Shown: positions 1 to 64,000 of the stretch, piece by piece
Layout of the letters: the number at the start of each line of letters is the position of its first letter
Numbering within the stretch: position 1 is the stretch's first letter
Source of the DNA: an uncultured Lachnospiraceae bacterium
GTDB taxonomy: Bacteria > Bacillota > Clostridia > Lachnospirales > Lachnospiraceae
Assembly (NCBI GenBank): GCA_944381485.1
Contig: CALWLI010000011.1
Location: 81,531-145,530, forward strand
DNA length: 64,000 bases
Direction of reading: 5' to 3'
Notes under the pieces: generated by a model
The model's database searches: none
Told to the model about the DNA's origin: nothing
What the model saw: the letters and a program-made list of their open reading frames with translations, nothing else
Program-made: the position numbers and the translations under genes

Positions 1-1
1 G

Positions 2-1126
2 AAAAACTGTTTAAGATGCATACTTAATATTACTTTTCCTATATTGACTTTGGTACTGCTGGTGACAGTGGGGCTCAAGCTTGTAGTATATTTTCTTCCC
101 TTTGTGGCGGGATACCTCTTGGCCGCTTTGGCAAATCCCCTGTCGGTATATCTCAGAAACGCCATAGGGATAAAGCGCAAGCATTCATCGGTCATGATCA
201 TGATAGTAGTTCTGGCTCTGATAATATTGCTCCTCTATCTTGCAGGATCTTGGGCCTTCGGCATGGCCATATCCTTCGTGAATTCACTGCCTGAATACAT
301 AGGGGGCTTTCTGGAGAGCATAAATGACCTCTTTGTATCTCACGAGGACACTATAAACAAGCTTCCTGAGAATATAGGCGAGACTATATTTTCTTTGAGA
401 GATAATCTGAATACCTATATCTCGGATCTTATGGGAAAGGTGGTCTCCCCCACAGCTGCCCTCGCCGGAAGTGCGGTAAAATCCATACCCATCATATTTA
501 TATACGGGCTTATAACCGTGCTTTCAGCCTTCTCCTTCATGATAGAGTGGGAGAATGTACAGGCTTTCCTTAAAAGGAACCTTCCCAAGCAGCTTCAAAA
601 TTACCTGAGTTTTCTCAAAAATGATATGAAAAATATCATATTAGGCTGGCTTTTAGCTCAGTTTAAGATAATGTTTGTTGTGTTTGCCGTGCTCTTTATA
701 GGCTTTATGCTTCTGAGAGTAAAATACGGAATCTGGCTTGCTCTGCTTACTGCCTTTCTTGATTTTTTGCCTGCTCTGGGAGTCGGCTTTATCATGTGGC
801 CCTGGATAGCTCTGGAGATACTTTCAGGAAACTTTTTGACGGCACTGTGGCTGTCGGTCATATACATAGGCACTCAGGTAGTAAGGCAGACTCTTCAGCC
901 AAAGATAATGGGGGATACAATGGGACTTCCGCCTCTGTGGACCCTGTTTTTCCTCTACATGGGATTTAAACTCTACGGCATAGCGGGTATGATCTTCTCC
1001 GTTCCCATTGGAATGCTGTTTTTGAGTATATACAGGTATGGCTTTTTTGACAGAGTTTTATCTTCGGCAGCCGAACTTACAGAGACAGTTGCAAGGTTTA
1101 TGAACGGGGATAGGGACAAAAACTGA
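2..1126 (+). CDS. AI-2E family transporter / YtvI-like membrane protein (5' partial)
   Basis: Polytopic membrane protein of the AI-2E transporter superfamily (PerM/YtvI/TqsA-like). The reading frame stays open to the first bases of the window, so the true start probably lies upstream; a TTG at 44 has no convincing ribosome site and should not be taken as the start. Several hydrophobic helices are visible (around VVYFLPFVAGYLLAALANP, a second helix before GSWAFGM, and four more in the C-terminal half), with the usual GIWLALLTAFLDFLPALG and LQPKIMG segments near the C-terminal end. In Bacillus the YtvI member is linked to sporulation; other members export small molecules, so the substrate here is unknown. 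The gene lies 5 nt upstream of the YkuD-like gene, and the two are probably cotranscribed. Confidence 0.85.
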   Translation, partial: KNCLRCILNITFPILTLVLLVTVGLKLVVYFLPFVAGYLLAALANPLSVYLRNAIGIKRKHSSVMIMIVVLALIILLLYLAGSWAFGMAISFVNSLPEYIGGFLESINDLFVSHEDTINKLPENIGETIFSLRDNLNTYISDLMGKVVSPTAALAGSAVKSIPIIFIYGLITVLSAFSFMIEWENVQAFLKRNLPKQLQNYLSFLKNDMKNIILGWLLAQFKIMFVVFAVLFIGFMLLRVKYGIWLALLTAFLDFLPALGVGFIMWPWIALEILSGNFLTALWLSVIYIGTQVVRQTLQPKIMGDTMGLPPLWTLFFLYMGFKLYGIAGMIFSVPIGMLFLSIYRYGFFDRVLSSAAELTETVARFMNGDRDKN

Positions 1127-1131
1127 GATAA

Positions 1132-2637
1132 ATGGAAGCTTTTGAGGGACAGAAAAAAGATTTAAGAGAGAAAAGACCGGGCAAAAAAGCGGTTTTGATA
1201 CTGCTTTTATTTGCTGCGGTCATTATTTTTTTTCTGATCCTTTACTTAAAAAGAGTGGAGTATTACCGCACAAGGTTTCAGCCTTATGTCTATATAAACG
1301 GCATAGCTGTGGAGGGCTTAAGTCCCCAGGAGGCTAATGCAAGGGTTACAGAGAACATAGATGATTACAGCCTGAGGATAATCTCCAGATACCTGCCTAA
1401 TGAGAGCATTTCAGGAGAGGATATAGGACTTGAGATAGAATACAGCACTGATACAGAGAGCATATTGGCCAAGGAGAACCCCTACAGCTGGCCTCTTTCA
1501 AAAAAACGTGAGAGAAATTACAGCATAGCAAGCCGCATAAGCTTTGATGAAAAAAAACTGAGAGAAAGGCTCTCTGATCTGGAGTGCCTTGACAGCTTCA
1601 ACATAGTGGAGCCAAAGGACGCATATATATCCCTGTCGGAGGACGGCAGCTTTTACTATATTACAGACGAGGTAAAGGGAAACGAGCCGGATGAAAAGAA
1701 GCTCTTCGAGGCTGCGTCAAGGGCTGTAGGAGAGCTTTGCCCGGAGCTTGACCTTGAGGCCTCAGGAATATATGTGGAGCCCTCATTAAAGGGAAGCGAT
1801 CCGGAGCTTAACGAGAGGGTAAATGATCTTAACAGATACATGGGCGCTGTGATAAAGCTTAAGCTTGGCGCAGACAAGGTTGAGGTCTGCGACCGCGATG
1901 AAATATCCGGAATGATAGTTTCCGATGAGGAGGATAAGCTCCCTCACCTCTCCGATGAGCTTGTAAAAGCCTACGCGGAAAGTATTGCAGACAGGTATGA
2001 CACCCTGGGAAAGGGACTGAGATTTAAGACAGTTTACGGCTCTACAGTGGAGGTCAGAGGAGAGTTCGGCAGAAAGACCGACATAGAAAAGGAGAGCGAG
2101 AGGCTCAAGGCGGACATTGTTTCAGGAAAGACTACGGAGCGTGAGCCGGTGTACGTTGAAAGTCCGGGAGTCGGTGACGGAGATATCGGAGACGACTACA
2201 TAGAGGTAAACCTCACAGCCCAAAAGCTATTCCTTGTAAAGGAAGGTGAGATACAGATGGATTCCGACATTGTATCAGGATGTGAAAAGACAGACTGCTC
2301 CACTCCCTCAGGTCTCTTTTCCGTGAAAAAAAAGGAGACTAATGTCAAGGTCGAGGACAGAGACTATGCCGTCAACTACAATATGGAATTTTCCGAGGGA
2401 GCAAGCTTCTACGATGCTTCCTGGCGTTCCGCCTTCGGAGGCAATATCTATAAGACCTCCGGGACTAAGGGAGGCATAGGGCTTCCCTACTCAAAGGCCA
2501 AGGAATTATATGATCACGCCTATGAGGGAATGCCTGTAATATGCTACAGGACTGCAGACGAAGCAATAAATCCCGAGGAAGAGATCGACAATGAGGGCCT
2601 TAGAGCGGCGACCCCTTCCGAGGCGTTGCAATTTTGA
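1132..2637 (+). CDS. Membrane-anchored YkuD-like (L,D-transpeptidase) protein lacking catalytic residues
   Basis: Predicted envelope protein of 501 residues. It has a short basic N-terminus, one transmembrane anchor (about residues 20-40, VLILLLFAAVIIFFLILYL), a long extracellular region resembling the PG_binding_4/VanW-associated domain (VYINGIAVEGLSPQEAN near residue 55), and a C-terminal YkuD-type domain from about residue 355 (YIEVNLTAQKLFLV). Active YkuD enzymes have an upstream His and an S-H-G-C motif with the nucleophile Cys. Here the aligned positions are Y427 (in FYDASWRSAFGGNIY) and T445-K446-G447-G448, so His and Cys are both gone while the surrounding fold signature is kept. It is therefore probably a non-enzymatic peptidoglycan-binding paralogue. 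The frame is intact, which argues against a dead gene. It sits in a likely operon with the preceding membrane protein. Confidence 0.85.
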   Translation: MEAFEGQKKDLREKRPGKKAVLILLLFAAVIIFFLILYLKRVEYYRTRFQPYVYINGIAVEGLSPQEANARVTENIDDYSLRIISRYLPNESISGEDIGLEIEYSTDTESILAKENPYSWPLSKKRERNYSIASRISFDEKKLRERLSDLECLDSFNIVEPKDAYISLSEDGSFYYITDEVKGNEPDEKKLFEAASRAVGELCPELDLEASGIYVEPSLKGSDPELNERVNDLNRYMGAVIKLKLGADKVEVCDRDEISGMIVSDEEDKLPHLSDELVKAYAESIADRYDTLGKGLRFKTVYGSTVEVRGEFGRKTDIEKESERLKADIVSGKTTEREPVYVESPGVGDGDIGDDYIEVNLTAQKLFLVKEGEIQMDSDIVSGCEKTDCSTPSGLFSVKKKETNVKVEDRDYAVNYNMEFSEGASFYDASWRSAFGGNIYKTSGTKGGIGLPYSKAKELYDHAYEGMPVICYRTADEAINPEEEIDNEGLRAATPSEALQF

Positions 2638-2653
2638 AAAAAAGTTATATAAT
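2626..2653 (+). promoter_or_regulatory. Sigma-A-type promoter for the DUF6465 gene
   Basis: TTGCAA (2626-2631), a 16-nt spacer, then a perfect TATAAT (2648-2653). The -35 lies inside the end of the YkuD-like gene and transcription would start near 2660, about 70 nt before the next gene. Confidence 0.6.
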
Positions 2654-2731
2654 AATATAGACTTTTTATTACTTCAGGCTGACTTTATTTTCGGGACTTT
2701 TAAGCTATCAGTTTTTTAGGAGGAAAAAGAA

Positions 2732-3229
2732 ATGGGAAAGTATAAAAATGTTCCCGAAAATCTCCGCAATACTTTGGAGGAGAAAACAGAGAACATAAAG
2801 AAGGCGGCCAAGGAGGCCGGAGACAAGGCGGCTAAGACTGTGGAGGACGTGAAGGGGAAAGTGAATGAGATCACTGAGAACACAGAGAAGAAAGTCAATG
2901 CGGTAAAGAAGACCGTAAAGACAGTATCGGAGAAAAAGAACACTGCAGCAGAGGCAAAGCCCGCAGCAAAGAAGACCGCAGCAAAAAGGACTCCCGCAAA
3001 AAAGGAGAAGGCTGTGCTCGCAAAGAACCTCAAGGAAAAGCTTACTTTCCAGTTTAACGGAGCTCAGATCGAGTCCTCAGAGATATTAAAGAGGGTCGAA
3101 AAGGATGTAACGGCAAAGTGCGGAAAGATCACTGTAAAGAAGCTTGAAATATACTTTAATGCAGGAGAGAACACCGCATACTATGTTGTAAACGACGAGG
3201 CAAAGCCCGAGTACAAGGTAGTGTTTTAA
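2732..3229 (+). CDS. DUF6465 family protein with Lys/Ala-rich N-terminus
   Basis: A 165-residue protein of unknown function typical of Lachnospiraceae. The first 100 or so residues are a highly charged Lys/Ala/Glu repeat region (AAKKTAAKRTPAKKEK), histone-H1-like or coiled-coil in composition. The C-terminal 60 residues form the compact DUF6465 part (FQFNGAQIESSEI ... ITVKKLEIYFNAGENTAYYVVN). A strong Shine-Dalgarno (AGGAGG, 2719-2724) decides the ATG. It has its own promoter upstream. The Lys-rich tail would suit nucleic-acid or envelope-polymer binding, but that is inference from composition only; no catalytic motif is visible. Confidence 0.8.
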   Translation: MGKYKNVPENLRNTLEEKTENIKKAAKEAGDKAAKTVEDVKGKVNEITENTEKKVNAVKKTVKTVSEKKNTAAEAKPAAKKTAAKRTPAKKEKAVLAKNLKEKLTFQFNGAQIESSEILKRVEKDVTAKCGKITVKKLEIYFNAGENTAYYVVNDEAKPEYKVVF

Positions 3230-3238
3230 TTTATTTGA

Positions 3239-4546
3239 ATGAAAAATCATAGAGACATTAAAGCTGAGACTTTTACAAAAAAGGTATTGCCTGAAAAGTA
3301 CCTTATGAGGATGAGAGAGATCTTCGGCGAAGGATACGAGGATTTTGTGGCATCCTATGACAGACCTCCTATAAAGGGGCTGAGATTCAATACTCTCAAA
3401 GCAAGGCCTGATACCATAAAAAAGCTGGAAGAGCTCTGGGAACTGGGGACTGTAGCCTGGTGCTCTTCAGGACGTACCTATATTGAAGAGTCAAAGGACA
3501 GAACAATAAGACCCGGCAAGTCGCCTTACCACGCTGCCGGGGTCTTCTATATACAGGAGCCGTCAGCGATGCTTACGGCGGAGATGGCGGATATAGGACC
3601 TAATGACAAGGTCCTTGATCTCTGTGCGGCTCCGGGAGGAAAATCCGGTCAGGCCGCCTGCAAAGCGGGCTTCCTTCTCTCAAACGAAATCATGAAGGAC
3701 AGAGCCAGGATACTCAGCTCAAACATAGAGAGGATGGGCTGCAAAAATGTGATAGTATCATCTGCAAAGAGCGAGGAGCTGGCAGCAGCCTTTCCCGAGT
3801 ACTTTGACAGGATCATCACCGATGCCCCCTGCTCCGGGGAGGGAATGATGAGAAGGGACGATACGGCTGTAAGAGAGTGGAGTCCTGAGAATGTGGAGCT
3901 CTGCGTTTGCAGGCAGAGGCAGATACTGAGGGAAGCTGTAAAAATGCTGAAGCCCGGAGGAAGGCTTGTCTATTCCACCTGTACCTTTGAGCCGGAGGAG
4001 AACATTCGCATGGCTGAGTGGCTTTGCAATGAGTATCCGGAATTCAAACTTATACATGCAAAAAGCCTCTACCCCCACGAGGTTGAGGGAGAGGGACATT
4101 TTTGCGCGGTCATGGAAAAGGAGGGCTCATCCATAGAAGCCTCCGACTTGGATCTGCAAGCATCTATGAAGGAAGCCTTGGAGCGCCTTTACAAAAATAA
4201 AATACATGTTCTGAGGGCAGGTGTCCAAAAGGGAGAATATATAGAAGGCAAATATAAAAAGAGTAAGACTAAGATCTATGTTCCTTCCCATGCCGAGATA
4301 CTTGCAATGGGACCTGAGGAGCTGAGGCAGGGATCGATTGACCTTAAGAGCGAAACTGCCGCTCTGAGATATTTGAAGGGGGAGAGCATAAGGCTCAGTG
4401 ACCTTTCCATGAGTGATTACGAGCTTTTTTCTGCCGGAGAAGGGGAATTCACAGCTGTAAGCTTCGACGGCTATGCCCTGGGACTCGGAAAATATGTAAA
4501 CGGAGTTATTAAAAATCATTACCCTAAGGGGCTGCGCCAATTATGA
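3239..4546 (+). CDS. RsmF/RsmB-type 16S rRNA (cytosine-C5) methyltransferase
   Basis: SAM-dependent RNA m5C methyltransferase of the NOL1/NOP2/Sun family, 435 residues. Visible parts: an N-terminal RsmF-like region, the SAM-binding motif VLDLCAAPGGKSGQ (about residue 125), the catalytic-loop motif DAPCSGEGMMRRD (about 197, with PC), STCTFEPEEN (about 245, with the second TC cysteine), and a C-terminal PUA-like/ferredoxin-like extension ending in YALGLGKYVNGVIKNHYPKGLR. The long C-terminus fits YebU/RsmF better than RsmB. The ATG follows the DUF6465 stop by 9 nt with no clear Shine-Dalgarno, so translation may depend on coupling. A very long terminator hairpin follows. Confidence 0.9.
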   Translation: MKNHRDIKAETFTKKVLPEKYLMRMREIFGEGYEDFVASYDRPPIKGLRFNTLKARPDTIKKLEELWELGTVAWCSSGRTYIEESKDRTIRPGKSPYHAAGVFYIQEPSAMLTAEMADIGPNDKVLDLCAAPGGKSGQAACKAGFLLSNEIMKDRARILSSNIERMGCKNVIVSSAKSEELAAAFPEYFDRIITDAPCSGEGMMRRDDTAVREWSPENVELCVCRQRQILREAVKMLKPGGRLVYSTCTFEPEENIRMAEWLCNEYPEFKLIHAKSLYPHEVEGEGHFCAVMEKEGSSIEASDLDLQASMKEALERLYKNKIHVLRAGVQKGEYIEGKYKKSKTKIYVPSHAEILAMGPEELRQGSIDLKSETAALRYLKGESIRLSDLSMSDYELFSAGEGEFTAVSFDGYALGLGKYVNGVIKNHYPKGLRQL

Positions 4547-4556
4547 CAGGAAGGCT

Positions 4557-4605
4557 CCCGATGATTTATGAAATTTCTAATTTCATAAATCATCGGGGGT
4601 ATTTT
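4557..4605 (+). terminator. Intrinsic terminator with perfect 18-bp stem
   Basis: Arms at 4557-4574 and 4580-4597 are perfectly complementary, with a 5-nt loop (TTCTA), followed by a T-rich stretch (ATTTTTG). It closes the rRNA methyltransferase transcription unit. Confidence 0.85.
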
Positions 4606-4666
4606 TGTGATTAATTATGCGATTTTTACAAACTTTTGTTAATACGAGTTAATTCCTGTTTTGTAC

Positions 4667-4695
4667 TTCAATTTGAACAATAAAAGTGTTATAAT
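4667..4695 (+). promoter_or_regulatory. Extended -10 promoter of the decarboxylase operon
   Basis: TG at 4687-4688, one base, then a perfect TATAAT (4690-4695) form an extended -10. The best -35 at 17-nt spacing is the weak TTCAAT (4667-4672). It lies about 33 nt upstream of the carboxyltransferase start and behind a terminator, so it is the natural operon promoter. Confidence 0.6.
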
Positions 4696-4728
4696 CTTAA
4701 CGAATTTTGTGAAAGCGGAGGTTTTGAT

Positions 4729-6129
4729 ATGACTGATTCATCACAGGCACTAAAAAGGATCAATGCTCTTCTTGATGAGGGAAGCTTTGTAGAGATCGGT
4801 TCTGCTGTGACGAGCCGCATGGCTGACACATCGGCAGACTATGACAGGCCGGGAGACGGTGTCATAACAGGATACGGCACCATAGGCGGATGCCTCGTCT
4901 ATGTTTACTCTCAGGATGCCGCTGTATTCGGGGGCTCTATAGGCGAAATGCACTCATCAAAGATAATGAAGATCTATGACATGGCCGTAAAGATGGGAGC
5001 ACCTGTAATCTCACTCTTGGACTGCGCAGGCGTAAGACTTGCAGAGGGAACAGACTCTCTCTACGGCTTCGGACAAATGTTTTTGAATCAGACAAAGGCA
5101 AGCGGAGTTATTCCCCAGATAGCCGCTGTATTCGGCACCTGCGGAGGCGGAATGGCTGTAAGTGCCTCCATGTCTGATTTTGTTTTTATGGAAAAAGAGA
5201 AGGGAAAGCTTTTCCTTAACTCTCCTGATGCCGTTAAGGATAATTACATTGAAAAATGTGATACTTCATCCGCGGATTATCAGGCAAAGGAGACCGGCCT
5301 TGCGGACTTTGTAGGCAGCGAGGAGGAGGTGCTTGCGGGCATAAGAGAGCTCATATCAGTGCTCCCTGCAAACAATGAGTCCGACCTTTCCTATGATGCC
5401 TGTGAGGATGACCTCAACAGACAGGTTGAGGGAATAGAAAACTTCGGCTCAAAGGCGGAAATGCTCAGGCTTATTTCCGACAACAACCTTTTCATAGAGC
5501 TTAAAAAGGAGCATGCTCCCTGCATCACCACAGGATTTATAAGACTTAACGGTCAGACTGTGGGAGCAGTAGCCAACAACGACAGGCGCATAACCCATTT
5601 CGGCTGCAAGAAGGCAATACATTTCATCAACTTCTGCGATGCCTTCGGCATTCCCGTAGTCACTCTGTGTGATGTGGACGGATTTGCAAATGACAAGTGC
5701 AATGAGAGAAATCTGACAAGGGCCCTTGGAAAGCTTACCTTCACCTATGCAAAGGCTACAGTGCCCATGGTCACAGTCATAACAGGCCACGCATACGGCA
5801 CGGCAGGCGTGATAATGGGATCAAAATCCATAGGCGCAGATATAGTATATGCTTGGAAAAATGCAGACATGGGCCTTATGGATGCAAAGGAGGCCGCAAA
5901 GCTCCTCTATGAGAAGGAGATAGAGGCGGCAGATGACAGCAAGGCAAAGCTTGATGAGCTTACAGCCTGCTACAGAGAAAAGATCTCAAGCGCTTGCGCC
6001 AATGCGAGAAGAGGATATATCGATGACATCATAGACCCTGCAGAGACAAGACAAAGGCTCATAGCCTCTATGGAGATGCTGTTTACGAAGAGTGTTTATC
6101 CTATATCAAGAAAACACGGAACAGTATAA
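4729..6129 (+). CDS. Acyl-CoA carboxyltransferase subunit (MmdA / transcarboxylase 12S-like)
   Basis: Carboxyltransferase of the crotonase-fold family that includes methylmalonyl-CoA decarboxylase alpha, propionyl-CoA carboxylase beta and the 12S subunit of propionibacterial transcarboxylase. It moves CO2 between an acyl-CoA and carboxybiotin. N- and C-terminal half-domains are both seen: VISLLDCAGVRLAEG and FGTCGGGMAVSASMSDFVFM in the first, VVTLCDVDGFAND and VITGHAYGTAGVIMGSKSIGADIVYAW in the second. At 466 residues it is shorter than the usual 510 or so. Shine-Dalgarno GCGGAGGT lies 6 nt before the ATG. First gene of a five-gene cluster holding all other parts of a Na+-pumping biotin decarboxylase; the acyl-CoA substrate (malonyl-, methylmalonyl-) cannot be told from sequence alone. 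Confidence 0.88.
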   Translation: MTDSSQALKRINALLDEGSFVEIGSAVTSRMADTSADYDRPGDGVITGYGTIGGCLVYVYSQDAAVFGGSIGEMHSSKIMKIYDMAVKMGAPVISLLDCAGVRLAEGTDSLYGFGQMFLNQTKASGVIPQIAAVFGTCGGGMAVSASMSDFVFMEKEKGKLFLNSPDAVKDNYIEKCDTSSADYQAKETGLADFVGSEEEVLAGIRELISVLPANNESDLSYDACEDDLNRQVEGIENFGSKAEMLRLISDNNLFIELKKEHAPCITTGFIRLNGQTVGAVANNDRRITHFGCKKAIHFINFCDAFGIPVVTLCDVDGFANDKCNERNLTRALGKLTFTYAKATVPMVTVITGHAYGTAGVIMGSKSIGADIVYAWKNADMGLMDAKEAAKLLYEKEIEAADDSKAKLDELTACYREKISSACANARRGYIDDIIDPAETRQRLIASMEMLFTKSVYPISRKHGTV

Positions 6130-6151
6130 GAGAGGTTAAGAGGTGAGACAG

Positions 6152-6961
6152 ATGAATGACAAAATAAAAAGGATTATTTTACCTGTCCTTTTGCTGATGC
6201 TCTCGATTTCTGTCATGACAGGCTGCTCCGGATCTAAGGCATCTGAGGAAGCGGAGCTCTCCGACACGGACATATCCATGATCTCAGGCCTTGAGGAGCT
6301 GTCCCGTCAGATGGTCACTTCCCTTGACGGGCTTGACGACGATGAGACAGATGAGTTTATAGCTCAGGCCGAGGACCTGGGAGAGACAGCCCTTGTTAAC
6401 GGCTACACTACCTGGAAGTCCACAAAAGATGACCTGGGAAGTCTCCTGGAGATAAAAGACATAGAGACTGAAAAGACCGGTGACAGAAGCTACAGAGCCG
6501 TTGTAAGCGCCGCCTACGAAAAGAGAGACTGCGAGATAACCGTGGGCATAAGCAGAGAGGCGCAGGCCGGACAGATGGTGGTAAATTTGGATGAGCTCTC
6601 ATTTTCTCCGGAGTACAGCGTAGGAGAGCTTATGGGACAGGCATTTACAAATATGGTGGTTGGTATGGGCACAGTATTTATAGTACTTATATTTATTGCC
6701 GTTATAATAGGTTTGTTCAGGTATCTTCCCAATCCTGAGGCAAAGAAGGCCGCTGAGAAAAAGGAAGATGAGGCTGCAGCTCTTTCTTCAAGCGTAGAGG
6801 AGCCTATAGCCTGCGACAGCCTTTCGGAGGATGAGCTTACGGCGGTCATAGCTGCTGCGATAGCGGCGTATGAGGCCGAAAACGGCAAGACAAAAGCAGG
6901 AAACGGACTTATAGTAAGGAGCATAAAGCGTGTTCCTAACGTTATAAAAAAGCGCTCGTAA
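6152..6961 (+). CDS. OadG-like gamma subunit of a Na+-pumping decarboxylase
   Basis: Membrane subunit that in known decarboxylase pumps holds the carboxyltransferase and the OadB channel together. The N-terminus is a signal or lipoprotein-type leader ending in SVMTGC. A secreted region follows, then one transmembrane helix (MGTVFIVLIFIAVIIGLFRYLP) and an acidic linker leading to the typical OadG tail ELTAVIAAAIAAYEAENG ... RSIKRVPNVIKK. A GTG nine bases upstream (6143) is in frame, but the Shine-Dalgarno AGAGGTGAG lies right before ATG 6152, so that start is chosen (269 residues). The ~100-residue extracytoplasmic part between leader and helix is longer than in classical OadG and looks like a lipoprotein fused to OadG. 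Confidence 0.8.
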   Translation: MNDKIKRIILPVLLLMLSISVMTGCSGSKASEEAELSDTDISMISGLEELSRQMVTSLDGLDDDETDEFIAQAEDLGETALVNGYTTWKSTKDDLGSLLEIKDIETEKTGDRSYRAVVSAAYEKRDCEITVGISREAQAGQMVVNLDELSFSPEYSVGELMGQAFTNMVVGMGTVFIVLIFIAVIIGLFRYLPNPEAKKAAEKKEDEAAALSSSVEEPIACDSLSEDELTAVIAAAIAAYEAENGKTKAGNGLIVRSIKRVPNVIKKRS

Positions 6962-6977
6962 ATCAGGAGGTCAAAAG

Positions 6978-7364
6978 ATGAAGAACTATACAATAACAGT
7001 TAACGGCAATGTATATAATGTAACAGTTGAGGAGGGACAGGCAGCATCAGCTCCTGTGGCAGCACCTGCAGCTCCGGCAGCTACCGCAGCCCCTAAGGCA
7101 GCAGCTCCCGCGGCAGCTCCGGCTCCCGCAAAGCCTGCAGCCGCTGCAGGAGGAGTAAAGGTGGAGGCACCCATGTCAGGAAAGATACTTGCTGTTAAGG
7201 CAAGCGTGGGCCAGGCTGTAAAGAGAGGAGATGTGCTCCTTGTACTTGAGGCCATGAAGATGGAAAATGATATCGTTGCGCCTCAGGACGGTACAGTAGC
7301 CTCTGTAAATTGCGCTGCCGGTGATCAGGTTGAATCCGGAGCTCTTCTTGCAAGCCTTAATTAA
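6978..7364 (+). CDS. Biotin carrier protein (biotin/lipoyl domain)
   Basis: A 128-residue biotinylated carrier shuttling carboxyl groups between the two carboxyltransferases and the membrane beta subunit. A short N-terminal strand region (MKNYTITVNGNVYNVTV) is followed by an Ala/Pro-rich hinge (about 24-58) and the biotinyl domain with the EAMKM signature; the biotinylated lysine is K94. Strong Shine-Dalgarno (AGGAGG) upstream. The equivalent domain is missing from the C-terminus of the PycB/OadA-like protein encoded at 8561-9967, so this free carrier supplies it. It resembles the 1.3S subunit of transcarboxylase or MmdC. Confidence 0.93.
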   Translation: MKNYTITVNGNVYNVTVEEGQAASAPVAAPAAPAATAAPKAAAPAAAPAPAKPAAAAGGVKVEAPMSGKILAVKASVGQAVKRGDVLLVLEAMKMENDIVAPQDGTVASVNCAAGDQVESGALLASLN

Positions 7365-7384
7365 AGAAAGAAGAGGCGATATAA

Positions 7385-8533
7385 ATGGATTTGACAGCAA
7401 CATTTACCAACTTGCTTCAACAGACAGCCTTCGCCAACCTTACAGTGGGTAATTTCATAATGATAGCTGTGGCTTTCCTCTTTCTCTATCTTGCCATAAA
7501 GAAGGGGTTTGAGCCCTTACTGCTTATTCCCATTGCCTTTGGCATGCTGCTTGTAAATATTTATCCTGATATCATGTACTCCCCTGAGGAGGCGGGAGGA
7601 GAGACCGGAGGACTTCTCTGGTACTTCTTTCAGCTGGACGAGTGGACCATACTCCCCTCGCTTATATTTATGGGAGTCGGAGCTCAGACAGACTTTGCTC
7701 CTCTTATCGCAAATCCCAAGACCTTTCTCATGGGAGCTGCCGCTCAGTTCGGAATATATGCCGCATACTTTGTAGCCATACTTCTCGGCTTTAACGGAAA
7801 AGCTGCGGCGGCAATATCCATAATAGGAGGAGCCGATGGCCCCACATCCATATTCCTGGCAAACAAGCTGGGAGAGACGGCGATACTCGGACCCATAGCG
7901 GTTGCGGCTTACTCATATATGGCTCTGGTGCCTATAATTCAGCCGCCTATAATGCGTGCCATGACCACTCCTGAGGAGAGGGCGGTGAGGATGGATGCCT
8001 TAAGGCCTGTATCAAAGCTTGAAAAGATACTCTTCCCCATAGTGGTGACAACTGTGGTATGTCTTATACTTCCCACCACAGCTCCCCTTGTGGGCATGCT
8101 TATGCTGGGAAATCTCTTTAAGGAATCAGGGGTTGTAAAACAGCTTCAGGAAACTGCGGCAAACGCTATGATGTTCATAGTGGTCATACTCCTTGGAACT
8201 TCCGTAGGAGCCACCACCAGCGCCGAGGCATTCCTGAATCTGGATACCATAAAGATAGTTGTGCTGGGACTTGTAGCTTTTGCTTTCGGAACAGCTGCAG
8301 GCGTATTTTTGGGAAAGATAATGTATAAGCTCTCAGGAGGAAAGATAAATCCTCTTATCGGATCAGCCGGAGTTTCGGCAGTACCTATGGCTGCCAGAGT
8401 TTCCCAGAAGGTGGGAGCCGAGACAGACCCTACAAACTTTTTGCTCATGCATGCCATGGGACCTAACGTGGCGGGAGTTATCGGAACCGCTGTAGCTGCA
8501 GGTACATTTATGGCTGTATTCGGAGTGAAATAA
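7385..8533 (+). CDS. oadB: Sodium ion-translocating decarboxylase beta subunit
   Basis: Polytopic membrane protein (382 residues, about nine to eleven helices) of the OadB/MmdB/GcdB family, which decarboxylates carboxybiotin and pumps Na+ outward. The family signature GGADGPTSIF is at residues 148-157, where the Asp is part of the Na+ path in studied enzymes. Other conserved parts: IFMGVGAQTDFAPLIANPK, LGTSVGATTSAEAFL, and GSAGVSAVPMAARVSQKVG with MHAMGPNVAGVIGTAVAAG at the end. It sits 21 nt after the biotin carrier with a GAGGCGAT ribosome site. The symbol is used for the family; the pump may run on oxaloacetate or an acyl-CoA. Confidence 0.93.
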   Translation: MDLTATFTNLLQQTAFANLTVGNFIMIAVAFLFLYLAIKKGFEPLLLIPIAFGMLLVNIYPDIMYSPEEAGGETGGLLWYFFQLDEWTILPSLIFMGVGAQTDFAPLIANPKTFLMGAAAQFGIYAAYFVAILLGFNGKAAAAISIIGGADGPTSIFLANKLGETAILGPIAVAAYSYMALVPIIQPPIMRAMTTPEERAVRMDALRPVSKLEKILFPIVVTTVVCLILPTTAPLVGMLMLGNLFKESGVVKQLQETAANAMMFIVVILLGTSVGATTSAEAFLNLDTIKIVVLGLVAFAFGTAAGVFLGKIMYKLSGGKINPLIGSAGVSAVPMAARVSQKVGAETDPTNFLLMHAMGPNVAGVIGTAVAAGTFMAVFGVK

Positions 8534-8560
8534 AACTGAAATATAAATCGGAGGTTTAAG

Positions 8561-9967
8561 ATGGCAGACACACAGAACAGAAAAGTAAAGATAGTGGAGA
8601 CCGTGCTCCGAGATGCGCATCAGTCTCTTATAGCGACTCGTATGCCTACTGAGGAAATGCTTCCCATTATCGACAAGATGGATAAGATAGGATACTACGC
8701 CGTTGAGTGCTGGGGCGGAGCCACATTTGACGCCTCACTCAGATTCCTCAAGGAGGATCCCTGGAAAAGGCTCAGACTTTTGAGGGACGGATTTAAGAAT
8801 ACAAAGCTTCAGATGCTTTTCAGGGGTCAGAACATCCTCGGCTACAATCACTATGCTGACGATGTGGTAGAGTATTTTGTTCAGAAATCAGTGGCCAACG
8901 GAATGGACATCATCCGTATCTTTGACTGCCTGAACGACATAAGGAACCTTGAGACTGCTGTCAAGGCCACAAAGAAGGAAGGAGGCCACGCACAGATAGC
9001 TCTCTGCTATACCTTAGGTGACGCCTACACCATGGACTACTGGAAAGAGCTTGCTAAAAGAGTAGAGGATATGGGTGCGGATTCCCTGTGTATAAAGGAT
9101 ATGGCGGGACTCCTTCTTCCCTACGAGGCGGAGAAGCTTGTGAAGGCCCTGAAGGAGGGAACAGACATTCCCATAGATATGCATACACACTACACCTCCG
9201 GAATGGCAGCCATGACATATATGAAGGCGGTAGAGGCAGGAGCCGACATTATCGACACAGCCTGCTCACCCTTCGCTCTTGGCACATCTCAGCCCTCGTC
9301 TGAGGTAATGGTAAAGGCCTTCCAGGGAACTCCCTACGACACAGGCCTTGATGTGGATAAGATGACAGAGATATGTGCTTACTTTGAGCCCTACAAGGAG
9401 GAGTGCCTCAAGTCAGGACTTTTGAATCCTAAGGTAATGGGAGTAAATGTAAACACACTTAAGTATCAGGTTCCCGGAGGAATGCTATCTAACCTTGTAA
9501 AGCAGCTCCACGATGCCGGAAAGGATGACAAGCTTCAGGAGGTGCTGGAGGAGATACCGAGAGTAAGAAAGGACTTCGGTGAGCCCCCTCTCGTAACCCC
9601 TTCATCCCAGATAGTGGGAACTCAGGCGGTGATGAATGTGCTCTCAGGAGAGAGATACAAGATGGTTCCCAAGGAGTCAAAGAAGCTTGCCAAGGGAGAG
9701 TTCGGACAGTCTGTAAAGCCTATGGATCCGGAGGTTCAAAAGAAGATACTGGGAGATGAGGAGCCTATAACTTGCAGGCCCGCAGATCTCATAGAGCCGG
9801 AGCTTCCCAAGTTTGAGAAGGAGTGTGCTCAGTGGAAGAGACAGCCTGAGGACGTGCTTTCCTATGCGCTGTTCCCTGCTGTTGCAAAGGAGTACTTTGA
9901 GTACAGGGATGCTCAGGACACAGGCATAGACAAGAAGGCCGCAAAGGACGGAGCATATCCGGTATAA
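8561..9967 (+). CDS. Oxaloacetate decarboxylase alpha / pyruvate carboxylase subunit B-like carboxyltransferase
   Basis: DRE-TIM (HMGL-like) carboxyltransferase that moves CO2 between oxaloacetate or pyruvate and biotin. Signature ETVLRDAHQSLIATRM is at the start; the metal/substrate motifs RIFDCLNDIRN, SLCIKDMAGLL and DMHTHYTSGMAAMTYMKAVEAGADIIDTA follow, then the PYC_OADA domain (PGGMLSNLVKQL, VTPSSQIVGTQAVMNVL). At 468 residues it ends after this domain and lacks the biotin lysine domain, supplied by the carrier encoded at 6978-7364. It resembles the 5S subunit of transcarboxylase. Shine-Dalgarno CGGAGG. Last gene of the operon, followed by a branched terminator. Confidence 0.92.
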   Translation: MADTQNRKVKIVETVLRDAHQSLIATRMPTEEMLPIIDKMDKIGYYAVECWGGATFDASLRFLKEDPWKRLRLLRDGFKNTKLQMLFRGQNILGYNHYADDVVEYFVQKSVANGMDIIRIFDCLNDIRNLETAVKATKKEGGHAQIALCYTLGDAYTMDYWKELAKRVEDMGADSLCIKDMAGLLLPYEAEKLVKALKEGTDIPIDMHTHYTSGMAAMTYMKAVEAGADIIDTACSPFALGTSQPSSEVMVKAFQGTPYDTGLDVDKMTEICAYFEPYKEECLKSGLLNPKVMGVNVNTLKYQVPGGMLSNLVKQLHDAGKDDKLQEVLEEIPRVRKDFGEPPLVTPSSQIVGTQAVMNVLSGERYKMVPKESKKLAKGEFGQSVKPMDPEVQKKILGDEEPITCRPADLIEPELPKFEKECAQWKRQPEDVLSYALFPAVAKEYFEYRDAQDTGIDKKAAKDGAYPV

Positions 9968-9986
9968 GACAGAAAATTGAATATTA

Positions 9987-10064
9987 AAAAGCGGAAATCA
10001 TGTTAAGCCTCGGTGAGAACCTGAGCCTGATCCCTTCGGGAGAGCGTGATATTCCGCTTTTTTT
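9987..10064 (+). terminator. Branched intrinsic terminator / structured 3' RNA
   Basis: An outer stem (9987-9996 with 10052-10061, extended by ATCA/TGAT with one bulged base) encloses two small hairpins: CTC-GGT(GAGA)ACC-T-GAG around 10009-10024, with a GNRA-type loop, and TCCC(TTC)GGGA at 10031-10041. The outer stem runs straight into T7. The three-way-junction shape is richer than a simple terminator. It could be a stable 3' end or a small RNA; no known riboswitch consensus was recognised. Confidence 0.7.
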
Positions 10065-10155
10065 ATTGGGAAAATTAGGGAAGGAATAATAAAAACATTG
10101 ATAATTTATTTAATAAAATATAAGAGCCTGAGTTGCAGGGACATACAAATATATG

Positions 10156-10188
10156 TTGACAAAAACTGAGATGGGGGGGTGGTATTAT
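10156..10188 (+). promoter_or_regulatory. Promoter-like site with G7 tract in the spacer
   Basis: TTGACA (10156-10161) and an extended -10, TGG-TATTAT (10180-10188), are separated by 21 nt that include seven consecutive G (10173-10179). The spacing is 3-4 nt longer than optimal and could change by slippage in the G tract. It is the only promoter-like site seen ahead of the accessory gene at 10245. Confidence 0.4.
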
Positions 10189-10244
10189 GTATATAAAATT
10201 AAGGAAAATATGGGAAAAACTCATAAAAAACAGGGGGATATTAA

Positions 10245-11573
10245 ATGGGAAAAATAAAATTATGCCCGCGCTGCAACGGAAAAATGGTAGCGATAAGTGA
10301 GAGGACAGGGGGATTCAGCGGAAAGAAGGCTGCAGCCGGAGCACTTATTACAGGAATACCTGAAGTGGGCTTGGCGGCAGGAGCTTTAGGAAAGAAGCTT
10401 GTGACTCTCAGATGCGAAAAGTGCGGATATACTATAGAGACAGACGCGAAGACTGCGGAGAGAGCAGAGTGGTACGGGGATGTGTACGGCCCTGCAGTTG
10501 AGCTGACAACGAGGATGGCAAGGGAATCCTATGAAAACCAACGCAAGCTTGAAATATTGGATCGACAGCTGAAAAGTGTATTAAGAAAAAGATTTATGCC
10601 TAAAAAAGAATTTTCAGCAGGTCCTATATTGACGGAGGAGGAGAGAAAAGCCCAGAGGAGACAGAATGCTGTTATCTGTATATGTGAGAAAGCGGGTGCA
10701 GCAGTGTGCGAGGATGGCACAGTAGTTTTGGCAGGTGATATAAATGACGATATCAGAAAAGAAGTAAAAAACTGGAAAAATGTTGTCTCGGTATGCTTGA
10801 ATAGTAAAAGTATATATGGACTTTGTGCGGATGGAAGAGTTGTATGTGCAGGTCGAAATATTTTTAATAACGAAGTAAAAACGTGGACAGAAATTACAGA
10901 GCTGGCTTGTGCAGAGGACCATATACTTGGCTTAAAGAAAGACGGTACTGTGGTTGCTGCGGGAAATAATGAAGTTGGGCAGTGTGATGTCTCTGAATGG
11001 AAAGATGTTGTGTCAATAAATTCTAATGGTATAGGAGAATTTGCGCCATCATATTCTGCAGGAATAACAACTGAAGGAAAACTTGTCATAGCAGGAAAAA
11101 CACGTATGGAAATATCTGATGTAGATGAGCGGTTAGGCTATGACATTGTTTATGGAGAACTGACAGTCAATGGTATGTTCGGTGTTGCAGCTTTTGAAGG
11201 CTTGTTTGGAGAGGAGCTTTTTGACAGATGGGGAAATCTTGTTGATGTGAGTTGTTATGCAGATACATCCTCATCAATTTACGGACTTAGGGAGGGCGGA
11301 GCGGTTTATGCGGCTACGTCTACCGTCTCCTATTCTGAAAATGAAAGAAAAGTGTTGGAAGAGAGCAACGATATAGTGGCGATAAGTGCCGGTAAATGTG
11401 CGATCAGTTTTTTGCGTAAAGACGGAATTGTTTTGACAAGCACACTGCATTATCCTGAGGCAAGGCAGGAGACATCAGATTGGGAAGAGATAGTGGCTAT
11501 TGCGGATAATGGATATGTGAGAATTGGAGTAAAGACCGATGGAACTGTAGCTGTAGGCGGAGAAAAATATTGA
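10245..11573 (+). CDS. Zinc-ribbon protein with RCC1-like repeats, function unknown
   Basis: A 442-residue cytoplasmic-looking protein. The N-terminus holds a four-cysteine zinc ribbon (CPRCNGK ... CEKCGY, about residues 7-65) interrupted by a Gly/Ala-rich segment. After a basic linker, roughly residues 145-440 show repeated RCC1-type blades: short runs of the form DGTVVAAGNNEVGQC followed by W-x-D/E-x-V-x-S/A-I. Such beta-propeller-like proteins are common in Lachnospiraceae, but no function is established for them. Wording of codons is more AT-rich and less biased than in its neighbours, suggesting an accessory gene. GGGGGAT ribosome site. It overlaps the next small gene by 4 nt. Confidence 0.75.
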   Translation: MGKIKLCPRCNGKMVAISERTGGFSGKKAAAGALITGIPEVGLAAGALGKKLVTLRCEKCGYTIETDAKTAERAEWYGDVYGPAVELTTRMARESYENQRKLEILDRQLKSVLRKRFMPKKEFSAGPILTEEERKAQRRQNAVICICEKAGAAVCEDGTVVLAGDINDDIRKEVKNWKNVVSVCLNSKSIYGLCADGRVVCAGRNIFNNEVKTWTEITELACAEDHILGLKKDGTVVAAGNNEVGQCDVSEWKDVVSINSNGIGEFAPSYSAGITTEGKLVIAGKTRMEISDVDERLGYDIVYGELTVNGMFGVAAFEGLFGEELFDRWGNLVDVSCYADTSSSIYGLREGGAVYAATSTVSYSENERKVLEESNDIVAISAGKCAISFLRKDGIVLTSTLHYPEARQETSDWEEIVAIADNGYVRIGVKTDGTVAVGGEKY

Positions 11574-11857
11574 ACAGTAGCGACTTTGCTAAACGATATG
11601 TATCTTTTTACAAAGAATTGAAGACATGGAAAAACATTAAAGTTATACCGGAAGTAAAGAAAAGAGTAATTCGTTTTGCGAAGGAAACAAGAAAGAGGAA
11701 AGAAGAAGAGATAAGAATCGAGAAAGAACAAAGAAGGAAGCTGGAAGAGTATCAAAGAAAATCCCGGATAGCCGAAGGAAGATGCCAATATTGCGGAGGC
11801 AAATTCTCATTTTTCGGAAAGACCTGCAAGAACTGCGGAAGGAAGAAGGATTATTGA
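11570..11857 (+). CDS. Small basic coiled-coil protein with C-terminal zinc ribbon
   Basis: A 95-residue protein, not recognised as a named family. The start is a TTG overlapping the previous stop (ATTGA), which suggests translational coupling. Residues 25-70 are Lys/Arg/Glu-rich and probably helical. The C-terminus has a C4 ribbon, CQYCGGKFSFFGKTCKNCG. Together with the RCC1-like zinc-ribbon protein upstream it forms a two-gene accessory unit flanked by terminators. Similar codon use to its partner and unlike the flanking core genes. Confidence 0.65.
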   Translation: MNSSDFAKRYVSFYKELKTWKNIKVIPEVKKRVIRFAKETRKRKEEEIRIEKEQRRKLEEYQRKSRIAEGRCQYCGGKFSFFGKTCKNCGRKKDY

Positions 11858-11889
11858 TAATAACTGAATAAAAACACTCATAAAAACAT

Positions 11890-11925
11890 AAAAGGCTCGG
11901 AACCTGACAAAAGGCCGAGCCTTTT
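11890..11925 (+). terminator. Intrinsic terminator after the accessory pair
   Basis: Perfect 11-bp stem, AAAAGGCTCGG (11890-11900) with CCGAGCCTTTT (11915-11925), with a 14-nt loop. The U run forms part of the stem, so it may work in both directions. Confidence 0.8.
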
Positions 11926-11992
11926 ATGGTACTGAAATTTTAACTTTCCACGCTTATTTCTTACTATTATTTGTCTATTTGGTTAACTTTAT

Positions 11993-12020
11993 TGACTGCT
12001 CAGGGGAGCGCTTTTATAAT
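11993..12020 (+). promoter_or_regulatory. Promoter of the glucosaminidase gene
   Basis: TTGACT (11993-11998), a 16-nt spacer and TATAAT (12015-12020), 30 nt upstream of the ATG at 12050. Confidence 0.7.
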
Positions 12021-12049
12021 GGCTGTATCATAATGGGAAAGGTATAAAT

Positions 12050-14044
12050 ATGACTGGAAGATTATTGAGGAGAGCGGCTTGCGCGCTGCTTGCGGCGGGC
12101 ATTGCTTTTGCGCCGCCTTTGACATCATTATCAGATATAAATACTGCCTATGCTGCAGAGTGGACAGGCAGAGTGAGCGCCACATCACTTAATGTGAGAA
12201 GCGGCCCCGGCACAAGCTACAGCTCTGTGGCCAGACTTTCAAATAATGCCGAGGTCACTGTTACTTCTCAGGAATCGGGAAGCGACGGACACATATGGTA
12301 TAAGATAAGGTGGTCAGGAGGCGAGGGATACGCGAGAAGCGATTATATAAGACAGCCTGTGGCTTATACTACGGACGCTGACTTTGAGAACTATCTCAAT
12401 CAGCAGGGATTTCCTGAAAGCTATAAAAACGGACTGAGGGAGCTGCATGCTCAGTATCCCAACTGGGTTTTTACAGCCCAGCATACAGGGCTCAGCTGGA
12501 ATGAGATAATACCTGAGGAGAGCAAGATAGGACGTAATCTTGTCCACAAGGATTCCATATCCTCCTGGAAGTCCATAGAGGAGGGTGCCTATGACTGGGA
12601 CACCTCCACCTGGGCGCCTCTGGACGGAAACGCATGGAATCCCGCTTCAAGGGAGATAATAATGCATTATATGGACCCGAGAAATTTTCTTACGGAGCCC
12701 TACATATTCCAATTTGAGCTTCAAAGCTATAATGAGGCTACACAGACAAGAGACGGAGTGGTAAAATTAGTTGAGGGGACCTTCCTTGCGGGAGATGCCA
12801 TAGTTCCCATCGAGGGATCCATGATAAGCGGCGGTACCCCCATAGCGCCAACAGACAATACTCAGCCGGGAAATAACAGCTCTTCGGGACAGAGTCAGCC
12901 TTCATCTCAAGGAAGTGGAGGAGCTGTTGTGGGAAGCGGGCCCTCAGGCCCGGATTCAGGCTACGTAAATTCAGGGCCCGGAGTCATCACTGCTCAGTCC
13001 ACAGACATTCAGCCCGGAGTGATCATAAGCCCGGGAGCGGGAGGAAGCGGGGTTTCTGAGACAGGAGCTCCTCAGCCTGCAGCTGACGGATCGGGAACAA
13101 CAGCACAGAGCACGGAGCCTGTAATGAAGTCTGTTCCCTATGTGGACATAATAATGGAAGCCGCAAGGCAGTCGGGAGTAAGCCCCTATGTATTGGCGTC
13201 CATGATAGTGCAGGAGCAGGGAAGAGACGGAAGCTCGGGCCTTATTTCGGGAACAGATTCCGCTTATCCCGGAATATACAACTTTTTCAATACGGGAGCA
13301 TATGCTCACGACGGTATGGGAGTGGTGGAAGCCGGACTTAACTACGCCTCTCAGGCTTCATCCACAGGCACGGATCTCAGACCCTGGAACAGCATAGAGA
13401 AGGCTATAATAGGAGGAGCCATAGCCTATGGAGCCAACTATGTGAACAAGGGGCAGGATACCTTCTACTTAAAGAAATTCAATGTGCAGGGCAGCAACAA
13501 ATATCAGCACCAGTACATGACAAATGTGCCGGCCGCAGCTTCCGAGGGAGCAAAGGTATCGGAGGCCTACAATGGGGACATAAAATCCACTGCACTGGTG
13601 TTCAAGATCCCTGTCTACACGGACATGCCGGAGACAGCCTGTGCGGCTCCTACCATAGACGGAAGTCCCAACAACAAGCTGAAGCTCATAAGCATAGACG
13701 GCTTCAACTTGACACCAACATTCAATAAGGACACCACAGAGTACAGCCTTATAGTTGACAGCTCTGTTTCAAGCCTTAATATTATAGCTCAGGCTATAGA
13801 TTCGGAGGCTACCGTGAGCGGTGCGGGAACAGTGGACATTGCCACAGGAATAAGCAGTGTCACCATATCCGTGACAGCGGGCAACGGTTCTGTGAGAAAT
13901 TATGTTATAAATATAAGCAGAAGCGCCGGCGCGGGAACCGGAGCTGCGGATCCGAACGCAGGAACGGTTCAGGATGTTGTTTCGCCTGTAGGACCCTCTG
14001 AGGGTTCATCCGGCTCACAGCCGTCAATAATAATTATCGGATAA
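12050..14044 (+). CDS. Secreted SH3 / glucosaminidase / cadherin-like domain protein
   Basis: Exported cell-wall hydrolase-like protein of 664 residues. A signal peptide (cleavage near AYAAEW, about residue 36) is followed by a bacterial SH3 domain (about 37-102, TSLNVRSGPGTSYSSVARL). Next is the N-terminal region often joined to glucosaminidases (GFPESYKNGLRELHAQYPNW). A Ser/Gly/Pro-rich linker (about 265-355) leads to a glucosaminidase-type domain (about 365-490; SPYVLASMIVQEQGRDGSSG holds the likely catalytic Glu). A cadherin-like beta-sandwich domain follows (about 545-625, LKLISIDGFNLTPTFNKDTTEYSL). Predicted role: cutting N-acetylglucosaminyl bonds in peptidoglycan. It has its own promoter and is 12 nt upstream of a membrane protein with the same cadherin-like domain, so the two probably work together. 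Confidence 0.85.
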   Translation: MTGRLLRRAACALLAAGIAFAPPLTSLSDINTAYAAEWTGRVSATSLNVRSGPGTSYSSVARLSNNAEVTVTSQESGSDGHIWYKIRWSGGEGYARSDYIRQPVAYTTDADFENYLNQQGFPESYKNGLRELHAQYPNWVFTAQHTGLSWNEIIPEESKIGRNLVHKDSISSWKSIEEGAYDWDTSTWAPLDGNAWNPASREIIMHYMDPRNFLTEPYIFQFELQSYNEATQTRDGVVKLVEGTFLAGDAIVPIEGSMISGGTPIAPTDNTQPGNNSSSGQSQPSSQGSGGAVVGSGPSGPDSGYVNSGPGVITAQSTDIQPGVIISPGAGGSGVSETGAPQPAADGSGTTAQSTEPVMKSVPYVDIIMEAARQSGVSPYVLASMIVQEQGRDGSSGLISGTDSAYPGIYNFFNTGAYAHDGMGVVEAGLNYASQASSTGTDLRPWNSIEKAIIGGAIAYGANYVNKGQDTFYLKKFNVQGSNKYQHQYMTNVPAAASEGAKVSEAYNGDIKSTALVFKIPVYTDMPETACAAPTIDGSPNNKLKLISIDGFNLTPTFNKDTTEYSLIVDSSVSSLNIIAQAIDSEATVSGAGTVDIATGISSVTISVTAGNGSVRNYVINISRSAGAGTGAADPNAGTVQDVVSPVGPSEGSSGSQPSIIIIG

Positions 14045-14056
14045 TCAGGGAGAGTT

Positions 14057-15637
14057 ATGAAAGACAGTAATAATGTGAAAGTAAAGAGAATATCAAAATA
14101 TGTAGCGGGCATGCTGCTGATATTTGCCTTCAATTCAGTGCTGATGCTTCAGGCATTGGCCGCTACAGGTCAGATAAGCTTCAGCGACCCCACAGTCAAT
14201 ACCGGGGATGAGGTCAATGTGACCATGAAGATCTCGGCGGATGGCGGTGCGAAGCTTTCCGACGCCAATGTGGTCTTAAGCTATGATTCGGACAAACTGG
14301 AATTTGTGGCGGGCACCGACGCCGACGGAGGTGCGGGAACCGTTAGAGTACACGGAGCCTCAAACGGTGCAGGCAGCTCCGAGCTTCAGTACAATCTTAA
14401 ATTCAATACGAAATCCGCAGGCACGGCTGCCATAAATATAAGCACTCAGGAGGTCTATGACGACGCCGATCAGCTTGTGGAGATGAGCCATCTGGGAAAT
14501 TCGACCATAACCGTGGCTGCCCCTGAGCAGGTATCAGCAAATGCGGACCTTGCTTCTCTCGCTGTAAGTCCGGGAAGCCTCAACGAGAGCTTCAGTCCGG
14601 AAGTGACCTCATACAACGTGACAGTAGGACCTTCCGTTGACAGACTTGTCATAGATGCCCCTGCGGCGGACGGTGGAGCAAATGTTATAATCTCCGGCAA
14701 TGAGGGCCTGCAGATGGGAGCAAATACCATCACTGTAAGAGTCACAGCCGCAGACGGAACGACCACAAAGGACTATGTCATCAACGTGGAAAAGCAGGAG
14801 GGCGGAGCCGAGAGCCCTGAGGGCACAGCAGAGAGCGAGACCATGGCTGAGCCTACAACAGAGGGAGTGAAGCTTTCATCCACAGGAAAGACCATAACCA
14901 TAATGACTCCCGGGGCTGATGTAAGCATACCCGAGGGCTTTAAGTCAGGAACCATATCAGTGGACGGACACAAAGTTCAGGGCTGGGTATGGGGTGCCGA
15001 CACTGATCCCCAATACTGTGTTGTATACGGAATGAATGAGAACGGCGAGCTCAACTTCTACAGATATGACATAGCTGAAAAGACCATTCAGAGATACTTT
15101 GAGGATCCCCTTGCAGCAGGCTCTGTCAGCGGAGCACAGTATACAGAGCTTCAGCAGACCTATGACAGCCTTGTAAGAGACTACGACTTAAGATTCCTTC
15201 TCATCTGCATACTTGGAACTTTGGTTCTCATACTTCTTGCCGCAGTCATATATCTGGCAATGAAGATGAGGAAGGCACCGGGAGCTGAGAGCGGTGCAGA
15301 GCCCAAGTCAAAGCCCGCTTCCGCAGGAAAGAGCAGAGGAAGAGGCGGAGTGAAGGACAGAGCTCAAAGCACCATGAGCTATGACTATGATGACGAGTAC
15401 GGCGAGGACTATGCCGAGGAGTATGAGGACAGTGCGGATCTCAGCCACGGCTACAGCTACAAGGACGAGCCTATTGAAAGCGATACTGAGGATGTTCCTG
15501 ATGAGACTCAGGTAATAGGGCAGGTCAAGAGAAGAGCTGCTGTCAAGCCCGAAAAGACCGAAAGAAAAGAGGATCAGGAGGGTACAAAGGACCGCTCGGA
15601 CATATTCGACGACGAGTTCGACACCTTTGACATATAG
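14057..15637 (+). CDS. Membrane-anchored cohesin-like / cadherin-like domain protein
   Basis: A 526-residue envelope protein. It has a signal peptide (to about residue 35, FNSVLMLQALAATG), a cohesin-type domain (about 36-155, ISFSDPTVNTGDEVNVTMKI ... VVLSYDSDKLEF), and a cadherin-like beta-sandwich domain (about 160-250, LASLAVSPGSLNESFSPEVTSYNV). A linker with a further beta region leads to one transmembrane helix (about 380-405, FLLICILGTLVLILLAAVIYL) and a long acidic, tyrosine-rich cytoplasmic tail. Cohesin-type domains bind dockerin or related partners; no dockerin is seen in the window, so binding is inferred only. Same transcript as the glucosaminidase; a terminator follows. Confidence 0.8.
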   Translation: MKDSNNVKVKRISKYVAGMLLIFAFNSVLMLQALAATGQISFSDPTVNTGDEVNVTMKISADGGAKLSDANVVLSYDSDKLEFVAGTDADGGAGTVRVHGASNGAGSSELQYNLKFNTKSAGTAAINISTQEVYDDADQLVEMSHLGNSTITVAAPEQVSANADLASLAVSPGSLNESFSPEVTSYNVTVGPSVDRLVIDAPAADGGANVIISGNEGLQMGANTITVRVTAADGTTTKDYVINVEKQEGGAESPEGTAESETMAEPTTEGVKLSSTGKTITIMTPGADVSIPEGFKSGTISVDGHKVQGWVWGADTDPQYCVVYGMNENGELNFYRYDIAEKTIQRYFEDPLAAGSVSGAQYTELQQTYDSLVRDYDLRFLLICILGTLVLILLAAVIYLAMKMRKAPGAESGAEPKSKPASAGKSRGRGGVKDRAQSTMSYDYDDEYGEDYAEEYEDSADLSHGYSYKDEPIESDTEDVPDETQVIGQVKRRAAVKPEKTERKEDQEGTKDRSDIFDDEFDTFDI

Positions 15638-15665
15638 TCAGCATTAAAAATTCTGCTTTAAGCTT

Positions 15666-15698
15666 CGGGATACGGATTTTATGTCCGTATCCCGTTTT
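15666..15698 (+). terminator. Intrinsic terminator
   Basis: Perfect 11-bp stem, CGGGATACGGA (15666-15676) and TCCGTATCCCG (15684-15694), 7-nt loop, then TTTT. Confidence 0.88.
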
Positions 15699-15751
15699 GT
15701 ATTTGCAGAAAAAGTTTATAAATAATTCAGAGATATATAATTCCCATTTAT

Positions 15752-15780
15752 TTGCAAAAGATTTGATCTGATAGTATAAT
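15752..15780 (+). promoter_or_regulatory. Sigma-A promoter of clpC
   Basis: TTGCAA (15752-15757), 17-nt spacer, TATAAT (15775-15780). The AAGGAGGT ribosome site and the ATG at 15816 follow. No clear CtsR direct repeat was seen by eye. Confidence 0.75.
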
Positions 15781-15815
15781 TACTATGTTTTTCCGGTTTA
15801 ATTTAAGGAGGTTTT

Positions 15816-18410
15816 ATGAATCAGTTTACGGATAAAGCGAAGACAGCTCTCGAGCTTGCCTACGACAGTGCGGAGGAGCTGGGCAATAATTATATAGGGT
15901 CTGAGCACATACTCCTGGGACTTATAAGGGAGGGCAGCGGGCTTGCCGCCAATGTGCTGAGAAGAAACAATATAGATGATGTGGGAGTTATGAAGCTGGT
16001 AAGCGGCTATGTATCGTCGGAGGAGGCCTCCCGAGGCGGAGGAAAGTCAGGATACACTCCCAGCGCAAAGCGCATATTGGAGGTCAGCTACAGAGAAGCC
16101 ATGAGGTTCAATTCAGAGCTCATAGGAACAGAGCACCTTCTTATCGCCATACTCAGAGATACGGAGTGCGTAGCCACCAAGATAATAACCACCATAGGAG
16201 TCAGCATACAAAAGATATATTCTGATATATTGAAGGCCATAGGTGAGGACCTTCCTGAATACAAGGATGAGCTGAGAAAGAGAGAGGGAAAGGATAAGGA
16301 GGAATTGACTCCCACCTTAAACAAGTACTCCAGAGATCTCACTGAGCTTGCCCGCATGAATGAGCTTGACCCTGTAATAGGGCGTCAGTCTGAGATAATG
16401 AGAGTCATAAGGATACTCTCACGCCGCACGAAGAATAATCCCTGTCTTATAGGAGAGCCGGGTGTGGGAAAGACCGCTGTGGTTGAAGGCCTTGCTCAGC
16501 TAATAGTATCAGGCGATGTCCCCGACACCATACTTAATAAGAGGCTCCTTGCCCTTGACATCAGCGCCATGGTAGCAGGCTCAAAGTACAGAGGCGAGTT
16601 TGAGGAGAGGATAAAGAAGGTAATTGCTGAAGCCCAAAACGACGGGGATGTGCTGCTCTTTATAGACGAGCTCCACACCATTATAGGAGCGGGAGGCGCC
16701 GAGGGAGCTCTTGACGCCGCCAACATCTTAAAGCCCGCCCTTGCAAGAGGCGAGCTGCAGATAATAGGAGCTACGACTGTAGAGGAATACAGGAAGCACA
16801 TAGAAAAGGACAGCGCTCTTGAGAGAAGGTTCCAGCCTGTGGAGGTACCTGAGCCTGATACCGAGGAGAGCATCAATATCCTTATGGGAATAAGGGGAAA
16901 GTACGAGCAGCACCACAAGGTCATAATAAGTGACGAGGCTGTGAGAGCTGCGGTGAAGCTCTCTCAGAGATATATAAATGACAGATTCCTTCCTGATAAG
17001 GCTATAGATCTCATAGATGAGGCCGCCTCCAAGATAAGGATAGGTACTCACAGGGAGCCGGAGGAGATAAAGAAGCTCAAAGAGGAGGTTGCCCTTCTTG
17101 AGAGAGAGAAGGAGAGCGCCATCAAGGACGAGGACTACACAAAGGCCGGAGAGCTGAAGAAAAACCAAGAGAGAAAGAAAAAGAAGCTTGATAAGCTTAT
17201 GAGCGCATGGCAGGAGGAGAAGGAGAGCTTTGACCTGACTGTCACAGAGGAAGATATTGCCGAGGTGGTTTCAGGCTGGACAAAGATACCTGTGCAGAGG
17301 CTTTCCGAGGCTGAGAGCGAGAGGATAATGCATCTTGAGACCATACTCCACGAGAGAGTTGTGGGACAGGACGAGGCGGTGACCGCCGTTGCAAAGGCCA
17401 TAAGAAGAGGAAGAGTAGGCATCAAGGACCCCAAGAGGCCCATCGGTTCATTCATGTTCCTGGGGCCTACAGGTGTGGGTAAGACAGAGCTCTCAAAGGC
17501 TCTTTCAGAGGCTGTTTTCGGTTCGGAAAATGCCCTCATAAGGGTTGACATGTCAGAATACATGGAAAAGCACAGTGTCTCAAAGATGATAGGCTCACCG
17601 CCCGGATACGTGGGCTTTGACGAGGGAGGACAGCTCTCCGAGAAGGTGAGGAGAAATCCTTACTCGGTCATACTTTTTGATGAGATCGAGAAGGCCCATC
17701 CGGACGTGTTCAACATACTCCTTCAGGTACTTGATGACGGACATATATCTGATGCCCAGGGAAGGAAGATAGACTTTAAGAACACCATCATCATCATGAC
17801 CTCAAATGTGGGCGCCATGAACATAATAGAGCCCAAGAGACTTGGCTTTGCCTCGGGAGATGACAGCGCTAAGGATTACAGCGACATGAAGGGCAAGGTC
17901 ATGGACGAGGTAAAGCATATGTTCAAGCCGGAGTTTCTCAATCGTATAGATGAGATAATAGTTTTCCACCAGCTCAACAAGGAGCATATGCAGAAGATAG
18001 TCGACATAATGCTTAATGAGATAGTAAAGCGCACCAAGGGGCAGATGGACATAAAGCTTAAGGTATCCGATGAGGCGAAGCAGCTTCTCATAGACAAGGG
18101 CTACGACGAAAAGTACGGAGCGAGACCCTTAAGAAGGACTATACAGAATCTTGTGGAGGATGAGCTCGCCGAGAAGATACTTGAGGGCAGCATAAAAGAG
18201 GGAGACACAGTCAGCATAAAGGTCTCACCCAAGGATAAGGAAAAACTCATAATAAAAGCCACAGCCCACAGAAGGCCGAAAAAGGACAAGGAGGAGACTA
18301 CGGTACTTGATCCCTCGGCGGATATGAGGGGAGTGGATATTACAGAGATAATAGAAGCTGCCGATGAGGAGCCGAAAAAAAAGACTCGGAGGAAGACGGT
18401 TAAGAAATAA
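15816..18410 (+). CDS. clpC: ATP-dependent Clp protease ATP-binding subunit ClpC
   Basis: AAA+ unfoldase that feeds proteins to ClpP, 864 residues. Two Clp_N repeats lie in the first 145 residues, then the D1 AAA domain (Walker A GEPGVGKT, about residue 213; Walker [10 protein letters not shown]). A middle domain with a UVR-like motif follows ([10 protein letters not shown], about 440), then the D2 AAA domain (GPTGVGKT about 550, [16 protein letters not shown]). A PKRLGF tripeptide of the ClpP-contact type is present. The Lys/Arg-rich end [11 protein letters not shown] is a lineage addition. The usual upstream partners ctsR, mcsA and mcsB are absent here; clpC stands behind its own promoter and overlaps radA by one base. 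Confidence 0.96.
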
Positions 18411-19780
18411 TGAAGGGGTCTAAGACACAGACGGTTTTTTTCTGCAAAAACTGCGGATATGAATCTTCAAAATGGATGGGACAATGTCCCGCCTGCCACG
18501 AATGGAATACATTTACCGAGGAGCCTGTTGTAAAGACAGGCTCCAAAACTGTGGGCTCAGGGAAAAGAGAGCATGGAAATGCAAAACCTGTATACATACA
18601 TGAGATAGATGCCTGCGAGAAGGACAGACTTTCCACAGGCTTTGATGAGCTTGACAGAGTACTGGGAGGAGGCATAGTTGAGGGCTCCATGGTACTTGTG
18701 GGAGGAGAGCCCGGAATAGGAAAATCAACACTTCTTTTACAGCTTTCAGGAAACCTGGCTGCTTCAGGAAGAAAAGTGATCTATATATCAGGAGAGGAAT
18801 CCCTGAGACAGATAAAGCTGAGAGCCGACAGGATAAGGAAGATAGAGGGAGAGCTCACCTTTCTGTCGGAGACGGACGTGGACACCATAGTTAAGGTCCT
18901 GGAGGAGAGAAAACCTGATGTTGCCATAATCGACTCCATACAGACCATGTACACTGAGGAAGCCGGAACGGCTCCCGGAAGCATAACTCAGGTCAGGGAG
19001 TCGGCCTCAAGGCTTATGGTGGAGGCAAAGACAGCAGATATCGCCGTATTCCTTGTGGGTCATGTCACAAAGGAAGGCACGGTGGCAGGCCCGAGAGTAC
19101 TTGAACATATGGTAGACACTGTACTCTACTTTGAGGGCAGCGGAGACATGGGCTACAGGATAATAAGGAGTGTAAAGAACAGGTTCGGCTCAACAAACGA
19201 GATAGGTGTGTTCGAGATGGGAGAGGAGGGCCTCAGAGAGGTGGTGAATCCCTCGGAACTTATGCTTGAGGGAAGACCTGAGGACGCCTGCGGAGCTGCG
19301 GTCGCCTGCCTTATGGAGGGAACGAGACCCATACTTATGGAGGTACAGGCTCTTGTCACGGAGAGCAGCTTCGGAATGCCCAGACGTCAGGCATCAGGCA
19401 TAGATTACAACAGAGTAAATCTTCTTCTGGCAGTGCTGGAAAAGAGAGGCGGATTTATGATGAGCAGATGTGATGCCTATGTAAATATCACTGGAGGCAT
19501 GAGAGTCACAGAGCCGGCCACGGATCTGGCTGTCGTCATGGCCATAATCTCCTCATTTAAAAACAGGGCCATACCCTCAGACACCATAATATTCGGGGAG
19601 GTGGGACTCTCGGGAGAGGTCAGAGCTGTATCCCACGGAGATATGAGAGTCAGGGAGGCGGTGAAGCTGGGATTTAAGAGAGTTATGCTTCCCATGGCCA
19701 ATATGTCAAAGCTCGGAAAAACGGAGGGTATAGAGCTGATACCGGTGAGGTCCGTATCGGAGGCGGCTTCAAAGCTGTAG
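18410..19780 (+). CDS. radA: DNA repair protein RadA
   Basis: RecA-like ATPase that helps branch migration in recombinational repair, 456 residues. An N-terminal C4 zinc finger (CKNCGYESSKWMGQCPAC) precedes the RecA core with Walker A GGEPGIGKSTLLLQ (about 102) and the RadA signature KNRFGSTNEIGVF (about 255). A Lon-like C-terminal domain follows (IDYNRVNLLLAVLEKRGG ... GEVGLSGEVRAV). The ATG overlaps the clpC stop by one base. The common order clpC-radA-disA is kept for the first two genes; disA is not in the following sequence. Confidence 0.96.
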   Translation: MKGSKTQTVFFCKNCGYESSKWMGQCPACHEWNTFTEEPVVKTGSKTVGSGKREHGNAKPVYIHEIDACEKDRLSTGFDELDRVLGGGIVEGSMVLVGGEPGIGKSTLLLQLSGNLAASGRKVIYISGEESLRQIKLRADRIRKIEGELTFLSETDVDTIVKVLEERKPDVAIIDSIQTMYTEEAGTAPGSITQVRESASRLMVEAKTADIAVFLVGHVTKEGTVAGPRVLEHMVDTVLYFEGSGDMGYRIIRSVKNRFGSTNEIGVFEMGEEGLREVVNPSELMLEGRPEDACGAAVACLMEGTRPILMEVQALVTESSFGMPRRQASGIDYNRVNLLLAVLEKRGGFMMSRCDAYVNITGGMRVTEPATDLAVVMAIISSFKNRAIPSDTIIFGEVGLSGEVRAVSHGDMRVREAVKLGFKRVMLPMANMSKLGKTEGIELIPVRSVSEAASKL

Positions 19781-19810
19781 CACTTTACCTCTATTTTACC
19801 CAAATACGTG

Positions 19811-19839
19811 TTGCCTCCCGGATGTTTGGGTATTATAAT
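19811..19839 (+). promoter_or_regulatory. Promoter of the transaldolase gene
   Basis: TTGCCT (19811-19816), 17-nt spacer, TATAAT (19834-19839); AAAGGAGGT ribosome site follows before ATG 19894. Confidence 0.65.
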
Positions 19840-19893
19840 AAAATCAGGTTATTACCGAAAACATATTGAAACCCAAAGGAGGTACTTTCGGAA

Positions 19894-20550
19894 ATGAAAT
19901 TTTTTATTGATACCGCTAATGTGGATGAGATCAGAGAAGCCAATGACATGGGGATAATCTGCGGAGTTACAACAAACCCCTCACTCATTGCAAAGGAAGG
20001 CAGAGACTTTAACGAGGTCATAAAGGAGATAACCTCAATAGTTGACGGCCCCATAAGCGGAGAGGTCAAGGCAACCACTACAAAGGCTGAGGACATGATA
20101 GCCGAGGGACGTGAGATCGCAAAGATACACAAGAACATGGTAGTAAAGATCCCTATGACAAAGGAGGGATTGAAGGCTGTAAAGGTTCTCAATGCCGAGG
20201 GAATAAAGACTAATGTAACTCTGATATTCACTGCAGCACAGGCTCTCCTTGCTGCCAAGGCAGGTGCTACCTATGTATCTCCTTTCCTGGGAAGACTTGA
20301 CGACATCTCCACCTGCGGAACAGATCTCATCTACGATATAGTTCAGATATTTGACAACTATCCTGACATAAACACTGAGATCATCTGCGCATCTACCAGA
20401 AATCCCATGCACATCATTGAGTGTGCCAAGGCCGGAGCTGATATTGCTACCGTTCCCTACAAGGTACTTATGCAGATGTTCAATCATCCCCTTACAGATG
20501 CCGGCATTGAGAAATTCAAAGCTGACTATGAGGCTGTTTTCGGCAAATAA
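19894..20550 (+). CDS. Transaldolase / fructose-6-phosphate aldolase family protein
   Basis: Class I aldolase of the TalC/FSA/MipB group, 218 residues, the short single-domain form. Typical parts: [16 protein letters not shown] at the N-terminus, [16 protein letters not shown], the Schiff-base lysine K85 in [38 protein letters not shown], and the end [12 protein letters not shown]. In Firmicutes this type mostly acts as transaldolase in the non-oxidative pentose phosphate pathway; fructose-6-phosphate aldolase activity cannot be excluded. Single gene behind its own promoter. Confidence 0.92.
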
Positions 20551-20584
20551 GGTCAATTATTTCAGCGAATTTGAAAGTCGCCTA

Positions 20585-20613
20585 TTGACATTTCCAGCGG
20601 TTTAAAGTATAGT
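20585..20613 (+). promoter_or_regulatory. Strong promoter of tRNA-Trp
   Basis: TTGACA (20585-20590), 17-nt spacer, TATAGT (20608-20613); near-consensus, placed directly upstream of the tRNA leader. Confidence 0.75.
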
Positions 20614-20614
20614 A

Positions 20615-20643
20615 TTCAAGGTCACTTTTTTAGTGACCTTGAA
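20615..20643 (+). other. Hairpin in the tRNA-Trp leader
   Basis: Perfect 11-bp stem (20615-20625 with 20633-20643) and loop TTTTTTA, sitting between the promoter -10 and the first tRNA base. It could be a terminator for the transaldolase gene, or a structured 5' leader removed during tRNA maturation. Confidence 0.6.
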
Positions 20644-20648
20644 AATTT

Positions 20649-20719
20649 AGGGGCATCATCCAATGGTAGGATACCGGTCTCCAAAACCGTCAATGAGGGT
20701 TCGAATCCTTCTGCCCCTG
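20649..20719 (+). tRNA. tRNA-Trp (anticodon CCA)
   Basis: Acceptor arms AGGGGCA (20649-20655) and TGCCCCT (20712-20718) with discriminator G, D-arm with AATGGTAGGA, anticodon loop CTCCAAA (CCA at 20681-20683), and T-arm GGGTTCGAATCC. CCA is not encoded. Confidence 0.95.
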
Positions 20720-20988
20720 TCAATTTCATAGGCCTTAATTTTACAGGCAGATAGTACAGAGTCAAGATCTCAATATTATAAAGGATTTTGGCTTTTTTTG
20801 TTATTATTTTATAAATTCATAGACAGTTTATAGGAAAAAAGTTCATTAACGGCAAATCGAGTTGACAGCGTTTTGAATTCATAGTAAGTTGGTAGCAAAA
20901 ACATAGTCTGATTATCTTCCTCATGGTATCCGGCCGGTGCCTGACGAAAATGATAATGACCTGTTTAAATGCACAATGGAGGAAAACT
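20720..20988 (+). other. AT-rich spacer before the sortase-fusion gene
   Basis: No gene is visible. A TTGACA (20862-20867) is followed 17 nt later by only a weak TAAGTT (20885-20890), so the promoter of the large surface gene is uncertain. No clear terminator follows the tRNA beyond a T7 run near 20794. The ribosome site GGAGG at 20979-20983 serves the ATG at 20989. Confidence 0.4.
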
Positions 20989-23900
20989 ATGAAGCTGAAG
21001 ATGTCTAAGCGCTTTATGGCGCTTTTATTGTCTGCAGTGATGCTGTTCGATTCAGGCGGAGTAGCCTTTGCTGCCGAGGTCAGCGGGTTGAGCCGCGACT
21101 TTAAAGAGGAGACCGAATTTGAATCCGCAGTTATGACAGATGCTGCAGAAACAAAAGATGAGGAGATTTCCGAGGATGAGGTAAAAGAAGCCCCGGAGGA
21201 GGATAAAGAAGCCTGGGAGGAGATTGAAGAGTTCCGGGAGGAGGATAAAGCTTACGAAGCTGAGGATGAAAGCGAGGAAAGCATAGAGGAGCAGGTGACT
21301 GCCCCTGATTCTGATGCCGTAAAGGAAGGTAAAGTCCCTGAGGAGGATGAAACAGCAGAACTTGAATCACCATCGGAGGAAAAGGAAGCCAAATCCGATA
21401 ATAGTGTTGAAGATAACAAGGCTGAGGAGAAGGACATAAAGGATGACTATCCCGCCCAACACTTTGAAAAGAAATCAGGAAAAGTAAGGATAAGAATAGA
21501 TGCCCCCGAGGGAGCCTTTCCCAAGGGCACAAAGCTCAAGATAAAAAAGGTGAGATCAGGCTCTGTTGTGAAGGAGCTGAGAGAGACCACAGGGAACAGA
21601 AAACTCAAGAAAAATTCTGTCATAGCCTATGACTTTAATTTTTATACAAAGGACGAGGAAAATATTGAGCCCTTAAGGGAGATTTCCGTAAAATTTGAAA
21701 ACCTTGATAAGAAGAAGGATATAAGTGTCTTTCACATGGAGGACAAAGATTCCTCGCCGGAGGAGATAGAGACTGAGGAAAAGGATACTGAGACAGGCCT
21801 TGTCAGCATAAAGACAGATAGGTTTTCCATATACGCCCTTGTAATGGATCCTGAGGATGAGGACAAGGCAACTGACTCCGACGCTTCATATGAGGATGAG
21901 TTTGATATAACCACAAATTTTGATTCCTCCATATCCCTGGCGGACGGAGACAACCGCTTTTACGGCGGAGAGCTTATATATCTCTACAATGACCTTGCCA
22001 TATCGGGAAATGCGGCGAAGGTGAGGGAGGGAAGCTATACTCTCATATATTTGGCAAAGGACAAATTTACAGCTCCCAAGGCCACAGACATTTCCGACAG
22101 CTTCGACAAGATCGAAAGGGTGGAGCTCTATGAGGACGATGACAACTATATCATAAAGACCGTATATAAGGAGCTCTACGGCGGATTTAACGGAGCTACA
22201 CCCATAAAGGTAAGCCTATTGGCAAGAGAAACTGAAAACCTCTCCGACGCCGTCATACGCCAGGAATACAGGAGCCCCTCAGGGAAGAAGCTTTCCGAGA
22301 GTGAGGTGGAGGTACACGGAAAGGCAGCCATAGAGAGCCCTCAGTCCATCTACTACGGTACAACTAAGCTTGACGAAAAGCTGGTGGATGAGAACTTTAA
22401 GCTTAAGGAGGGGACCTATATTGCATTTCCTCCAAACTATGTAAGCTATCCGAATTCAAATGTGAATGACCCGAGAGACAGAAGAGTGTACGCAAACATA
22501 CCTAAGGGAGCGAGGCTTAAGCCTGATTCCCCTTGGACCTACGAGGCAAAGAGCGGAAAATACTACAGGGATCTGAAGAGAGAAGAGGTCACAAGTGGTA
22601 ATCTCACTTTATATCTGGATCTGTCAGGAGAAGATTTCAATGAATTTGACGACCCGAATAAAACCAAAACCTATACGGTATCGTATTCGATTCAGCCTTT
22701 AAAGGACGGAGTAGTTCAGACGGACCTGGGGCCTAATACATGGTACAGCACAAAGCATTACTATATATTAAAGCCCGGAACCCCTCCCCCCGACGCCTAT
22801 GTGAGCAGCGCAAACCCCAACAGGAACTACCTGTTTATAGGTAAAGACTACAAGGCTCTTAAAGGGAGAAGATGGAGTGACTATAACAGTATCAACATAC
22901 CTTATGACAAATCCCAGGTTTCCGAGATAAGGATAGCCTTTAACTATACACCCATATATTCCTTTTCAATAGCCAACAGCAAGGGGGATGAGGAGGCCTG
23001 GAAGCTTAAGATAAAGTCGGCAAAGACTGAGGTACCCGGCTATTCCTATCCCTCTGAGCTGAGACTTTTTGTAAGAGGCCTGACAGATGAGGACAGTGAG
23101 TACCTTAAGGAGCTCCTTAAGGGTACCAAGGCCTACGGCATAAAGTATGACGGAAGCAGGGAGCTGATAACAGAGAACATACCTGTAGTGACGGGAATTA
23201 ATCTTAGTACCGACCTTGGCAGCGATGGCTGGCACAGCTTTGAGGGCAGCGAGTACAAGGCTGTGGACTTCGTATTTCCCGGGGAGGAGGGCATAGTCCT
23301 CACGGGAAAGGAGGAGATACAAAAGTTCTATGCCGCCTTAAATACTGTGATCATTGCCGACATAAGAGAAAGTGTCAATGATGATCTTAAGGCTCTTATG
23401 GACGCCAACAAGACCCCGTCTATATCAGGATTCTCTTCGAATGCCAAGGGCTATTCCGTATATGACGACAAATCATATACTACTGCGGAGGCTGTGTTTA
23501 AGAAAAAGGACACAGATGAGGCTCAGTCGGTAACACCGCTTAATTTGAGCCGTGATACAGACACTCATTACAAGCTTCAGTACGAGACTATAACAGCAAA
23601 CAATTATATCGGAATAACCAACGGAAGTTCTTTTTATGTACACGACACCATAACTACAAGGCTTTCTTACACCCACTCAAGATACGGCAATTTTGCGGAT
23701 GCGACTCAGCCGGAGAACCTTATTATCTACTATCTTGTGCCGGACGGACTTGAGCCCATAGAGGACAGCAATATGTTCGCTTCCATGGAGGTGATAAAGG
23801 ACTATCTCCCGGGAAAGAACCTTATAGCGGCAAAGCCTAAAAGCATCAAGATCCCCGGCATAGTGGAGGGTGAGAACTCCATACAGAAGGGAGTCGCAAA

Positions 23901-26439
23901 TTACTATGAGCTGAGCTTTAAGGTGACTGACAGAGTTGATATAGGAAAATACCATATTGAGGCTGCCGTAGTCATAGACAATAACAAGATAGACGTAAAG
24001 AATAACAGACAGTACGGCATACTCATGAGCCATACCACCTCAGGAAACTGGAGCAACATAACAACTGACGCAAGAAACAGGTCTGAGGACGAAAAGTCAT
24101 ACACAAGCCTGAATTACGCGCCGTTTTCCGTATATCCTCCAAAGGTGCTGGTATCCACAAAATCTGTAAAGCTTGCCTCGGAGCCGGATTCTCTGTACGC
24201 ATCCTCAGTTGGAGACAGGGCTCATATAGGGGACAGCATAGACTACAGATGGAGACTGCAAAACAACAGCACCCAGGATATAAGAAGCCTTATCGTGCTT
24301 GACATCCTTCCTTTTAAGGGAGACAAGGCAATAGTCGAGAACGAGGCCGGAGACTATCCGGGAAGAGGCTCCGCATTCTCCACACCTCTTATAGGAGTGG
24401 AGCCCCAGGATAAATTTGACATCTATTATTCAACTGATGCTGTCAAGGAAAGCACATCACAAAATGCTGACGCAAGTTGGGTGACTGAGCCGGAGGACAT
24501 GTCAAAGGTGACTATGATAAAGGCTGTGCTTAAGCAGGGAAGCAGCATCAAGGTGGGAGAGAAGTACGACATAATAACCCACAACCTTATAGAGAACAAC
24601 AGCTCCATAAAGGATGGAGAGAAGGCATATAACTCCTACGCTGTAAGTCTGAATGGAGGCTCGGTATTTATAGAGAACCTGAAGACAGAGGTTCAGGCCA
24701 CTTACCCCAAGAGGGACGTTGTGGTGGAGAAGACAGACGAGGACGACAGCAGTGTAAAGCTTGAAGGTGTCAGCTTTGACCTTTACATGGAAGATGAGAA
24801 GGAGCCTGTAAAGACCGAGCTTAAGACCGACAGAAACGGGCATCTGACTATACAGGATCTCCTTGTGGGAAAAAGATATTTCCTTAAGGAGACAGGGACT
24901 GTTGAGGGATATGAGCTTCCCCGGGAGGCTGTAAGCTTTACGGTCTCCGAGGGGGAGGAGCCTCAGCCTCTCACGGTAGTAAACAGAAAAGAGAGGACAG
25001 AGGTAGCGGTCAAAAAAGCCTGGAAGGGCAAAAAAGCCGAAAAAGTCAACATAGATCTCATGGCAGCAGGGGAGCTTAAGGCTTCGGCAGAGCTTAATGA
25101 GGCAAACAATTGGCAGTACAGCTTCAAGGATCTCAGAAAGAGGGATCCCAAGACAGGAGAGGAGATCAGCTATACTGTGGAGGAGTCCGGAGTGGATTCT
25201 GAAGGAAGGATAAAACTCCAAGACTCATGGTATAAATCTTATGTGGAGGGCGATGCCGAGAGCGGCTTTACTGTTGTAAACGAGCAGCTCCCCGACATGA
25301 TCCCCCTTACGCCCTCCTATACAAAGCTCAGAGTCCACAAGGAGTGGTCAGGCATAGAGGCAAAGGATGCCCCTGAGGTAAAAGTATATCTGACCAAAAA
25401 CGGACAAAAGACGGAGAGATACATAAAGCTCAACAATGACAACAATTGGAGCGGAGTTTTTGACCGTCTTGCCGTAACTGATGACATAAGGTCAGGGAAA
25501 TCAAATATTTACGGTGTTGTTGAGAACGGGGAAAACAATGGAAGAGTGAGACTGGGAGAAAAGCGCTACAGCGTAAGCTACAGCTCAGGAAACATCACAA
25601 ACACGCTCTTACCGGGAAAATCCGGCCGCGGAGGCGGTGGCGGAGGAGGAGGTGGCTCCACAGGCAGAAACTCATACCCTGACCCGAAGCCCGCTCCACC
25701 TGACGACACGCCTACGGTAGAGACCGAGACACCGGGAGACATTCCTCCCGCACCCTGGTACAAGCTTCCTGTAATGGGAGATACTCAGTTCGGACCCGGC
25801 TTTGTGAATGAGAGAAAAGACGAGATAAGCCTGGAGGAAGGATCACAGCAAAGACCTGTCATCGATCAGCTTAAAGGCTTGTATGAACAAAATACCGACC
25901 TTTCAGGTTGGATAACCGTTCCCGGAACCGGCTTTGGCTATCCTGTAATGATGAGCAGTGAGTTCCCTTACTTCTACCAGCATCATACCTTCCTCAAAAA
26001 TAAGGACGAGGTAGGAATACCCTTCATAGGTCCTTACAGCAATGCGGACAGCATGAATGTGCTGATACACGGACATAATATGAAGGATGTATCCCAGTTC
26101 GGATATATTTGGAACTACCAATACAAGGAATTCAGGGACAAGAATCCTGTCATAGACTTTAAGACTCTCTATGATGCGGATGGAGCCTATGAGGTCATGG
26201 CTGTTTTCTTCGCTCCCGAGTATCCTGAGAACGCTCAGAACGTATTTTGGTGGTACAGATACATAGGAAACATGGACAAGGCGCAATTTGACTATTTTGT
26301 CAGCAACGCCAAGTCTGCCTCACTGTATGACACAGGAGTTTCGGCAGAGTTCGGAGACAAGCTCATCACACTAGAGACCTGTGCATCGACTACAGACAGC
26401 ACGCGACTTGTAGTGATTGCGGTAAAGAAGAATAAATAA
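20989..26439 (+). CDS. Giant Cna-B surface protein fused to a C-terminal class B sortase domain
   Basis: A 1816-residue exported protein. GGAGG lies 5 nt before ATG 20989, and the next residues form a signal peptide ending GGVAFAAEV; an in-frame ATG 66 nt upstream lacks both. Order: a very acidic low-complexity region (about 35-160), beta-rich regions (about 165-1050), a DUF11-like isopeptide-type domain (about 1052-1240), a SpaA/Cna-B domain (about 1244-1330), two more Cna-B domains (about 1331-1431 and 1444-1541), and a poly-Gly hinge (about 1546-1557). A Pro-rich stretch then ends in LPVMGD (1593-1598), followed by a class B sortase domain to the end. Sortase catalytic residues are present: H1696 (IHGHNM), C1798 (TLETCAS) and R1806. 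There is no C-terminal membrane anchor. Likely a wall adhesin or pilin-like protein that carries its own transpeptidase; whether it links itself or another substrate is unknown. Confidence 0.88.
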   Translation: MKLKMSKRFMALLLSAVMLFDSGGVAFAAEVSGLSRDFKEETEFESAVMTDAAETKDEEISEDEVKEAPEEDKEAWEEIEEFREEDKAYEAEDESEESIEEQVTAPDSDAVKEGKVPEEDETAELESPSEEKEAKSDNSVEDNKAEEKDIKDDYPAQHFEKKSGKVRIRIDAPEGAFPKGTKLKIKKVRSGSVVKELRETTGNRKLKKNSVIAYDFNFYTKDEENIEPLREISVKFENLDKKKDISVFHMEDKDSSPEEIETEEKDTETGLVSIKTDRFSIYALVMDPEDEDKATDSDASYEDEFDITTNFDSSISLADGDNRFYGGELIYLYNDLAISGNAAKVREGSYTLIYLAKDKFTAPKATDISDSFDKIERVELYEDDDNYIIKTVYKELYGGFNGATPIKVSLLARETENLSDAVIRQEYRSPSGKKLSESEVEVHGKAAIESPQSIYYGTTKLDEKLVDENFKLKEGTYIAFPPNYVSYPNSNVNDPRDRRVYANIPKGARLKPDSPWTYEAKSGKYYRDLKREEVTSGNLTLYLDLSGEDFNEFDDPNKTKTYTVSYSIQPLKDGVVQTDLGPNTWYSTKHYYILKPGTPPPDAYVSSANPNRNYLFIGKDYKALKGRRWSDYNSINIPYDKSQVSEIRIAFNYTPIYSFSIANSKGDEEAWKLKIKSAKTEVPGYSYPSELRLFVRGLTDEDSEYLKELLKGTKAYGIKYDGSRELITENIPVVTGINLSTDLGSDGWHSFEGSEYKAVDFVFPGEEGIVLTGKEEIQKFYAALNTVIIADIRESVNDDLKALMDANKTPSISGFSSNAKGYSVYDDKSYTTAEAVFKKKDTDEAQSVTPLNLSRDTDTHYKLQYETITANNYIGITNGSSFYVHDTITTRLSYTHSRYGNFADATQPENLIIYYLVPDGLEPIEDSNMFASMEVIKDYLPGKNLIAAKPKSIKIPGIVEGENSIQKGVANYYELSFKVTDRVDIGKYHIEAAVVIDNNKIDVKNNRQYGILMSHTTSGNWSNITTDARNRSEDEKSYTSLNYAPFSVYPPKVLVSTKSVKLASEPDSLYASSVGDRAHIGDSIDYRWRLQNNSTQDIRSLIVLDILPFKGDKAIVENEAGDYPGRGSAFSTPLIGVEPQDKFDIYYSTDAVKESTSQNADASWVTEPEDMSKVTMIKAVLKQGSSIKVGEKYDIITHNLIENNSSIKDGEKAYNSYAVSLNGGSVFIENLKTEVQATYPKRDVVVEKTDEDDSSVKLEGVSFDLYMEDEKEPVKTELKTDRNGHLTIQDLLVGKRYFLKETGTVEGYELPREAVSFTVSEGEEPQPLTVVNRKERTEVAVKKAWKGKKAEKVNIDLMAAGELKASAELNEANNWQYSFKDLRKRDPKTGEEISYTVEESGVDSEGRIKLQDSWYKSYVEGDAESGFTVVNEQLPDMIPLTPSYTKLRVHKEWSGIEAKDAPEVKVYLTKNGQKTERYIKLNNDNNWSGVFDRLAVTDDIRSGKSNIYGVVENGENNGRVRLGEKRYSVSYSSGNITNTLLPGKSGRGGGGGGGGGSTGRNSYPDPKPAPPDDTPTVETETPGDIPPAPWYKLPVMGDTQFGPGFVNERKDEISLEEGSQQRPVIDQLKGLYEQNTDLSGWITVPGTGFGYPVMMSSEFPYFYQHHTFLKNKDEVGIPFIGPYSNADSMNVLIHGHNMKDVSQFGYIWNYQYKEFRDKNPVIDFKTLYDADGAYEVMAVFFAPEYPENAQNVFWWYRYIGNMDKAQFDYFVSNAKSASLYDTGVSAEFGDKLITLETCASTTDSTRLVVIAVKKNK

Positions 26440-26448
26440 CATCAAAAG

Positions 26449-26485
26449 AAGACTTTGCGAGTACAGGACCTGCAAAGTCTTTTTT
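26449..26485 (+). terminator. Intrinsic terminator of the sortase-fusion gene
   Basis: AAGACTTTGC (26449-26458) pairs with GCAAAGTCTT (26472-26481), 13-nt loop, followed by a T run. It lies between two convergent genes. Confidence 0.8.
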
Positions 26486-26520
26486 ATGTGCATAGCTTTA
26501 AAAGAACCTTCTGCGGAGGC

Positions 26521-28311
26521 TTAAGCTATGGGCTCAAAGTCCGCCGCACCGTGCTTGCAAAGAGGGCAGATAAAGTCGGCAGGAAGCTCATCGCCCTCAT
26601 ATATGTACCCGCATACGGTACATACAAATCCCTTCTTGCCCTTTACAGGAGGCTTGGGCTTTACATTAGCCTGATAGTAATTGTAGGTCATGGTCTCCAC
26701 ATCGCTTATGACTCTTGACTCTGTGACCTCGCAGATAAACATGCCGTGAGTACCCAGATCCACATACTGTTCGACCTTAAGGCTTATTACCGCATTTATG
26801 CATTCCGAAAGGAAGGCAAGCCCGTTGCCTGTCCTTAAGAATTTGATATTTTTGAACTTGTCCGCATCTCTTCCGCTCTGAAAACCGAAATTCTTGAAAA
26901 TGTCAAAGCCTGCTTCTGTAGACAGGCAGTTTAAGTTCAAAATACCGGTCTTTTTTATTATGTCATGGGAGTAGTTGGCTTTATTTATGGTGACAGAGAC
27001 TCTCAAGGGAGTGTCTGTCAGCTGGTTTACAGCATTTACAATAAGGCCATTGTCTTTTTTTCCGTCGTTTGAGGTGACTACATAGAGGCCGTAGCCTATC
27101 TTAAACAGGGCCTTTACATCGTGCTTTTCGGCGAGGCTGTCAGAGTGAGCAATGTAGTCCTTGCACAGAGCATCTGCGAGTGCTTTTAAATCCTCTTCAT
27201 TTTTAGGGCTGAGAGAGGACCTTATTTGAACTGTAGGACCGATAAGATTAATGGAACAGCTTCCCGAAAGCATGGACTTTATAACTGAAGCGGCAGAAGG
27301 GGCCCAGCTTCCGTTTTCAATTATGGCAACGCTGCGCTTTTGGAAATTCCTCTCGGTGAGATGCTCGATAAAGCTTCTCATAAAGGGGAAGATATCAGCG
27401 TTGTAAGTGGTGGTTGCAAGCACCAGCTTCCTGTAGCGGAATGCATCAGCTACCGCAAGGCTCATATCCGTCCTTGCAAGATCGTGGATCACCACCTTGG
27501 GGCAGCCTCTTGACTTAATAAGCTCCGCCAGCTTTTCCACGGCCTTTTTTGTGTGCCCGTACACAGAGGTGTAGGCTATGACTATACCCTCCTTTTCAAC
27601 CTTGTAGGAGGACCATGTATTGTAAAGTCCTATGTAATGATCGAGATCCTTTGTGAGCACAGGACCGTGAAGAGGGCAGATGGCTTTTATCTCAAGCTCC
27701 GAGGCCTTCTTGAGGAGAGACTGAACCTCGTTTCCGTATTTTCCGACTATGCCTATATAGTACCTTGCCGCCTCGTCATCCCAGGGCTCATCAAAGGAGG
27801 GGACGCCGAATTTTCCGAAGGCGTCAGCTGAGAAGAGGAGCTTTTCAAAGCTGTCGTAGCTCACCATTACCTCCGGCCAGTGTACCATGGGAGCAAATAT
27901 AAAGCGGAGTACATGCCTGCCGAGCTTAAGCTCATCCCCGTCCTCCACTGTTATCCTGTTTTTTATGAGCTCCGGAGAGAAGAATGCCTCCGCCATCTCA
28001 AAGGTCTTTTTGTTTCCTACCACGGTAGTGTCGGGATATACCCTCAAAAATTCCGCTAAGTTTGCCGAGTGATCAGGCTCCATATGCTGTATTATCAGAT
28101 AGTCAGGCCTCTCCCCGCAAAGAGCGCCCGATATGTTGGCGAGCCATCTCTCACCGAACTTTGCATCCACAGTATCCATTACCGCTGTCTTTTCGTCGGT
28201 TATAAGGTATGAATTGTAGGATATACCGTGAGGGACAGGATACTGACTCTCAAAAAGATCGATCTTAAGGTCGTCAACACCGATATATTTTATGTCGTTT
28301 GTAACTTCCAT
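26521..28311 (-). CDS. Flavodiiron protein with flavin reductase and rubredoxin domains
   Basis: A 596-residue cytoplasmic redox enzyme that reduces O2 to water, or NO, in anaerobes. The N-terminal metallo-beta-lactamase-like diiron domain carries the H-x-E-x-D-H ligands (HMEPDHS, about residue 82). A flavodoxin domain follows (IVIAYTSVYGHTKKA, about 255), then a flavin-reductase-like FMN domain (about 405-540, KIGYGLYVVTSNDGKKDNGLIVNAV) and a C-terminal rubredoxin (FVCTVCGYIYEGDELP ... FICPLCKHG). The fusion puts the electron-transfer chain on one chain. Good AAAGGAGC ribosome site on the minus strand. Divergent from the TPR gene and convergent with the sortase-fusion gene; a single-gene unit. 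Confidence 0.92.
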   Translation of the reverse strand: MEVTNDIKYIGVDDLKIDLFESQYPVPHGISYNSYLITDEKTAVMDTVDAKFGERWLANISGALCGERPDYLIIQHMEPDHSANLAEFLRVYPDTTVVGNKKTFEMAEAFFSPELIKNRITVEDGDELKLGRHVLRFIFAPMVHWPEVMVSYDSFEKLLFSADAFGKFGVPSFDEPWDDEAARYYIGIVGKYGNEVQSLLKKASELEIKAICPLHGPVLTKDLDHYIGLYNTWSSYKVEKEGIVIAYTSVYGHTKKAVEKLAELIKSRGCPKVVIHDLARTDMSLAVADAFRYRKLVLATTTYNADIFPFMRSFIEHLTERNFQKRSVAIIENGSWAPSAASVIKSMLSGSCSINLIGPTVQIRSSLSPKNEEDLKALADALCKDYIAHSDSLAEKHDVKALFKIGYGLYVVTSNDGKKDNGLIVNAVNQLTDTPLRVSVTINKANYSHDIIKKTGILNLNCLSTEAGFDIFKNFGFQSGRDADKFKNIKFLRTGNGLAFLSECINAVISLKVEQYVDLGTHGMFICEVTESRVISDVETMTYNYYQANVKPKPPVKGKKGFVCTVCGYIYEGDELPADFICPLCKHGAADFEPIA

Positions 28312-28450
28312 TTTGCTTGCTCCTTTCCGCTGAAAATTTAATGTCGATTATAATAAGAAACTAACACATTATGAGACTTTCGGCAACAGTAAAAGTTTGC
28401 TATATTATATTGAGAATGAAGGAGATTTAACACAGCCGGAGGTTTGGAGT

Positions 28451-29221
28451 ATGGAAAAGAGATCTTCTGATAAACAGGATACTGTCCGTTTTATACGGGA
28501 GCTTGATAAGCTTATCTCAAAGGACAGGATAGAGGAGGCCCGAGCCTATTTGGAGGAAGGGCTCGCGGAGGCAAAAGCTGAAAATGATATGGGGCTTGAA
28601 CTCACTGTATTAAATGAGATGTCAGGCTTTTACAGGATAAACGGAGTAAGGGATGAGGGACTTAAAGCAGCCGAAAATGCCCTTGAGCTTATGAGAAAGA
28701 TGGGCCTTTCGGAAAGCGTGACAGCTGCCACCACTCTCATAAATTCCGCCACCACCATGAAGGCCTTCGGAAAAGGAGAGGAGAGCATCAAATACTACAG
28801 GGAGGCTGAGGCCATATATGACAGGCTGACAGGTGAAAATGATTACCGCAGGGCAGCCCTTTTTAACAATATGGCTCTCGCACTCACCGACATGGGAGAA
28901 TACAATGAGGCGGAGTTTAGATTTAAAAGGGCTTTGGATATACTTTCAAATCTTCCCAAAGGAGCTTTGGAATCGGCCATGACATACATAAACATGGCCG
29001 TGATGTATGATAAGGCCGGAATGGGCGAAAAGAGGGTGTGCGAATGCCTTAATAGAGCTATAGACCTTTTTGAGGATGGGAGCATAAAAAGAGACAGCTA
29101 CTATGCCTTTTGCTGCAGAAAATCCGCCCCCACACTTAAATACTATGGCTTTTTTGCGGCGGGAGAGGAGCTTTCGGAAAGAGCTGACAAAATATATAAA
29201 AAAGCCGAAGAGGATATATAG
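28451..29221 (+). CDS. TPR-repeat protein
   Basis: A 256-residue helical protein built of tetratricopeptide-type repeats (for example AALFNNMALALTDMGEYNEA and a following YNMAVMYDKAG-like unit). GGAGG at 28438-28442 sits 8 nt before ATG 28451; an in-frame upstream ATG (28397) has no such site. It lies 5 nt ahead of a DUF4037 gene, a pairing frequent in Clostridia, and probably acts as its partner or scaffold. The biochemical role is unknown. Confidence 0.75.
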   Translation: MEKRSSDKQDTVRFIRELDKLISKDRIEEARAYLEEGLAEAKAENDMGLELTVLNEMSGFYRINGVRDEGLKAAENALELMRKMGLSESVTAATTLINSATTMKAFGKGEESIKYYREAEAIYDRLTGENDYRRAALFNNMALALTDMGEYNEAEFRFKRALDILSNLPKGALESAMTYINMAVMYDKAGMGEKRVCECLNRAIDLFEDGSIKRDSYYAFCCRKSAPTLKYYGFFAAGEELSERADKIYKKAEEDI

Positions 29222-29226
29222 AAACT

Positions 29227-30198
29227 ATGGCGATAAAGGCAGATACCATGAAAAGAGGGGAACATATAAAGGGGCTCAAGCTCTCAAAAATGTTTTTTGA
29301 GGAGTATGGAAGGGATGTGCTGAAAAGTGCGGCGCCGGAGCTTTGGGAGCGAACGGCAGCAGGACTCTGCGGCAGAGGCTCGGAGTGCCAGGGCTATGAC
29401 GATGCCTTATCCGAGGATCACGACTTTGATCCGGGATTTTGCGTCTGGCTTGACTCAAAGGACTATGAAAGCTCAGGCTTTAAGCTCTACAGAGCTTACG
29501 AGAGCCTTCCCAAGGAGTATATGGGATATGAGAGAAAAAAATCGGATTTTTTCGGAAGAGGAAGAAGGGGAGTATTTTCGATCCGGGACTTTTACAGAGA
29601 GCTTATAGGCATGCCTGAGGCTCCCTCAAGCGACAGACAGTGGTTTTTGATACCTGAGTATGCCTTAAGGGAGGCTGTAAGCGGTGAGGTCTTCACAGAC
29701 CCCTTGGGGAAGTTCAGCGAGGTGAGACAAAAGCTTCAGAGGGGCTATCCGGAGGATGTGAGGCTTAAGAAGATAGCCGCAAGAGCCGCCCTCATGGCCC
29801 AGTCAGGGCAGTATAATTTTAACAGATGCCTGGGACATGGGGAAAGAGAGGGGGCCATGCTTGCAAGAAATGAATTTGTCAGGGAGAGCATTGCCATGCT
29901 GTACCTCCTTAACAGAGCCTACATGCCCTTCTACAAATGGTGCTTCAGAGGCCTCAGAGAGCTTGACATTAAACCTGAGCTTTTAAGGGCTCTTAAAGTC
30001 CTGTCATATGGCGGCTCCGGTATTGATGATACAGAGGATACCATAGAGTATATATGCTCTGTGGTTGCGGCAGAGCTTGTTGAAAAAGGCATGAGTGACT
30101 CCAAAAGTGATTACTTGGAGGCCCATGCCCAGTCTGTGACAGAACATATTAAAAGTGATGAGATAAGAGCCATGCACCTTATGGAAGGAGTCACATAA
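29227..30198 (+). CDS. DUF4037 protein (nucleotidyltransferase-like)
   Basis: A 323-residue protein. The N-terminal part has a nucleotidyltransferase-type motif, GRGSECQGYDDALSEDHDFDPG (about residues 50-71), where G-S and paired acidic residues resemble the MNT-type fold. A long DUF4037 C-terminal helical region follows (YNFNRCLGHGEREGAMLARNEF, RAYMPFYKWCFRGLREL). Substrate unknown. Coupled to the TPR gene 5 nt upstream. It ends 18 nt from the convergent ABC-class ATPase gene, with no clear terminator in between. Confidence 0.78.
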   Translation: MAIKADTMKRGEHIKGLKLSKMFFEEYGRDVLKSAAPELWERTAAGLCGRGSECQGYDDALSEDHDFDPGFCVWLDSKDYESSGFKLYRAYESLPKEYMGYERKKSDFFGRGRRGVFSIRDFYRELIGMPEAPSSDRQWFLIPEYALREAVSGEVFTDPLGKFSEVRQKLQRGYPEDVRLKKIAARAALMAQSGQYNFNRCLGHGEREGAMLARNEFVRESIAMLYLLNRAYMPFYKWCFRGLRELDIKPELLRALKVLSYGGSGIDDTEDTIEYICSVVAAELVEKGMSDSKSDYLEAHAQSVTEHIKSDEIRAMHLMEGVT

Positions 30199-30216
30199 AG
30201 CTCATATTTGCGGAAG

Positions 30217-31962
30217 CTAAACTCTGAGAAAACAGAAAAAAAGCTCCTGCTTTCTCGGAAGGGCAAGGCCCGAAGAGGTATATCTGCCTCCGAAGAGGAA
30301 GTCAAAGCCCTCAGAGTCAAGCTTTTTACAGAGAAGATCTATAAGGCCCTTGCGGCTTTTAGCAAAGCCTCCCTGCTCCTCCATGGCATATCTTAAAAGA
30401 TAGGCGAGAGCCGCAGTCTGCTCAGGATCCACAAGCTGTTCAAGGTACCTTAAGTCAAGGCTTATACTGTCAAGCGAAAAGCCTGTGTCGCCCTGAAGGC
30501 GTATTTTCATGTGCTCGTGAGGCCTGCCTTTTCCTCTCTGCCTTCCTGACAATGAGGTCTCGGCCTGCCTTTTTCTGCCCGAAGGATCCGAAAGGAAGTG
30601 AAAAGGCCTTTCCGTGCGGGGAAGATGAAAGCCCTCTGCGTAGAGAGAGGGGGAGTTCTCTTTTTCTGAAAGGACTATTTTTTTGACTTTTTCACTTATG
30701 TCGTAGGGCCTGTACTCGTCCATCTGAATGACCCGGTCTGCCGGGTAGAAATAAGCACCGCTGCTTCCTACAACTATGATCGAGGATATACCGGCCTCCT
30801 CATACAGCTGTCTGACCCTCTCTATAAAAGGAGTTATGGGCTCTTTGTTTCCGGAGACCACTCTCTGCATAAGCTCGTCTCTTATCATAAAGTTTGTGGC
30901 CGAGGTGTCCTCATCTATGAGAAAGAGCCTGCATTCCGCCTCTATGGCCTCGGATATGTTCGCTGCCTGGGAGGTACTGCCGCTGGCATCCAAGGTGGAA
31001 AAGTGCGAGGTGTCGGTCTTATTGGGAAGATCATTGATGAAACAGGATATGTCCGTGTCTGTTATTTTTCTTCCGTCCTCGGCTCTGAGCTTTACAGCCG
31101 AATCATCTGTTATGACATACTCTCTGCCGTCCCCACGGACATGATCATATACGCCCCTCTCAATAGCCTTAAGCAAGGTGGATTTGCCGTGGTACCCTCC
31201 TCCTGCAATGAGGGTGACTCCCTTTTTTATGCCCATTCCTCTTATGAGTCTCCCGGAGGGGAGCCGGAAGCTTACGGCAAGGCTTTCAGGTGATGTGAAG
31301 GTTATGGCTCCCTTCATGGGCCTGTCTGAGACTCCGCTCTCCCTGGGAAGCACAGATCCGTCCCCTATAAAGGCAACAAGCTCTTCTTCCCTCAATTTTT
31401 CTCTCAGATATTTTTGGTCATCAGCCAAGGATATGACATCCTTCATATCCTCGGAAGAGAGATTTCTGTAAAGAAAGGCCTTCTCTATGCAGGGAGGAAG
31501 GAGCTGAAAGAGTATGGTCTCAAGCTCGCCTGCAAGTATGGTCCTTCCCGCCGCGGGAAAGCCTACGTGAAATCTGACTGATATACACTTGTCGCCTACC
31601 TCGCAGGCGCTTCTTTTAAGTATCTCCTGACCGGGGCGAGTCACAGTCAAAAGCCCGCTTTTTCCTGAGCCTCTCTTTTCAAAGGAGGCTTTTTTGAGCA
31701 TTGCCCCGAAGTTTCTGAGGAGCCTGTCACTTACTGCGACGCGCCTCTCGTAAGTAGAGAGCATCTCCTTGGGAAAAGCTGCAGTCTCTAAGGGGATCTT
31801 TGCCGTAAGATGGGAGGGTGAGGCAAAGGGATCTCCCTGAACATGGTCTATACAAAGAGTGTAGGAGGGAAAACGCCAGCTTCCCTCAAGAGATCTGTAG
31901 GCGGGATAAGGACGCCTGTCAAGGGATAATAAAAGCTTTCTCAGTTCTCTGTCTGTATTCAT
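30217..31962 (-). CDS. ABC-class ATPase domain protein (PF09818 type)
   Basis: A 581-residue soluble ATPase of the family annotated as predicted ATPase of the ABC class, sometimes wrongly called isopentenyl-diphosphate isomerase. Walker A is AGGGYHGKSTLL (about 243), the signature-like STSQAANISEAIE follows, and Walker B is RLFLIDEDTSATNF. C-terminal parts include VGSSGAYFYPADRVIQMDEY. There are no membrane helices and no transporter partner. The role is unknown; members are often found singly in anaerobe genomes. AGGAGC ribosome site on the minus strand. The gene has its own upstream region next to tRNA-Leu. Confidence 0.82.
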   Translation of the reverse strand: MNTDRELRKLLLSLDRRPYPAYRSLEGSWRFPSYTLCIDHVQGDPFASPSHLTAKIPLETAAFPKEMLSTYERRVAVSDRLLRNFGAMLKKASFEKRGSGKSGLLTVTRPGQEILKRSACEVGDKCISVRFHVGFPAAGRTILAGELETILFQLLPPCIEKAFLYRNLSSEDMKDVISLADDQKYLREKLREEELVAFIGDGSVLPRESGVSDRPMKGAITFTSPESLAVSFRLPSGRLIRGMGIKKGVTLIAGGGYHGKSTLLKAIERGVYDHVRGDGREYVITDDSAVKLRAEDGRKITDTDISCFINDLPNKTDTSHFSTLDASGSTSQAANISEAIEAECRLFLIDEDTSATNFMIRDELMQRVVSGNKEPITPFIERVRQLYEEAGISSIIVVGSSGAYFYPADRVIQMDEYRPYDISEKVKKIVLSEKENSPSLYAEGFHLPRTERPFHFLSDPSGRKRQAETSLSGRQRGKGRPHEHMKIRLQGDTGFSLDSISLDLRYLEQLVDPEQTAALAYLLRYAMEEQGGFAKSRKGLIDLLCKKLDSEGFDFLFGGRYTSSGLALPRKQELFFCFLRV

Positions 31963-32072
31963 ATCTAAGCTCCTGATAAAATATTATTTGATATTAAAGC
32001 ACTTCCAATAATTTAGCACTTACTGAAAGACGGGTCAACAGAAGCCGGTGATGATCATGCCGGACTTATTTT

Positions 32073-32112
32073 TAAAAAAGTGCTTGCAAATTTAAGAGAA
32101 GTATTGTATTAT
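32073..32112 (+). promoter_or_regulatory. tRNA-Leu promoter with A-tract and TTGCAA box
   Basis: TTGCAA (32084-32089), 17-nt spacer, TATTAT (32107-32112). The upstream segment TAAAAAAGTGCTTGCAAAT (32073-32091) is identical over 19 bp to the rpmB promoter at 49277-49295. Confidence 0.7.
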
Positions 32113-32122
32113 AATCTGCGTT

Positions 32123-32207
32123 GCGGAAGTGTCGGAATTGGCAGACGAGCAAGACTAAGGATCTTGTGCCCGTTTAGGGCGTGTGAGTTCAAGTCTCATC
32201 TTCCGCA
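32123..32207 (+). tRNA. tRNA-Leu (anticodon AAG)
   Basis: An 85-nt class II tRNA. Acceptor GCGGAAG (32123-32129) and CTTCCGC (32200-32206), discriminator A; anticodon stem CAAGA/TCTTG with loop CTAAGGA (AAG at 32157-32159); long variable arm TGCCCGTTTAGGGCGT; T-arm GAGTTCAAGTCTC. CCA is not encoded. Confidence 0.95.
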
Positions 32208-32219
32208 TTTTTTATTTGC

Positions 32220-32246
32220 CGGGACTTGGAAGGGCCCCGTTTTTTA
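32220..32246 (+). terminator. Weak terminator after tRNA-Leu
   Basis: CGGG (32220-32223) can pair with CCCG (32236-32239), followed directly by T6. The stem is short, so confidence is low. Confidence 0.4.
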
Positions 32247-32312
32247 TTGTCAATAAAAGCTTTTAATTCGACAGCTTTTTTGTCCGAAATGAAGTCGGAA
32301 ATATTGGTATGA

Positions 32313-32328
32313 TTTACACTTATGTAAA
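32313..32328. other. Small palindrome in the 32.2-32.5 kb spacer
   Basis: TTTACA-CTTA-TGTAAA is a perfect 6-bp inverted repeat just upstream of TATAAT (32343-32348). It could be an operator for the HPr-like gene 150 nt downstream. The rest of 32247-32491 is AT-rich with nothing else recognisable. Confidence 0.3.
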
Positions 32329-32491
32329 ATATATATAAAAGTTATAATGCTTTCAGCCCATAAATCTGTATCTTTATTAATGGACGTAAATAAAGAATTA
32401 TGCTATAAAAGTAAAAACATCAAAAGTGTGTTAAAAATAAATGAAGATAAGCTTTTTTCGAGGGCTGATCTCATAAAAAAGGAGGGAGAAT

Positions 32492-32734
32492 ATGTACAGC
32501 ATAACAGTTAAGCTTTCAGGCATTGAAGATGCCAAGGAATTCGTAAAAAGAGCTTCCGAGTGCAGCTTTGATGTTGATCTTTGCTACAATAAGGTAGTCA
32601 TAGATGCAAAGTCCATACTTGGTGTTATGAGCCTTGACTTACGTAAGATCCTAACTGTAAATATGAATGGCAGAGACGAGGCTTTTGAGAGCTACTTGGA
32701 CAAGCTTCACGAGGCTGCACTTGAGGCGGCATAA
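32492..32734 (+). CDS. HPr-family protein lacking the catalytic histidine (Crh-like)
   Basis: An 80-residue HPr-fold protein. The active-site motif G-[LI]-H-A-R-P is replaced by G10-I-E12-D-A-K, so the phospho-accepting His is Glu. The regulatory-serine region is kept as AKS41-I-L-G-V-M-S-L, matching Ser46 of HPr. Such a protein cannot pass phosphate in the sugar PTS but could be phosphorylated on Ser41 by HPr kinase, like Bacillus Crh, where it serves in carbon-catabolite control. Strong AAAGGAGGG ribosome site. Single gene, followed by a bidirectional terminator. Confidence 0.8.
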   Translation: MYSITVKLSGIEDAKEFVKRASECSFDVDLCYNKVVIDAKSILGVMSLDLRKILTVNMNGRDEAFESYLDKLHEAALEAA

Positions 32735-32785
32735 GTTTAAAGCTATAAAGAGACGCGAGAATATTTAAGGCATAATATATATGAA

Positions 32786-32818
32786 AAAAGGAGTGGGATC
32801 GAGTCCACTCCTTTTAAT
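32786..32818. terminator. Bidirectional terminator
   Basis: AAAAGGAGTGG (32786-32796) and CCACTCCTTTT (32805-32815) form an 11-bp stem with T runs on both strands, between the convergent HPr-like and DUF362 genes. Confidence 0.85.
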
Positions 32819-32838
32819 TTTCAGATATGTAATAATAC

Positions 32839-33945
32839 TTATACTGTCACAAGCTCATATTCTCTTGTTCCCAGTCCCAGCTTCTCGGCATGCTCGAGAC
32901 AGACCTTCCAGTTGGTGTCGGGATGAGTGTCCGTAAAATGGTCATGATGCTCGTGAGGCATCTTTGAAAGTATAGAGCCCTCTACTATACACTGTCTGTT
33001 TACCGCATCGGCGCAGGCCTGATCCAGAGCCACCGGGTCGAAGGAGGCAAACATTCCTATATTCGGAACTATGGGGATGTCGTTTTCGCTGTGGCAGTCA
33101 CAGTTGGGAGAGACATCCACTACAAGGCTTATGTGGAAGCAGGGCCTGTCCTTAAGCACAGCGAGAGAGTACTCGGCGATCTTTTTGTTTAGGATGTCAT
33201 TTGCCTCATCAAGATCAGTGACTATGGCATCCACAGGACATACACCTATACAGCGGCCGCAGCCCACACATTTGTCATGGTTTATGTGAGATTTTTTGTT
33301 TTCTATGGTTATGGCACTGTGGGCACACTGCTTCTTACACTGACCGCAGCCTATGCAGAGCTCCTCCTCCACATGAGGCTTGCCGGCGTTGTGCTGCTCC
33401 ATCTTTCCGGCTCTGGAACCGCAGCCCATGCCTATATTTTTGAGGGCACCGCCGAAGCCTGTGGACTCGTGACCCTTAAAGTGGGTGAGGGATATGAAAA
33501 CATCTGCGTCCATAACTGCTCTTCCTATCTTTGCCTCGTGCACGTACTCGCCGTCTATAGGAACAAGAGCCTCGTCAGTTCCCTTAAGTCCGTCGGCTAT
33601 TATGACATGGCAGCCTGTGGAGAAGGGAGAGAAGCCGTTAAGATATGCCGTATCCATATGGTCAAGGGCATTTTTTCTGCTTCCCACATAGAGAGTGTTG
33701 CAATCTGTAAGGAAAGCCTTTCCCCTGGCCTCCTTAACCAGATCCACAACCACCTTGGCGTAGTTGGGACGGAGGAAGGCAAGGTTTCCGGCCTCTCCGA
33801 AATGGATCTTTATGGCGGCGTACTTGTTTTTGAAATCGATCTGATCAGTCATCCCGGCCTTCTTTATAAGCCTCTCAAGCTTTTGAGGAAGATTTATGGA
33901 AGTGGTGGTATGCATGTCGGTGAAATAAACTTTTGATTTAGGCAT
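32839..33945 (-). CDS. DUF362 protein with two [4Fe-4S] clusters
   Basis: A 368-residue iron-sulfur protein. The N-terminal DUF362 part is seen in AIKIHFGEAGNLAFLRPNYA, and FISLTHFKGHESTGFGGALKNIGMGC in the middle. It is followed by a 2[4Fe-4S] ferredoxin domain with CIGCGQCKKQCAHSA and CVGCGRCIGVCPVDA (about residues 197-245). The DUF362 end contains PIVPNIGMFASFDPVALDQACADAV. Members of the family are widely present in anaerobes with unclear electron donors and acceptors. AAGGAGG ribosome site on the minus strand. Divergent from cardiolipin synthase. Confidence 0.85.
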   Translation of the reverse strand: MPKSKVYFTDMHTTTSINLPQKLERLIKKAGMTDQIDFKNKYAAIKIHFGEAGNLAFLRPNYAKVVVDLVKEARGKAFLTDCNTLYVGSRKNALDHMDTAYLNGFSPFSTGCHVIIADGLKGTDEALVPIDGEYVHEAKIGRAVMDADVFISLTHFKGHESTGFGGALKNIGMGCGSRAGKMEQHNAGKPHVEEELCIGCGQCKKQCAHSAITIENKKSHINHDKCVGCGRCIGVCPVDAIVTDLDEANDILNKKIAEYSLAVLKDRPCFHISLVVDVSPNCDCHSENDIPIVPNIGMFASFDPVALDQACADAVNRQCIVEGSILSKMPHEHHDHFTDTHPDTNWKVCLEHAEKLGLGTREYELVTV

Positions 33946-34032
33946 ATTTTCCTCCTTGGTTTTCTGTTTGAAATTACCTTTTATTTTAAATCAAGAGATA
34001 TTCGGTTTCAAGCAAAATTAAGATTAATATAC

Positions 34033-34061
34033 TTCAGTAAAGTGAATGTATGTGGTAGAAT
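34033..34061 (+). promoter_or_regulatory. Extended -10 promoter very close to the cls start
   Basis: TTCAGT (34033-34038), 17-nt spacer ending in TGG, then TAGAAT (34056-34061). A start point about 7 nt after the -10 falls near 34068, only about 3 nt before the ATG. Confidence 0.5.
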
Positions 34062-34070
34062 GTACTCCGT

Positions 34071-35744
34071 ATGGTAAATGTGAATGAAAAATTTAAAGCT
34101 GAATACGAGGAGCTCATAGCAGCCTATCCTGACAAGAGAGAGGCTGAGCATGAGAATGTCCTAAAGAGGTTGAATAAGGCCGATGCCCACAAAAAGTCTT
34201 GGCCTATTTTGCGCGCCCTTTTTTCCAGATCGGCAATGCTTATACTCTTTACCCTCATTCAGCTCATCATACTTATAGCTTTTTTCAGATGGATAGATGA
34301 GAAATTTGCCTTCTATGTATTCATACTTCTGTCCGCCCTTGAGATAATTTTTATTATGAACCAGGAGGGAAGCTCTGTATTTAAGGTCTCATGGATAGTG
34401 CCCATAATGCTTTTCCCTGTATTCGGAGCCTTGTTTTATCTGTTCCTGAAGTTCCAAAAAGCTCCATCAAAGATAAGAGACAGGCTGGCTGAGACCTCGG
34501 AGAGGACAGCACCCTACTTAAAGAGCAGAGACAGCCTGAGGGAGGAGCTTGAAAAGGAGGATGTGTATTTCAGAAATACTGTGAGGTACACGGAGAAGGT
34601 CTGCAGATTTCCCGCATATTCAAATACAAGCACAGTATACTTTCCTACAGGGGAGGAGATGTTCCCCATACTCGAGGCCGAACTGAAAAAGGCAAAGCAC
34701 TTCATTTTTATGGAGTACTTCATAATAAAGCCGGGAGTCGTTTGGGACAGGATACTCAAGATACTGAAGGAGAAGGCCTCCGAGGGCGTTGAGATAAGAC
34801 TGATGTATGACGGCATGAACTGCATCAAGAACCTCCGGTTCAGCTATCCTGACGAGCTCATACGCTACGGCATAAAGGCAAAGATGTTCTCACCTGTAAA
34901 GCCCGCCCTTGAGACCTACCAGAACAACAGAGACCACAGAAAGATCTGCGTCATAGACGGAAACACGGCCTTTACGGGAGGTTTGAACCTTGCCAATGAG
35001 TATGCCAATATAGAGTCCCCTTATGGAGTGTGGAAGGACACGGGAATGATGTTTAAGGGTGAGGCTGTAAACTCCTTCACCATGCTCTTTTTGCAGATGT
35101 GGAATATAACGGAGTATATGCCTGACAGTACCGAGGCTGTGGGAAGATACGCCTTTAAAAATATTGAGGACTGTCACGATGACGTGACGGAGAGAGAGGG
35201 CTATGTCATACCCTATGGAGACAGCCCTCTGGACAGCGAAAATATAGGAGAGAACATATATCTTACACTTCTTAATACGGCGACAGAGTATGTGCATATC
35301 AGAACTCCCTATCTTATACTGGATGATCAGATGATCAATGCGATGTGCTATGCTTCAAAGAGGGGAGTGGACGTAAAGATAATGTTCCCCCACATCCCGG
35401 ACAAGCCCTATGCCTTCTGGCTGGCTCACTCCTACTATCCGGTGCTCATTAAAAACGGCGTTAAGATCTACGAGTACAGACTGGGCTTTGTCCATGCGAA
35501 GGAATTTGTATCGGACGGAAAGAAGGCTGTTATAGGGACAGTGAACCTTGACTTCAGAAGCCTGTATCTCCATTTTGAGAACGCGGTCTACCTTTATAAG
35601 ACTCCCTCTGTGGCGGATATGGAAAGAGATTTTCAGGAGGGCTTGAAGGACTGCATATATATGGATATGGATAAATACAGGAGCCTTCCTCAAATTAAGC
35701 TCTTTTTCGGCAGGATGCTTAAGCTACTTGCGCCTTTGTTCTGA
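34071..35744 (+). CDS. cls: Cardiolipin synthase
   Basis: Membrane phospholipase-D-type enzyme that joins two phosphatidylglycerols, or PG and another donor, into cardiolipin; 557 residues. After a charged N-terminus two transmembrane helices are seen (about 52-70 and 108-130). Both HKD motifs are present: H-R-K in NRDHRKICVIDGNTAFTGG (about 285) and H-A-K in FVHAKEFVSDGKKAVIGTVN (about 475). No Shine-Dalgarno precedes the ATG, and the likely promoter is only a few bases away, so the mRNA may be leaderless. The ATG is supported mainly by frame; a GTG three codons later is an alternative. Confidence 0.92.
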   Translation: MVNVNEKFKAEYEELIAAYPDKREAEHENVLKRLNKADAHKKSWPILRALFSRSAMLILFTLIQLIILIAFFRWIDEKFAFYVFILLSALEIIFIMNQEGSSVFKVSWIVPIMLFPVFGALFYLFLKFQKAPSKIRDRLAETSERTAPYLKSRDSLREELEKEDVYFRNTVRYTEKVCRFPAYSNTSTVYFPTGEEMFPILEAELKKAKHFIFMEYFIIKPGVVWDRILKILKEKASEGVEIRLMYDGMNCIKNLRFSYPDELIRYGIKAKMFSPVKPALETYQNNRDHRKICVIDGNTAFTGGLNLANEYANIESPYGVWKDTGMMFKGEAVNSFTMLFLQMWNITEYMPDSTEAVGRYAFKNIEDCHDDVTEREGYVIPYGDSPLDSENIGENIYLTLLNTATEYVHIRTPYLILDDQMINAMCYASKRGVDVKIMFPHIPDKPYAFWLAHSYYPVLIKNGVKIYEYRLGFVHAKEFVSDGKKAVIGTVNLDFRSLYLHFENAVYLYKTPSVADMERDFQEGLKDCIYMDMDKYRSLPQIKLFFGRMLKLLAPLF

Positions 35745-35784
35745 TTTTAATGCAGACCTGAGGACAACAATTATTAAAAAAAAC

Positions 35785-35857
35785 TTAATTGTTACACAAT
35801 TAAAACACATTTAATTTTTATGATGTCTGTGTTCAAAATAAACACAGACATCTTTTT
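35785..35857 (+). terminator. Terminator after cls, with a preceding small inverted repeat
   Basis: The main hairpin is GATGTCTGTGTT (35822-35833) with AACACAGACATC (35841-35852), 7-nt loop, then TTTTT. Just before it, TTAATTGT-TAC-ACAATTAA (35785-35803) is an 8-bp inverted repeat that may be part of the structure or an operator. Confidence 0.8.
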
Positions 35858-35893
35858 ATGATTATTCGGAAATAAAATCTAGGGAGAATACAG

Positions 35894-37192
35894 ATGAATA
35901 AATATTTGTTCAAGGGTCTTGCCCTTATATCGGGAACAGGGCTGATATTTTCAGGGACAGCTTCTATGAGTGTCCTTGCCGCATCCGCACAATCCTCATC
36001 ACTTGCCTACAGGACAAAGGTGATAAATCTGACAGGCATATATACGGGAGAGGCCGGTGGAGAGGCTGTGACAAGGGGAGAATTTGCAAAGATGGTTGTC
36101 CTTGCTTCAAGCTATAAGGATACAGTGACGGGAAGCAATTCCGTAAATGTATTCAGTGATGTGTCAAAGGATCACGAAAACTCCGCCTACATAAGAGTTG
36201 CCGCAAGACAGGGATACATGCGCTCTTATCTGGGCGGGCTGTTTAAGCCGGATGAGCCGGTGACCTTAAATGACGCCGCAAAGGCGGTGCTCTCCCTTCT
36301 GGGATATACCGACGAAGATTTTGAGGGGAATGTGGCAGGGGGCAGACTGGAAAAATTCAAGGCTCTCGATCTTAACAAAAACCTGTCCAAGTCCTCGGGA
36401 AGCGACATCTTAAGCTATGAGGACTGCATAAACATATTTTACAATCTTTTAAGGACTGAGTCCAAGGGAAGCTCAGCCATATACGGAAGCACTGTCTTTG
36501 ATGTGACACTGGCATCGGACGGCGAGATAAACCCTGACGGACTTGTGGACGAGACTATGGTGGGCCCCATACTTGTAAACAGTCTGGAGGAGCTGCAATC
36601 CATAGTACCCTTTGACCTTAATGACGCTCAGTACTACTACAACGGAGATTCCTCAAGGCAGCTGTCCTTGAGATCAGCCCTTCAGAATTACGGATGGATA
36701 GTTGTATATTATAACGAAAATTCCCATACCATATTTGCCTTTGGATCCAACATGCCGGGAGAGAACGGCAGCCGCGAGAGCACTTACTATGTTACCAGGG
36801 GAAATGTGTCTCAGATCTATTACAGTGCAAACGATCTCATAACTCCTACATCCATAACCCTGGACGGAAGCAGGAATTTCAACCTTGGAACCTCGGAGGT
36901 ACAGTTCATGTTCTCCATAAACGGAGACATCAAGGTGGGAGACGACGTGGTAATAGTTACTCAGCAGGCGGCTACAGGTACGGACTCGGAGGGTGATACC
37001 TCTTACTCATACTCTGTCATAGGAGTGATAAAATTTGAGTCAAATCCTGACGGAAGCACCACAGGCGTGATATATGCGGGAGCTGTTGAAAAGGGGGTCG
37101 TAACTACAGACGAGAACGGCAACAGAGTTACAGAGACCACAAACAATACCTCACCCGTTGATCCGGGGCTTCAGAGTCAGACAGAACAATAA
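35894..37192 (+). CDS. Secreted SLH-domain protein
   Basis: A 432-residue exported protein. A signal peptide (cleavage near SVLAASAQ, about 30) is followed by S-layer-homology repeats (TRGEFAKMVVLAS ... VFSDVSKDHENSAYIRVAARQGYMRSYLGGLFKPDEPVTLNDAAKAVLSLLGYTD, about 55-145). After them comes a beta-rich region with no known family. SLH domains bind secondary wall polymers, so it is probably wall-attached. Shine-Dalgarno AGGGAG. First gene of a four-gene unit with a MacA/MacB-like exporter; it may be a cargo or an outer component of that system (inference). Confidence 0.8.
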   Translation: MNKYLFKGLALISGTGLIFSGTASMSVLAASAQSSSLAYRTKVINLTGIYTGEAGGEAVTRGEFAKMVVLASSYKDTVTGSNSVNVFSDVSKDHENSAYIRVAARQGYMRSYLGGLFKPDEPVTLNDAAKAVLSLLGYTDEDFEGNVAGGRLEKFKALDLNKNLSKSSGSDILSYEDCINIFYNLLRTESKGSSAIYGSTVFDVTLASDGEINPDGLVDETMVGPILVNSLEELQSIVPFDLNDAQYYYNGDSSRQLSLRSALQNYGWIVVYYNENSHTIFAFGSNMPGENGSRESTYYVTRGNVSQIYYSANDLITPTSITLDGSRNFNLGTSEVQFMFSINGDIKVGDDVVIVTQQAATGTDSEGDTSYSYSVIGVIKFESNPDGSTTGVIYAGAVEKGVVTTDENGNRVTETTNNTSPVDPGLQSQTEQ

Positions 37193-37216
37193 AGACAAAT
37201 ATAAGGGGTCGGGAAA

Positions 37217-38989
37217 ATGCTTAAATTTTCATCTTTAAAGGAAAAGATAAAGCTTACAGATAAGAAGGGCAAAAAGAATAAGAGATCAAAAAAGAAGAAG
37301 ATAGTTCTCCTTCTCTTAATAATTGCTGCCGCTGTGGCGGGCATAATCTTTTTTAAGAGCAGGACCGGGAGGCCTGAAATGCCCGAGGTTGATCAAAAGA
37401 ACATCGGAACAGTGGAGAGAGGAAATGTCACCAAGGAGCTCAGCTCCTCAGGCTCCCTTGAGGCTAAGGACAGCTATTCCATAACCTCGCTTGTAGAGGG
37501 AGAGATCATAGAGGCTGACTTTGAGGAGGGAGACATGGTTGAGGAGGGACAGATACTCTATGTCATCGATCCCTCTGATATGGAGAGAGAGCTTGAATCC
37601 TCAAAGAGATCACTGGAGACAGCTGAAAAGAACCTGGAGGACGCGAAGAAGGAGTATGCCGACATAACAGCCGAGTTTTCGGGAAATGTATATCGCTCCA
37701 AGGTCTCAGGCTATGTGAAGAATATAAGCATTGCGTCGGGAGACAATGTTGGCGGTCAGGGCGGAACCGAGATCGCAGACCTCTACAATGATACAGTGAT
37801 GGAGGTGAAGATACCCTTCCTCACAGCCGAGGCAGACGCATTAAGCTTAGGAGCCCAGGGAATACTCACCATAGCTGACACCGGGGAGCAGATACCGGGT
37901 CAGGTGACAAACATATCAAACCTTGAGGAGACTCTCTCAGGCGGAACACTTGTAAAGTACGTGACCATCCAAGTGGCAAATCCGGGAGGACTTAGTACCT
38001 CGGATACGGCCACCGCCCAATTCGGAGACATATATTCGGCGGGAGACGGAAGCTTTGAGCCCTATTTGGAGGAAAAGCTCAAGTGCGATCTCAGTCAATC
38101 CGCAAAGATAGAGACAGTGCTTGTAAAGGAGGGGCAGTTCGTATCTGTAGGGACACCGCTGTTTTCCCTCACCGCGGACTCTGTGGAGGACGCTATAAAG
38201 AATGCGGAGGACTCTCTCAATAACGCGCAGACCTCTTATGACAATGCAGTGGATCAGTATGACGGACAGCAGGATAACCTTGAGGACTACACCATAACAG
38301 CTCCCATCTCAGGCACTGTCATAGAAAAGAACAGCAAGGCGGGAGACAAGATAAGCCGCTCGGGAAATTCAGAGACCACAATGGCCATAATATATGATCT
38401 CTCAGAGCTTACCTTCGAGATGAGCATAGATGAGCTTGATATAAGCGATGTGGAGGTGGGCCAGACTGTTGAGATAACAGCTGATGCCTTCGAGGACGAG
38501 ACCTACACAGGGCATGTAACCAATGTATCCATGAACGGAAGCTACTCCAACGGTGTCACCACCTATCCTGTCACAGTTACACTTGACGACTCGGGAGAGC
38601 TAATGCCCGGCATGAATGTGGACGGAATAATAATACTTGACGAGGCCGAGGACACATTGAGAGTGCCGGCAGGAGCTTTGCAGAGGGGCAACATAGTCTA
38701 TGTAAGGGATACTGAGGGAAGTGAAGGAAAAACTGAGGATACAGCGGATCAGGGAGACGCACCTGCTATACCTTCAGGAGCTCCCGCAGGATTTAAGGCT
38801 GTAAGTGTTGAGACCGGCATAATATCCGATGAATATGTGGAGATACTTTCAGGACTTAACGAGGGAGATGAGGTCTATGTGAAGGAGACCGAGTCGAGTT
38901 CTAATATGATGTTCGGACCCGGAGGCATGATGGGAGGCCGTGTAGGCTTCAGTGGCGGCCCCGGGGGAGGACCCGGAGGCAGAAGATAG
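37217..38989 (+). CDS. MacA/HlyD-like membrane fusion (adaptor) protein
   Basis: A 590-residue efflux adaptor. It has a basic N-terminus, one membrane anchor (IVLLLLIIAAAVAGIIFF, about 32-49), a first biotinyl-lipoyl-like half (SITSLVEGEIIEADFEEGDMVEEGQILYVID), a coiled-coil stretch, a second lipoyl-like half (ITAPISGTVIEKNSKAGD), beta-barrel parts and a Gly-rich tail (GPGGMMGG). The family links an inner-membrane pump to the outside. It has extra central sequence compared with typical 400-residue MacA. It is followed directly by the ATPase and permease of the same transporter. Confidence 0.88.
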   Translation: MLKFSSLKEKIKLTDKKGKKNKRSKKKKIVLLLLIIAAAVAGIIFFKSRTGRPEMPEVDQKNIGTVERGNVTKELSSSGSLEAKDSYSITSLVEGEIIEADFEEGDMVEEGQILYVIDPSDMERELESSKRSLETAEKNLEDAKKEYADITAEFSGNVYRSKVSGYVKNISIASGDNVGGQGGTEIADLYNDTVMEVKIPFLTAEADALSLGAQGILTIADTGEQIPGQVTNISNLEETLSGGTLVKYVTIQVANPGGLSTSDTATAQFGDIYSAGDGSFEPYLEEKLKCDLSQSAKIETVLVKEGQFVSVGTPLFSLTADSVEDAIKNAEDSLNNAQTSYDNAVDQYDGQQDNLEDYTITAPISGTVIEKNSKAGDKISRSGNSETTMAIIYDLSELTFEMSIDELDISDVEVGQTVEITADAFEDETYTGHVTNVSMNGSYSNGVTTYPVTVTLDDSGELMPGMNVDGIIILDEAEDTLRVPAGALQRGNIVYVRDTEGSEGKTEDTADQGDAPAIPSGAPAGFKAVSVETGIISDEYVEILSGLNEGDEVYVKETESSSNMMFGPGGMMGGRVGFSGGPGGGPGGRR

Positions 38990-38991
38990 AG

Positions 38992-39726
38992 GTGGCTATG
39001 AGCGATAATAAAGAGAGAAGCAAGGCGCCCCTTATAGACCTCAGAGATATATACAAGATCTATCACATGGGAGATGAGGATGTAAGGGCAAACGACGGTA
39101 TCAGCTTAAAGATATATAAGGGAGAATTTGTAGCCATAGTCGGGAAGTCAGGCTCCGGAAAGTCCACACTTATGAACATAATAGGGGCCCTGGATGTGCC
39201 CACAGAGGGAGAGTACTATCTGGGAGGAGAGGATGTGTCTGATATGACTGATGACGAGCTTGCGGACATCAGGAACAGGATGATAGGCTTCATCTTTCAG
39301 CAGTATAACCTGCTTCCCAAGCTTAACCTCCTTGAAAATGTGGAGCTTCCCCTGCAGTATGCAGGAGTTGCCCCTGCCGAGAGAAAGGAGAGGGCCATGC
39401 GTTCTCTGGAGAGAGTGGGCCTTGAAAAGAAGTGGAAAAACATGCCCAACCAGCTTTCGGGAGGCCAGCAGCAGCGTGTCTCCATAGCCAGGGCTCTTGC
39501 GGGAGACCCCTCTCTGATACTTGCCGACGAGCCCACAGGAGCTCTTGATTCAAAGACCGGAAAGGAAGTGCTGGGCTTTTTGAAGGAGCTCAACAAGGAG
39601 GGAAATACCATAGTCATGATTACTCATGACCCCTCCATAGCCATGAACTCAAAGCGAGTGGTCCGCATAATGGACGGCAAGATAAACTTTGACGGAGATG
39701 TAAAAGAATATGCTGCAATCATTTAA
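38992..39726 (+). CDS. ABC transporter ATP-binding protein (MacB/LolD type)
   Basis: A 244-residue nucleotide-binding subunit. Walker A is GKSGSGKST (about residue 47), the Q-loop is FIFQQYNLLPKLNLLENV, the signature is LSGGQQQRVSIARAL, and Walker B is LILADEPTGALD followed by an H-switch (MITHDPSIA). The start is a GTG at 38992; an ATG at 38998 is the alternative (the GAGGTG run is too close to that ATG to decide). Its 3' end overlaps the permease gene by 17 nt, indicating translational coupling. Confidence 0.93.
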   Translation: MAMSDNKERSKAPLIDLRDIYKIYHMGDEDVRANDGISLKIYKGEFVAIVGKSGSGKSTLMNIIGALDVPTEGEYYLGGEDVSDMTDDELADIRNRMIGFIFQQYNLLPKLNLLENVELPLQYAGVAPAERKERAMRSLERVGLEKKWKNMPNQLSGGQQQRVSIARALAGDPSLILADEPTGALDSKTGKEVLGFLKELNKEGNTIVMITHDPSIAMNSKRVVRIMDGKINFDGDVKEYAAII

Positions 39727-40891
39727 GATGGCGATCAGGTCCATATTGGGAAACAAGATGCGCTCTTTTCTCACTATGCTGGGCATAATCATAGGAGTTG
39801 CCGCAGTGATCATACTGGTATCCATAGTAAACGCCTATATGTCCACGGTAATAGAGAGCTTTGCAAGCATGGGAGTAAATCAGATAAATGTGAGCGTCAC
39901 AAACACCGCATCCCGCTCCCTCTCTGAGGAGGAGATGTATGAGTTCAGAGATGAGAACACAGATCTCTTTGAGTATCTTACTCCCAATGTCAGTGTCATG
40001 ATGCCCCTTAAAAACGGAAACGATATAATGTCAACCTCAGTCAGGGGCTATTCCGAGGACTATATGGGCATAAAGGACTATGAGCTGTATTCAGGGAGAA
40101 ACATAGCCTACTCCGACATAGTGGGAAGGCAGAAGGTGGCGGTCATGGGCTATTACACGGCCACAGAGCTTTTCGGAAGCCCTGATTACGCTGTCGGAGA
40201 TAAAATAAAGATAGGAAACAGCTCCTTTAAGGTAATAGGCGTAATTGAGAGGCAGACAGACGAGGAGGATGAGCTTGAGGAGGGGGGAACAGACGACTTT
40301 GTATGGCTGCCCTACTCGGTGGCAATGAGCATAAACGGAACCTCTGATATATCAAGCTATATAATAACCTCCGGAGACACTGACAATGCGGATGAGTGCA
40401 CGGATGCCTTGGAGAACATGCTCTTTCAGATATTCAGGGATGATGACCTCTACAGTGTCAGCGCCAACTCGGAGATGCTTGATGAGCTGAACAGCCAGAT
40501 AGCCATGATGAGCGCCATGCTCGGAGGCATAGCCGGCATATCTCTTCTGGTAGCGGGAGTGGGAGTCATGAACATAATGCTTGTGTCTGTCACAGAGAGG
40601 ACAAGGGAGATAGGAATAAGAAAGGCATTGGGAGCCAAGCGCTCTGCCATAATGCAGCAGTTTGTCATAGAGGCGGCAGTTACCTCATCCATAGGAGGTA
40701 TCATAGGAATAGTTGTGGGGGCCCTGGCTACAGAGGCCATAGGCTCGGCTATGGGGATCACGGCTTCTCCCACACCCGGGGCGGTTGCAGTCTCCTTCGG
40801 AGTATCTGTGGGCATAGGTCTCTTCTTCGGATATATGCCTGCATCGAGGGCGGCAAAGCTTAATCCCATAGATGCCCTGAGAAGTGAATAA
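39710..40891 (+). CDS. ABC transporter permease (MacB/FtsX type)
   Basis: A 393-residue membrane subunit. An N-terminal helix (SFLTMLGIIIGVAAVIIL) is followed by a MacB-type extracytoplasmic domain and a C-terminal FtsX domain of three helices (MMSAMLGGIAGISLLVAGVGVMNIMLVSVTERTREIGIRKALGA). With the adaptor and ATPase it makes a complete MacAB-like exporter of peptides, lipoproteins or drugs; the substrate is unknown. A terminator follows. Confidence 0.93.
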   Translation: MLQSFKMAIRSILGNKMRSFLTMLGIIIGVAAVIILVSIVNAYMSTVIESFASMGVNQINVSVTNTASRSLSEEEMYEFRDENTDLFEYLTPNVSVMMPLKNGNDIMSTSVRGYSEDYMGIKDYELYSGRNIAYSDIVGRQKVAVMGYYTATELFGSPDYAVGDKIKIGNSSFKVIGVIERQTDEEDELEEGGTDDFVWLPYSVAMSINGTSDISSYIITSGDTDNADECTDALENMLFQIFRDDDLYSVSANSEMLDELNSQIAMMSAMLGGIAGISLLVAGVGVMNIMLVSVTERTREIGIRKALGAKRSAIMQQFVIEAAVTSSIGGIIGIVVGALATEAIGSAMGITASPTPGAVAVSFGVSVGIGLFFGYMPASRAAKLNPIDALRSE

Positions 40892-40903
40892 AGGATAAAG
40901 ATA

Positions 40904-40952
40904 TAGGCGGAAACAAGCTCCAGGCAGCAAGGGTTCCGCTTATTATTTTATG
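40904..40952 (+). terminator. Probable terminator after the ABC permease
   Basis: TAGGCGGAA (40904-40912) pairs with TTCCGCTTA (40934-40942), one G-U pair and a 21-nt loop, followed by a T-rich stretch. Confidence 0.6.
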
Positions 40953-41025
40953 CATTAATGACATGACAGGATTTGTGTGATATAACAGAAGGAACAAAAA
41001 GGATTTGTGACGGAAAAGGAAAAAT

Positions 41026-42864
41026 ATGGCGTACGACGGACTTATTATAGCAAATACGGTGAAGGAGCTCAGAGAGGCCTTTCTTATGGGAAGCATCACG
41101 AAGATAGCACAGCCCGAGCCCGAGGAGCTTCTCGTTACAATAAAAAATAACAGGAAAAATATGAGGCTTTATATATCCGCAAATGCCTCACTGCCGATGG
41201 TCTATATTACGGAGGAGGAGAGGCAGGCACCGCCCACAGCTCCTAATTTCTGCATGGCTTTAAGAAAACATATAGGCGGAGGCAGGATAACGGATATAAG
41301 ACAGCCGGACACGGAGGACTTCTCAGGGCGCGGTCTCGAGAGGGTCATATGCTTTGACATAGATCATCTTAACGAGATGGGAGACAGAGGAACTGTGAGG
41401 CTCTTTGTGGAGCTTATGGGAAAGCACTCAAATATAATTCTCGTAAAAGAGGATGGGATCATAATCGACAGCATAAAGCATATAACTCCCTCTGTAAGCT
41501 CTGTCAGGGAGGTGCTTCCGGGAAGGGAGTACTTTATCCCAAATTCAGGGGACAAAAAGAATCCCTTAAGTTTTGGCGATGTAGAAAGCTTCAGAGAGTG
41601 TCTTTTGAGAAAGAATCTCAAAGTGGGGAAGGCTCTCAGCGCCTCCTTTACGGGGATAAGCAATATTACAGCCACAGAGATATGCTTCCGAGCGGGAGTG
41701 GATGAGGAAAAGGATGTGGCAGGACTTAAGCCTGATGAGCTTAAGGCTTTATTTGACAGCTTCAGCCGTATCATGGAGGAAGTGAAAAGGGGAGAGTTCT
41801 TTTCAAATATAGTATACAATGAGAAGGATGAGCCTGAGGAGTTCTCGGCAATAAAGCTTTCCTGCCTGGAGTCGGATTCATACCATGTAAAGAGCTTTGA
41901 CAGCATATCAAAGCTGCTTTCATGCTTTTATTCTGAGCGGGCACTGAGGGGCAGGGTCAGACAAAAATCCGAGGATATAAGACACATACTCAAGGTGCTG
42001 ACGGAGAGGACGGCAAAGAAGCTTGAGCTCCAGGAAAGACAGCTTCAGGACTCTGAGAAGAAGGAAAAATTCAGAGTGTGGGGAGAGCTGATAAATACCT
42101 ACGGATACGGACTTAAAGGTGGAGAAAAAGAACTTCGCTGTGAAAATTATTATGACGAGGGAAGGGAGATAAGCATACCCCTCGATGAACATAAATCGGC
42201 TAAGGAAAACGCAAAGAGATATTTTGACAAGTATCAGAAGCTTAAGCGCACGGAGGAGGCCCTGATACCTCAGATAGAGGAGTCAAGACAGAGACTTTGG
42301 CACCTTGACTCCATATCAGCCGCCCTATCTATAGCGGAGACCGAGGCTGACCTCAACCAGCTGAGGAGAGAAATGAAGGACTACGGTCTGATACACAAGT
42401 CCGGGGAGGAAAGATCCGGCAGAGGAGGCTCAAAGAGGAAGGGAGAGAAGAAGCCGAGAAGAGAAGAGATGAGATCCGAGCCCATGCACTTTGTCTCCTC
42501 AGACGGGATCGACATATATGTGGGAAGGAACAATTACCAAAATGAGGAGATAAGCTTTAAGCTGGCTGAAGGGAATGACTGGTGGTTTCATGCAAAGAAT
42601 ACAGCCGGATCTCATGTCATAGCAAAGACGGGAAACAGAGAGCTCCCTGACGATACCTGCCTTGAGGCCGCTGCCTTAGCAGCCTATTACTCAAAGGCCT
42701 GTGGTGATGAAAAGAAAAACACCTCTCAGAAGATCGAGGTGGACTATGTAAAGCGCAAGGAGCTTAAGAGAGTTCCTCACGCCGCTCCGGGCTATGTCAT
42801 ATACCACACTAATTACAGTATTGTGGTTGAACCGAGAAAAGAAATCGGCTATAATGAAAAATAA
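41026..42864 (+). CDS. rqcH: RqcH / Rqc2 family (NFACT, fibronectin-binding-type) protein
   Basis: A 612-residue ribosome quality control factor. The N-terminal NFACT-N part (MAYDGLIIANTVKELREAF, FCMALRKHIGGG) is followed by coiled-coil arms (about 315-380 and 405-480) and a basic linker. The NFACT-R domain (about 485-600; VSSDGIDIYVGRNNYQNEEISFKLAEGNDWWFHAKNTAGSHV) closes it. In Bacillus RqcH adds alanine tails to nascent chains on obstructed 50S subunits. The old name fibronectin-binding protein refers to a surface activity reported for some homologues. No other RQC gene is adjacent. Confidence 0.93.
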   Translation: MAYDGLIIANTVKELREAFLMGSITKIAQPEPEELLVTIKNNRKNMRLYISANASLPMVYITEEERQAPPTAPNFCMALRKHIGGGRITDIRQPDTEDFSGRGLERVICFDIDHLNEMGDRGTVRLFVELMGKHSNIILVKEDGIIIDSIKHITPSVSSVREVLPGREYFIPNSGDKKNPLSFGDVESFRECLLRKNLKVGKALSASFTGISNITATEICFRAGVDEEKDVAGLKPDELKALFDSFSRIMEEVKRGEFFSNIVYNEKDEPEEFSAIKLSCLESDSYHVKSFDSISKLLSCFYSERALRGRVRQKSEDIRHILKVLTERTAKKLELQERQLQDSEKKEKFRVWGELINTYGYGLKGGEKELRCENYYDEGREISIPLDEHKSAKENAKRYFDKYQKLKRTEEALIPQIEESRQRLWHLDSISAALSIAETEADLNQLRREMKDYGLIHKSGEERSGRGGSKRKGEKKPRREEMRSEPMHFVSSDGIDIYVGRNNYQNEEISFKLAEGNDWWFHAKNTAGSHVIAKTGNRELPDDTCLEAAALAAYYSKACGDEKKNTSQKIEVDYVKRKELKRVPHAAPGYVIYHTNYSIVVEPRKEIGYNEK

Positions 42865-42907
42865 GCCAAAAATAAGCTTCTACACAGAATGGAGATAATC
42901 GGGATCT

Positions 42908-43792
42908 ATGACAGAGATAAACAGCATGACAGGATTCGGACGGTGTGAGGTCATCACTGATGAATACCGTATACTTGCGGAGATCAAGTCGGTGAATCAT
43001 CGCTACTTCGACCTGTCTATTAAAATGCCCAGGAAGTTTAACTGCTTTGAGGCAAATATCAGAAACATACTTAAGGAATATATAAGCAGAGGAAAGACAG
43101 ACCTCTATATACTGTATGAGGACTATACCGATTCATCCAAGAGCCTCAAATACAATCAGGCCATAGCAAAGGAATATATGGAGTATTTCGCAAGGATGGC
43201 AGAGGAGTTCGGAATAAAAAATGACATCAGCGTTTCAAACCTCATGAGATGTCAGGAGGTCCTTACAATGTCGGAGGAGAGTTCTGACGAGGATAAGCTG
43301 AGGGAGCTTTTGGAATCCTCGGTAAGAAAAGCCTGCGAGGACTTCTCCCTCTCAAGAAAGGCTGAGGGCGAGAATCTTAAAAGCGACCTTTTGATAAAGC
43401 TTGACAAGATATCCTCCTATGTAAAGGAGATAGAAGAGTTTTCTCCCTCTGTGGTCGAGGAATACAGGAAAAAGCTTACAGACAAGATAAACGAGCTTCT
43501 TTCAGACAGCTCCGCGGACGAGTCCAGGATAATCACCGAAGTGGGCATATATGCCGACAAGATATGTACTGACGAGGAGATGGTGAGACTTAAGAGCCAT
43601 GTGGAGAGTATGAGATCAAAGCTTACCTGTGGAGGACCCTGTGGAAGAGAGCTTGATTTTATAGCCCAGGAGATGAACAGAGAGGCCAATACCACCCTCT
43701 CAAAGGCCAATAACCTTAAGATAGCGGACACGGCCATAGCCCTGAAGTCGGAAATAGAAAAAGTCAGAGAGCAGGTGCAGAATATTGAATAG
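42908..43792 (+). CDS. YicC/YloC family endoribonuclease
   Basis: A 294-residue protein of the YicC family, recently characterised as an RNase in other bacteria. N-terminal signature INSMTGFGRCEV and EIKSVNHRYFDLSIKMPRKF; C-terminal DUF1732 part ELDFIAQEMNREANTTLSKANNL. The common Firmicute order yicC-remA(DUF370)-gmk-rpoZ is kept except that the DUF370 gene is missing; instead the yicC end overlaps the gmk start. Confidence 0.93.
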   Translation: MTEINSMTGFGRCEVITDEYRILAEIKSVNHRYFDLSIKMPRKFNCFEANIRNILKEYISRGKTDLYILYEDYTDSSKSLKYNQAIAKEYMEYFARMAEEFGIKNDISVSNLMRCQEVLTMSEESSDEDKLRELLESSVRKACEDFSLSRKAEGENLKSDLLIKLDKISSYVKEIEEFSPSVVEEYRKKLTDKINELLSDSSADESRIITEVGIYADKICTDEEMVRLKSHVESMRSKLTCGGPCGRELDFIAQEMNREANTTLSKANNLKIADTAIALKSEIEKVREQVQNIE

Positions 43793-44408
43793 AAAAGGGA
43801 TCTTGGCGGTGGTTTCAGGTTTTTCAGGAGCGGGCAAGGGAACGCTGATGAAAAAGCTGATGGAAAAATACGACAATTATTCCCTCTCGGTATCAGCTAC
43901 GACCAGAGCACCGAGAGAGGGAGAGAAGGACGGAAAAGACTACTTCTTTGTAAGCAAAGAGGAATTTCAGTCCATGATAAACAAGGACGAGCTTCTTGAG
44001 TATGCTCAGTACGTGGACAATTATTACGGCACTCCGAAAAAATATGTGGAGGCTGAGCTTGAAAAGGGAAGAGATGTCATTTTGGAGATAGAGATCCAGG
44101 GGGCCCTCAGCATACACGGAAGGTATCCCGACTCACTTCTTATATTTGTGACACCGCCCTCTGCCATGGAGCTGAAAAACAGACTCATAAACAGAGGCAC
44201 GGAGACAGAGGAAAACATCAAAAAAAGACTTAACAGAGCCGCCCAGGAGGCGGTGGGAGTCGAGAACTATGACTATCTCCTCATAAATGATGACCTTGAT
44301 GAGGCGGTGGAGAGGCTCCACAAGCTTATTCAGGATCAGCATATGAGAGTTTGTCATCAGCTTGACTTCATCTCTGACATAACAAAGCAGCTTAGGACTT
44401 TGGAATAA
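43785..44408 (+). CDS. gmk: Guanylate kinase
   Basis: Phosphorylates GMP to GDP with ATP; 207 residues. The P-loop GFSGAGKGTLM is near the start, the GMP-binding part is SVSATTRAPREGEKDGKDYFFV, with EIEIQGALSIHGRYPDS and a lid segment RLINRGTETEENIKKRL. The start is a TTG overlapping the last codons of yicC, and translation is probably coupled. Followed by rpoZ. Confidence 0.95.
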   Translation: MNRKGILAVVSGFSGAGKGTLMKKLMEKYDNYSLSVSATTRAPREGEKDGKDYFFVSKEEFQSMINKDELLEYAQYVDNYYGTPKKYVEAELEKGRDVILEIEIQGALSIHGRYPDSLLIFVTPPSAMELKNRLINRGTETEENIKKRLNRAAQEAVGVENYDYLLINDDLDEAVERLHKLIQDQHMRVCHQLDFISDITKQLRTLE

Positions 44409-44470
44409 AGGATCTCAGTCCTTTGAGTTTTTAATAAGATCAATATATTTACTTTCAGGAGGAAAGATTT

Positions 44471-44776
44471 ATGGCAATGTTATACCCCACATATACAGAC
44501 CTCATAAAGGCGGTCAACAAAGACGTGGAGGAGGGCGAGGAGCCTGTTGTAAAGAGCAGATATTCAATAGTTGTAGGCACAGCAAAGAGAGCACGTCAGA
44601 TAATCGACGGAGCTCCCGTTTTGGTAAAGGAGACGGAGGATATGAAGCCCCTCTCCGCAGCTGTTGAGGAGTTCTACGAGGGAAAGGTAAGTATAGTGCC
44701 TCCCGAGGAGCAGGAAGAAAAGAACGACTTGCCTCAGGCTGAGGCTTCTCAGGAAGAGCAGGTTCAGGATCTTTAA
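44471..44776 (+). CDS. rpoZ: RNA polymerase omega subunit
   Basis: A 101-residue subunit with the RPB6-type core (YPTYTDLIKAVN ... SRYSIVVGTAKRARQIIDGAP) and an acidic tail (EEQEEKNDLPQAEASQEEQVQDL). Strong AGGAGG ribosome site. The stop overlaps the rimO ATG by one base (TAATG), suggesting coupling. Confidence 0.92.
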   Translation: MAMLYPTYTDLIKAVNKDVEEGEEPVVKSRYSIVVGTAKRARQIIDGAPVLVKETEDMKPLSAAVEEFYEGKVSIVPPEEQEEKNDLPQAEASQEEQVQDL

Positions 44777-46176
44777 TGAATATACATCTTATATCACTTG
44801 GCTGTGACAAGAACCTGGTGGACTCCGAAAAAATGCTTGCCGCCCTGTTTAAATCAGGCTTTGAGTACAGCGAGCTTCCGGAGGAGGCTGACATAATAAT
44901 AGTAAACAGCTGCGCCTTTATAGGAGATGCCAAGGAGGAGAGCATAAACACCATACTGGAGATGGCATCCTACAAGGAAACAGGAAGATGTAAAGGGCTT
45001 ATAGTCACAGGCTGTCTTGCGGAGAGATACAGAGACGAGGTGCTATCCGAGATACCTGAGGTGGACGCTGTAGTGGGTACCAACTCATTCCAAAGCATAG
45101 GACAGATCGCACTCAGACTCTGCAAAGGGGAGACGGCTTTCGATAAGCAGATAGAGGAATTCAGAGATCTCTCCGACATCTGCTTTAAAGAGCAATCCGC
45201 CTTCGGAAGGACGGTGACCACAGGGGGATGGTATGCATATCTCAAAATAGCGGAGGGCTGCAACAAGCGCTGCACCTACTGTATAATCCCCTACTTGAGA
45301 GGACCTCAGAGGAGTGTCCCCATGGAGGACCTTTTGAGTGAGGCTCGGGAGCTGGCGGAAAAGGGAGTGAGAGAGCTTATACTTGTGGCCCAGGAGACCA
45401 CGGTTTACGGCACTGACCTTTACGGAGAAAAAAAGCTTCCTGAGCTCTTAAGGAGACTTTCCGACATAGAGGGTATAAGGTGGATAAGGCTGCTCTACTG
45501 CTATCCTGAGGAGATAACAGACGAGCTTATAGAGACGATAAAGGAGCTGCCGAAGGTCTGCAACTATCTGGATATACCTATACAGCATGCTTCGGACAGG
45601 ATACTTTCGAGGATGGCAAGAAAGACCTGCGAGAGGGAGATCAGAGAGAGGATAGAGAGCCTGAGGAGGGCGATGCCTGACATAGCTCTAAGGACTACCA
45701 TGATAACAGGATTTCCGGGTGAGACAGATGAGGATTTTGAGATACTTTATTCGTTTGTTGATGATATGGAATTTGACAGACTCGGAGTATTCACCTACTC
45801 AAGGGAAGAGGGCACTAAGGCCGCTTCATTTAGTGATCAGATTCCGGAAGAAATAAAAGAAAAGAGAAGAGACGAGCTGATGCTTCTGCAGCAGCAGATC
45901 GCATTCGAGAAGGCCGAGTCCAGGGTGGGCGAGTGTTTTGAAGTGCTCATAGAAGGAAGGCTTACGGAGGACGCATTTTTGGAGGATGCCCCCGAGAGGG
46001 AGCTCTTTGGGGAGGGCGGAGAAAAGCTCTATATAGGGCGCACATATATGGATGCTCCCTCAGTGGACGGATATGTTTTTGTAAAGACAAAAGGCCGTGA
46101 GCTTATGAGCGGAGACTTCATAAATGTCAGGATAACCGGGGCAAAAGACTACGATCTGGTGGGAGAGCCTGCATAG
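44776..46176 (+). CDS. rimO: Ribosomal protein S12 methylthiotransferase
   Basis: Radical-SAM enzyme adding a methylthio group to Asp of ribosomal protein S12, 466 residues. The MTTase N-terminal domain starts MNIHLISLGCDKNLVDSEKM with the cluster cysteines at C10, C46 and C79. The radical-SAM motif is CNKRCTYC (CxxxCxxC, about residue 162). A C-terminal TRAM-type domain follows. The MNIHLISLGC(D)KN start is typical for RimO rather than MiaB. Confidence 0.93.
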   Translation: MNIHLISLGCDKNLVDSEKMLAALFKSGFEYSELPEEADIIIVNSCAFIGDAKEESINTILEMASYKETGRCKGLIVTGCLAERYRDEVLSEIPEVDAVVGTNSFQSIGQIALRLCKGETAFDKQIEEFRDLSDICFKEQSAFGRTVTTGGWYAYLKIAEGCNKRCTYCIIPYLRGPQRSVPMEDLLSEARELAEKGVRELILVAQETTVYGTDLYGEKKLPELLRRLSDIEGIRWIRLLYCYPEEITDELIETIKELPKVCNYLDIPIQHASDRILSRMARKTCEREIRERIESLRRAMPDIALRTTMITGFPGETDEDFEILYSFVDDMEFDRLGVFTYSREEGTKAASFSDQIPEEIKEKRRDELMLLQQQIAFEKAESRVGECFEVLIEGRLTEDAFLEDAPERELFGEGGEKLYIGRTYMDAPSVDGYVFVKTKGRELMSGDFINVRITGAKDYDLVGEPA

Positions 46177-46211
46177 ACAGAAATATTTACAGCTCGGAGA
46201 TTATTAATAAA

Positions 46212-46850
46212 ATGAAGATGAATTTACCAAACAAGCTCACATGCTTGAGAGTTATAATGATACCTTTTTTCGTGGTATTTATGATGCTTTCCGAGTCCTC
46301 GGGGATTCCGGGACAGGCTATGGCTGTGACAGGCGGAGCAGACGGCCCTTCCTCTGTGTTTTTTGCCTGGAAGACAGGAGGCATGAACTTTCAGGCGGAT
46401 ATGATGCGAGTGACAGCCTGCGTCATTTTCTGTTTAGCCTCATTCACGGACTTTTTGGACGGATATTTGGCAAGAAAGAACAATCTGGTGACGAACTTCG
46501 GAAAGTTTATGGATCCCCTTGCGGACAAGCTTCTGGTGTGTTCGGCCCTGATACTTATAACTGTGTACTCACCCTATGTACCTGTATGGGTGACACTTAT
46601 AATAATAGGCCGAGAGTTTATCATAAGCGGCTTCAGGCTTGTGGCCTCAGATAACGGCATAGTCATCGCGGCAAGTAAATGGGGGAAGCTGAAGACCGTG
46701 TCTCAGATGATACTATGCATACTGGGAATACTGAATGTTTCAGGACTTATTTTTAATATTTTTGTGGCACTTGCTCTGATACTTGCCCTCATATCTCTGG
46801 CGGATTATATACTTAAGAACAAGGAAGTCCTTTTAAAGGGAGGCATGTAA
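46212..46850 (+). CDS. pgsA: CDP-diacylglycerol--glycerol-3-phosphate phosphatidyltransferase with GGADGP insert
   Basis: Membrane enzyme making phosphatidylglycerol phosphate, the precursor of PG and cardiolipin; 212 residues. N-terminal MNLPNKLTCLRVIMIPFF, then the CDP-alcohol phosphotransferase motif D-G-x2-A-R-x8-G-x3-D-x3-D (FTDFLDGYLARKNNLVTNFGKFMDPLADK). Between the first helix and that motif lies an extra stretch of about 30 residues, with TGGADGPSSVFFAW at 40-53; most PgsA proteins have a short loop there. The same signature is in the OadB protein of this window. The stop overlaps the cinA start by one base. Confidence 0.92.
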   Translation: MKMNLPNKLTCLRVIMIPFFVVFMMLSESSGIPGQAMAVTGGADGPSSVFFAWKTGGMNFQADMMRVTACVIFCLASFTDFLDGYLARKNNLVTNFGKFMDPLADKLLVCSALILITVYSPYVPVWVTLIIIGREFIISGFRLVASDNGIVIAASKWGKLKTVSQMILCILGILNVSGLIFNIFVALALILALISLADYILKNKEVLLKGGM

Positions 46851-47326
46851 TGTACAGCGAGAAAGCGCAGGAGCTTATAAGGAGTCTTGAGAAGAAGGGG
46901 CTTTATATCGCTGTTGCCGAGTCCTGCACAGGAGGCAAGCTCTCCGACGCAATAGTAAGCGTTCCCGGGGCCTCGAAGGTCTTTAAAGAGGGATTTGTCA
47001 CCTACTCAAACAGTGCAAAGATAAAAACTCTTCAGGTTCCCGCCGAGGTGATCAATAAAAAAGGAGCCATAAGCGGCGAGACCGCCGAGCTTATGGCGAG
47101 AGGAGCCGCACTGAACTCAGGGGCTGATATAGGCCTCTCCACCACAGGAAACGCCGGGCCTGCAGGAGACGAGGGAAAGCCTGTGGGACTTGTATATATA
47201 GGCTTTTTTAAGGACGGCAAGACCGGCTTTGGAGAGTTCAGGTTTGAAGGAGACAGAGAGGCCGTAAGAAGTGCTGCGGCCCTAAAGGCTTTGGAATATA
47301 TTTCGGAAGTGCTTGACACAGAGTAA
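46850..47326 (+). CDS. CinA-type nicotinamide-nucleotide amidohydrolase (stand-alone C-terminal domain)
   Basis: A 158-residue protein equal to the C-terminal CinA domain (PncC), which deamidates NMN to nicotinate mononucleotide. AVAESCTGGKLSDAIVSVPGASKVFKEGFVTYSN carries the catalytic Ser and Lys region; TTGNAGPAGDEGKPVGLVYIG closes it. The N-terminal molybdopterin-binding half of full CinA is absent, as in E. coli PncC/YgaD. Start overlaps the pgsA stop by one base. Confidence 0.9.
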   Translation: MYSEKAQELIRSLEKKGLYIAVAESCTGGKLSDAIVSVPGASKVFKEGFVTYSNSAKIKTLQVPAEVINKKGAISGETAELMARGAALNSGADIGLSTTGNAGPAGDEGKPVGLVYIGFFKDGKTGFGEFRFEGDREAVRSAAALKALEYISEVLDTE

Positions 47327-47356
47327 AACGTGGCTTTTGGGATGTGATTTAAAAAT

Positions 47357-47662
47357 ATGGCGGCAATTATTTTAACAGTATTGAAGTATGCGGGTATAGC
47401 TGTGGTGATAATAATCGCCGTAGCGCTCTTTCTCATTGCATCCCTGCTCTTTATCCCTGTGAGATACAGAGTGAAGGGAAGCCTTGGGGAGGGGGTGCCT
47501 GACGGAAATATCAGGCTGACCTGGTTTTTCAGGCTTCTCAGACTTGATCTAAGATATGATAAGGATGAGCTTGTCATTGGAAAATTGAGGATATTGGGAA
47601 TACCTGTATACAGCTTTGGGGAGAGCTATTCCGGAAAGGAGGCCCGGGATGAGAAGAAATAG
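47357..47662 (+). CDS. DUF2953 (YtfI-like) N-terminal part, split gene
   Basis: A 101-residue membrane protein with one N-terminal helix (IAVVIIIAVALFLIASLLFIPV) followed by the typical DUF2953 start (RYRVKG ... NIRLTWFFRLLRLDLRYDKDELVIGKLRILGIPVYSF). It stops in the linker region, while the rest of the family sequence continues in the overlapping next frame. In Bacillus ytfI precedes ytfJ, as here. The weak ribosome site contrasts with the strong one of the second half. Confidence 0.75.
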   Translation: MAAIILTVLKYAGIAVVIIIAVALFLIASLLFIPVRYRVKGSLGEGVPDGNIRLTWFFRLLRLDLRYDKDELVIGKLRILGIPVYSFGESYSGKEARDEKK

Positions 47663-48098
47663 TCTCAGATCGGCACTTATCCGGTTTAAAGGATTTCTGA
47701 GCTCTTCCTTTAAGAAGATCTCGGGATTAATCAGAGACACAAGCAAGCTTAAAGCCTTTTATGAAGAGTTGAAAAAAGAAAAGAACAGAAGATCTCTCAA
47801 GCTGCTTCTGGGAGAGATAAAGACTTTACTTAGGGAATCCAAGCCTAAAAAGGGCTCAGGCTATCTTATACTGGGACTTTCCGATCCCTATGAGACGGGA
47901 AAGGCAATGGAGGCTGCGGCTCTGCTTTATCCTTTTTGGGGTGATTTTTTTGAGGTGAGCCCTGACTTTGAAGAGGAGCGAGTTGAGGGAAAGCTCGAGG
48001 CAAAGGGAAGGATTAGACTCTTTGTGGTCCTCAGATCACTTTTTAAGCTTTACCGTGATAAGAATTTGATGCGTATCATAAAAATGTTTGTCGCTTAG
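47649..48098 (+). CDS. DUF2953 (YtfI-like) C-terminal part, separately started
   Basis: A 149-residue protein starting at ATG 47649, preceded by AAAGGAGG (47635-47642, 6 nt away) that lies inside the end of the N-terminal half. The two overlap by 14 nt in different frames. It contains the conserved DUF2953 end: YLILGLSDPYETGKAMEAAALLYPFWGDFFEVSPDFEEERVEGKLEAKGRIRLFVVLRSL. No membrane helix of its own. Either a genuine two-cistron split with coupled translation, or a frameshift of one full-length gene. Confidence 0.7.
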   Translation: MRRNSLRSALIRFKGFLSSSFKKISGLIRDTSKLKAFYEELKKEKNRRSLKLLLGEIKTLLRESKPKKGSGYLILGLSDPYETGKAMEAAALLYPFWGDFFEVSPDFEEERVEGKLEAKGRIRLFVVLRSLFKLYRDKNLMRIIKMFVA

Positions 48099-48112
48099 AG
48101 GAGGTCAAATAT

Positions 48113-48544
48113 ATGGCTGCTGACATAAACTGCAAAATAAACGATGACGGAATGGGAGTTACGCTTGAGGCACTTTTTAAGGGAATGGAGGGCCTTGTAA
48201 GCTCAAAGACTGTTGTGGGTGATCCCATAAAAGCGGGAGGAGCTACTCTCATACCCATAATAGAGGTCTCGGCAGGCATGGCCGCCGGAGAGCTGAATTC
48301 AAAGGGGAAGAAGAATGCCGGAGCCATGAGTACCAAGATAAGCCCTGTTGCCATGCTCATAATTCAGGATGGGAAGACAAAGCTCATCAACATAAAGAAT
48401 CAGGATACTCTGACAAAGATATTGGACATGGTTCCTGAAGCCATAGACAAGATCACAGGGGGAAGCAGAGTCGGAAAGGATGCCGAGGAAGCCGCGAAAG
48501 AATATCTTGATGAGGCCAAGGCAGATACCGAGATCTCCGAGTAA
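48113..48544 (+). CDS. ytfJ: GerW family sporulation protein
   Basis: A 143-residue protein of the YtfJ/GerW family. It keeps the conserved core (LEALFKGMEGLVSSKTVVGDPIKAGGATLIPIIEVSAGMAAGELN), the Gly-rich part and MLIIQDGKTKLINI, and has an acidic C-terminal tail. In Bacillus it is needed for spore germination. Adjacent to the YtfI-like genes as in other Firmicutes. Strong GAGGAGGT ribosome site; terminator follows. Confidence 0.88.
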   Translation: MAADINCKINDDGMGVTLEALFKGMEGLVSSKTVVGDPIKAGGATLIPIIEVSAGMAAGELNSKGKKNAGAMSTKISPVAMLIIQDGKTKLINIKNQDTLTKILDMVPEAIDKITGGSRVGKDAEEAAKEYLDEAKADTEISE

Positions 48545-48581
48545 AAAGGGAATGGCGATTACAGCAATATAAAGATGGCAA

Positions 48582-48624
48582 ATGTCCTGCAAAGAGTATA
48601 AAAGCCCTTTGCAGGGCATTTTTG
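48582..48624 (+). terminator. Intrinsic terminator after ytfJ
   Basis: A 13-bp stem (48582-48594 with 48607-48619, one G-U) and a 12-nt loop, then TTTTTG. Confidence 0.88.
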
Positions 48625-48626
48625 AT

Positions 48627-48761
48627 ATGCATGTGACGCCTGATGATATGCCGTTTGGTAACGGTGTAAGGCTTGATATTAATATGCCTCTTGATATTGG
48701 CGTAGCGAGATGTCATCAGCATTCTTATGGGCAAAATGAGAGAAGAAAACAAAGAAAATGA
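48627..48761 (+). CDS. Possible small ORF (44 codons), doubtful
   Basis: ATG at 48627 opens 44 codons (MHVTPDDMPFGNGVRLDINM ... RRKQRK), ending inside the first stem-loop unit of the repeat array. The composition looks protein-like, with DINMPLDIGVARCHQHSYGQ. There is no Shine-Dalgarno, and it begins just past a terminator. It could be a decayed gene fragment or chance. Confidence 0.25.
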   Translation: MHVTPDDMPFGNGVRLDINMPLDIGVARCHQHSYGQNERRKQRK

Positions 48762-49100
48762 GAGAAGTTGCAAAATTCTTTGCTGAAAAAAACTGATCAA
48801 GCCAAGAAAAATAATAAAGTATAAATATTCTTGGCTAAAAACATTGGAAAAGAGCCAAGAAAAATTCCAAAGCCCAAAATAACTTGGCTAAAAATATTGG
48901 AAAAGAGCCAAGAAAAATTCCAAAACCAAAAATAACTTGGCTCAAACTTCAGGAAACAAGCAAAGAAAATAAACAAATATGAAAATTTCTTTGCTCTGAC
49001 AGCCGGGATTAAGCCAAGAAAAAAATAAAAGTTAAAAAATCTTGGCTATAAGCCATAGAAGTGAGCCAAGAAAATAAAAAAATCGAAATAATCTTGGCCG
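48748..49100. repeat. Phased array of seven 37-nt inverted repeats
   Basis: Seven units, each an imperfect palindrome of about 37 nt with arms AGCCAAGAA / TTCTTGGCT: 48748-48784, 48800-48836, 48853-48889, 48906-48942, 48959-48995, 49012-49047, 49064-49100. Unit starts are 52 or 53 bp apart, with spacers of 15-16 nt. Units 1 and 5 have CAAAG in the left arm and CTTTG in the right, that is, both sides of a base pair are changed together. Spacers after units 2 and 3 are nearly identical (AAAAA-C/T-ATTGGAAAAG). It is AT-rich, in no gene, and fits neither CRISPR nor a single terminator. Confidence 0.9.
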
Positions 49101-49118
49101 AAAAGGCAACGGAGCCTC

Positions 49119-49222
49119 CTTTTACAGGGTCAAGGCTGAACTTTCGACAGGAATTTAAAGCTGCTTTTACAGGGCCTGGATTGAACTTTCGACAGGATTT
49201 TAAACCTGATTCTACAGGGCTG
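49119..49222. repeat. 45-bp direct repeat, about 2.3 copies
   Basis: The core CTTTTACAGGG starts at 49119 and 49164, with a diverged copy (TTCTACAGGG) at about 49209; ACAGGG begins at 49124, 49169 and 49214, exactly 45 bp apart. A second conserved block, TGAACTTTCGACAGGA, lies in each full unit. 45 is a multiple of three, and the minus strand reads as 15-residue repeats (SCRKF ... PVK) in an open frame from about 49242 to 49009; coding is possible but not shown. Confidence 0.8.
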
Positions 49223-49276
49223 TGACAGGCATCCATATTCAAAGAGATCTTTTAGAGCCGGAAAGAGCAATATTTC

Positions 49277-49316
49277 TAAAAAAGTGCTTGCAAATCCCTT
49301 CGCTTTCTGCTAATAT
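49277..49316 (+). promoter_or_regulatory. rpmB promoter with A-tract and extended -10
   Basis: TTGCAA (49288-49293), 17-nt spacer ending in TGC, then TAATAT (49311-49316). The upstream 19 bp (49277-49295) match the tRNA-Leu promoter exactly. Confidence 0.7.
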
Positions 49317-49351
49317 ACTCTTTGCGTAATTTTAAGTAAGGAGGTGCTACC

Positions 49352-49546
49352 ATGGCTAAGTGTGCAATATGCGATAAGGGCGTCCAGTTCGGAATCAAGG
49401 TGAGCCATTCTCACAGAAGATCTAACAAGATGTGGAAGCCGAACGTTAAGAAGGTTAACATTCAGACTGGAGCAGGTAATAAGAGAGTATATGTATGTAC
49501 CTCATGCTTGAGATCCGGAAAAGTAACCAGAGCAGAGGTTAAGTAA
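49352..49546 (+). CDS. rpmB: 50S ribosomal protein L28
   Basis: A 64-residue zinc-type L28 with MAKCAICDKGVQFGIKVSHSHR and C-terminal VCTSCLRSGKV; the four cysteines (CxxC ... CxxC) are present. AAGGAGG ribosome site. First gene of the ribosome/metabolism run that continues through yloU, yloV and recG; a terminator and a new promoter lie after it. Confidence 0.95.
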   Translation: MAKCAICDKGVQFGIKVSHSHRRSNKMWKPNVKKVNIQTGAGNKRVYVCTSCLRSGKVTRAEVK

Positions 49547-49573
49547 TTTTATATCGATTATTCAGCCGTTTCA

Positions 49574-49603
49574 GAGGAGTCACATAAGTGGCTTCTTTTT
49601 TTT
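49574..49603 (+). terminator. Terminator after rpmB
   Basis: A 10-bp stem (49574-49583 with 49588-49597, three G-U pairs) and a 4-nt loop ATAA, merging into T8. Confidence 0.75.
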
Positions 49604-49628
49604 GTGCATAAGGGCCGACCTGTGTCTA

Positions 49629-49657
49629 TTCCATTTTGATGATTTTTATTGTATAAT
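49629..49657 (+). promoter_or_regulatory. Promoter of the yloU-yloV-recG unit
   Basis: TTCCAT (49629-49634), 17-nt spacer, perfect TATAAT (49652-49657). Confidence 0.55.
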
Positions 49658-49704
49658 CAGCATAAATTGTGAAATGTATTCAAGAAAAGCATGAGAGGTA
49701 GACT

Positions 49705-50061
49705 ATGAAAGGAAAGTTAAACAACAAGCTTGGGGAAATAAACATCTCTCCCGACGTTATAGCGACCTATGCCGGGACTGTTGCCGTTGAATGCTTCGGA
49801 ATAGTGGGTATGGCGGTCGTTTCCGTCAAAAACGGTCTGGTAAGTCTTCTCAAGAAGGAAGCCCTGCAGAAGGGCATAGAGGTGGAGCTCTGTGACAATG
49901 AGATCAAGCTTCGCTTCCATGTTATTGTCTCATACGGTGTAAGTATTCAGGCCGTGTGCAATAATCTTATCGAGAGCGTAAAATATAAAGTAGAGGAATT
50001 CACCGGCATGAAGGTATCACGGATAGATGTCTTTGTCGAAGGTGTAAAGCCGATAGACTAA
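49705..50061 (+). CDS. Asp23/Gls24 family envelope stress protein (YloU-like)
   Basis: A 118-residue protein with the Asp23 signature: INISPDVIATYAGTVAVECFGIVGMA and VIVSYGVSIQAVCNNLIESVKYKVEEFTGM. It precedes the YloV/FakA-like gene as in most Firmicutes. The family is linked to envelope homeostasis; its exact role in the pair is unknown. Membrane association is not evident. Confidence 0.92.
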   Translation: MKGKLNNKLGEINISPDVIATYAGTVAVECFGIVGMAVVSVKNGLVSLLKKEALQKGIEVELCDNEIKLRFHVIVSYGVSIQAVCNNLIESVKYKVEEFTGMKVSRIDVFVEGVKPID

Positions 50062-50073
50062 GGAGGTCTTTTT

Positions 50074-51795
50074 GTGGAACTGAAGAGCATGGATGCGGCC
50101 CTGCTGAAAAGATGCTTTATTGCAGGCGCCAAAAACCTGGAAAAAAATAAAGAGTACATAAATGAACTTAATGTGTTCCCTGTACCTGACGGAGATACGG
50201 GAACAAACATGACAATGACCATCATCTCTGCCGCCAAGGCTGTCAGCGAGTGTCCCGACGATATGGAGGCGGTATGCAAAGCCATATCTCAGGGCTCCTT
50301 AAGGGGAGCGAGGGGAAACTCCGGAGTAATACTTTCGCAGCTTCTGAGAGGCTTTACAAAGGTGGTAAAGGAACATGAGGACATAGATGCAAAGATTCTG
50401 TCCGAGTCCTTCGGAAGGGCTGTGGAGACTGCCTATAAGGCGGTAATGAAGCCCAAGGAAGGCACCATACTCACAGTGGCCAAGGGCATGTCGGAAAAGA
50501 TAAAGGAGCTCTGTGAGGATAAGGATGACATCCTTGAGATACTCTCGGAAACTGTAGAATATGGAGATGAAGTCCTTAGCAGGACACCTGACATGCTTCC
50601 TGTACTTAAGGAGGCGGGCGTGGTGGACTCCGGAGGCCAGGGCCTGATGACGGCCATGAAGGGAGCACTTGCAGCCCTTAAGTCAGACGATGAAGCGTTT
50701 AGTGACTTTGGAGCCGACTTTGAGACTTCGGCTTCTCCTTCTGCCGAAAGCCATGGAGAGTCCGGAGAAAGAGGCCGGATCTCCACAGACGATATAAAAT
50801 TCGGATACTGCACCGAGTTTCTTATAAATTTGGTAAAGCCCATGACAGAGAAGGAGACAGAGGGCTTTAAGGCCTTTTTGGAGTCAATAGGTGATTCCAT
50901 AGTATGTGTGGCTGATGATGACATAGTTAAGGTACACGTCCATACAAATCATCCCGGTCAGGCCTTTGAGGAGGGACTTAAGTTCGGATCACTCTCCCGC
51001 ATGAAGGTAGACAATATGAGGGAGGAGCATGAGGAGCGACTTATCAAGGATGCCTCAAGGATAGCGGCTGAAGAAAAGGCGGAAAGAGAAAGAGAAAAAG
51101 AGGAAGAGCCTGCCACTGAGGCCTGTCCGGAGCACAAGGAAAACGGCTTTGTGGCAGTTTGTGCGGGTGAGGGCTTGGCAGAGATATTCAGGGGTCTGGG
51201 AGTTGACAGAGTCATTGAAGGCGGTCAGACCATGAATCCCTCCACCGAGGATATCTTGGAGGCCATAGAGGCTGTAAACGCGGACAATGTGTTTATACTT
51301 CCCAACAACAAAAACATAATACTTGCGGCGGAGCAGGCGGCAAAGCTTGCAGGTTCAAAAAATATAAAAGTTATCCCGACAAAAACTGTACCTCAGGGCA
51401 TCAGCGCGCTTATAAGCTTTGCAGAGGGACTTGATGCTGATGAGAATGCCTCCTCCATGGAGGAAGCGGCAGGATGCGTAAAGACGGGACAGATTACCTA
51501 TGCTGTAAGAAATACTTCCGCTCTCGGAAAAGAGATAAAAGAGGGCGACATTATGGGTATCGGGGACCGCGGGATCCTTGCCGTCGGAGAGATACTTAAC
51601 ATTACTACTTTAGAAACTGTGAGGGCCATGGCAGACAGCTCCAGCGAGCTCATAACTGTATACAGAGGCTCGGATGTGAAGGAGGAGGATGCTGAGGCTC
51701 TGTGCGACAGCATAAGAGAAGCCTTCCCCGAGTGTGAAGTGGAGCTTCAGTACGGCGGCCAGCCTGTCTATTACTACATAGTATCAGTGGAGTAG
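50074..51795 (+). CDS. DAK2 domain fatty acid kinase-like protein (YloV/FakA)
   Basis: A 573-residue protein. The N-terminal DAK2 domain has the nucleotide/metal motif NVFPVPDGDTGTNM (about residue 34) and RGARGNSGVILSQLLRGF (about 90). A middle FakA-type region and a C-terminal DhaK-like part follow (IIAEQAAKLAGSKNIKVIPTKTVPQGISAL). In Staphylococcus FakA phosphorylates fatty acids bound to FakB. A charged Glu/Lys-rich linker (about 330-350) joins the parts. Starts with GTG 7 nt after GGAGGT; 12 nt after the Gls24 gene. Confidence 0.9.
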   Translation: MELKSMDAALLKRCFIAGAKNLEKNKEYINELNVFPVPDGDTGTNMTMTIISAAKAVSECPDDMEAVCKAISQGSLRGARGNSGVILSQLLRGFTKVVKEHEDIDAKILSESFGRAVETAYKAVMKPKEGTILTVAKGMSEKIKELCEDKDDILEILSETVEYGDEVLSRTPDMLPVLKEAGVVDSGGQGLMTAMKGALAALKSDDEAFSDFGADFETSASPSAESHGESGERGRISTDDIKFGYCTEFLINLVKPMTEKETEGFKAFLESIGDSIVCVADDDIVKVHVHTNHPGQAFEEGLKFGSLSRMKVDNMREEHEERLIKDASRIAAEEKAEREREKEEEPATEACPEHKENGFVAVCAGEGLAEIFRGLGVDRVIEGGQTMNPSTEDILEAIEAVNADNVFILPNNKNIILAAEQAAKLAGSKNIKVIPTKTVPQGISALISFAEGLDADENASSMEEAAGCVKTGQITYAVRNTSALGKEIKEGDIMGIGDRGILAVGEILNITTLETVRAMADSSSELITVYRGSDVKEEDAEALCDSIREAFPECEVELQYGGQPVYYYIVSVE

Positions 51796-51797
51796 GT

Positions 51798-53870
51798 ATG
51801 ACGGACAGTATACTGGCAATAAAGGGTGTCGGAGAGAAGACGGCTGAGCTTTTTTACCGGGTAGGCATAAGAACGACAGATGAGCTGATGCATTATTATC
51901 CTACAGGCTATGATAGGCTCTCGGAGCCCGAACCACTGTACAAGCTTACTCCGGGCAAAATCTGCACGGCGGAGGGAGTCCTTACAAAGGATGCACAGCT
52001 AAATGTATTTAAGGGGCTGAAGATAGTTAACGCCTACATATCCGACATGACCGGAAGGCTGCAGCTCTCCTGGTATAATTTCCCTTATGTAAAAGGAAGC
52101 CTGAAAGCCGGATCGCGTTACGTGTTCAGAGGAAGAGTATATGAAAAAAACGGCAGGCTTATTATGCAGCAGCCGAAGATATACGATCCCGCTGAATACA
52201 GGAACGTGCTTTCAGGAAGATTACTGCCTCTCTATCCCCTGACAAAGGGTCTTACCCATGTCATGATAAGGAAGGCTGTCAGAGAATATGTAAACAATAA
52301 AAAGGAGGAGAGGGAGTATTTACCTGCTCCTCTTTTAGCGCGTCTTTCCATGAGCGATATAGATACAGCTCTTAAGGAGATACATTTTCCTCCCTCTGAG
52401 GAAAGGCTTAAAGCGGCGGAGAGAAGGCTTGTCTTTGATGAATTCTTCTTTTTCATGTTGATGAGCACGAGCCTTAAAAGATCAAATGACAGACTGAGCT
52501 CTGCCTTTGTCACGAGACCTCCTGTAAAGCTTTTATCCTTTATTGCAGGACTTCCCTATGAGCTTACAAAGCCTCAGCTTGACGCATATAAGTCAATAGC
52601 AAGAGACATGTCCTCGGGGAAGGTCATGAACAGGCTCATACAGGGAGACGTGGGTTCCGGAAAGACTATAGTCGCAGTCCTTGCGATGCTTAATGCTGTG
52701 CTTAACGGCTATCAGGCTGTTCTCATGGCTCCCACAGAGGTGCTGGCGGCTCAGCATTATGAGACTGTGAGAGAGCTCATTGAGGCTTGGGATCCGGACA
52801 TAAGCTGTGTTCTCCTTACAGGCTCCATGAGCGCAAAGGAAAAAAAGTTAGCCTGTGATATGATAGAGAATGGTGAGGCGAATATAGTTATAGGAACTCA
52901 CGCTCTTATACAGGATAAAATAAGTTTTTCTTCTCCGGGCCTTATGGTAACCGACGAACAGCACAGATTCGGAGTGAGGCAGAGAGAGCTCCTTGGGAAA
53001 AAGGGAGAGGATCCCCATGTACTTGTCATGAGTGCCACTCCTATACCCAGAACTCTTGCTCTCATGATCTACGGAGACCTGGACATTTCTGTCATAGACT
53101 CAATGCCCAAGGGAAGACTTCCGGTAAAAAATTGTGTGGTTGGTCCGGGATACAGGAAAAATGCTTACAGCTTCATAGCTGAAGAGATAAAAAAGGGGCA
53201 TCAGGCCTATGTGATATGCTCAAGAGTGGAGTCATCAGAGGAAAGTGAGGAAGAAAGCGGCACAGAAGAGGACAATATAGTAAATGTCAATGACTACGCC
53301 GCAAAGCTCAGAAAAATATTCCCTGAAAATATAAGGATAGAGACTCTGTACGGCAGCATGAAGTCCGAAGAAAAAGACAGAGTGATGAGAGACTTTAAGG
53401 AGAAAAAGTCGGACATACTTGTGGCGACAACTGTTGTGGAGGTAGGCGTGGATGTGCCGAATGCCACAGTCATAATGATAGAAAATGCGGAGAGGTTCGG
53501 ACTTGCCCAGCTCCATCAGCTGAGAGGAAGAGTGGGAAGGGGAAAGGACCAATCCTACTGCATAATGATAAACTGCTCTGACAGTGAGAGAGCTAAAGAG
53601 AGACTTGACATATTAAACAGGAGCAATGACGGATTTGAGATAGCCGAGGCTGATTTAAAGCTCAGAGGCCCCGGGGACATATTCGGAGTAAGACAGAGCG
53701 GAGAGCTTGAATTTAAGCTGGGAGACATATACAGAGACTCAGAGCTCCTCTATGCCGCATCTGCTGAAGCCAAGAGGCTTTTAGACGAGGATGAGAGACT
53801 CGAAAGACCCGAGAACAGGGAGATAGGAAGAAAGCTTTCCTGGCTTAAGGAAAGCTGCAGCAGGGCATAA
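51798..53870 (+). CDS. recG: ATP-dependent DNA helicase RecG
   Basis: Branch-migration helicase that remodels stalled forks, 690 residues. A wedge/OB domain at the start (IKGVGEKTAELFYRVGIRTTDELMHYYP), helicase motifs I (GDVGSGKT, about 285), II (TDEQHRFG), III (MSATPIPRT), and V-VI (VEVGVDVPNATVIMIENAERFGLAQLHQLRGRVGRG) and the RecG end (LKLRGPGDIFGVRQSG) are all visible. It starts 2 nt after the yloV stop. Confidence 0.96.
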   Translation: MTDSILAIKGVGEKTAELFYRVGIRTTDELMHYYPTGYDRLSEPEPLYKLTPGKICTAEGVLTKDAQLNVFKGLKIVNAYISDMTGRLQLSWYNFPYVKGSLKAGSRYVFRGRVYEKNGRLIMQQPKIYDPAEYRNVLSGRLLPLYPLTKGLTHVMIRKAVREYVNNKKEEREYLPAPLLARLSMSDIDTALKEIHFPPSEERLKAAERRLVFDEFFFFMLMSTSLKRSNDRLSSAFVTRPPVKLLSFIAGLPYELTKPQLDAYKSIARDMSSGKVMNRLIQGDVGSGKTIVAVLAMLNAVLNGYQAVLMAPTEVLAAQHYETVRELIEAWDPDISCVLLTGSMSAKEKKLACDMIENGEANIVIGTHALIQDKISFSSPGLMVTDEQHRFGVRQRELLGKKGEDPHVLVMSATPIPRTLALMIYGDLDISVIDSMPKGRLPVKNCVVGPGYRKNAYSFIAEEIKKGHQAYVICSRVESSEESEEESGTEEDNIVNVNDYAAKLRKIFPENIRIETLYGSMKSEEKDRVMRDFKEKKSDILVATTVVEVGVDVPNATVIMIENAERFGLAQLHQLRGRVGRGKDQSYCIMINCSDSERAKERLDILNRSNDGFEIAEADLKLRGPGDIFGVRQSGELEFKLGDIYRDSELLYAASAEAKRLLDEDERLERPENREIGRKLSWLKESCSRA

Positions 53871-53889
53871 AAAAACCTTAAGGAAACTG

Positions 53890-53916
53890 TAATATTTTGG
53901 CGGCCAATATTATTTT
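53890..53916 (+). terminator. Possible weak terminator after recG
   Basis: TAATATTTTGG and CCAATATTA can pair with a two-base bulge, CGG loop, followed by TTTT. Weak and AT-rich. Confidence 0.35.
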
Positions 53917-53924
53917 ATATTCGC

Positions 53925-53953
53925 TTGCATATATAGATTTCTTAGGTTAAAAT
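53925..53953 (+). promoter_or_regulatory. Promoter of rsmD-coaD
   Basis: TTGCAT (53925-53930), 17-nt spacer, TAAAAT (53948-53953). Confidence 0.5.
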
Positions 53954-53984
53954 TAAAATGTTGATTGTAAAATCGGAGTGAAAA

Positions 53985-54542
53985 ATGAGAGTTATAGCAG
54001 GAACAGCGAGAAGCGTGCCCCTTGTTGCGCCGAGAGGACTTGACACAAGGCCTACTACGGACAGGATAAAGGAGACACTTTTCAATATCATACAAAATGA
54101 CGTAGGTGAGGCCCTGGTGCTTGACATATTTGCGGGCTCAGGAGCCATAGGTATAGAGGCCCTCAGCAGAGGAGCAAAAAAGGCTGTATTTATAGATAAT
54201 TCACGTCAGGCGGCAGACTGCATAACCCAAAATCTTAAAAAGACGAAACTTGACGGATCCGCTTCTGTACTTCAGACAGACGCTGTATCAGCCATAGCAA
54301 GGCTTGAGAGAGAGGGCGAGGTCTTTGACCTTGTATTCATGGATCCGCCCTACGGAGGAAGACTTTGGACTCCTGTTTTGTCAGCTCTCAGAAATTCCAA
54401 GATAATAGACATCAATACCTTAATAATAATAGAAGAAAGCCTGTCTGAGGATTTTCCCGAGGAGCTTATTCAGGGCTATGAGAAGATACGGGAGAAGTGC
54501 TACAAAAATCAGAAGCATGTATTTTTCAGGATCAGAGGTTAA
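53985..54542 (+). CDS. rsmD: 16S rRNA (guanine(966)-N2)-methyltransferase
   Basis: A 185-residue SAM enzyme. [34 protein letters not shown] is the family N-terminus. [20 protein letters not shown] binds SAM (about 46), and the catalytic DPPY is in FMDPPYGG. Standard neighbour of coaD. Confidence 0.95.
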
Positions 54543-54544
54543 GC

Positions 54545-55036
54545 ATGACTAAAGCTATATACCCGGGGAGCTTTGATCCCATCACAAACGGACACACGGA
54601 CATCATAGAGCGCAGCGCAGGAATGGTGGATCATCTTATAATTGCTGTTCTTAAAAACAATGCAAAATCTCCCTTGTTCACGGTCGATGAGCGCATTGAA
54701 ATGATCAAAAAAGTCACTTCCCATCTGAAAAATGTATCTGTTGAGACATTTGACGGACTGCTCATTGATTTTGCAAAAAAGAGTGGTGCTTCAGTAATAG
54801 TAAGAGGGTTGAGAGCGGTCACGGATTTTGAATACGAGCTGCAGATGGCCCAGACAAACCGGGTTTTGGCCCCCTCCGTGGACACAATATTTTTGACTAC
54901 CAATTTGAAGTATTCTTATCTCAGCTCAAGCATAGTTAAGGAAATAGCAGGCTATGGCGGAGACATATCGGAATTTGTGTCTCCATATGTTGAAAAAATG
55001 ATGAAAGAAAAACTGAAGGGGAGAGATACAGTATGA
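54545..55036 (+). CDS. coaD: Phosphopantetheine adenylyltransferase
   Basis: Penultimate enzyme of CoA synthesis, 163 residues. The T/SxGH-type motif is in [17 protein letters not shown], with [28 protein letters not shown] and the end [19 protein letters not shown]. An upstream in-frame ATG (54497) lies inside rsmD; the AGAGGTT ribosome site supports ATG 54545. The stop overlaps the next gene by 4 nt (ATGA). Confidence 0.95.
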
Positions 55037-55626
55037 GCAGGATAGAGCAACTTATAAACGAAATTGAGGAATATATAGACAGCTGCAAATATCAGCCGTT
55101 ATCAAATACAAAGATATTGGTGAACAAGGAGGAGATGGAGGAGCTTCTTGTAGAGCTCAGGCTCCGCGTTCCCGAGGAGATCAAAAAATATCAAAAGATA
55201 ATAAATCAGCAGGAGGCAATACTTGCTGATGCCCGCTCTCAGGCTGAGAGCATGATAGCTGACGCCACTGCCCAGACCAATGAACTGGTCAGTGATCACG
55301 AGGTAATGCAGAGGGCCTATGCCAAGGCGAACGAGATACTTGAGGAGGCCAAGGCTCAGGCTCAGGAGATAGTGGACGGAGCCGTAAGTGATGCAAACAG
55401 CATCAGACAGGGTGCAATACAGTATACCGACAATATGCTCAGCAGCCTCCAGGATATAGCAAGCAGGAGCATCGAGAGCACGAGATCAAGATACGATGCG
55501 CTGCTGGGGGACCTTCAGAGTGTTTATGAGACTTGTACCCGGAACAGAAACGAGCTTGCAAGCGGTGTAATGCAGCAGGCCGTGAACGTTCAGGACCGGG
55601 AGAATTATGAACAGGAAAATAATTGA
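55033..55626 (+). CDS. Coiled-coil protein, ATP-synthase-b/DivIVA-like, unknown function
   Basis: A 197-residue protein, almost all alpha-helical. After [36 protein letters not shown] it forms long heptads rich in Ala, Gln and Glu ([42 protein letters not shown]). It resembles proteins automatically called ATPase subunit or vacuolar ATPase H in Clostridia, but has no catalytic motif. Likely a scaffold at the membrane or division site (inference). Four-nt overlap with coaD and 20-nt overlap with the HAD gene. Confidence 0.75.
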
Positions 55627-56290
55627 TGCAGCTTCAAAATGTGATGCTGTGATCTTTGATTTTGATGGTACTCTTGTCGATTCTATGTGGATGTGGAAGC
55701 AGATCGACATAGAGTACCTTGCTCGTTTCGGAATCAGTCTTGGGGAAGAGGGAGCAAAACGCCTGCAGAAGGATATAGAGGGCATGAGCTTCACGGAGAC
55801 TGCCGTATATTTTAAAGACAGCTTTCACATTCCGTATGATACTGAGAGGATAAAAGCCGACTGGGAAAATATGTCGGTGGAAAAGTACCGCAGAGAGGTC
55901 AAGCTTAAGCCCTATGCAAGGGACTTTTTGAATTTCTTAAAAGAAAAAGGAAAGAAGCTGGGTATAGCCACCTCGAACGGAAGGGAGATGGTTGATGCCT
56001 GCATGAATTCCCTGGGCATAAGCTCATACTTTGATCGGGTAGCCATAGCCTGCGAGGTCAGCAGAGGGAAGCCCTTTCCCGACATATATCTTCTGGTCTC
56101 GGAGGAGCTCTCGGCAAGTCCTGAGTCCTGTCTGGTATTTGAGGATGTGCCGGCAGGAATAATCGCAGGAAAGCGGGCGGGAATGAAGGTCTGCGCTGTG
56201 GAGGATGACTTCTCCGCAGGAATGCGAGAGGAGAAGAAGTCTCTGGCTGACTTTTATATCAGAGACTACAGCGAGATAATCCCGTCATAA
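55607..56290 (+). CDS. HAD family hydrolase (beta-phosphoglucomutase-like)
   Basis: A 227-residue phosphatase or phosphomutase. Motif I D-x-D-G-T in IFDFDGTLVDSMWMW (about residue 17), motif II S/T in GIATSNGREM (about 126), motif III Lys in SRGKPFPDIYL, and the DD/ED-type motif IV in LVFEDVPAGIIAGKRAGM. Substrate unknown, likely a sugar phosphate. Its stop codon lies in the first unit of a 16-bp tandem repeat. Confidence 0.88.
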   Translation: MNRKIIDAASKCDAVIFDFDGTLVDSMWMWKQIDIEYLARFGISLGEEGAKRLQKDIEGMSFTETAVYFKDSFHIPYDTERIKADWENMSVEKYRREVKLKPYARDFLNFLKEKGKKLGIATSNGREMVDACMNSLGISSYFDRVAIACEVSRGKPFPDIYLLVSEELSASPESCLVFEDVPAGIIAGKRAGMKVCAVEDDFSAGMREEKKSLADFYIRDYSEIIPS

Positions 56291-56383
56291 AGAATAAGAG
56301 CAATAAAGAATAAGAGCAATAAAGATTAAGACTAACGAAGAATAAGTCTAACGAAGAATAAGTCTGACAAAGAATAAGAGCGG
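56288..56383. repeat. Six tandem 16-bp repeats
   Basis: Units at 56288, 56304, 56320, 56336, 56352 and 56368, each 16 nt. The first two are identical (TAAAGAATAAGAGCAA); the others differ at two to four positions. The array begins with the TAA stop of the HAD gene and ends 17 nt before the SDR gene, whose ribosome site AAAGGAAC follows it. Confidence 0.92.
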
Positions 56384-56400
56384 TACTGAAAGGAACAGCA

Positions 56401-57195
56401 ATGTACATCGCGATAATTACCGGGGCATCCTCGGGAATGGGCAGAAAATGTGGGGAGATCCTTGCGGATAAGCTTAGAAAGGCGGATGAGATCTGGCTTA
56501 TTGCAAGGCGTGAGAGAGCTATGACGGAGCTTGCCCACAGCCTTCCCAAATCCAAAAGAGAAAAAATCAGGATCATAGAGGGAGACCTTACAGAGGACGC
56601 AGCTTTTGAAAGGATCAGTGAGATGCTCTCCGAAAAGAAGCCCAAGATACTGTTCCTTGTAAATGCGGCAGGCTTCGGGAAAATAGGCTGTACAGAGGAG
56701 CTCTGCGAGAAAATACAGTCTGACATGATAAGGCTTAATGTGGAGGCCTTAGTCAGACTCACAAGGATATGCCTTCCCTACATGGCTGACAGAGTCGGCA
56801 GGATAATCAATTTTGCCTCAGCGGCCGCCTTTCTTCCTCAGCCGGGCTTTGCGGTCTACGCCGCCTCGAAGTCCTTTGTCTTAAGCTTTTCCGAAGCTTT
56901 GAATTATGAGCTGAGGCATAGAGAGATAAGTGTCACTGCAGTCTGTCCCGGGCCTGTAAAGACAGAGTTTTTCGACCTTGCGGAGGAATTTGAGGAGATA
57001 GCTCTCTACAAAAAGCTGGTGATCGCAAAGCCTGAGAAGGTAGTAAAAAAAGCTCTGAGAGACTCTGTCAGAAGGAGACCTGTGTCGGTATATGGCATTT
57101 CTATGAAGGGCTTGAGGATAATAAGCAGGATATTGCCTCACAGACTTGTGTTTAAAGTGATGTCTGCTGCGGATAAAAAAGATCGGAGACAGTAA
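56401..57195 (+). CDS. Short-chain dehydrogenase/reductase
   Basis: A 264-residue NAD(P)-dependent oxidoreductase of the classical SDR type. T-G-x3-G-x-G-like cofactor motif in IITGASSGMGRKCGE, NAAGFG (NNAG type), the catalytic Ser region NFASAAAFLPQPGFAVYAASK with Tyr-x3-Lys, and CPGPVKTEFF. The Arg pair after the first strand region (ARRERAM) points to NADPH. Substrate unknown. It follows the 16-bp repeat array. Confidence 0.88.
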   Translation: MYIAIITGASSGMGRKCGEILADKLRKADEIWLIARRERAMTELAHSLPKSKREKIRIIEGDLTEDAAFERISEMLSEKKPKILFLVNAAGFGKIGCTEELCEKIQSDMIRLNVEALVRLTRICLPYMADRVGRIINFASAAAFLPQPGFAVYAASKSFVLSFSEALNYELRHREISVTAVCPGPVKTEFFDLAEEFEEIALYKKLVIAKPEKVVKKALRDSVRRRPVSVYGISMKGLRIISRILPHRLVFKVMSAADKKDRRQ

Positions 57196-57204
57196 GGATC
57201 ATAT

Positions 57205-58191
57205 ATGCAAAAAATAACAGTGGGAAAAAATGAAGCCGGACAGAGTCTTTTAAAGCTTCTGTCAAAGAGGCTCAACACAGCACCCAAAAGCTTCATATAC
57301 AAGATGCTCAGGAAAAAAAATATTGAGCTGAACGGAAAGAAAACGGACGGGTCCGTCATTCTCAGAGAGGGTGACGAGGTCAGTCTGTTTCTTTCTGATG
57401 AGACGATAGATAAGTTTTCATCACAAAAAATGCTTCCACAGGAAGGAAAAACTTCCACCAGAGCATTAAAAATTGTCTACGAAGATGATAATATATTGAT
57501 AGCGGACAAACCTCAGGGCTTACTTTCACAGTCGGCCGCTTTGGGGGATGACTCTGTAAATGAAAGGATCATAGCATATCTTATCTCAGAGTCCAAGCTC
57601 TCAATAAAGGAGCTTGAGACTTTCAGGCCTTCTATCTGTAACAGACTTGACCGCAATACAGGCGGTCTCATAACCTTTGGGAAAACTCTTCCCGCCCTTC
57701 AAATACTCAACAAGGCATTTGCCTCAAGAGATCTGAAAAAGTATTATCTGTGTGTGGTGAGAGGAGCTGTGGACAGCTCAGGACTTTTTGAGGCATATCT
57801 CTCAAAGGATGAGAAGACCAACAAGGTGACTGTGACAAAGAAGCCCGTAAAGTCCGCGAAAGAAAATGATACGGATCTTATTAAAACGGAATATGAGCCC
57901 TTAAGAAGGGGGAAGGATTTCACCCTTTTAAGAGTACATCTTATAACAGGAAAATCCCATCAGATAAGGGCCCATCTTGCCATGCTGGGGCATCCTATCG
58001 CAGGGGATCCGAAATACGGAGATCCGAAGGTCAACAAAAAATTGGAAAGGGAATTCGGCGTCAGGTATCAGCTTCTATACTCCTATGAGCTTACTATGCC
58101 TGAAAAAATGGAGGAGCCTTTGTCATATCTTGAAGGCAGGACCTTTAGGGGTACAGTGCCTGAGATATTCAACATATTGACGGCTGATTAG
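57205..58191 (+). CDS. RluA family pseudouridine synthase (RluC/D-like)
   Basis: A 328-residue rRNA or tRNA pseudouridine synthase. An N-terminal S4 domain (SLLKLLSKRLNTAPKSFIYKMLRKKNIELNGKK) is followed by the catalytic domain with the RLD motif in ICNRLDRNTGGLI (catalytic Asp about 150) and LLRVHLITGKSHQIRAHLAMLGHPIAGDPKYGD. It lies 9 nt after the SDR gene. The exact RNA target is not clear. Confidence 0.9.
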   Translation: MQKITVGKNEAGQSLLKLLSKRLNTAPKSFIYKMLRKKNIELNGKKTDGSVILREGDEVSLFLSDETIDKFSSQKMLPQEGKTSTRALKIVYEDDNILIADKPQGLLSQSAALGDDSVNERIIAYLISESKLSIKELETFRPSICNRLDRNTGGLITFGKTLPALQILNKAFASRDLKKYYLCVVRGAVDSSGLFEAYLSKDEKTNKVTVTKKPVKSAKENDTDLIKTEYEPLRRGKDFTLLRVHLITGKSHQIRAHLAMLGHPIAGDPKYGDPKVNKKLEREFGVRYQLLYSYELTMPEKMEEPLSYLEGRTFRGTVPEIFNILTAD

Positions 58192-58224
58192 TCCGCTAAG
58201 CCTGTTTCGCCGAAAAGGAAAGAC

Positions 58225-59808
58225 ATGTTTGCAAAAGTGATAACTGCAGGCGTTTTCGGAGTCAAGGGCTTTAAGGTAGAGACAGAGACGGACAGCTCTA
58301 CGGGCTTTCCCTCCTTCAACATGGTAGGAGCCCTGTCAAAGGAGGTGAAGGAGGCCAGGTTTCGTGTGAGCACAGCCCTCAAAAATTCGGGCTATTCCAT
58401 CAGACCTAAGAAATACACGGTAAATCTGTCTCCTGCGGGAATAAACAAAGAGGGTACGGGCTATGACCTTTCAATAGCTGTTGCCGTGCTCATATCCGAC
58501 GGAGTCCTTAAGAATGAGATAACGGACATAATAAAAAACTATGCATTTATCGGCGAGCTGGGACTTGACGGCGAGGTAAAGCCTGTAAGAGGAGTCTTAC
58601 CCATGTCTGTGGAGCTCTCGGAAAATGGAGTGTCGGGCATAATAACCTCCTTTGAAAACGCGGCTGAGGCGTCTCTCTCGGGAATGTCTGAGGTCATAGG
58701 AGTCAGGACTCTAAGGGAGCTTATGTCCCTTTTAAAAAGCAGAGATGCATTCTTCGGTTTTACGAGGACAAAAAAGCCTGACTTTAAGCCTGAAGCAGGT
58801 AATGAGCCGGATTTTTCCGAGGTGAAGGGGCAGGAATATATAAAGAGAGCAATGGAGATAGCCGCCTCGGGAGGGCACAACATTCTCTTGACAGGGCCTG
58901 CAGGTACAGGGAAGACCATGTTGGCCTCAAGACTTCCCGGTATACTTCCGAGGCTTACCCCCGAAGAAGATCTTAAGATATCAGAAATATACAGTATATG
59001 CGGGCTTTTGCCCCATGACAGGCCACTGCTTGGAAAAAGGCCTTTCAGAGCACCACATCATTCTGTTACACCGACAGCCCTTACGGGAGGCGGGGTCTGC
59101 GCCCGGCCCGGAGAGCTTTCTCTCGCATCAAAAGGAGTTCTCTTTCTGGATGAACTTCCACTGTTTCCCCAAGCGACAATTGAATTATTGAGACAGCCCT
59201 TGGAGTCAAAGAAAATAACTGTCACAAGGCTCAAGGGGGTGTTTGAGTACCCGGCGGATTTCCTTTTTGTGGCGGCCATGAATCCCTGCCCCTGCGGATT
59301 TTACCCTGACAGGGCGAAGTGCAGGTGCACAGAGGCAAAAATACGGACATATCAAGCCTCCATCTCAAAGCCTCTGATGGAAAGGATAGATATATGTGCA
59401 AGGACAAGGATCCCTGATTTTGAGGAGCTGGGAAGAAAGAGTGGCGGTGAACGATCTGAAAAGATAAGGGAGAGAGTCGAGGAGACCAGGGAGAGACAGC
59501 TGTACAGAATAAAGAAATATTTTCCCGAGGAGGCCTGTGCTGTGAGCTCAAACAGCAGGCTTACAGGCAGGATGACAGAGGACTTTTGCAGACTTGGGAG
59601 CAGGGAGGAGGAGTTTATCAGGGATATTTTTAGAAAGAAAGGCCTCAGCGCAAGGCTCTACCATAAGGTGCTGAGGCTTTCAAGGACCATTGCGGACATG
59701 GAGGGAAGCGAAGCCATAGCCATGAGACATATCGCTGAGGCCTGTGCCTTAAGAAACGGCGATGACAGCCTGTGGCACCCTGAAATTTCTGAAAGAAAGG
59801 AGAGTTGA
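58225..59808 (+). CDS. comM: YifB/ComM family Mg-chelatase-like AAA ATPase
   Basis: A 527-residue helicase that in other species drives branch migration during natural transformation. The N-terminal ChlI-like region contains SFNMVGALSKEVKEARFRV; Walker A is GPAGTGKTMLASRLPGILP (about residue 230), Walker B VLFLDELPLF, and the C-terminal Mg_chelatase_C part has AAMNPCPCGFY, a CxC-type segment CRCTEAKI and the arginine finger region. Next to dprA, another DNA-processing gene. Confidence 0.92.
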   Translation: MFAKVITAGVFGVKGFKVETETDSSTGFPSFNMVGALSKEVKEARFRVSTALKNSGYSIRPKKYTVNLSPAGINKEGTGYDLSIAVAVLISDGVLKNEITDIIKNYAFIGELGLDGEVKPVRGVLPMSVELSENGVSGIITSFENAAEASLSGMSEVIGVRTLRELMSLLKSRDAFFGFTRTKKPDFKPEAGNEPDFSEVKGQEYIKRAMEIAASGGHNILLTGPAGTGKTMLASRLPGILPRLTPEEDLKISEIYSICGLLPHDRPLLGKRPFRAPHHSVTPTALTGGGVCARPGELSLASKGVLFLDELPLFPQATIELLRQPLESKKITVTRLKGVFEYPADFLFVAAMNPCPCGFYPDRAKCRCTEAKIRTYQASISKPLMERIDICARTRIPDFEELGRKSGGERSEKIRERVEETRERQLYRIKKYFPEEACAVSSNSRLTGRMTEDFCRLGSREEEFIRDIFRKKGLSARLYHKVLRLSRTIADMEGSEAIAMRHIAEACALRNGDDSLWHPEISERKES

Positions 59809-59811
59809 GAG

Positions 59812-60915
59812 GTGGACAAAGCCGAAAAACGAGCTCAGTATTTTTTTCACAGCATAAAGGGAATGACATCAAAAAAGATGTTCAGTATAAGGGAGAAGAT
59901 GGGAAGCTTCAGGAATGCCCTTGATGCAGACGAGAGAGAGCTTTTTGAGAGGAGAGCCATAAAAAATGAAAAGGATGCTTTAAGGATAGGGGAAGCCCTA
60001 AGGCACAGAGAAGAGAGAATAAAGAGATTTGAAAGGCTTGAAGCTGAGGGCATAAGATATGTGTCCTACTTTGAGGATGAGTTTCCGGAGAGACTTAAAA
60101 ATATACCTCAAAGCCCTGCAGGAATATTTGTAAAGGGAAAACTCCCCGAAGCTCACATTCCCTCTGCAGCTATAATAGGCGCAAGAGCCTGCTCTGAGTA
60201 CGGAAAGGATGTGGCGCTCATGTTCGGAGAGGAGCTGGCGAAGGCGGGAGTGCAGATCGTAAGCGGACTTGCGTCGGGAATTGACAGCCATGCCCAGAGA
60301 GGGGCGGTAAAGGCCGGAAAGGCCACCTTTTCCGTGCTTGGCTGCGGTGTAAATATATGTTATCCTAAGGAAAATTATTATCTGTACAGAAGGATAACAG
60401 ACCTTGGCGGAGGCATAATATCCGAGTATCCCCCTGACACGGAGCCGCTGGCGGTAAATTTCCCTCAGAGAAACAGACTTATTTCGGGCCTTGGAGACTG
60501 CCTGATAGTCCTTGAAGCAAGGCAGAGGAGCGGAACCTCCATAACCGTTGATTTTGCTCTGGATCAGGGTAAGGAGGTCTTTGCCCTTCCGGGAAGGATC
60601 AGCGACCCCTTGGGAAAGGGCTGCAACGAGCTTATAAAGAACGGAGCCGCCGTACTTACAGAGCCTGAGGACGTGCTCTCTTATCTGAATATAAAGAGCC
60701 TCGGGAAATCCGAAAAACTTAAAAATAGGGAGGCCACACTTGCCAAAACCGAAAAAACGGTGTATGCTGTTTTGGATTCCGAAGAAAAATATGTGGAGGA
60801 CATTGCAGCTCTTTCAGGGCTTTCTGTAGCGGAAACTCTGGAGAAACTCACAGAGCTGGAGCTTAAAGGGCTTGCAAGGGAGACCACAGGTTTTTACTAT
60901 ATGAAGTTGGGATAA
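59812..60915 (+). CDS. dprA: DNA-processing protein DprA
   Basis: A 367-residue protein that loads RecA on incoming single strands in competent cells. An N-terminal SAM-like part is followed by the Rossmann core (AAIIGARACSEYGKDVALMFGEELAKAGVQIVSGLASGIDSHAQRGA, about 120-165) and GREVFALPGRISDPLGKGCNELIKNGA-type sequence; a winged-helix C-terminus closes it. GTG start 3 nt after the comM stop with GAGAGGT. comM-dprA-topA is a common Firmicute order. Confidence 0.92.
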   Translation: MDKAEKRAQYFFHSIKGMTSKKMFSIREKMGSFRNALDADERELFERRAIKNEKDALRIGEALRHREERIKRFERLEAEGIRYVSYFEDEFPERLKNIPQSPAGIFVKGKLPEAHIPSAAIIGARACSEYGKDVALMFGEELAKAGVQIVSGLASGIDSHAQRGAVKAGKATFSVLGCGVNICYPKENYYLYRRITDLGGGIISEYPPDTEPLAVNFPQRNRLISGLGDCLIVLEARQRSGTSITVDFALDQGKEVFALPGRISDPLGKGCNELIKNGAAVLTEPEDVLSYLNIKSLGKSEKLKNREATLAKTEKTVYAVLDSEEKYVEDIAALSGLSVAETLEKLTELELKGLARETTGFYYMKLG

Positions 60916-60939
60916 TTGAGGACCCGGAGAGGAAGGTAA

Positions 60940-62928
60940 ATGTCAACAGGTCTTGTAATAGTCGAGTCACCGGCTAAAATGAAAACTATAAAAAAATTTT
61001 TGGGTTCAAACTATATAGTTGACGCGTCCATGGGACATGTGAGGGATCTTCCCAAGTCGACCCTTGGTATAGACATAGAAAACGGCTATGAACCCAAATA
61101 CATCACAATAAGAGGCAAGGGAGAGCTTTTGGCAGCCCTGAGAAAAGATGTAAAAAAGGCCGACACTATATATCTGGCAACTGACCCGGATAGAGAGGGA
61201 GAGGCCATAAGCTGGCATTTAAAGACGGCGCTGGGCCTTGATGACGCGAAGGACAAGAAGGTATACAGGATAACCTTCAATGAGATCACAAAAAATGCAG
61301 TAAAAAACGCCCTCAAAAATCCCAGAGACATAGATATGAATCTGGTGGACGCACAGCAGGCCAGACGAGTTATAGACAGGATGGTGGGATATACCATATC
61401 CCCCCTTCTGTGGGAGAAAATAAGGCGTGGACTTTCCGCAGGCCGAGTTCAGTCTGTGGCTCTTCGCATGATATGTGACAGGGAAGAGGAGATAGCTGCC
61501 TTTGTTCCTGAGGAGTACTGGACTGTGGATGCCGTATTTAAGCAGGACAAAAAGACAGAGCTCAGGGCATCATACTACGGTACAAAGGGAAAGAAGGCGG
61601 AGATAGCCGACAGGGCAGCCGCCATGAAGATAGTTGAGGATGTGAAGGACAGGGAGTTTGTCGTCACAGAGGTGAAGAGATCCGAGAGGTCAAAGAACAG
61701 CCCTCTGCCTTTTACCACATCCACACTTCAACAGGAGGCAGGAAGGCTCCTCAATTTCTCCACTCAGAAGACCATGAGAGTCGCTCAGAGGCTTTATGAG
61801 GGAGTCGAGGTAAAGGGACACGGAAGCATAGGCCTTATCACTTATTTGAGAACTGACTCCATAAGGATATCCGAGGAGGCCATAGCAGCAGCCAAGGCCT
61901 ATATAGGAGAGAACTACGGCAGCGCATATGTATCCCATGTCATACCTGCAGGGAAGAAGAACTCGGGTAATGTTCAGGATGCCCACGAGGCCATAAGACC
62001 AACCTATCTTGATCTTACACCTGACAAGCTTAAGGATGAGCTGGGAAGGGATGAGCTAAGACTTTATAAGCTCATATGGAACAGATTCATCGCCTCCAGG
62101 ATGACTCCTGCTGTATACAGCACCACAGCAGTAAAGCTGGGAAACGGCGATCATATATTTACAATGTCGGGCTCAAAGCTGAAGTTTAAGGGCTTCCTTG
62201 CCGTATATGACAGCGAGGGAGAGGAGGCAATAAACAAAGATCTCACTCATTTGGAGGAGGGAATGACGCTCACCGCTGAGAAATTGGATCCGGAGCAGCA
62301 CTTCACCCAGCCTCCTGCCCACTATACAGAGTCATCTCTTGTAAAGAAGCTGGAGGAGGACGGAATAGGAAGACCCTCCACCTATGCCCCTACGATAACA
62401 ACGCTCCTTCAGAGACATTACATCACGAAGGAGAAAAAGAATCTCTTTGTCACCGAACTTGGGCAAGCTGTAAATACAATGATGGTAAAGTGCTTCCCCA
62501 CCATAGTGGACAGCAAGTTTACCGCAAACATGGAGTACATGCTTGACAGCGTGGGTGAGGGAAAGACCGACTGGAAGACTATAGTGGAGAACTTTTACCC
62601 GGATCTTGAGGCTTCGGTAAATGCCGCAAAGGAAAGTCTTGAGAGGGTGAAGGTGGCGGATCAGGTGTCCGATGTGCCCTGCGACAAGTGCGGCAGGATG
62701 ATGGTAATAAAGTACGGACCCCACGGCAAATTCCTTGCCTGTCCGGGCTTCCCCGAGTGCAGAAACACCAAGCCCTTTGTTGAGAGGATAGGAGTAAAAT
62801 GCCCCAAGTGCGGCAGCGAGATAATAAAGCGCAGGACAAAGAAGGGAAGGCTCTTTTATGCCTGTGAAAACAAGGACTGTGACTTTGTCTCATGGACAAA
62901 ACCCAAGAAGGACGGAAAGAGCAAATAA
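60940..62928 (+). CDS. topA: DNA topoisomerase I
   Basis: Type IA topoisomerase relaxing negative supercoils, 662 residues. Toprim domain at the start (VIVESPAKMKTIKKFLG, TDPDREGEAISWHL), catalytic tyrosine Y302 in ITYLRTDSIRIS, and QEAGRLLNFSTQKTM nearby. Two C-terminal zinc fingers are seen (CDKCGRMMV ... CPGFPEC and CPKCGSEI ... CENKDC). AGAGGAAGG ribosome site. Confidence 0.97.
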   Translation: MSTGLVIVESPAKMKTIKKFLGSNYIVDASMGHVRDLPKSTLGIDIENGYEPKYITIRGKGELLAALRKDVKKADTIYLATDPDREGEAISWHLKTALGLDDAKDKKVYRITFNEITKNAVKNALKNPRDIDMNLVDAQQARRVIDRMVGYTISPLLWEKIRRGLSAGRVQSVALRMICDREEEIAAFVPEEYWTVDAVFKQDKKTELRASYYGTKGKKAEIADRAAAMKIVEDVKDREFVVTEVKRSERSKNSPLPFTTSTLQQEAGRLLNFSTQKTMRVAQRLYEGVEVKGHGSIGLITYLRTDSIRISEEAIAAAKAYIGENYGSAYVSHVIPAGKKNSGNVQDAHEAIRPTYLDLTPDKLKDELGRDELRLYKLIWNRFIASRMTPAVYSTTAVKLGNGDHIFTMSGSKLKFKGFLAVYDSEGEEAINKDLTHLEEGMTLTAEKLDPEQHFTQPPAHYTESSLVKKLEEDGIGRPSTYAPTITTLLQRHYITKEKKNLFVTELGQAVNTMMVKCFPTIVDSKFTANMEYMLDSVGEGKTDWKTIVENFYPDLEASVNAAKESLERVKVADQVSDVPCDKCGRMMVIKYGPHGKFLACPGFPECRNTKPFVERIGVKCPKCGSEIIKRRTKKGRLFYACENKDCDFVSWTKPKKDGKSK

Positions 62929-62965
62929 ATATTATAAAATAAGGCAAATAAAGCTTACAAAATAC

Positions 62966-62994
62966 TTGAAAATCGCAAAATATTATGTTAATCT
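62966..62994 (+). promoter_or_regulatory. rpsB promoter
   Basis: TTGAAA (62966-62971), 17-nt spacer, extended -10 TGT-TAATCT (62986-62994). Transcription would start near 63001, at the base of the first leader hairpin. Confidence 0.5.
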
Positions 62995-63000
62995 TGATAC

Positions 63001-63101
63001 GCTCTGTGCTTTGCACGGGGCGTATTATACTATAAAACATGTCCGCACGGACGCATAAGCCGGTGCCGCAGCTGCGGTAGCTTATGAATACTTATGCGGA
63101 C
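63001..63101 (+). promoter_or_regulatory. Structured rpsB leader RNA
   Basis: Hairpin one: a 9-bp stem with a TTT loop at 63001-63021 (GTGC/GCAC core). Structure two: nested arms GTCCGCA (63041-63047) with TGCGGAC (63095-63101), CATAAGC (63054-63060) with GCTTATG (63080-63086), and CCGC(AGCT)GCGG (63066-63077). GCATAAG (63053-63059) can pair instead with CTTATGC (63091-63097), and GTCC(GCAC)GGAC (63041-63052) can form alone, giving a competing fold. Ribosome site CAGGAGG (63115-63121) follows. Consistent with a ribosomal-protein autoregulatory leader. Confidence 0.6.
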
Positions 63102-63129
63102 AGACGCTAAACCACAGGAGGAAAATTTA

Positions 63130-63933
63130 ATGAGCGTTATTTCTATGAAGCAGCTTTTGGAAGCAGGCGTACACTTTGGCCACCAGACAAGAAGATGGAA
63201 CCCTAAGATGGCTCCCTATATCTTCACAGAGAGAAATGGTATCCATATCATTGATCTTCAGAAGACTGTAGGTAAGGTCGACGAGGCTTACAAGATGCTT
63301 ACAGACATCGTAGCTGACGGCGGAACAGTTCTCTTTGTAGGAACAAAGAAGCAGGCTCAGGATGCTATCAAGACAGAGGCATTGAGATGCGGAGAGTTCT
63401 ATGTAAATGAGAGATGGCTGGGCGGAATGCTTACAAACTTCAAGACCATCCGTTCAAGAATCGAGCGTCTTAAGGCTATCAGAAACATGGCTGAGGACGG
63501 AACATTTGACGTGCTTCCCAAGAAAGAGGTTATTCTTCTCAAGAAGGAGCAGGAGAAGCTGGAGAAGAACCTTGGCGGAATAGTTGAGATGAAGGAGCTC
63601 CCTTCAGTTATATTTGTTATCGATCCCAAGAAGGAGAGGATCTGCGTACAGGAGGCTCAGTCTCTTGGAATCCCCCTTGTAGGAATGTGCGATACAAACT
63701 GTGATCCCGAGGAGCTTGACGCTGTTATCCCCGGAAACGACGACGCCATAAGAGCCGTAAAGCTTATCGTGTCAAAGATGGCAGACGCTGTCATCGAGGC
63801 TAAGCAGGGCGATGAGGCTTATGTTGAAGAGGATACAATGGGAGACGGAACAGAGAACGTAGAGTACGCTGACGAGGCGGTTGCAGAGGATGTTCAGGCT
63901 GACGAGGCTGAGGCATCAGAAGAGGAGGCATAA
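63130..63933 (+). CDS. rpsB: 30S ribosomal protein S2
   Basis: A 267-residue S2 protein ([65 protein letters not shown]) with an acidic C-terminal extension ([34 protein letters not shown]). An upstream in-frame ATG (63094) lies before the ribosome site and is rejected. Paired with tsf as usual. Confidence 0.97.
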
Positions 63934-63935
63934 TC

Positions 63936-64000
63936 ATGGCAGCAGTTACAGCAGCAATGGTAAAAGACCTTAGAGAGATGACAGGCGCCGGAATGATGGA
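63936..64000 (+). CDS. tsf: Elongation factor Ts (3' truncated by the window)
   Basis: Starts 2 nt after the rpsB stop; MAAVTAAMVKDLREMTGAGM is the typical EF-Ts N-terminus with the UBA-type motif DLREMTGAGMM. Only the first 21 complete codons are in the window. Confidence 0.9.
   Translation, partial: MAAVTAAMVKDLREMTGAGMM

Follow-up and report, generated by a model that had tools for sequence, protein, structure and literature searches.

Helically phased arrays of inverted half-sites in a Lachnospiraceae genome as probable docking sites for a family of PD-(D/E)XK-like proteins

The seven inverted repeats found in the window (the whole stretch of 64,000 nucleotides analysed here, from an uncultured Lachnospiraceae bacterium) are best explained, with a probability that we put at roughly 0.6, as a one-face docking array for a cognate protein of a family that we call X, a system with the logic of REP sequences and their RAYT proteins, with another protein and no pairing. 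The array would give a dedicated X-family protein a place to land on double-stranded DNA, with two inverted half-sites about 28-30 bp apart in each 36-39 bp unit. The DNA would bend over the protein, in agreement with the A/T-rich steps seen at the dyad and, on both sides, about 9 bp away from it, and the linkers would set the unit period to whole helical turns, placing successive bound proteins on the same side, where they could bind cooperatively. In relatives, arrays of the class found upstream of an X gene also occur alone in other intergenic gaps, and the window array would be such a solo array, of the class RGCMAAGA; by analogy with the origin proposed for REP sequences through RAYT, such arrays may have arisen by X-dependent spread.

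The array spans 48748-49099 and consists of seven dyads of 36-37 nt spaced 52-53 bp apart, with unit starts separated by 52, 53, 53, 53, 53 and 52 bp. A preliminary description of this DNA had reported seven palindromic units of about 37 nt every 52-53 bp with spacers of 15-16 nt, and the unit lengths, the spacings and the linkers (15-16 nt) agree with it. It had also called the arms conserved; the left arm of unit 1 is imperfect, however, and in units 3 and 4 the arm is reduced to 7 bp (AGCCAAG/CTTGGCT). The features of this part of the window are as follows.

48113..48544, + strand: open reading frame of the upstream gene, putative ytfJ (named so in the preliminary description), outside the element
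48604..48617, + strand: terminator-like hairpin between the upstream gene and the array
48748..48784, no strand: unit 1, left arm imperfect, AACAAAGAA ... TTCTTTGCT
48800..48836, no strand: unit 2, AGCCAAGAA ... TTCTTGGCT
48853..48889, no strand: unit 3, AGCCAAG ... CTTGGCT
48906..48942, no strand: unit 4, AGCCAAG ... CTTGGCT
48959..48995, no strand: unit 5, AGCAAAGAA ... TTCTTTGCT
49012..49047, no strand: unit 6 (36 nt), AGCCAAGA ... TCTTGGCT
49064..49099, no strand: unit 7 (36 nt), AGCCAAGA ... TCTTGGCC
49288-49316: promoter-like match TTGCAA-17-TAATAT in the gap between the array and the downstream gene, seen by eye and absent from the scan list
49352..49546, + strand: open reading frame of the downstream gene, putative rpmB (also the earlier name)

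Chance does not account for the window array: it has three chained units with exact 7-mer arms, and none of 1000 dinucleotide shuffles had more than one. At the gathering cut-off, Rfam recognises only a tRNA in the window and no family in the array region. Directly after the array, at 49115-49220, lies a second tandem repeat with a period of 45 bp, 2.4 copies and CAGGATTTTAAACCTG-like palindromes; its period corresponds to a non-integral number of helical turns, and blastn finds it at no other place in the genome to which the window belongs (the home genome). Elsewhere in the window, two 16-bp tandem repeats, ATAAAGAATAAGAGCA and AAGAATAAGTCTAACG, adjoin each other at 56287-56378.

A profile built from 63 units finds ten arrays with about 90 units in the home genome, all of them intergenic, which supports the earlier suggestion of a dispersed repeat family. 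One lies on contig C11 (the window array), two each on C14 and C4, and one each on C25, C2, C9, C19 and C22. Outside the ten arrays the top profile match has an E value of 0.82, and no single isolated unit was found (150 of 1049 candidates scored). When the array was compared by blastn with 25 genomes of the genus, it matched the home genome only, at 19 places including the window; one weak place, on C26, holds no array. The flanking genes (sigma-54 activator, solute-binding protein, dehydroquinase, V-type ATPase subunit D, ABC/cobalt transporter, HSP20, polysaccharide deacetylase) have no common theme. As regards a type III toxin-antitoxin system, ten flanking proteins include no toxin family in Pfam, three of the arrays stopping at contig ends. 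The A-rich strand of the array is the G-rich strand of its surroundings in four of ten cases and the opposite strand in six. As flanks and GC skew follow no rule, we set aside a strand- or gene-specific element. A CRISPR array was likewise rejected: linkers are alike within arrays rather than unique, and the conserved parts are two half-sites. A phage or plasmid origin was rejected for want of a DNA match.

Four of the ten home arrays end within 150 bases of a contig end, and three of these four adjoin what, judged by eye, resemble insertion elements. The arrays at the ends of C14, C25 and C19 (L052, L053, L058) stop at such elements, and those on C14 and C25, which have a common tail, could be two parts of a single array into which one such element has inserted. 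The longest array, with 29 units on C4 (L081:9525-11030, G000:C4), has a 105-bp higher-order repeat in which neighbouring units have linkers in common. It is open for 501 codons in one frame, probably as a by-product, since such a frame can follow from a 105-nt period divisible by three; a coding reading of the 501-aa frame was set aside on this inference.

The search of relatives proposed with the preliminary description yields no array in any of 24 congeners (unit profile, up to 150 candidates scored in each); single weak matches in two of them, G018 and G023, proved on reading not to be arrays. G005 and G018 carry the same two gene neighbours with no array between them (by eye in G018), and G005 has none in 240 kb or in six further stretches. 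Absence of the arms from the same locus in close relatives, together with neutral decay, had been named as what would speak against the element, and the absence is indeed found at the window locus in these two genomes. Elsewhere, though, the wider array class is under selection. At an orthologous locus in two species of another genus, where the flanks are 75% and 92% identical, four aligned units retain 72/72 arm positions, 72/84 interior positions and 34/75 linker positions with no indel.

Arrays of the same architecture with different arms occur in other genera of the family. One genome of another genus, G121, holds seven classes.

F1: arms TTACGCGCA, period 64
F2: arms GGCTAAG, period 73
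F3: arms AGCGAACA, period 74
F4: arms TGCTAAC, period 74
F5: arms AGGATGCA, period 62
F6: arms TTACGGC, period 52
F7: arms GGAGGTC, period 62

Of 397 family genomes, two have the F1 pattern, G121 and G424 of one genus, which together supplied 77 units in 12 arrays. Its dimensions are nearly fixed (interior 21 nt in 75/77, linker 25 nt in 64/65, period 64 in 62/65), and identity between arrays is 0.93 in the arms, 0.53 in the interior and 0.36 in the linker. At three G121 loci (L146, L199, L200), two arm classes stand side by side in one intergenic gap. Exact-pattern scans yielded 17 viral and 45 genome stretches, only one of which (L127) matches the unit profile; this one, L127:4560-4909 from Desulfobacteraceae, is a different repeat, an 82/101 bp tandem with GCGCAAAGA arms, and L102, L116 and L125 look on reading like chance matches. 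Profile R1 matches 54 genomes of the 299 examined in the family with E no greater than 0.01, the home genome included (19 candidates scored per genome), and among 54 of the profile-R1 loci (L061-L074, L146-L185) an array was seen only in G121. In 793,335 bases from 40 stretches of other genomes, the only array was in G337, with none in a Markov control.

Family X came to notice as homologous 265-aa genes downstream of two arrays, in G121 and G337. Its members are proteins of about 265 aa with no Pfam name and a PD-(D/E)XK-like C-terminal domain; at an E value of 1e-8 or below, 95 of the 299 family genomes have matches, many of them more than one, and some matches lie in longer frames and may represent the domain within larger proteins. 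We assembled 71 X genes from loci in 30 genomes, for whose choice X similarity was the sole criterion, and from paralogue contexts, a genus search and one phage record. With a strict detector, arrays appear upstream of X in 24 of 67 usable regions versus 2 of 1447 control windows (P 1e-32) and downstream in 6 of 69 (upstream versus downstream, p 1.5e-4), P values that treat related arrays as independent, here and below; both control matches flank, upstream and downstream, the X gene of G337 itself. If one mismatch per arm is allowed, arrays of three units appear in 37 of 67 upstream regions, 7 of 69 downstream regions and 2 of 312 controls, and arrays of four units in 28, 3 and 0, respectively. 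This degenerate detector finds no array in 30 of the 67 upstream regions. By eye, degenerate dyads missed by the detectors (for example TACCRCT...AGCGGTA in G018) are visible upstream of X genes of three congeners (L349 in G018, L350 in G024, L348 in G011), so the upstream counts may be lower bounds. The presence of an array in the gene's own upstream region suggests autoregulation.

In G121, X genes can be matched to array classes. An array lies upstream of each of the seven X genes found there (8 of 10 candidates scored), as shown by the detectors or by eye. For five of the seven, the arm class is one already found dispersed at distant loci of that genome, and each is a different class; in 64 other X upstream regions, only one has at least two pairs of any of the eight classes tested. 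For classes F4 and F7 no X was found among the same 8 of 10 scored candidates, and two X-linked classes were not seen elsewhere within the examined parts of G121. Across 28 X genes with arrays, X identity is coupled to arm similarity, significantly and weakly (Mantel r 0.18, p 0.002), and to the number of helical turns (r 0.37, p below 5e-5). A neutral satellite, produced by tandem duplication and drift and without function, could account for the shared linkers of the 29-unit array and for the differences in arrays between close relatives; given the linkage to X, the fixed lengths and the contrast between conserved arms and free linkers in F1, we consider it barely credible.

The periods obey the DNA helix. 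For nine families, including the home class and one of G337, the best-fitting pitch within a tested range of 7-16 bp is 10.50 bp (P about 2e-5 versus uniform integer periods). In 28 X-linked arrays, 133 spacings fall at 51-54, 61-65, 73-76, 83-85, 96, 104-107 and 117 bp, with a best pitch of 10.55 bp, or 10.60 when each array contributes one median. Steps of unequal turn number occur within nine X-linked arrays; for L319, L310 and L339 the exception is a double step, which may conceal an undetected unit. The unit itself has inverted half-sites of 7-9 bp about 28-30 bp apart within 36-39 bp, and in X-linked arrays and home units alike the A/T content has maxima at the dyad and at a distance of about 9 bp. 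The home array conforms to this architecture in its inverted half-sites 28-30 bp apart, its A/T dyad and its integral-turn period, and the integral helical phasing first proposed for it is supported.

In units 1 and 5 of the window array a C:G pair is changed to A:T, which the preliminary description took as evidence for selection on pairing or on twofold symmetry; all seven window units agree at that pair. That description also proposed two alternative RNA registers. The paired change is real in those two units but does not generalise. In 88 units of nine home arrays (two units at the start of C22 were left out), C/A and G/T agree in 38, disagree in 49 and are otherwise in 1 (Fisher p 0.26); without the 29-unit array the counts are 30, 28 and 1 (p 0.79). 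RNAalifold predicts no common structure and no pair from the home units, and the variable C/G pair is broken in 30 of 63 aligned units. For the whole stem, paired cells amount to 83.1% versus 81.6% in shuffles (26 of 500 reach it), the covariation score is 0.115 versus 0.099 (35 of 500), and cells changed on both sides number 25 versus 20.8, which 52 of 500 shuffles reach, no standout; this slight excess leaves a little room for weak pairing selection in home units. F1 arm changes are one-sided in 61 cases (41 at the outermost position) and two-sided in 1. Selection on pairing is therefore not upheld, nor are the two registers. Because the variable bases of left and right arms are independent, each half-site is conserved on its own, which points to DNA recognition rather than RNA pairing. 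Most simply, either half-site can accept a substitution of its own, which is what one would expect if a protein reads two half-sites.

These results bear directly on the proposal of a regulatory RNA made of repeated hairpins. Its arms are inverted, either strand folds more stably than shuffled sequence (z -5.3 and -4.9) and the whole-stem excess above lies on its side; yet variable positions do not covary in either family, no consensus fold emerges, the spacing is locked to the turns of DNA, and array direction relative to genes follows no rule. In some F1 arrays, moreover, the central A-run is a T-run, a swap that is equal in duplex DNA and unequal in RNA. We regard this RNA as highly improbable, and a structured RNA or Rfam family was rejected for want of an Rfam match at the array and of a consensus structure. 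As judged from sequence, a multi-site DNA-binding element is the likeliest of the classes that had been put forward for the array.

Several lines of evidence suggest what X may be. NCBIfam has no name for the four members scanned, and across 43 members no Pfam family is common, seven families matching one member each at E 1e-4 or worse. Invariant in all 43 are, among others, R158, S159, K160 and E162, Y178 and E179, D193 and F194, and E208, H209 and G211; the conserved positions thereby include E, PD and E residues of the nuclease type. The C-terminal part of the PADLOC profile PDC-S68 is matched by 43 of 43 and HEAT_CxxC_PDDEXK by 24 of 43. Five plasmid records match X, mostly in the C-terminal part, with genes annotated as AAA family ATPase, and viral contigs carry an X-type domain in open frames of 747-1353 codons with no full-length X found among them. 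Three matches come from a phage collection: one, the unverified gut bacteriophage record MT839528.1 (L386), has an X gene with no array by the strict detector, and another, MT837260.1 (L387), has its match within a long frame of about 1200 codons. A search of the PDB by sequence gave nothing convincing. As a proxy for X, the X-type domain was folded from eight viral-contig sequences (mean pLDDT 80), and the model weakly resembles Bax1, R2 endonuclease, Card1, TnsA and further nucleases of the restriction type, with a best E of 1.6e-3 and query TM-scores no higher than 0.46. The profile matches and the predicted fold of this homologous domain make X a putative nuclease, whose domain would cut DNA. 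In the docking model, X would also bind the arms, and do so cooperatively.

In the home genome itself the X profile finds no X at E up to 1, and no X lies in the examined flanks of the home arrays, whereas 9 of 24 congeners have X at E below 1e-30. With no X found in a 91%-complete assembly, the partner of the window array is inferred: it would lie outside the assembled part, at present or in the past. Given this completeness, and contig ends beside four of the ten arrays, the gene may sit in a gap; recent loss is possible too. One X clade has arms similar to the RGCMAAGA of the home arrays (GGCTAAG, GCnACCA, GCGAACA), but its arrays have seven turns to the five of the home arrays.

The same pairing of X with arrays could serve another purpose. 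The arrays may be mobile, selfish repeats of the REP-RAYT kind that the X nuclease copies or inserts, solo arrays being non-autonomous copies, with phasing that only serves the cutting complex and no cellular role. A cognate array upstream of X combined with dispersed solo arrays, several X genes per genome, a patchy distribution, unrelated neighbouring genes and different array classes within one gap in G121 are all in keeping with mobility. Against this, an unsystematic reading turned up neither an insertion boundary nor a target duplication nor a recent copy, two species have one array at an orthologous locus, arms are conserved between arrays, and no single unit was found in the home genome. 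We hold mobility to be quite possible, if short of an even chance. A role in chromosome architecture, with X as a sequence-addressed nucleoid protein and with arrays that anchor it to bend or bridge the chromosome without cutting, would agree with helical phasing, the A/T-rich dyad and intergenic positions that reveal no gene or strand preference. The nuclease-type residues E162, D193 and E208 are invariant in 43 X proteins, however, and patchy presence with several pairs per genome is unusual for a housekeeping protein, and we find this role unlikely.

Docking of a cognate X protein can be drawn into a fuller proposal, which in our judgement stands at about even odds: a two-part system of PD-(D/E)XK-like proteins, each with its own 7-9 bp half-site, which may form one-sided filaments on arrays of integral-turn period, with several orthogonal protein/array pairs per chromosome, arms and pitch evolving with the protein, and the window array as a solo docking array of one pair. 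The role of X in the cell may lie in array spread, chromosome organisation or defence. If docking is correct, the spacing shows that DNA rather than RNA is read, and cooperative DNA binding could be studied on natural arrays of 3-30 sites at fixed pitch, with several protein/site pairs available in one genome. Intergenic repeats of this bacterial family, previously without any partner, would gain testable ones. We found no description of these arrays with X in openly accessible PMC texts.

Among known systems, the PADLOC candidate defence proteins PDC-S68 and HEAT_CxxC_PDDEXK are like X in having a C-terminal nuclease-like domain. PDC-S68 differs in length, its profiles covering 1202-1273 aa whereas X has about 265 aa with another N-terminal part and often an array; a literature search for PDC-S68 yielded no paper that names it. 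Plasmid centromeres and iteron arrays are helix-phased arrays of half-sites that are bound cooperatively. The arrays described here differ in lying at many chromosomal loci, and no partition or replication gene was noticed among the flanking genes read.

REPINs, as presented in PMC3116915, are similar in that conserved ends stand as inverted pairs around a spacer of lower conservation but fixed length, and in their tie to a single-copy gene. Their ends are 16-mers about 71-110 bp apart (PMC3116915), unlike the tandem 7-9 bp half-sites about 28-30 bp apart seen here, and compensatory changes, common in REPINs according to that source, are rare or absent in home and F1 units. REP sequences and BIMEs with their RAYTs, as described in PMC2817692 and PMC3733652, resemble the present system in being dispersed, clustered, intergenic palindromic repeats in species-specific sets, and in having a dedicated gene with cognate repeats beside it and several pairs per genome; a dedicated gene with cognate dispersed repeats is found in the relatives (five G121 classes) and not in the home genome. 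According to PMC3733652, CGTC REPs seem to have no dedicated transposase. In the present arrays, reading noticed neither a GTAG nor a CGTC tag. The proteins differ, RAYTs being related to IS200/IS605 tyrosine transposases in those accounts and X being PD-(D/E)XK-like. A RAYT as the home-genome partner was rejected: Y1_Tnp (PF01797) has no match in the 91%-complete home genome, with 5 of 14 control genomes positive. REP/RAYT systems further differ from the arrays, which keep exact helical spacing and whose arms lack covariation at variable positions; pairing kept by complementary changes, a REP/RAYT feature, was not found at the variable pair in 88 home units, and 77 F1 units have a single two-sided change. 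By this analogy the arrays come nearest to REP/RAYT in their logic, but lack two of the three features tested. If the docking of X is correct, they would represent a second, independent answer, after REP/RAYT, to the pairing of dispersed palindromic repeats with a dedicated enzyme.
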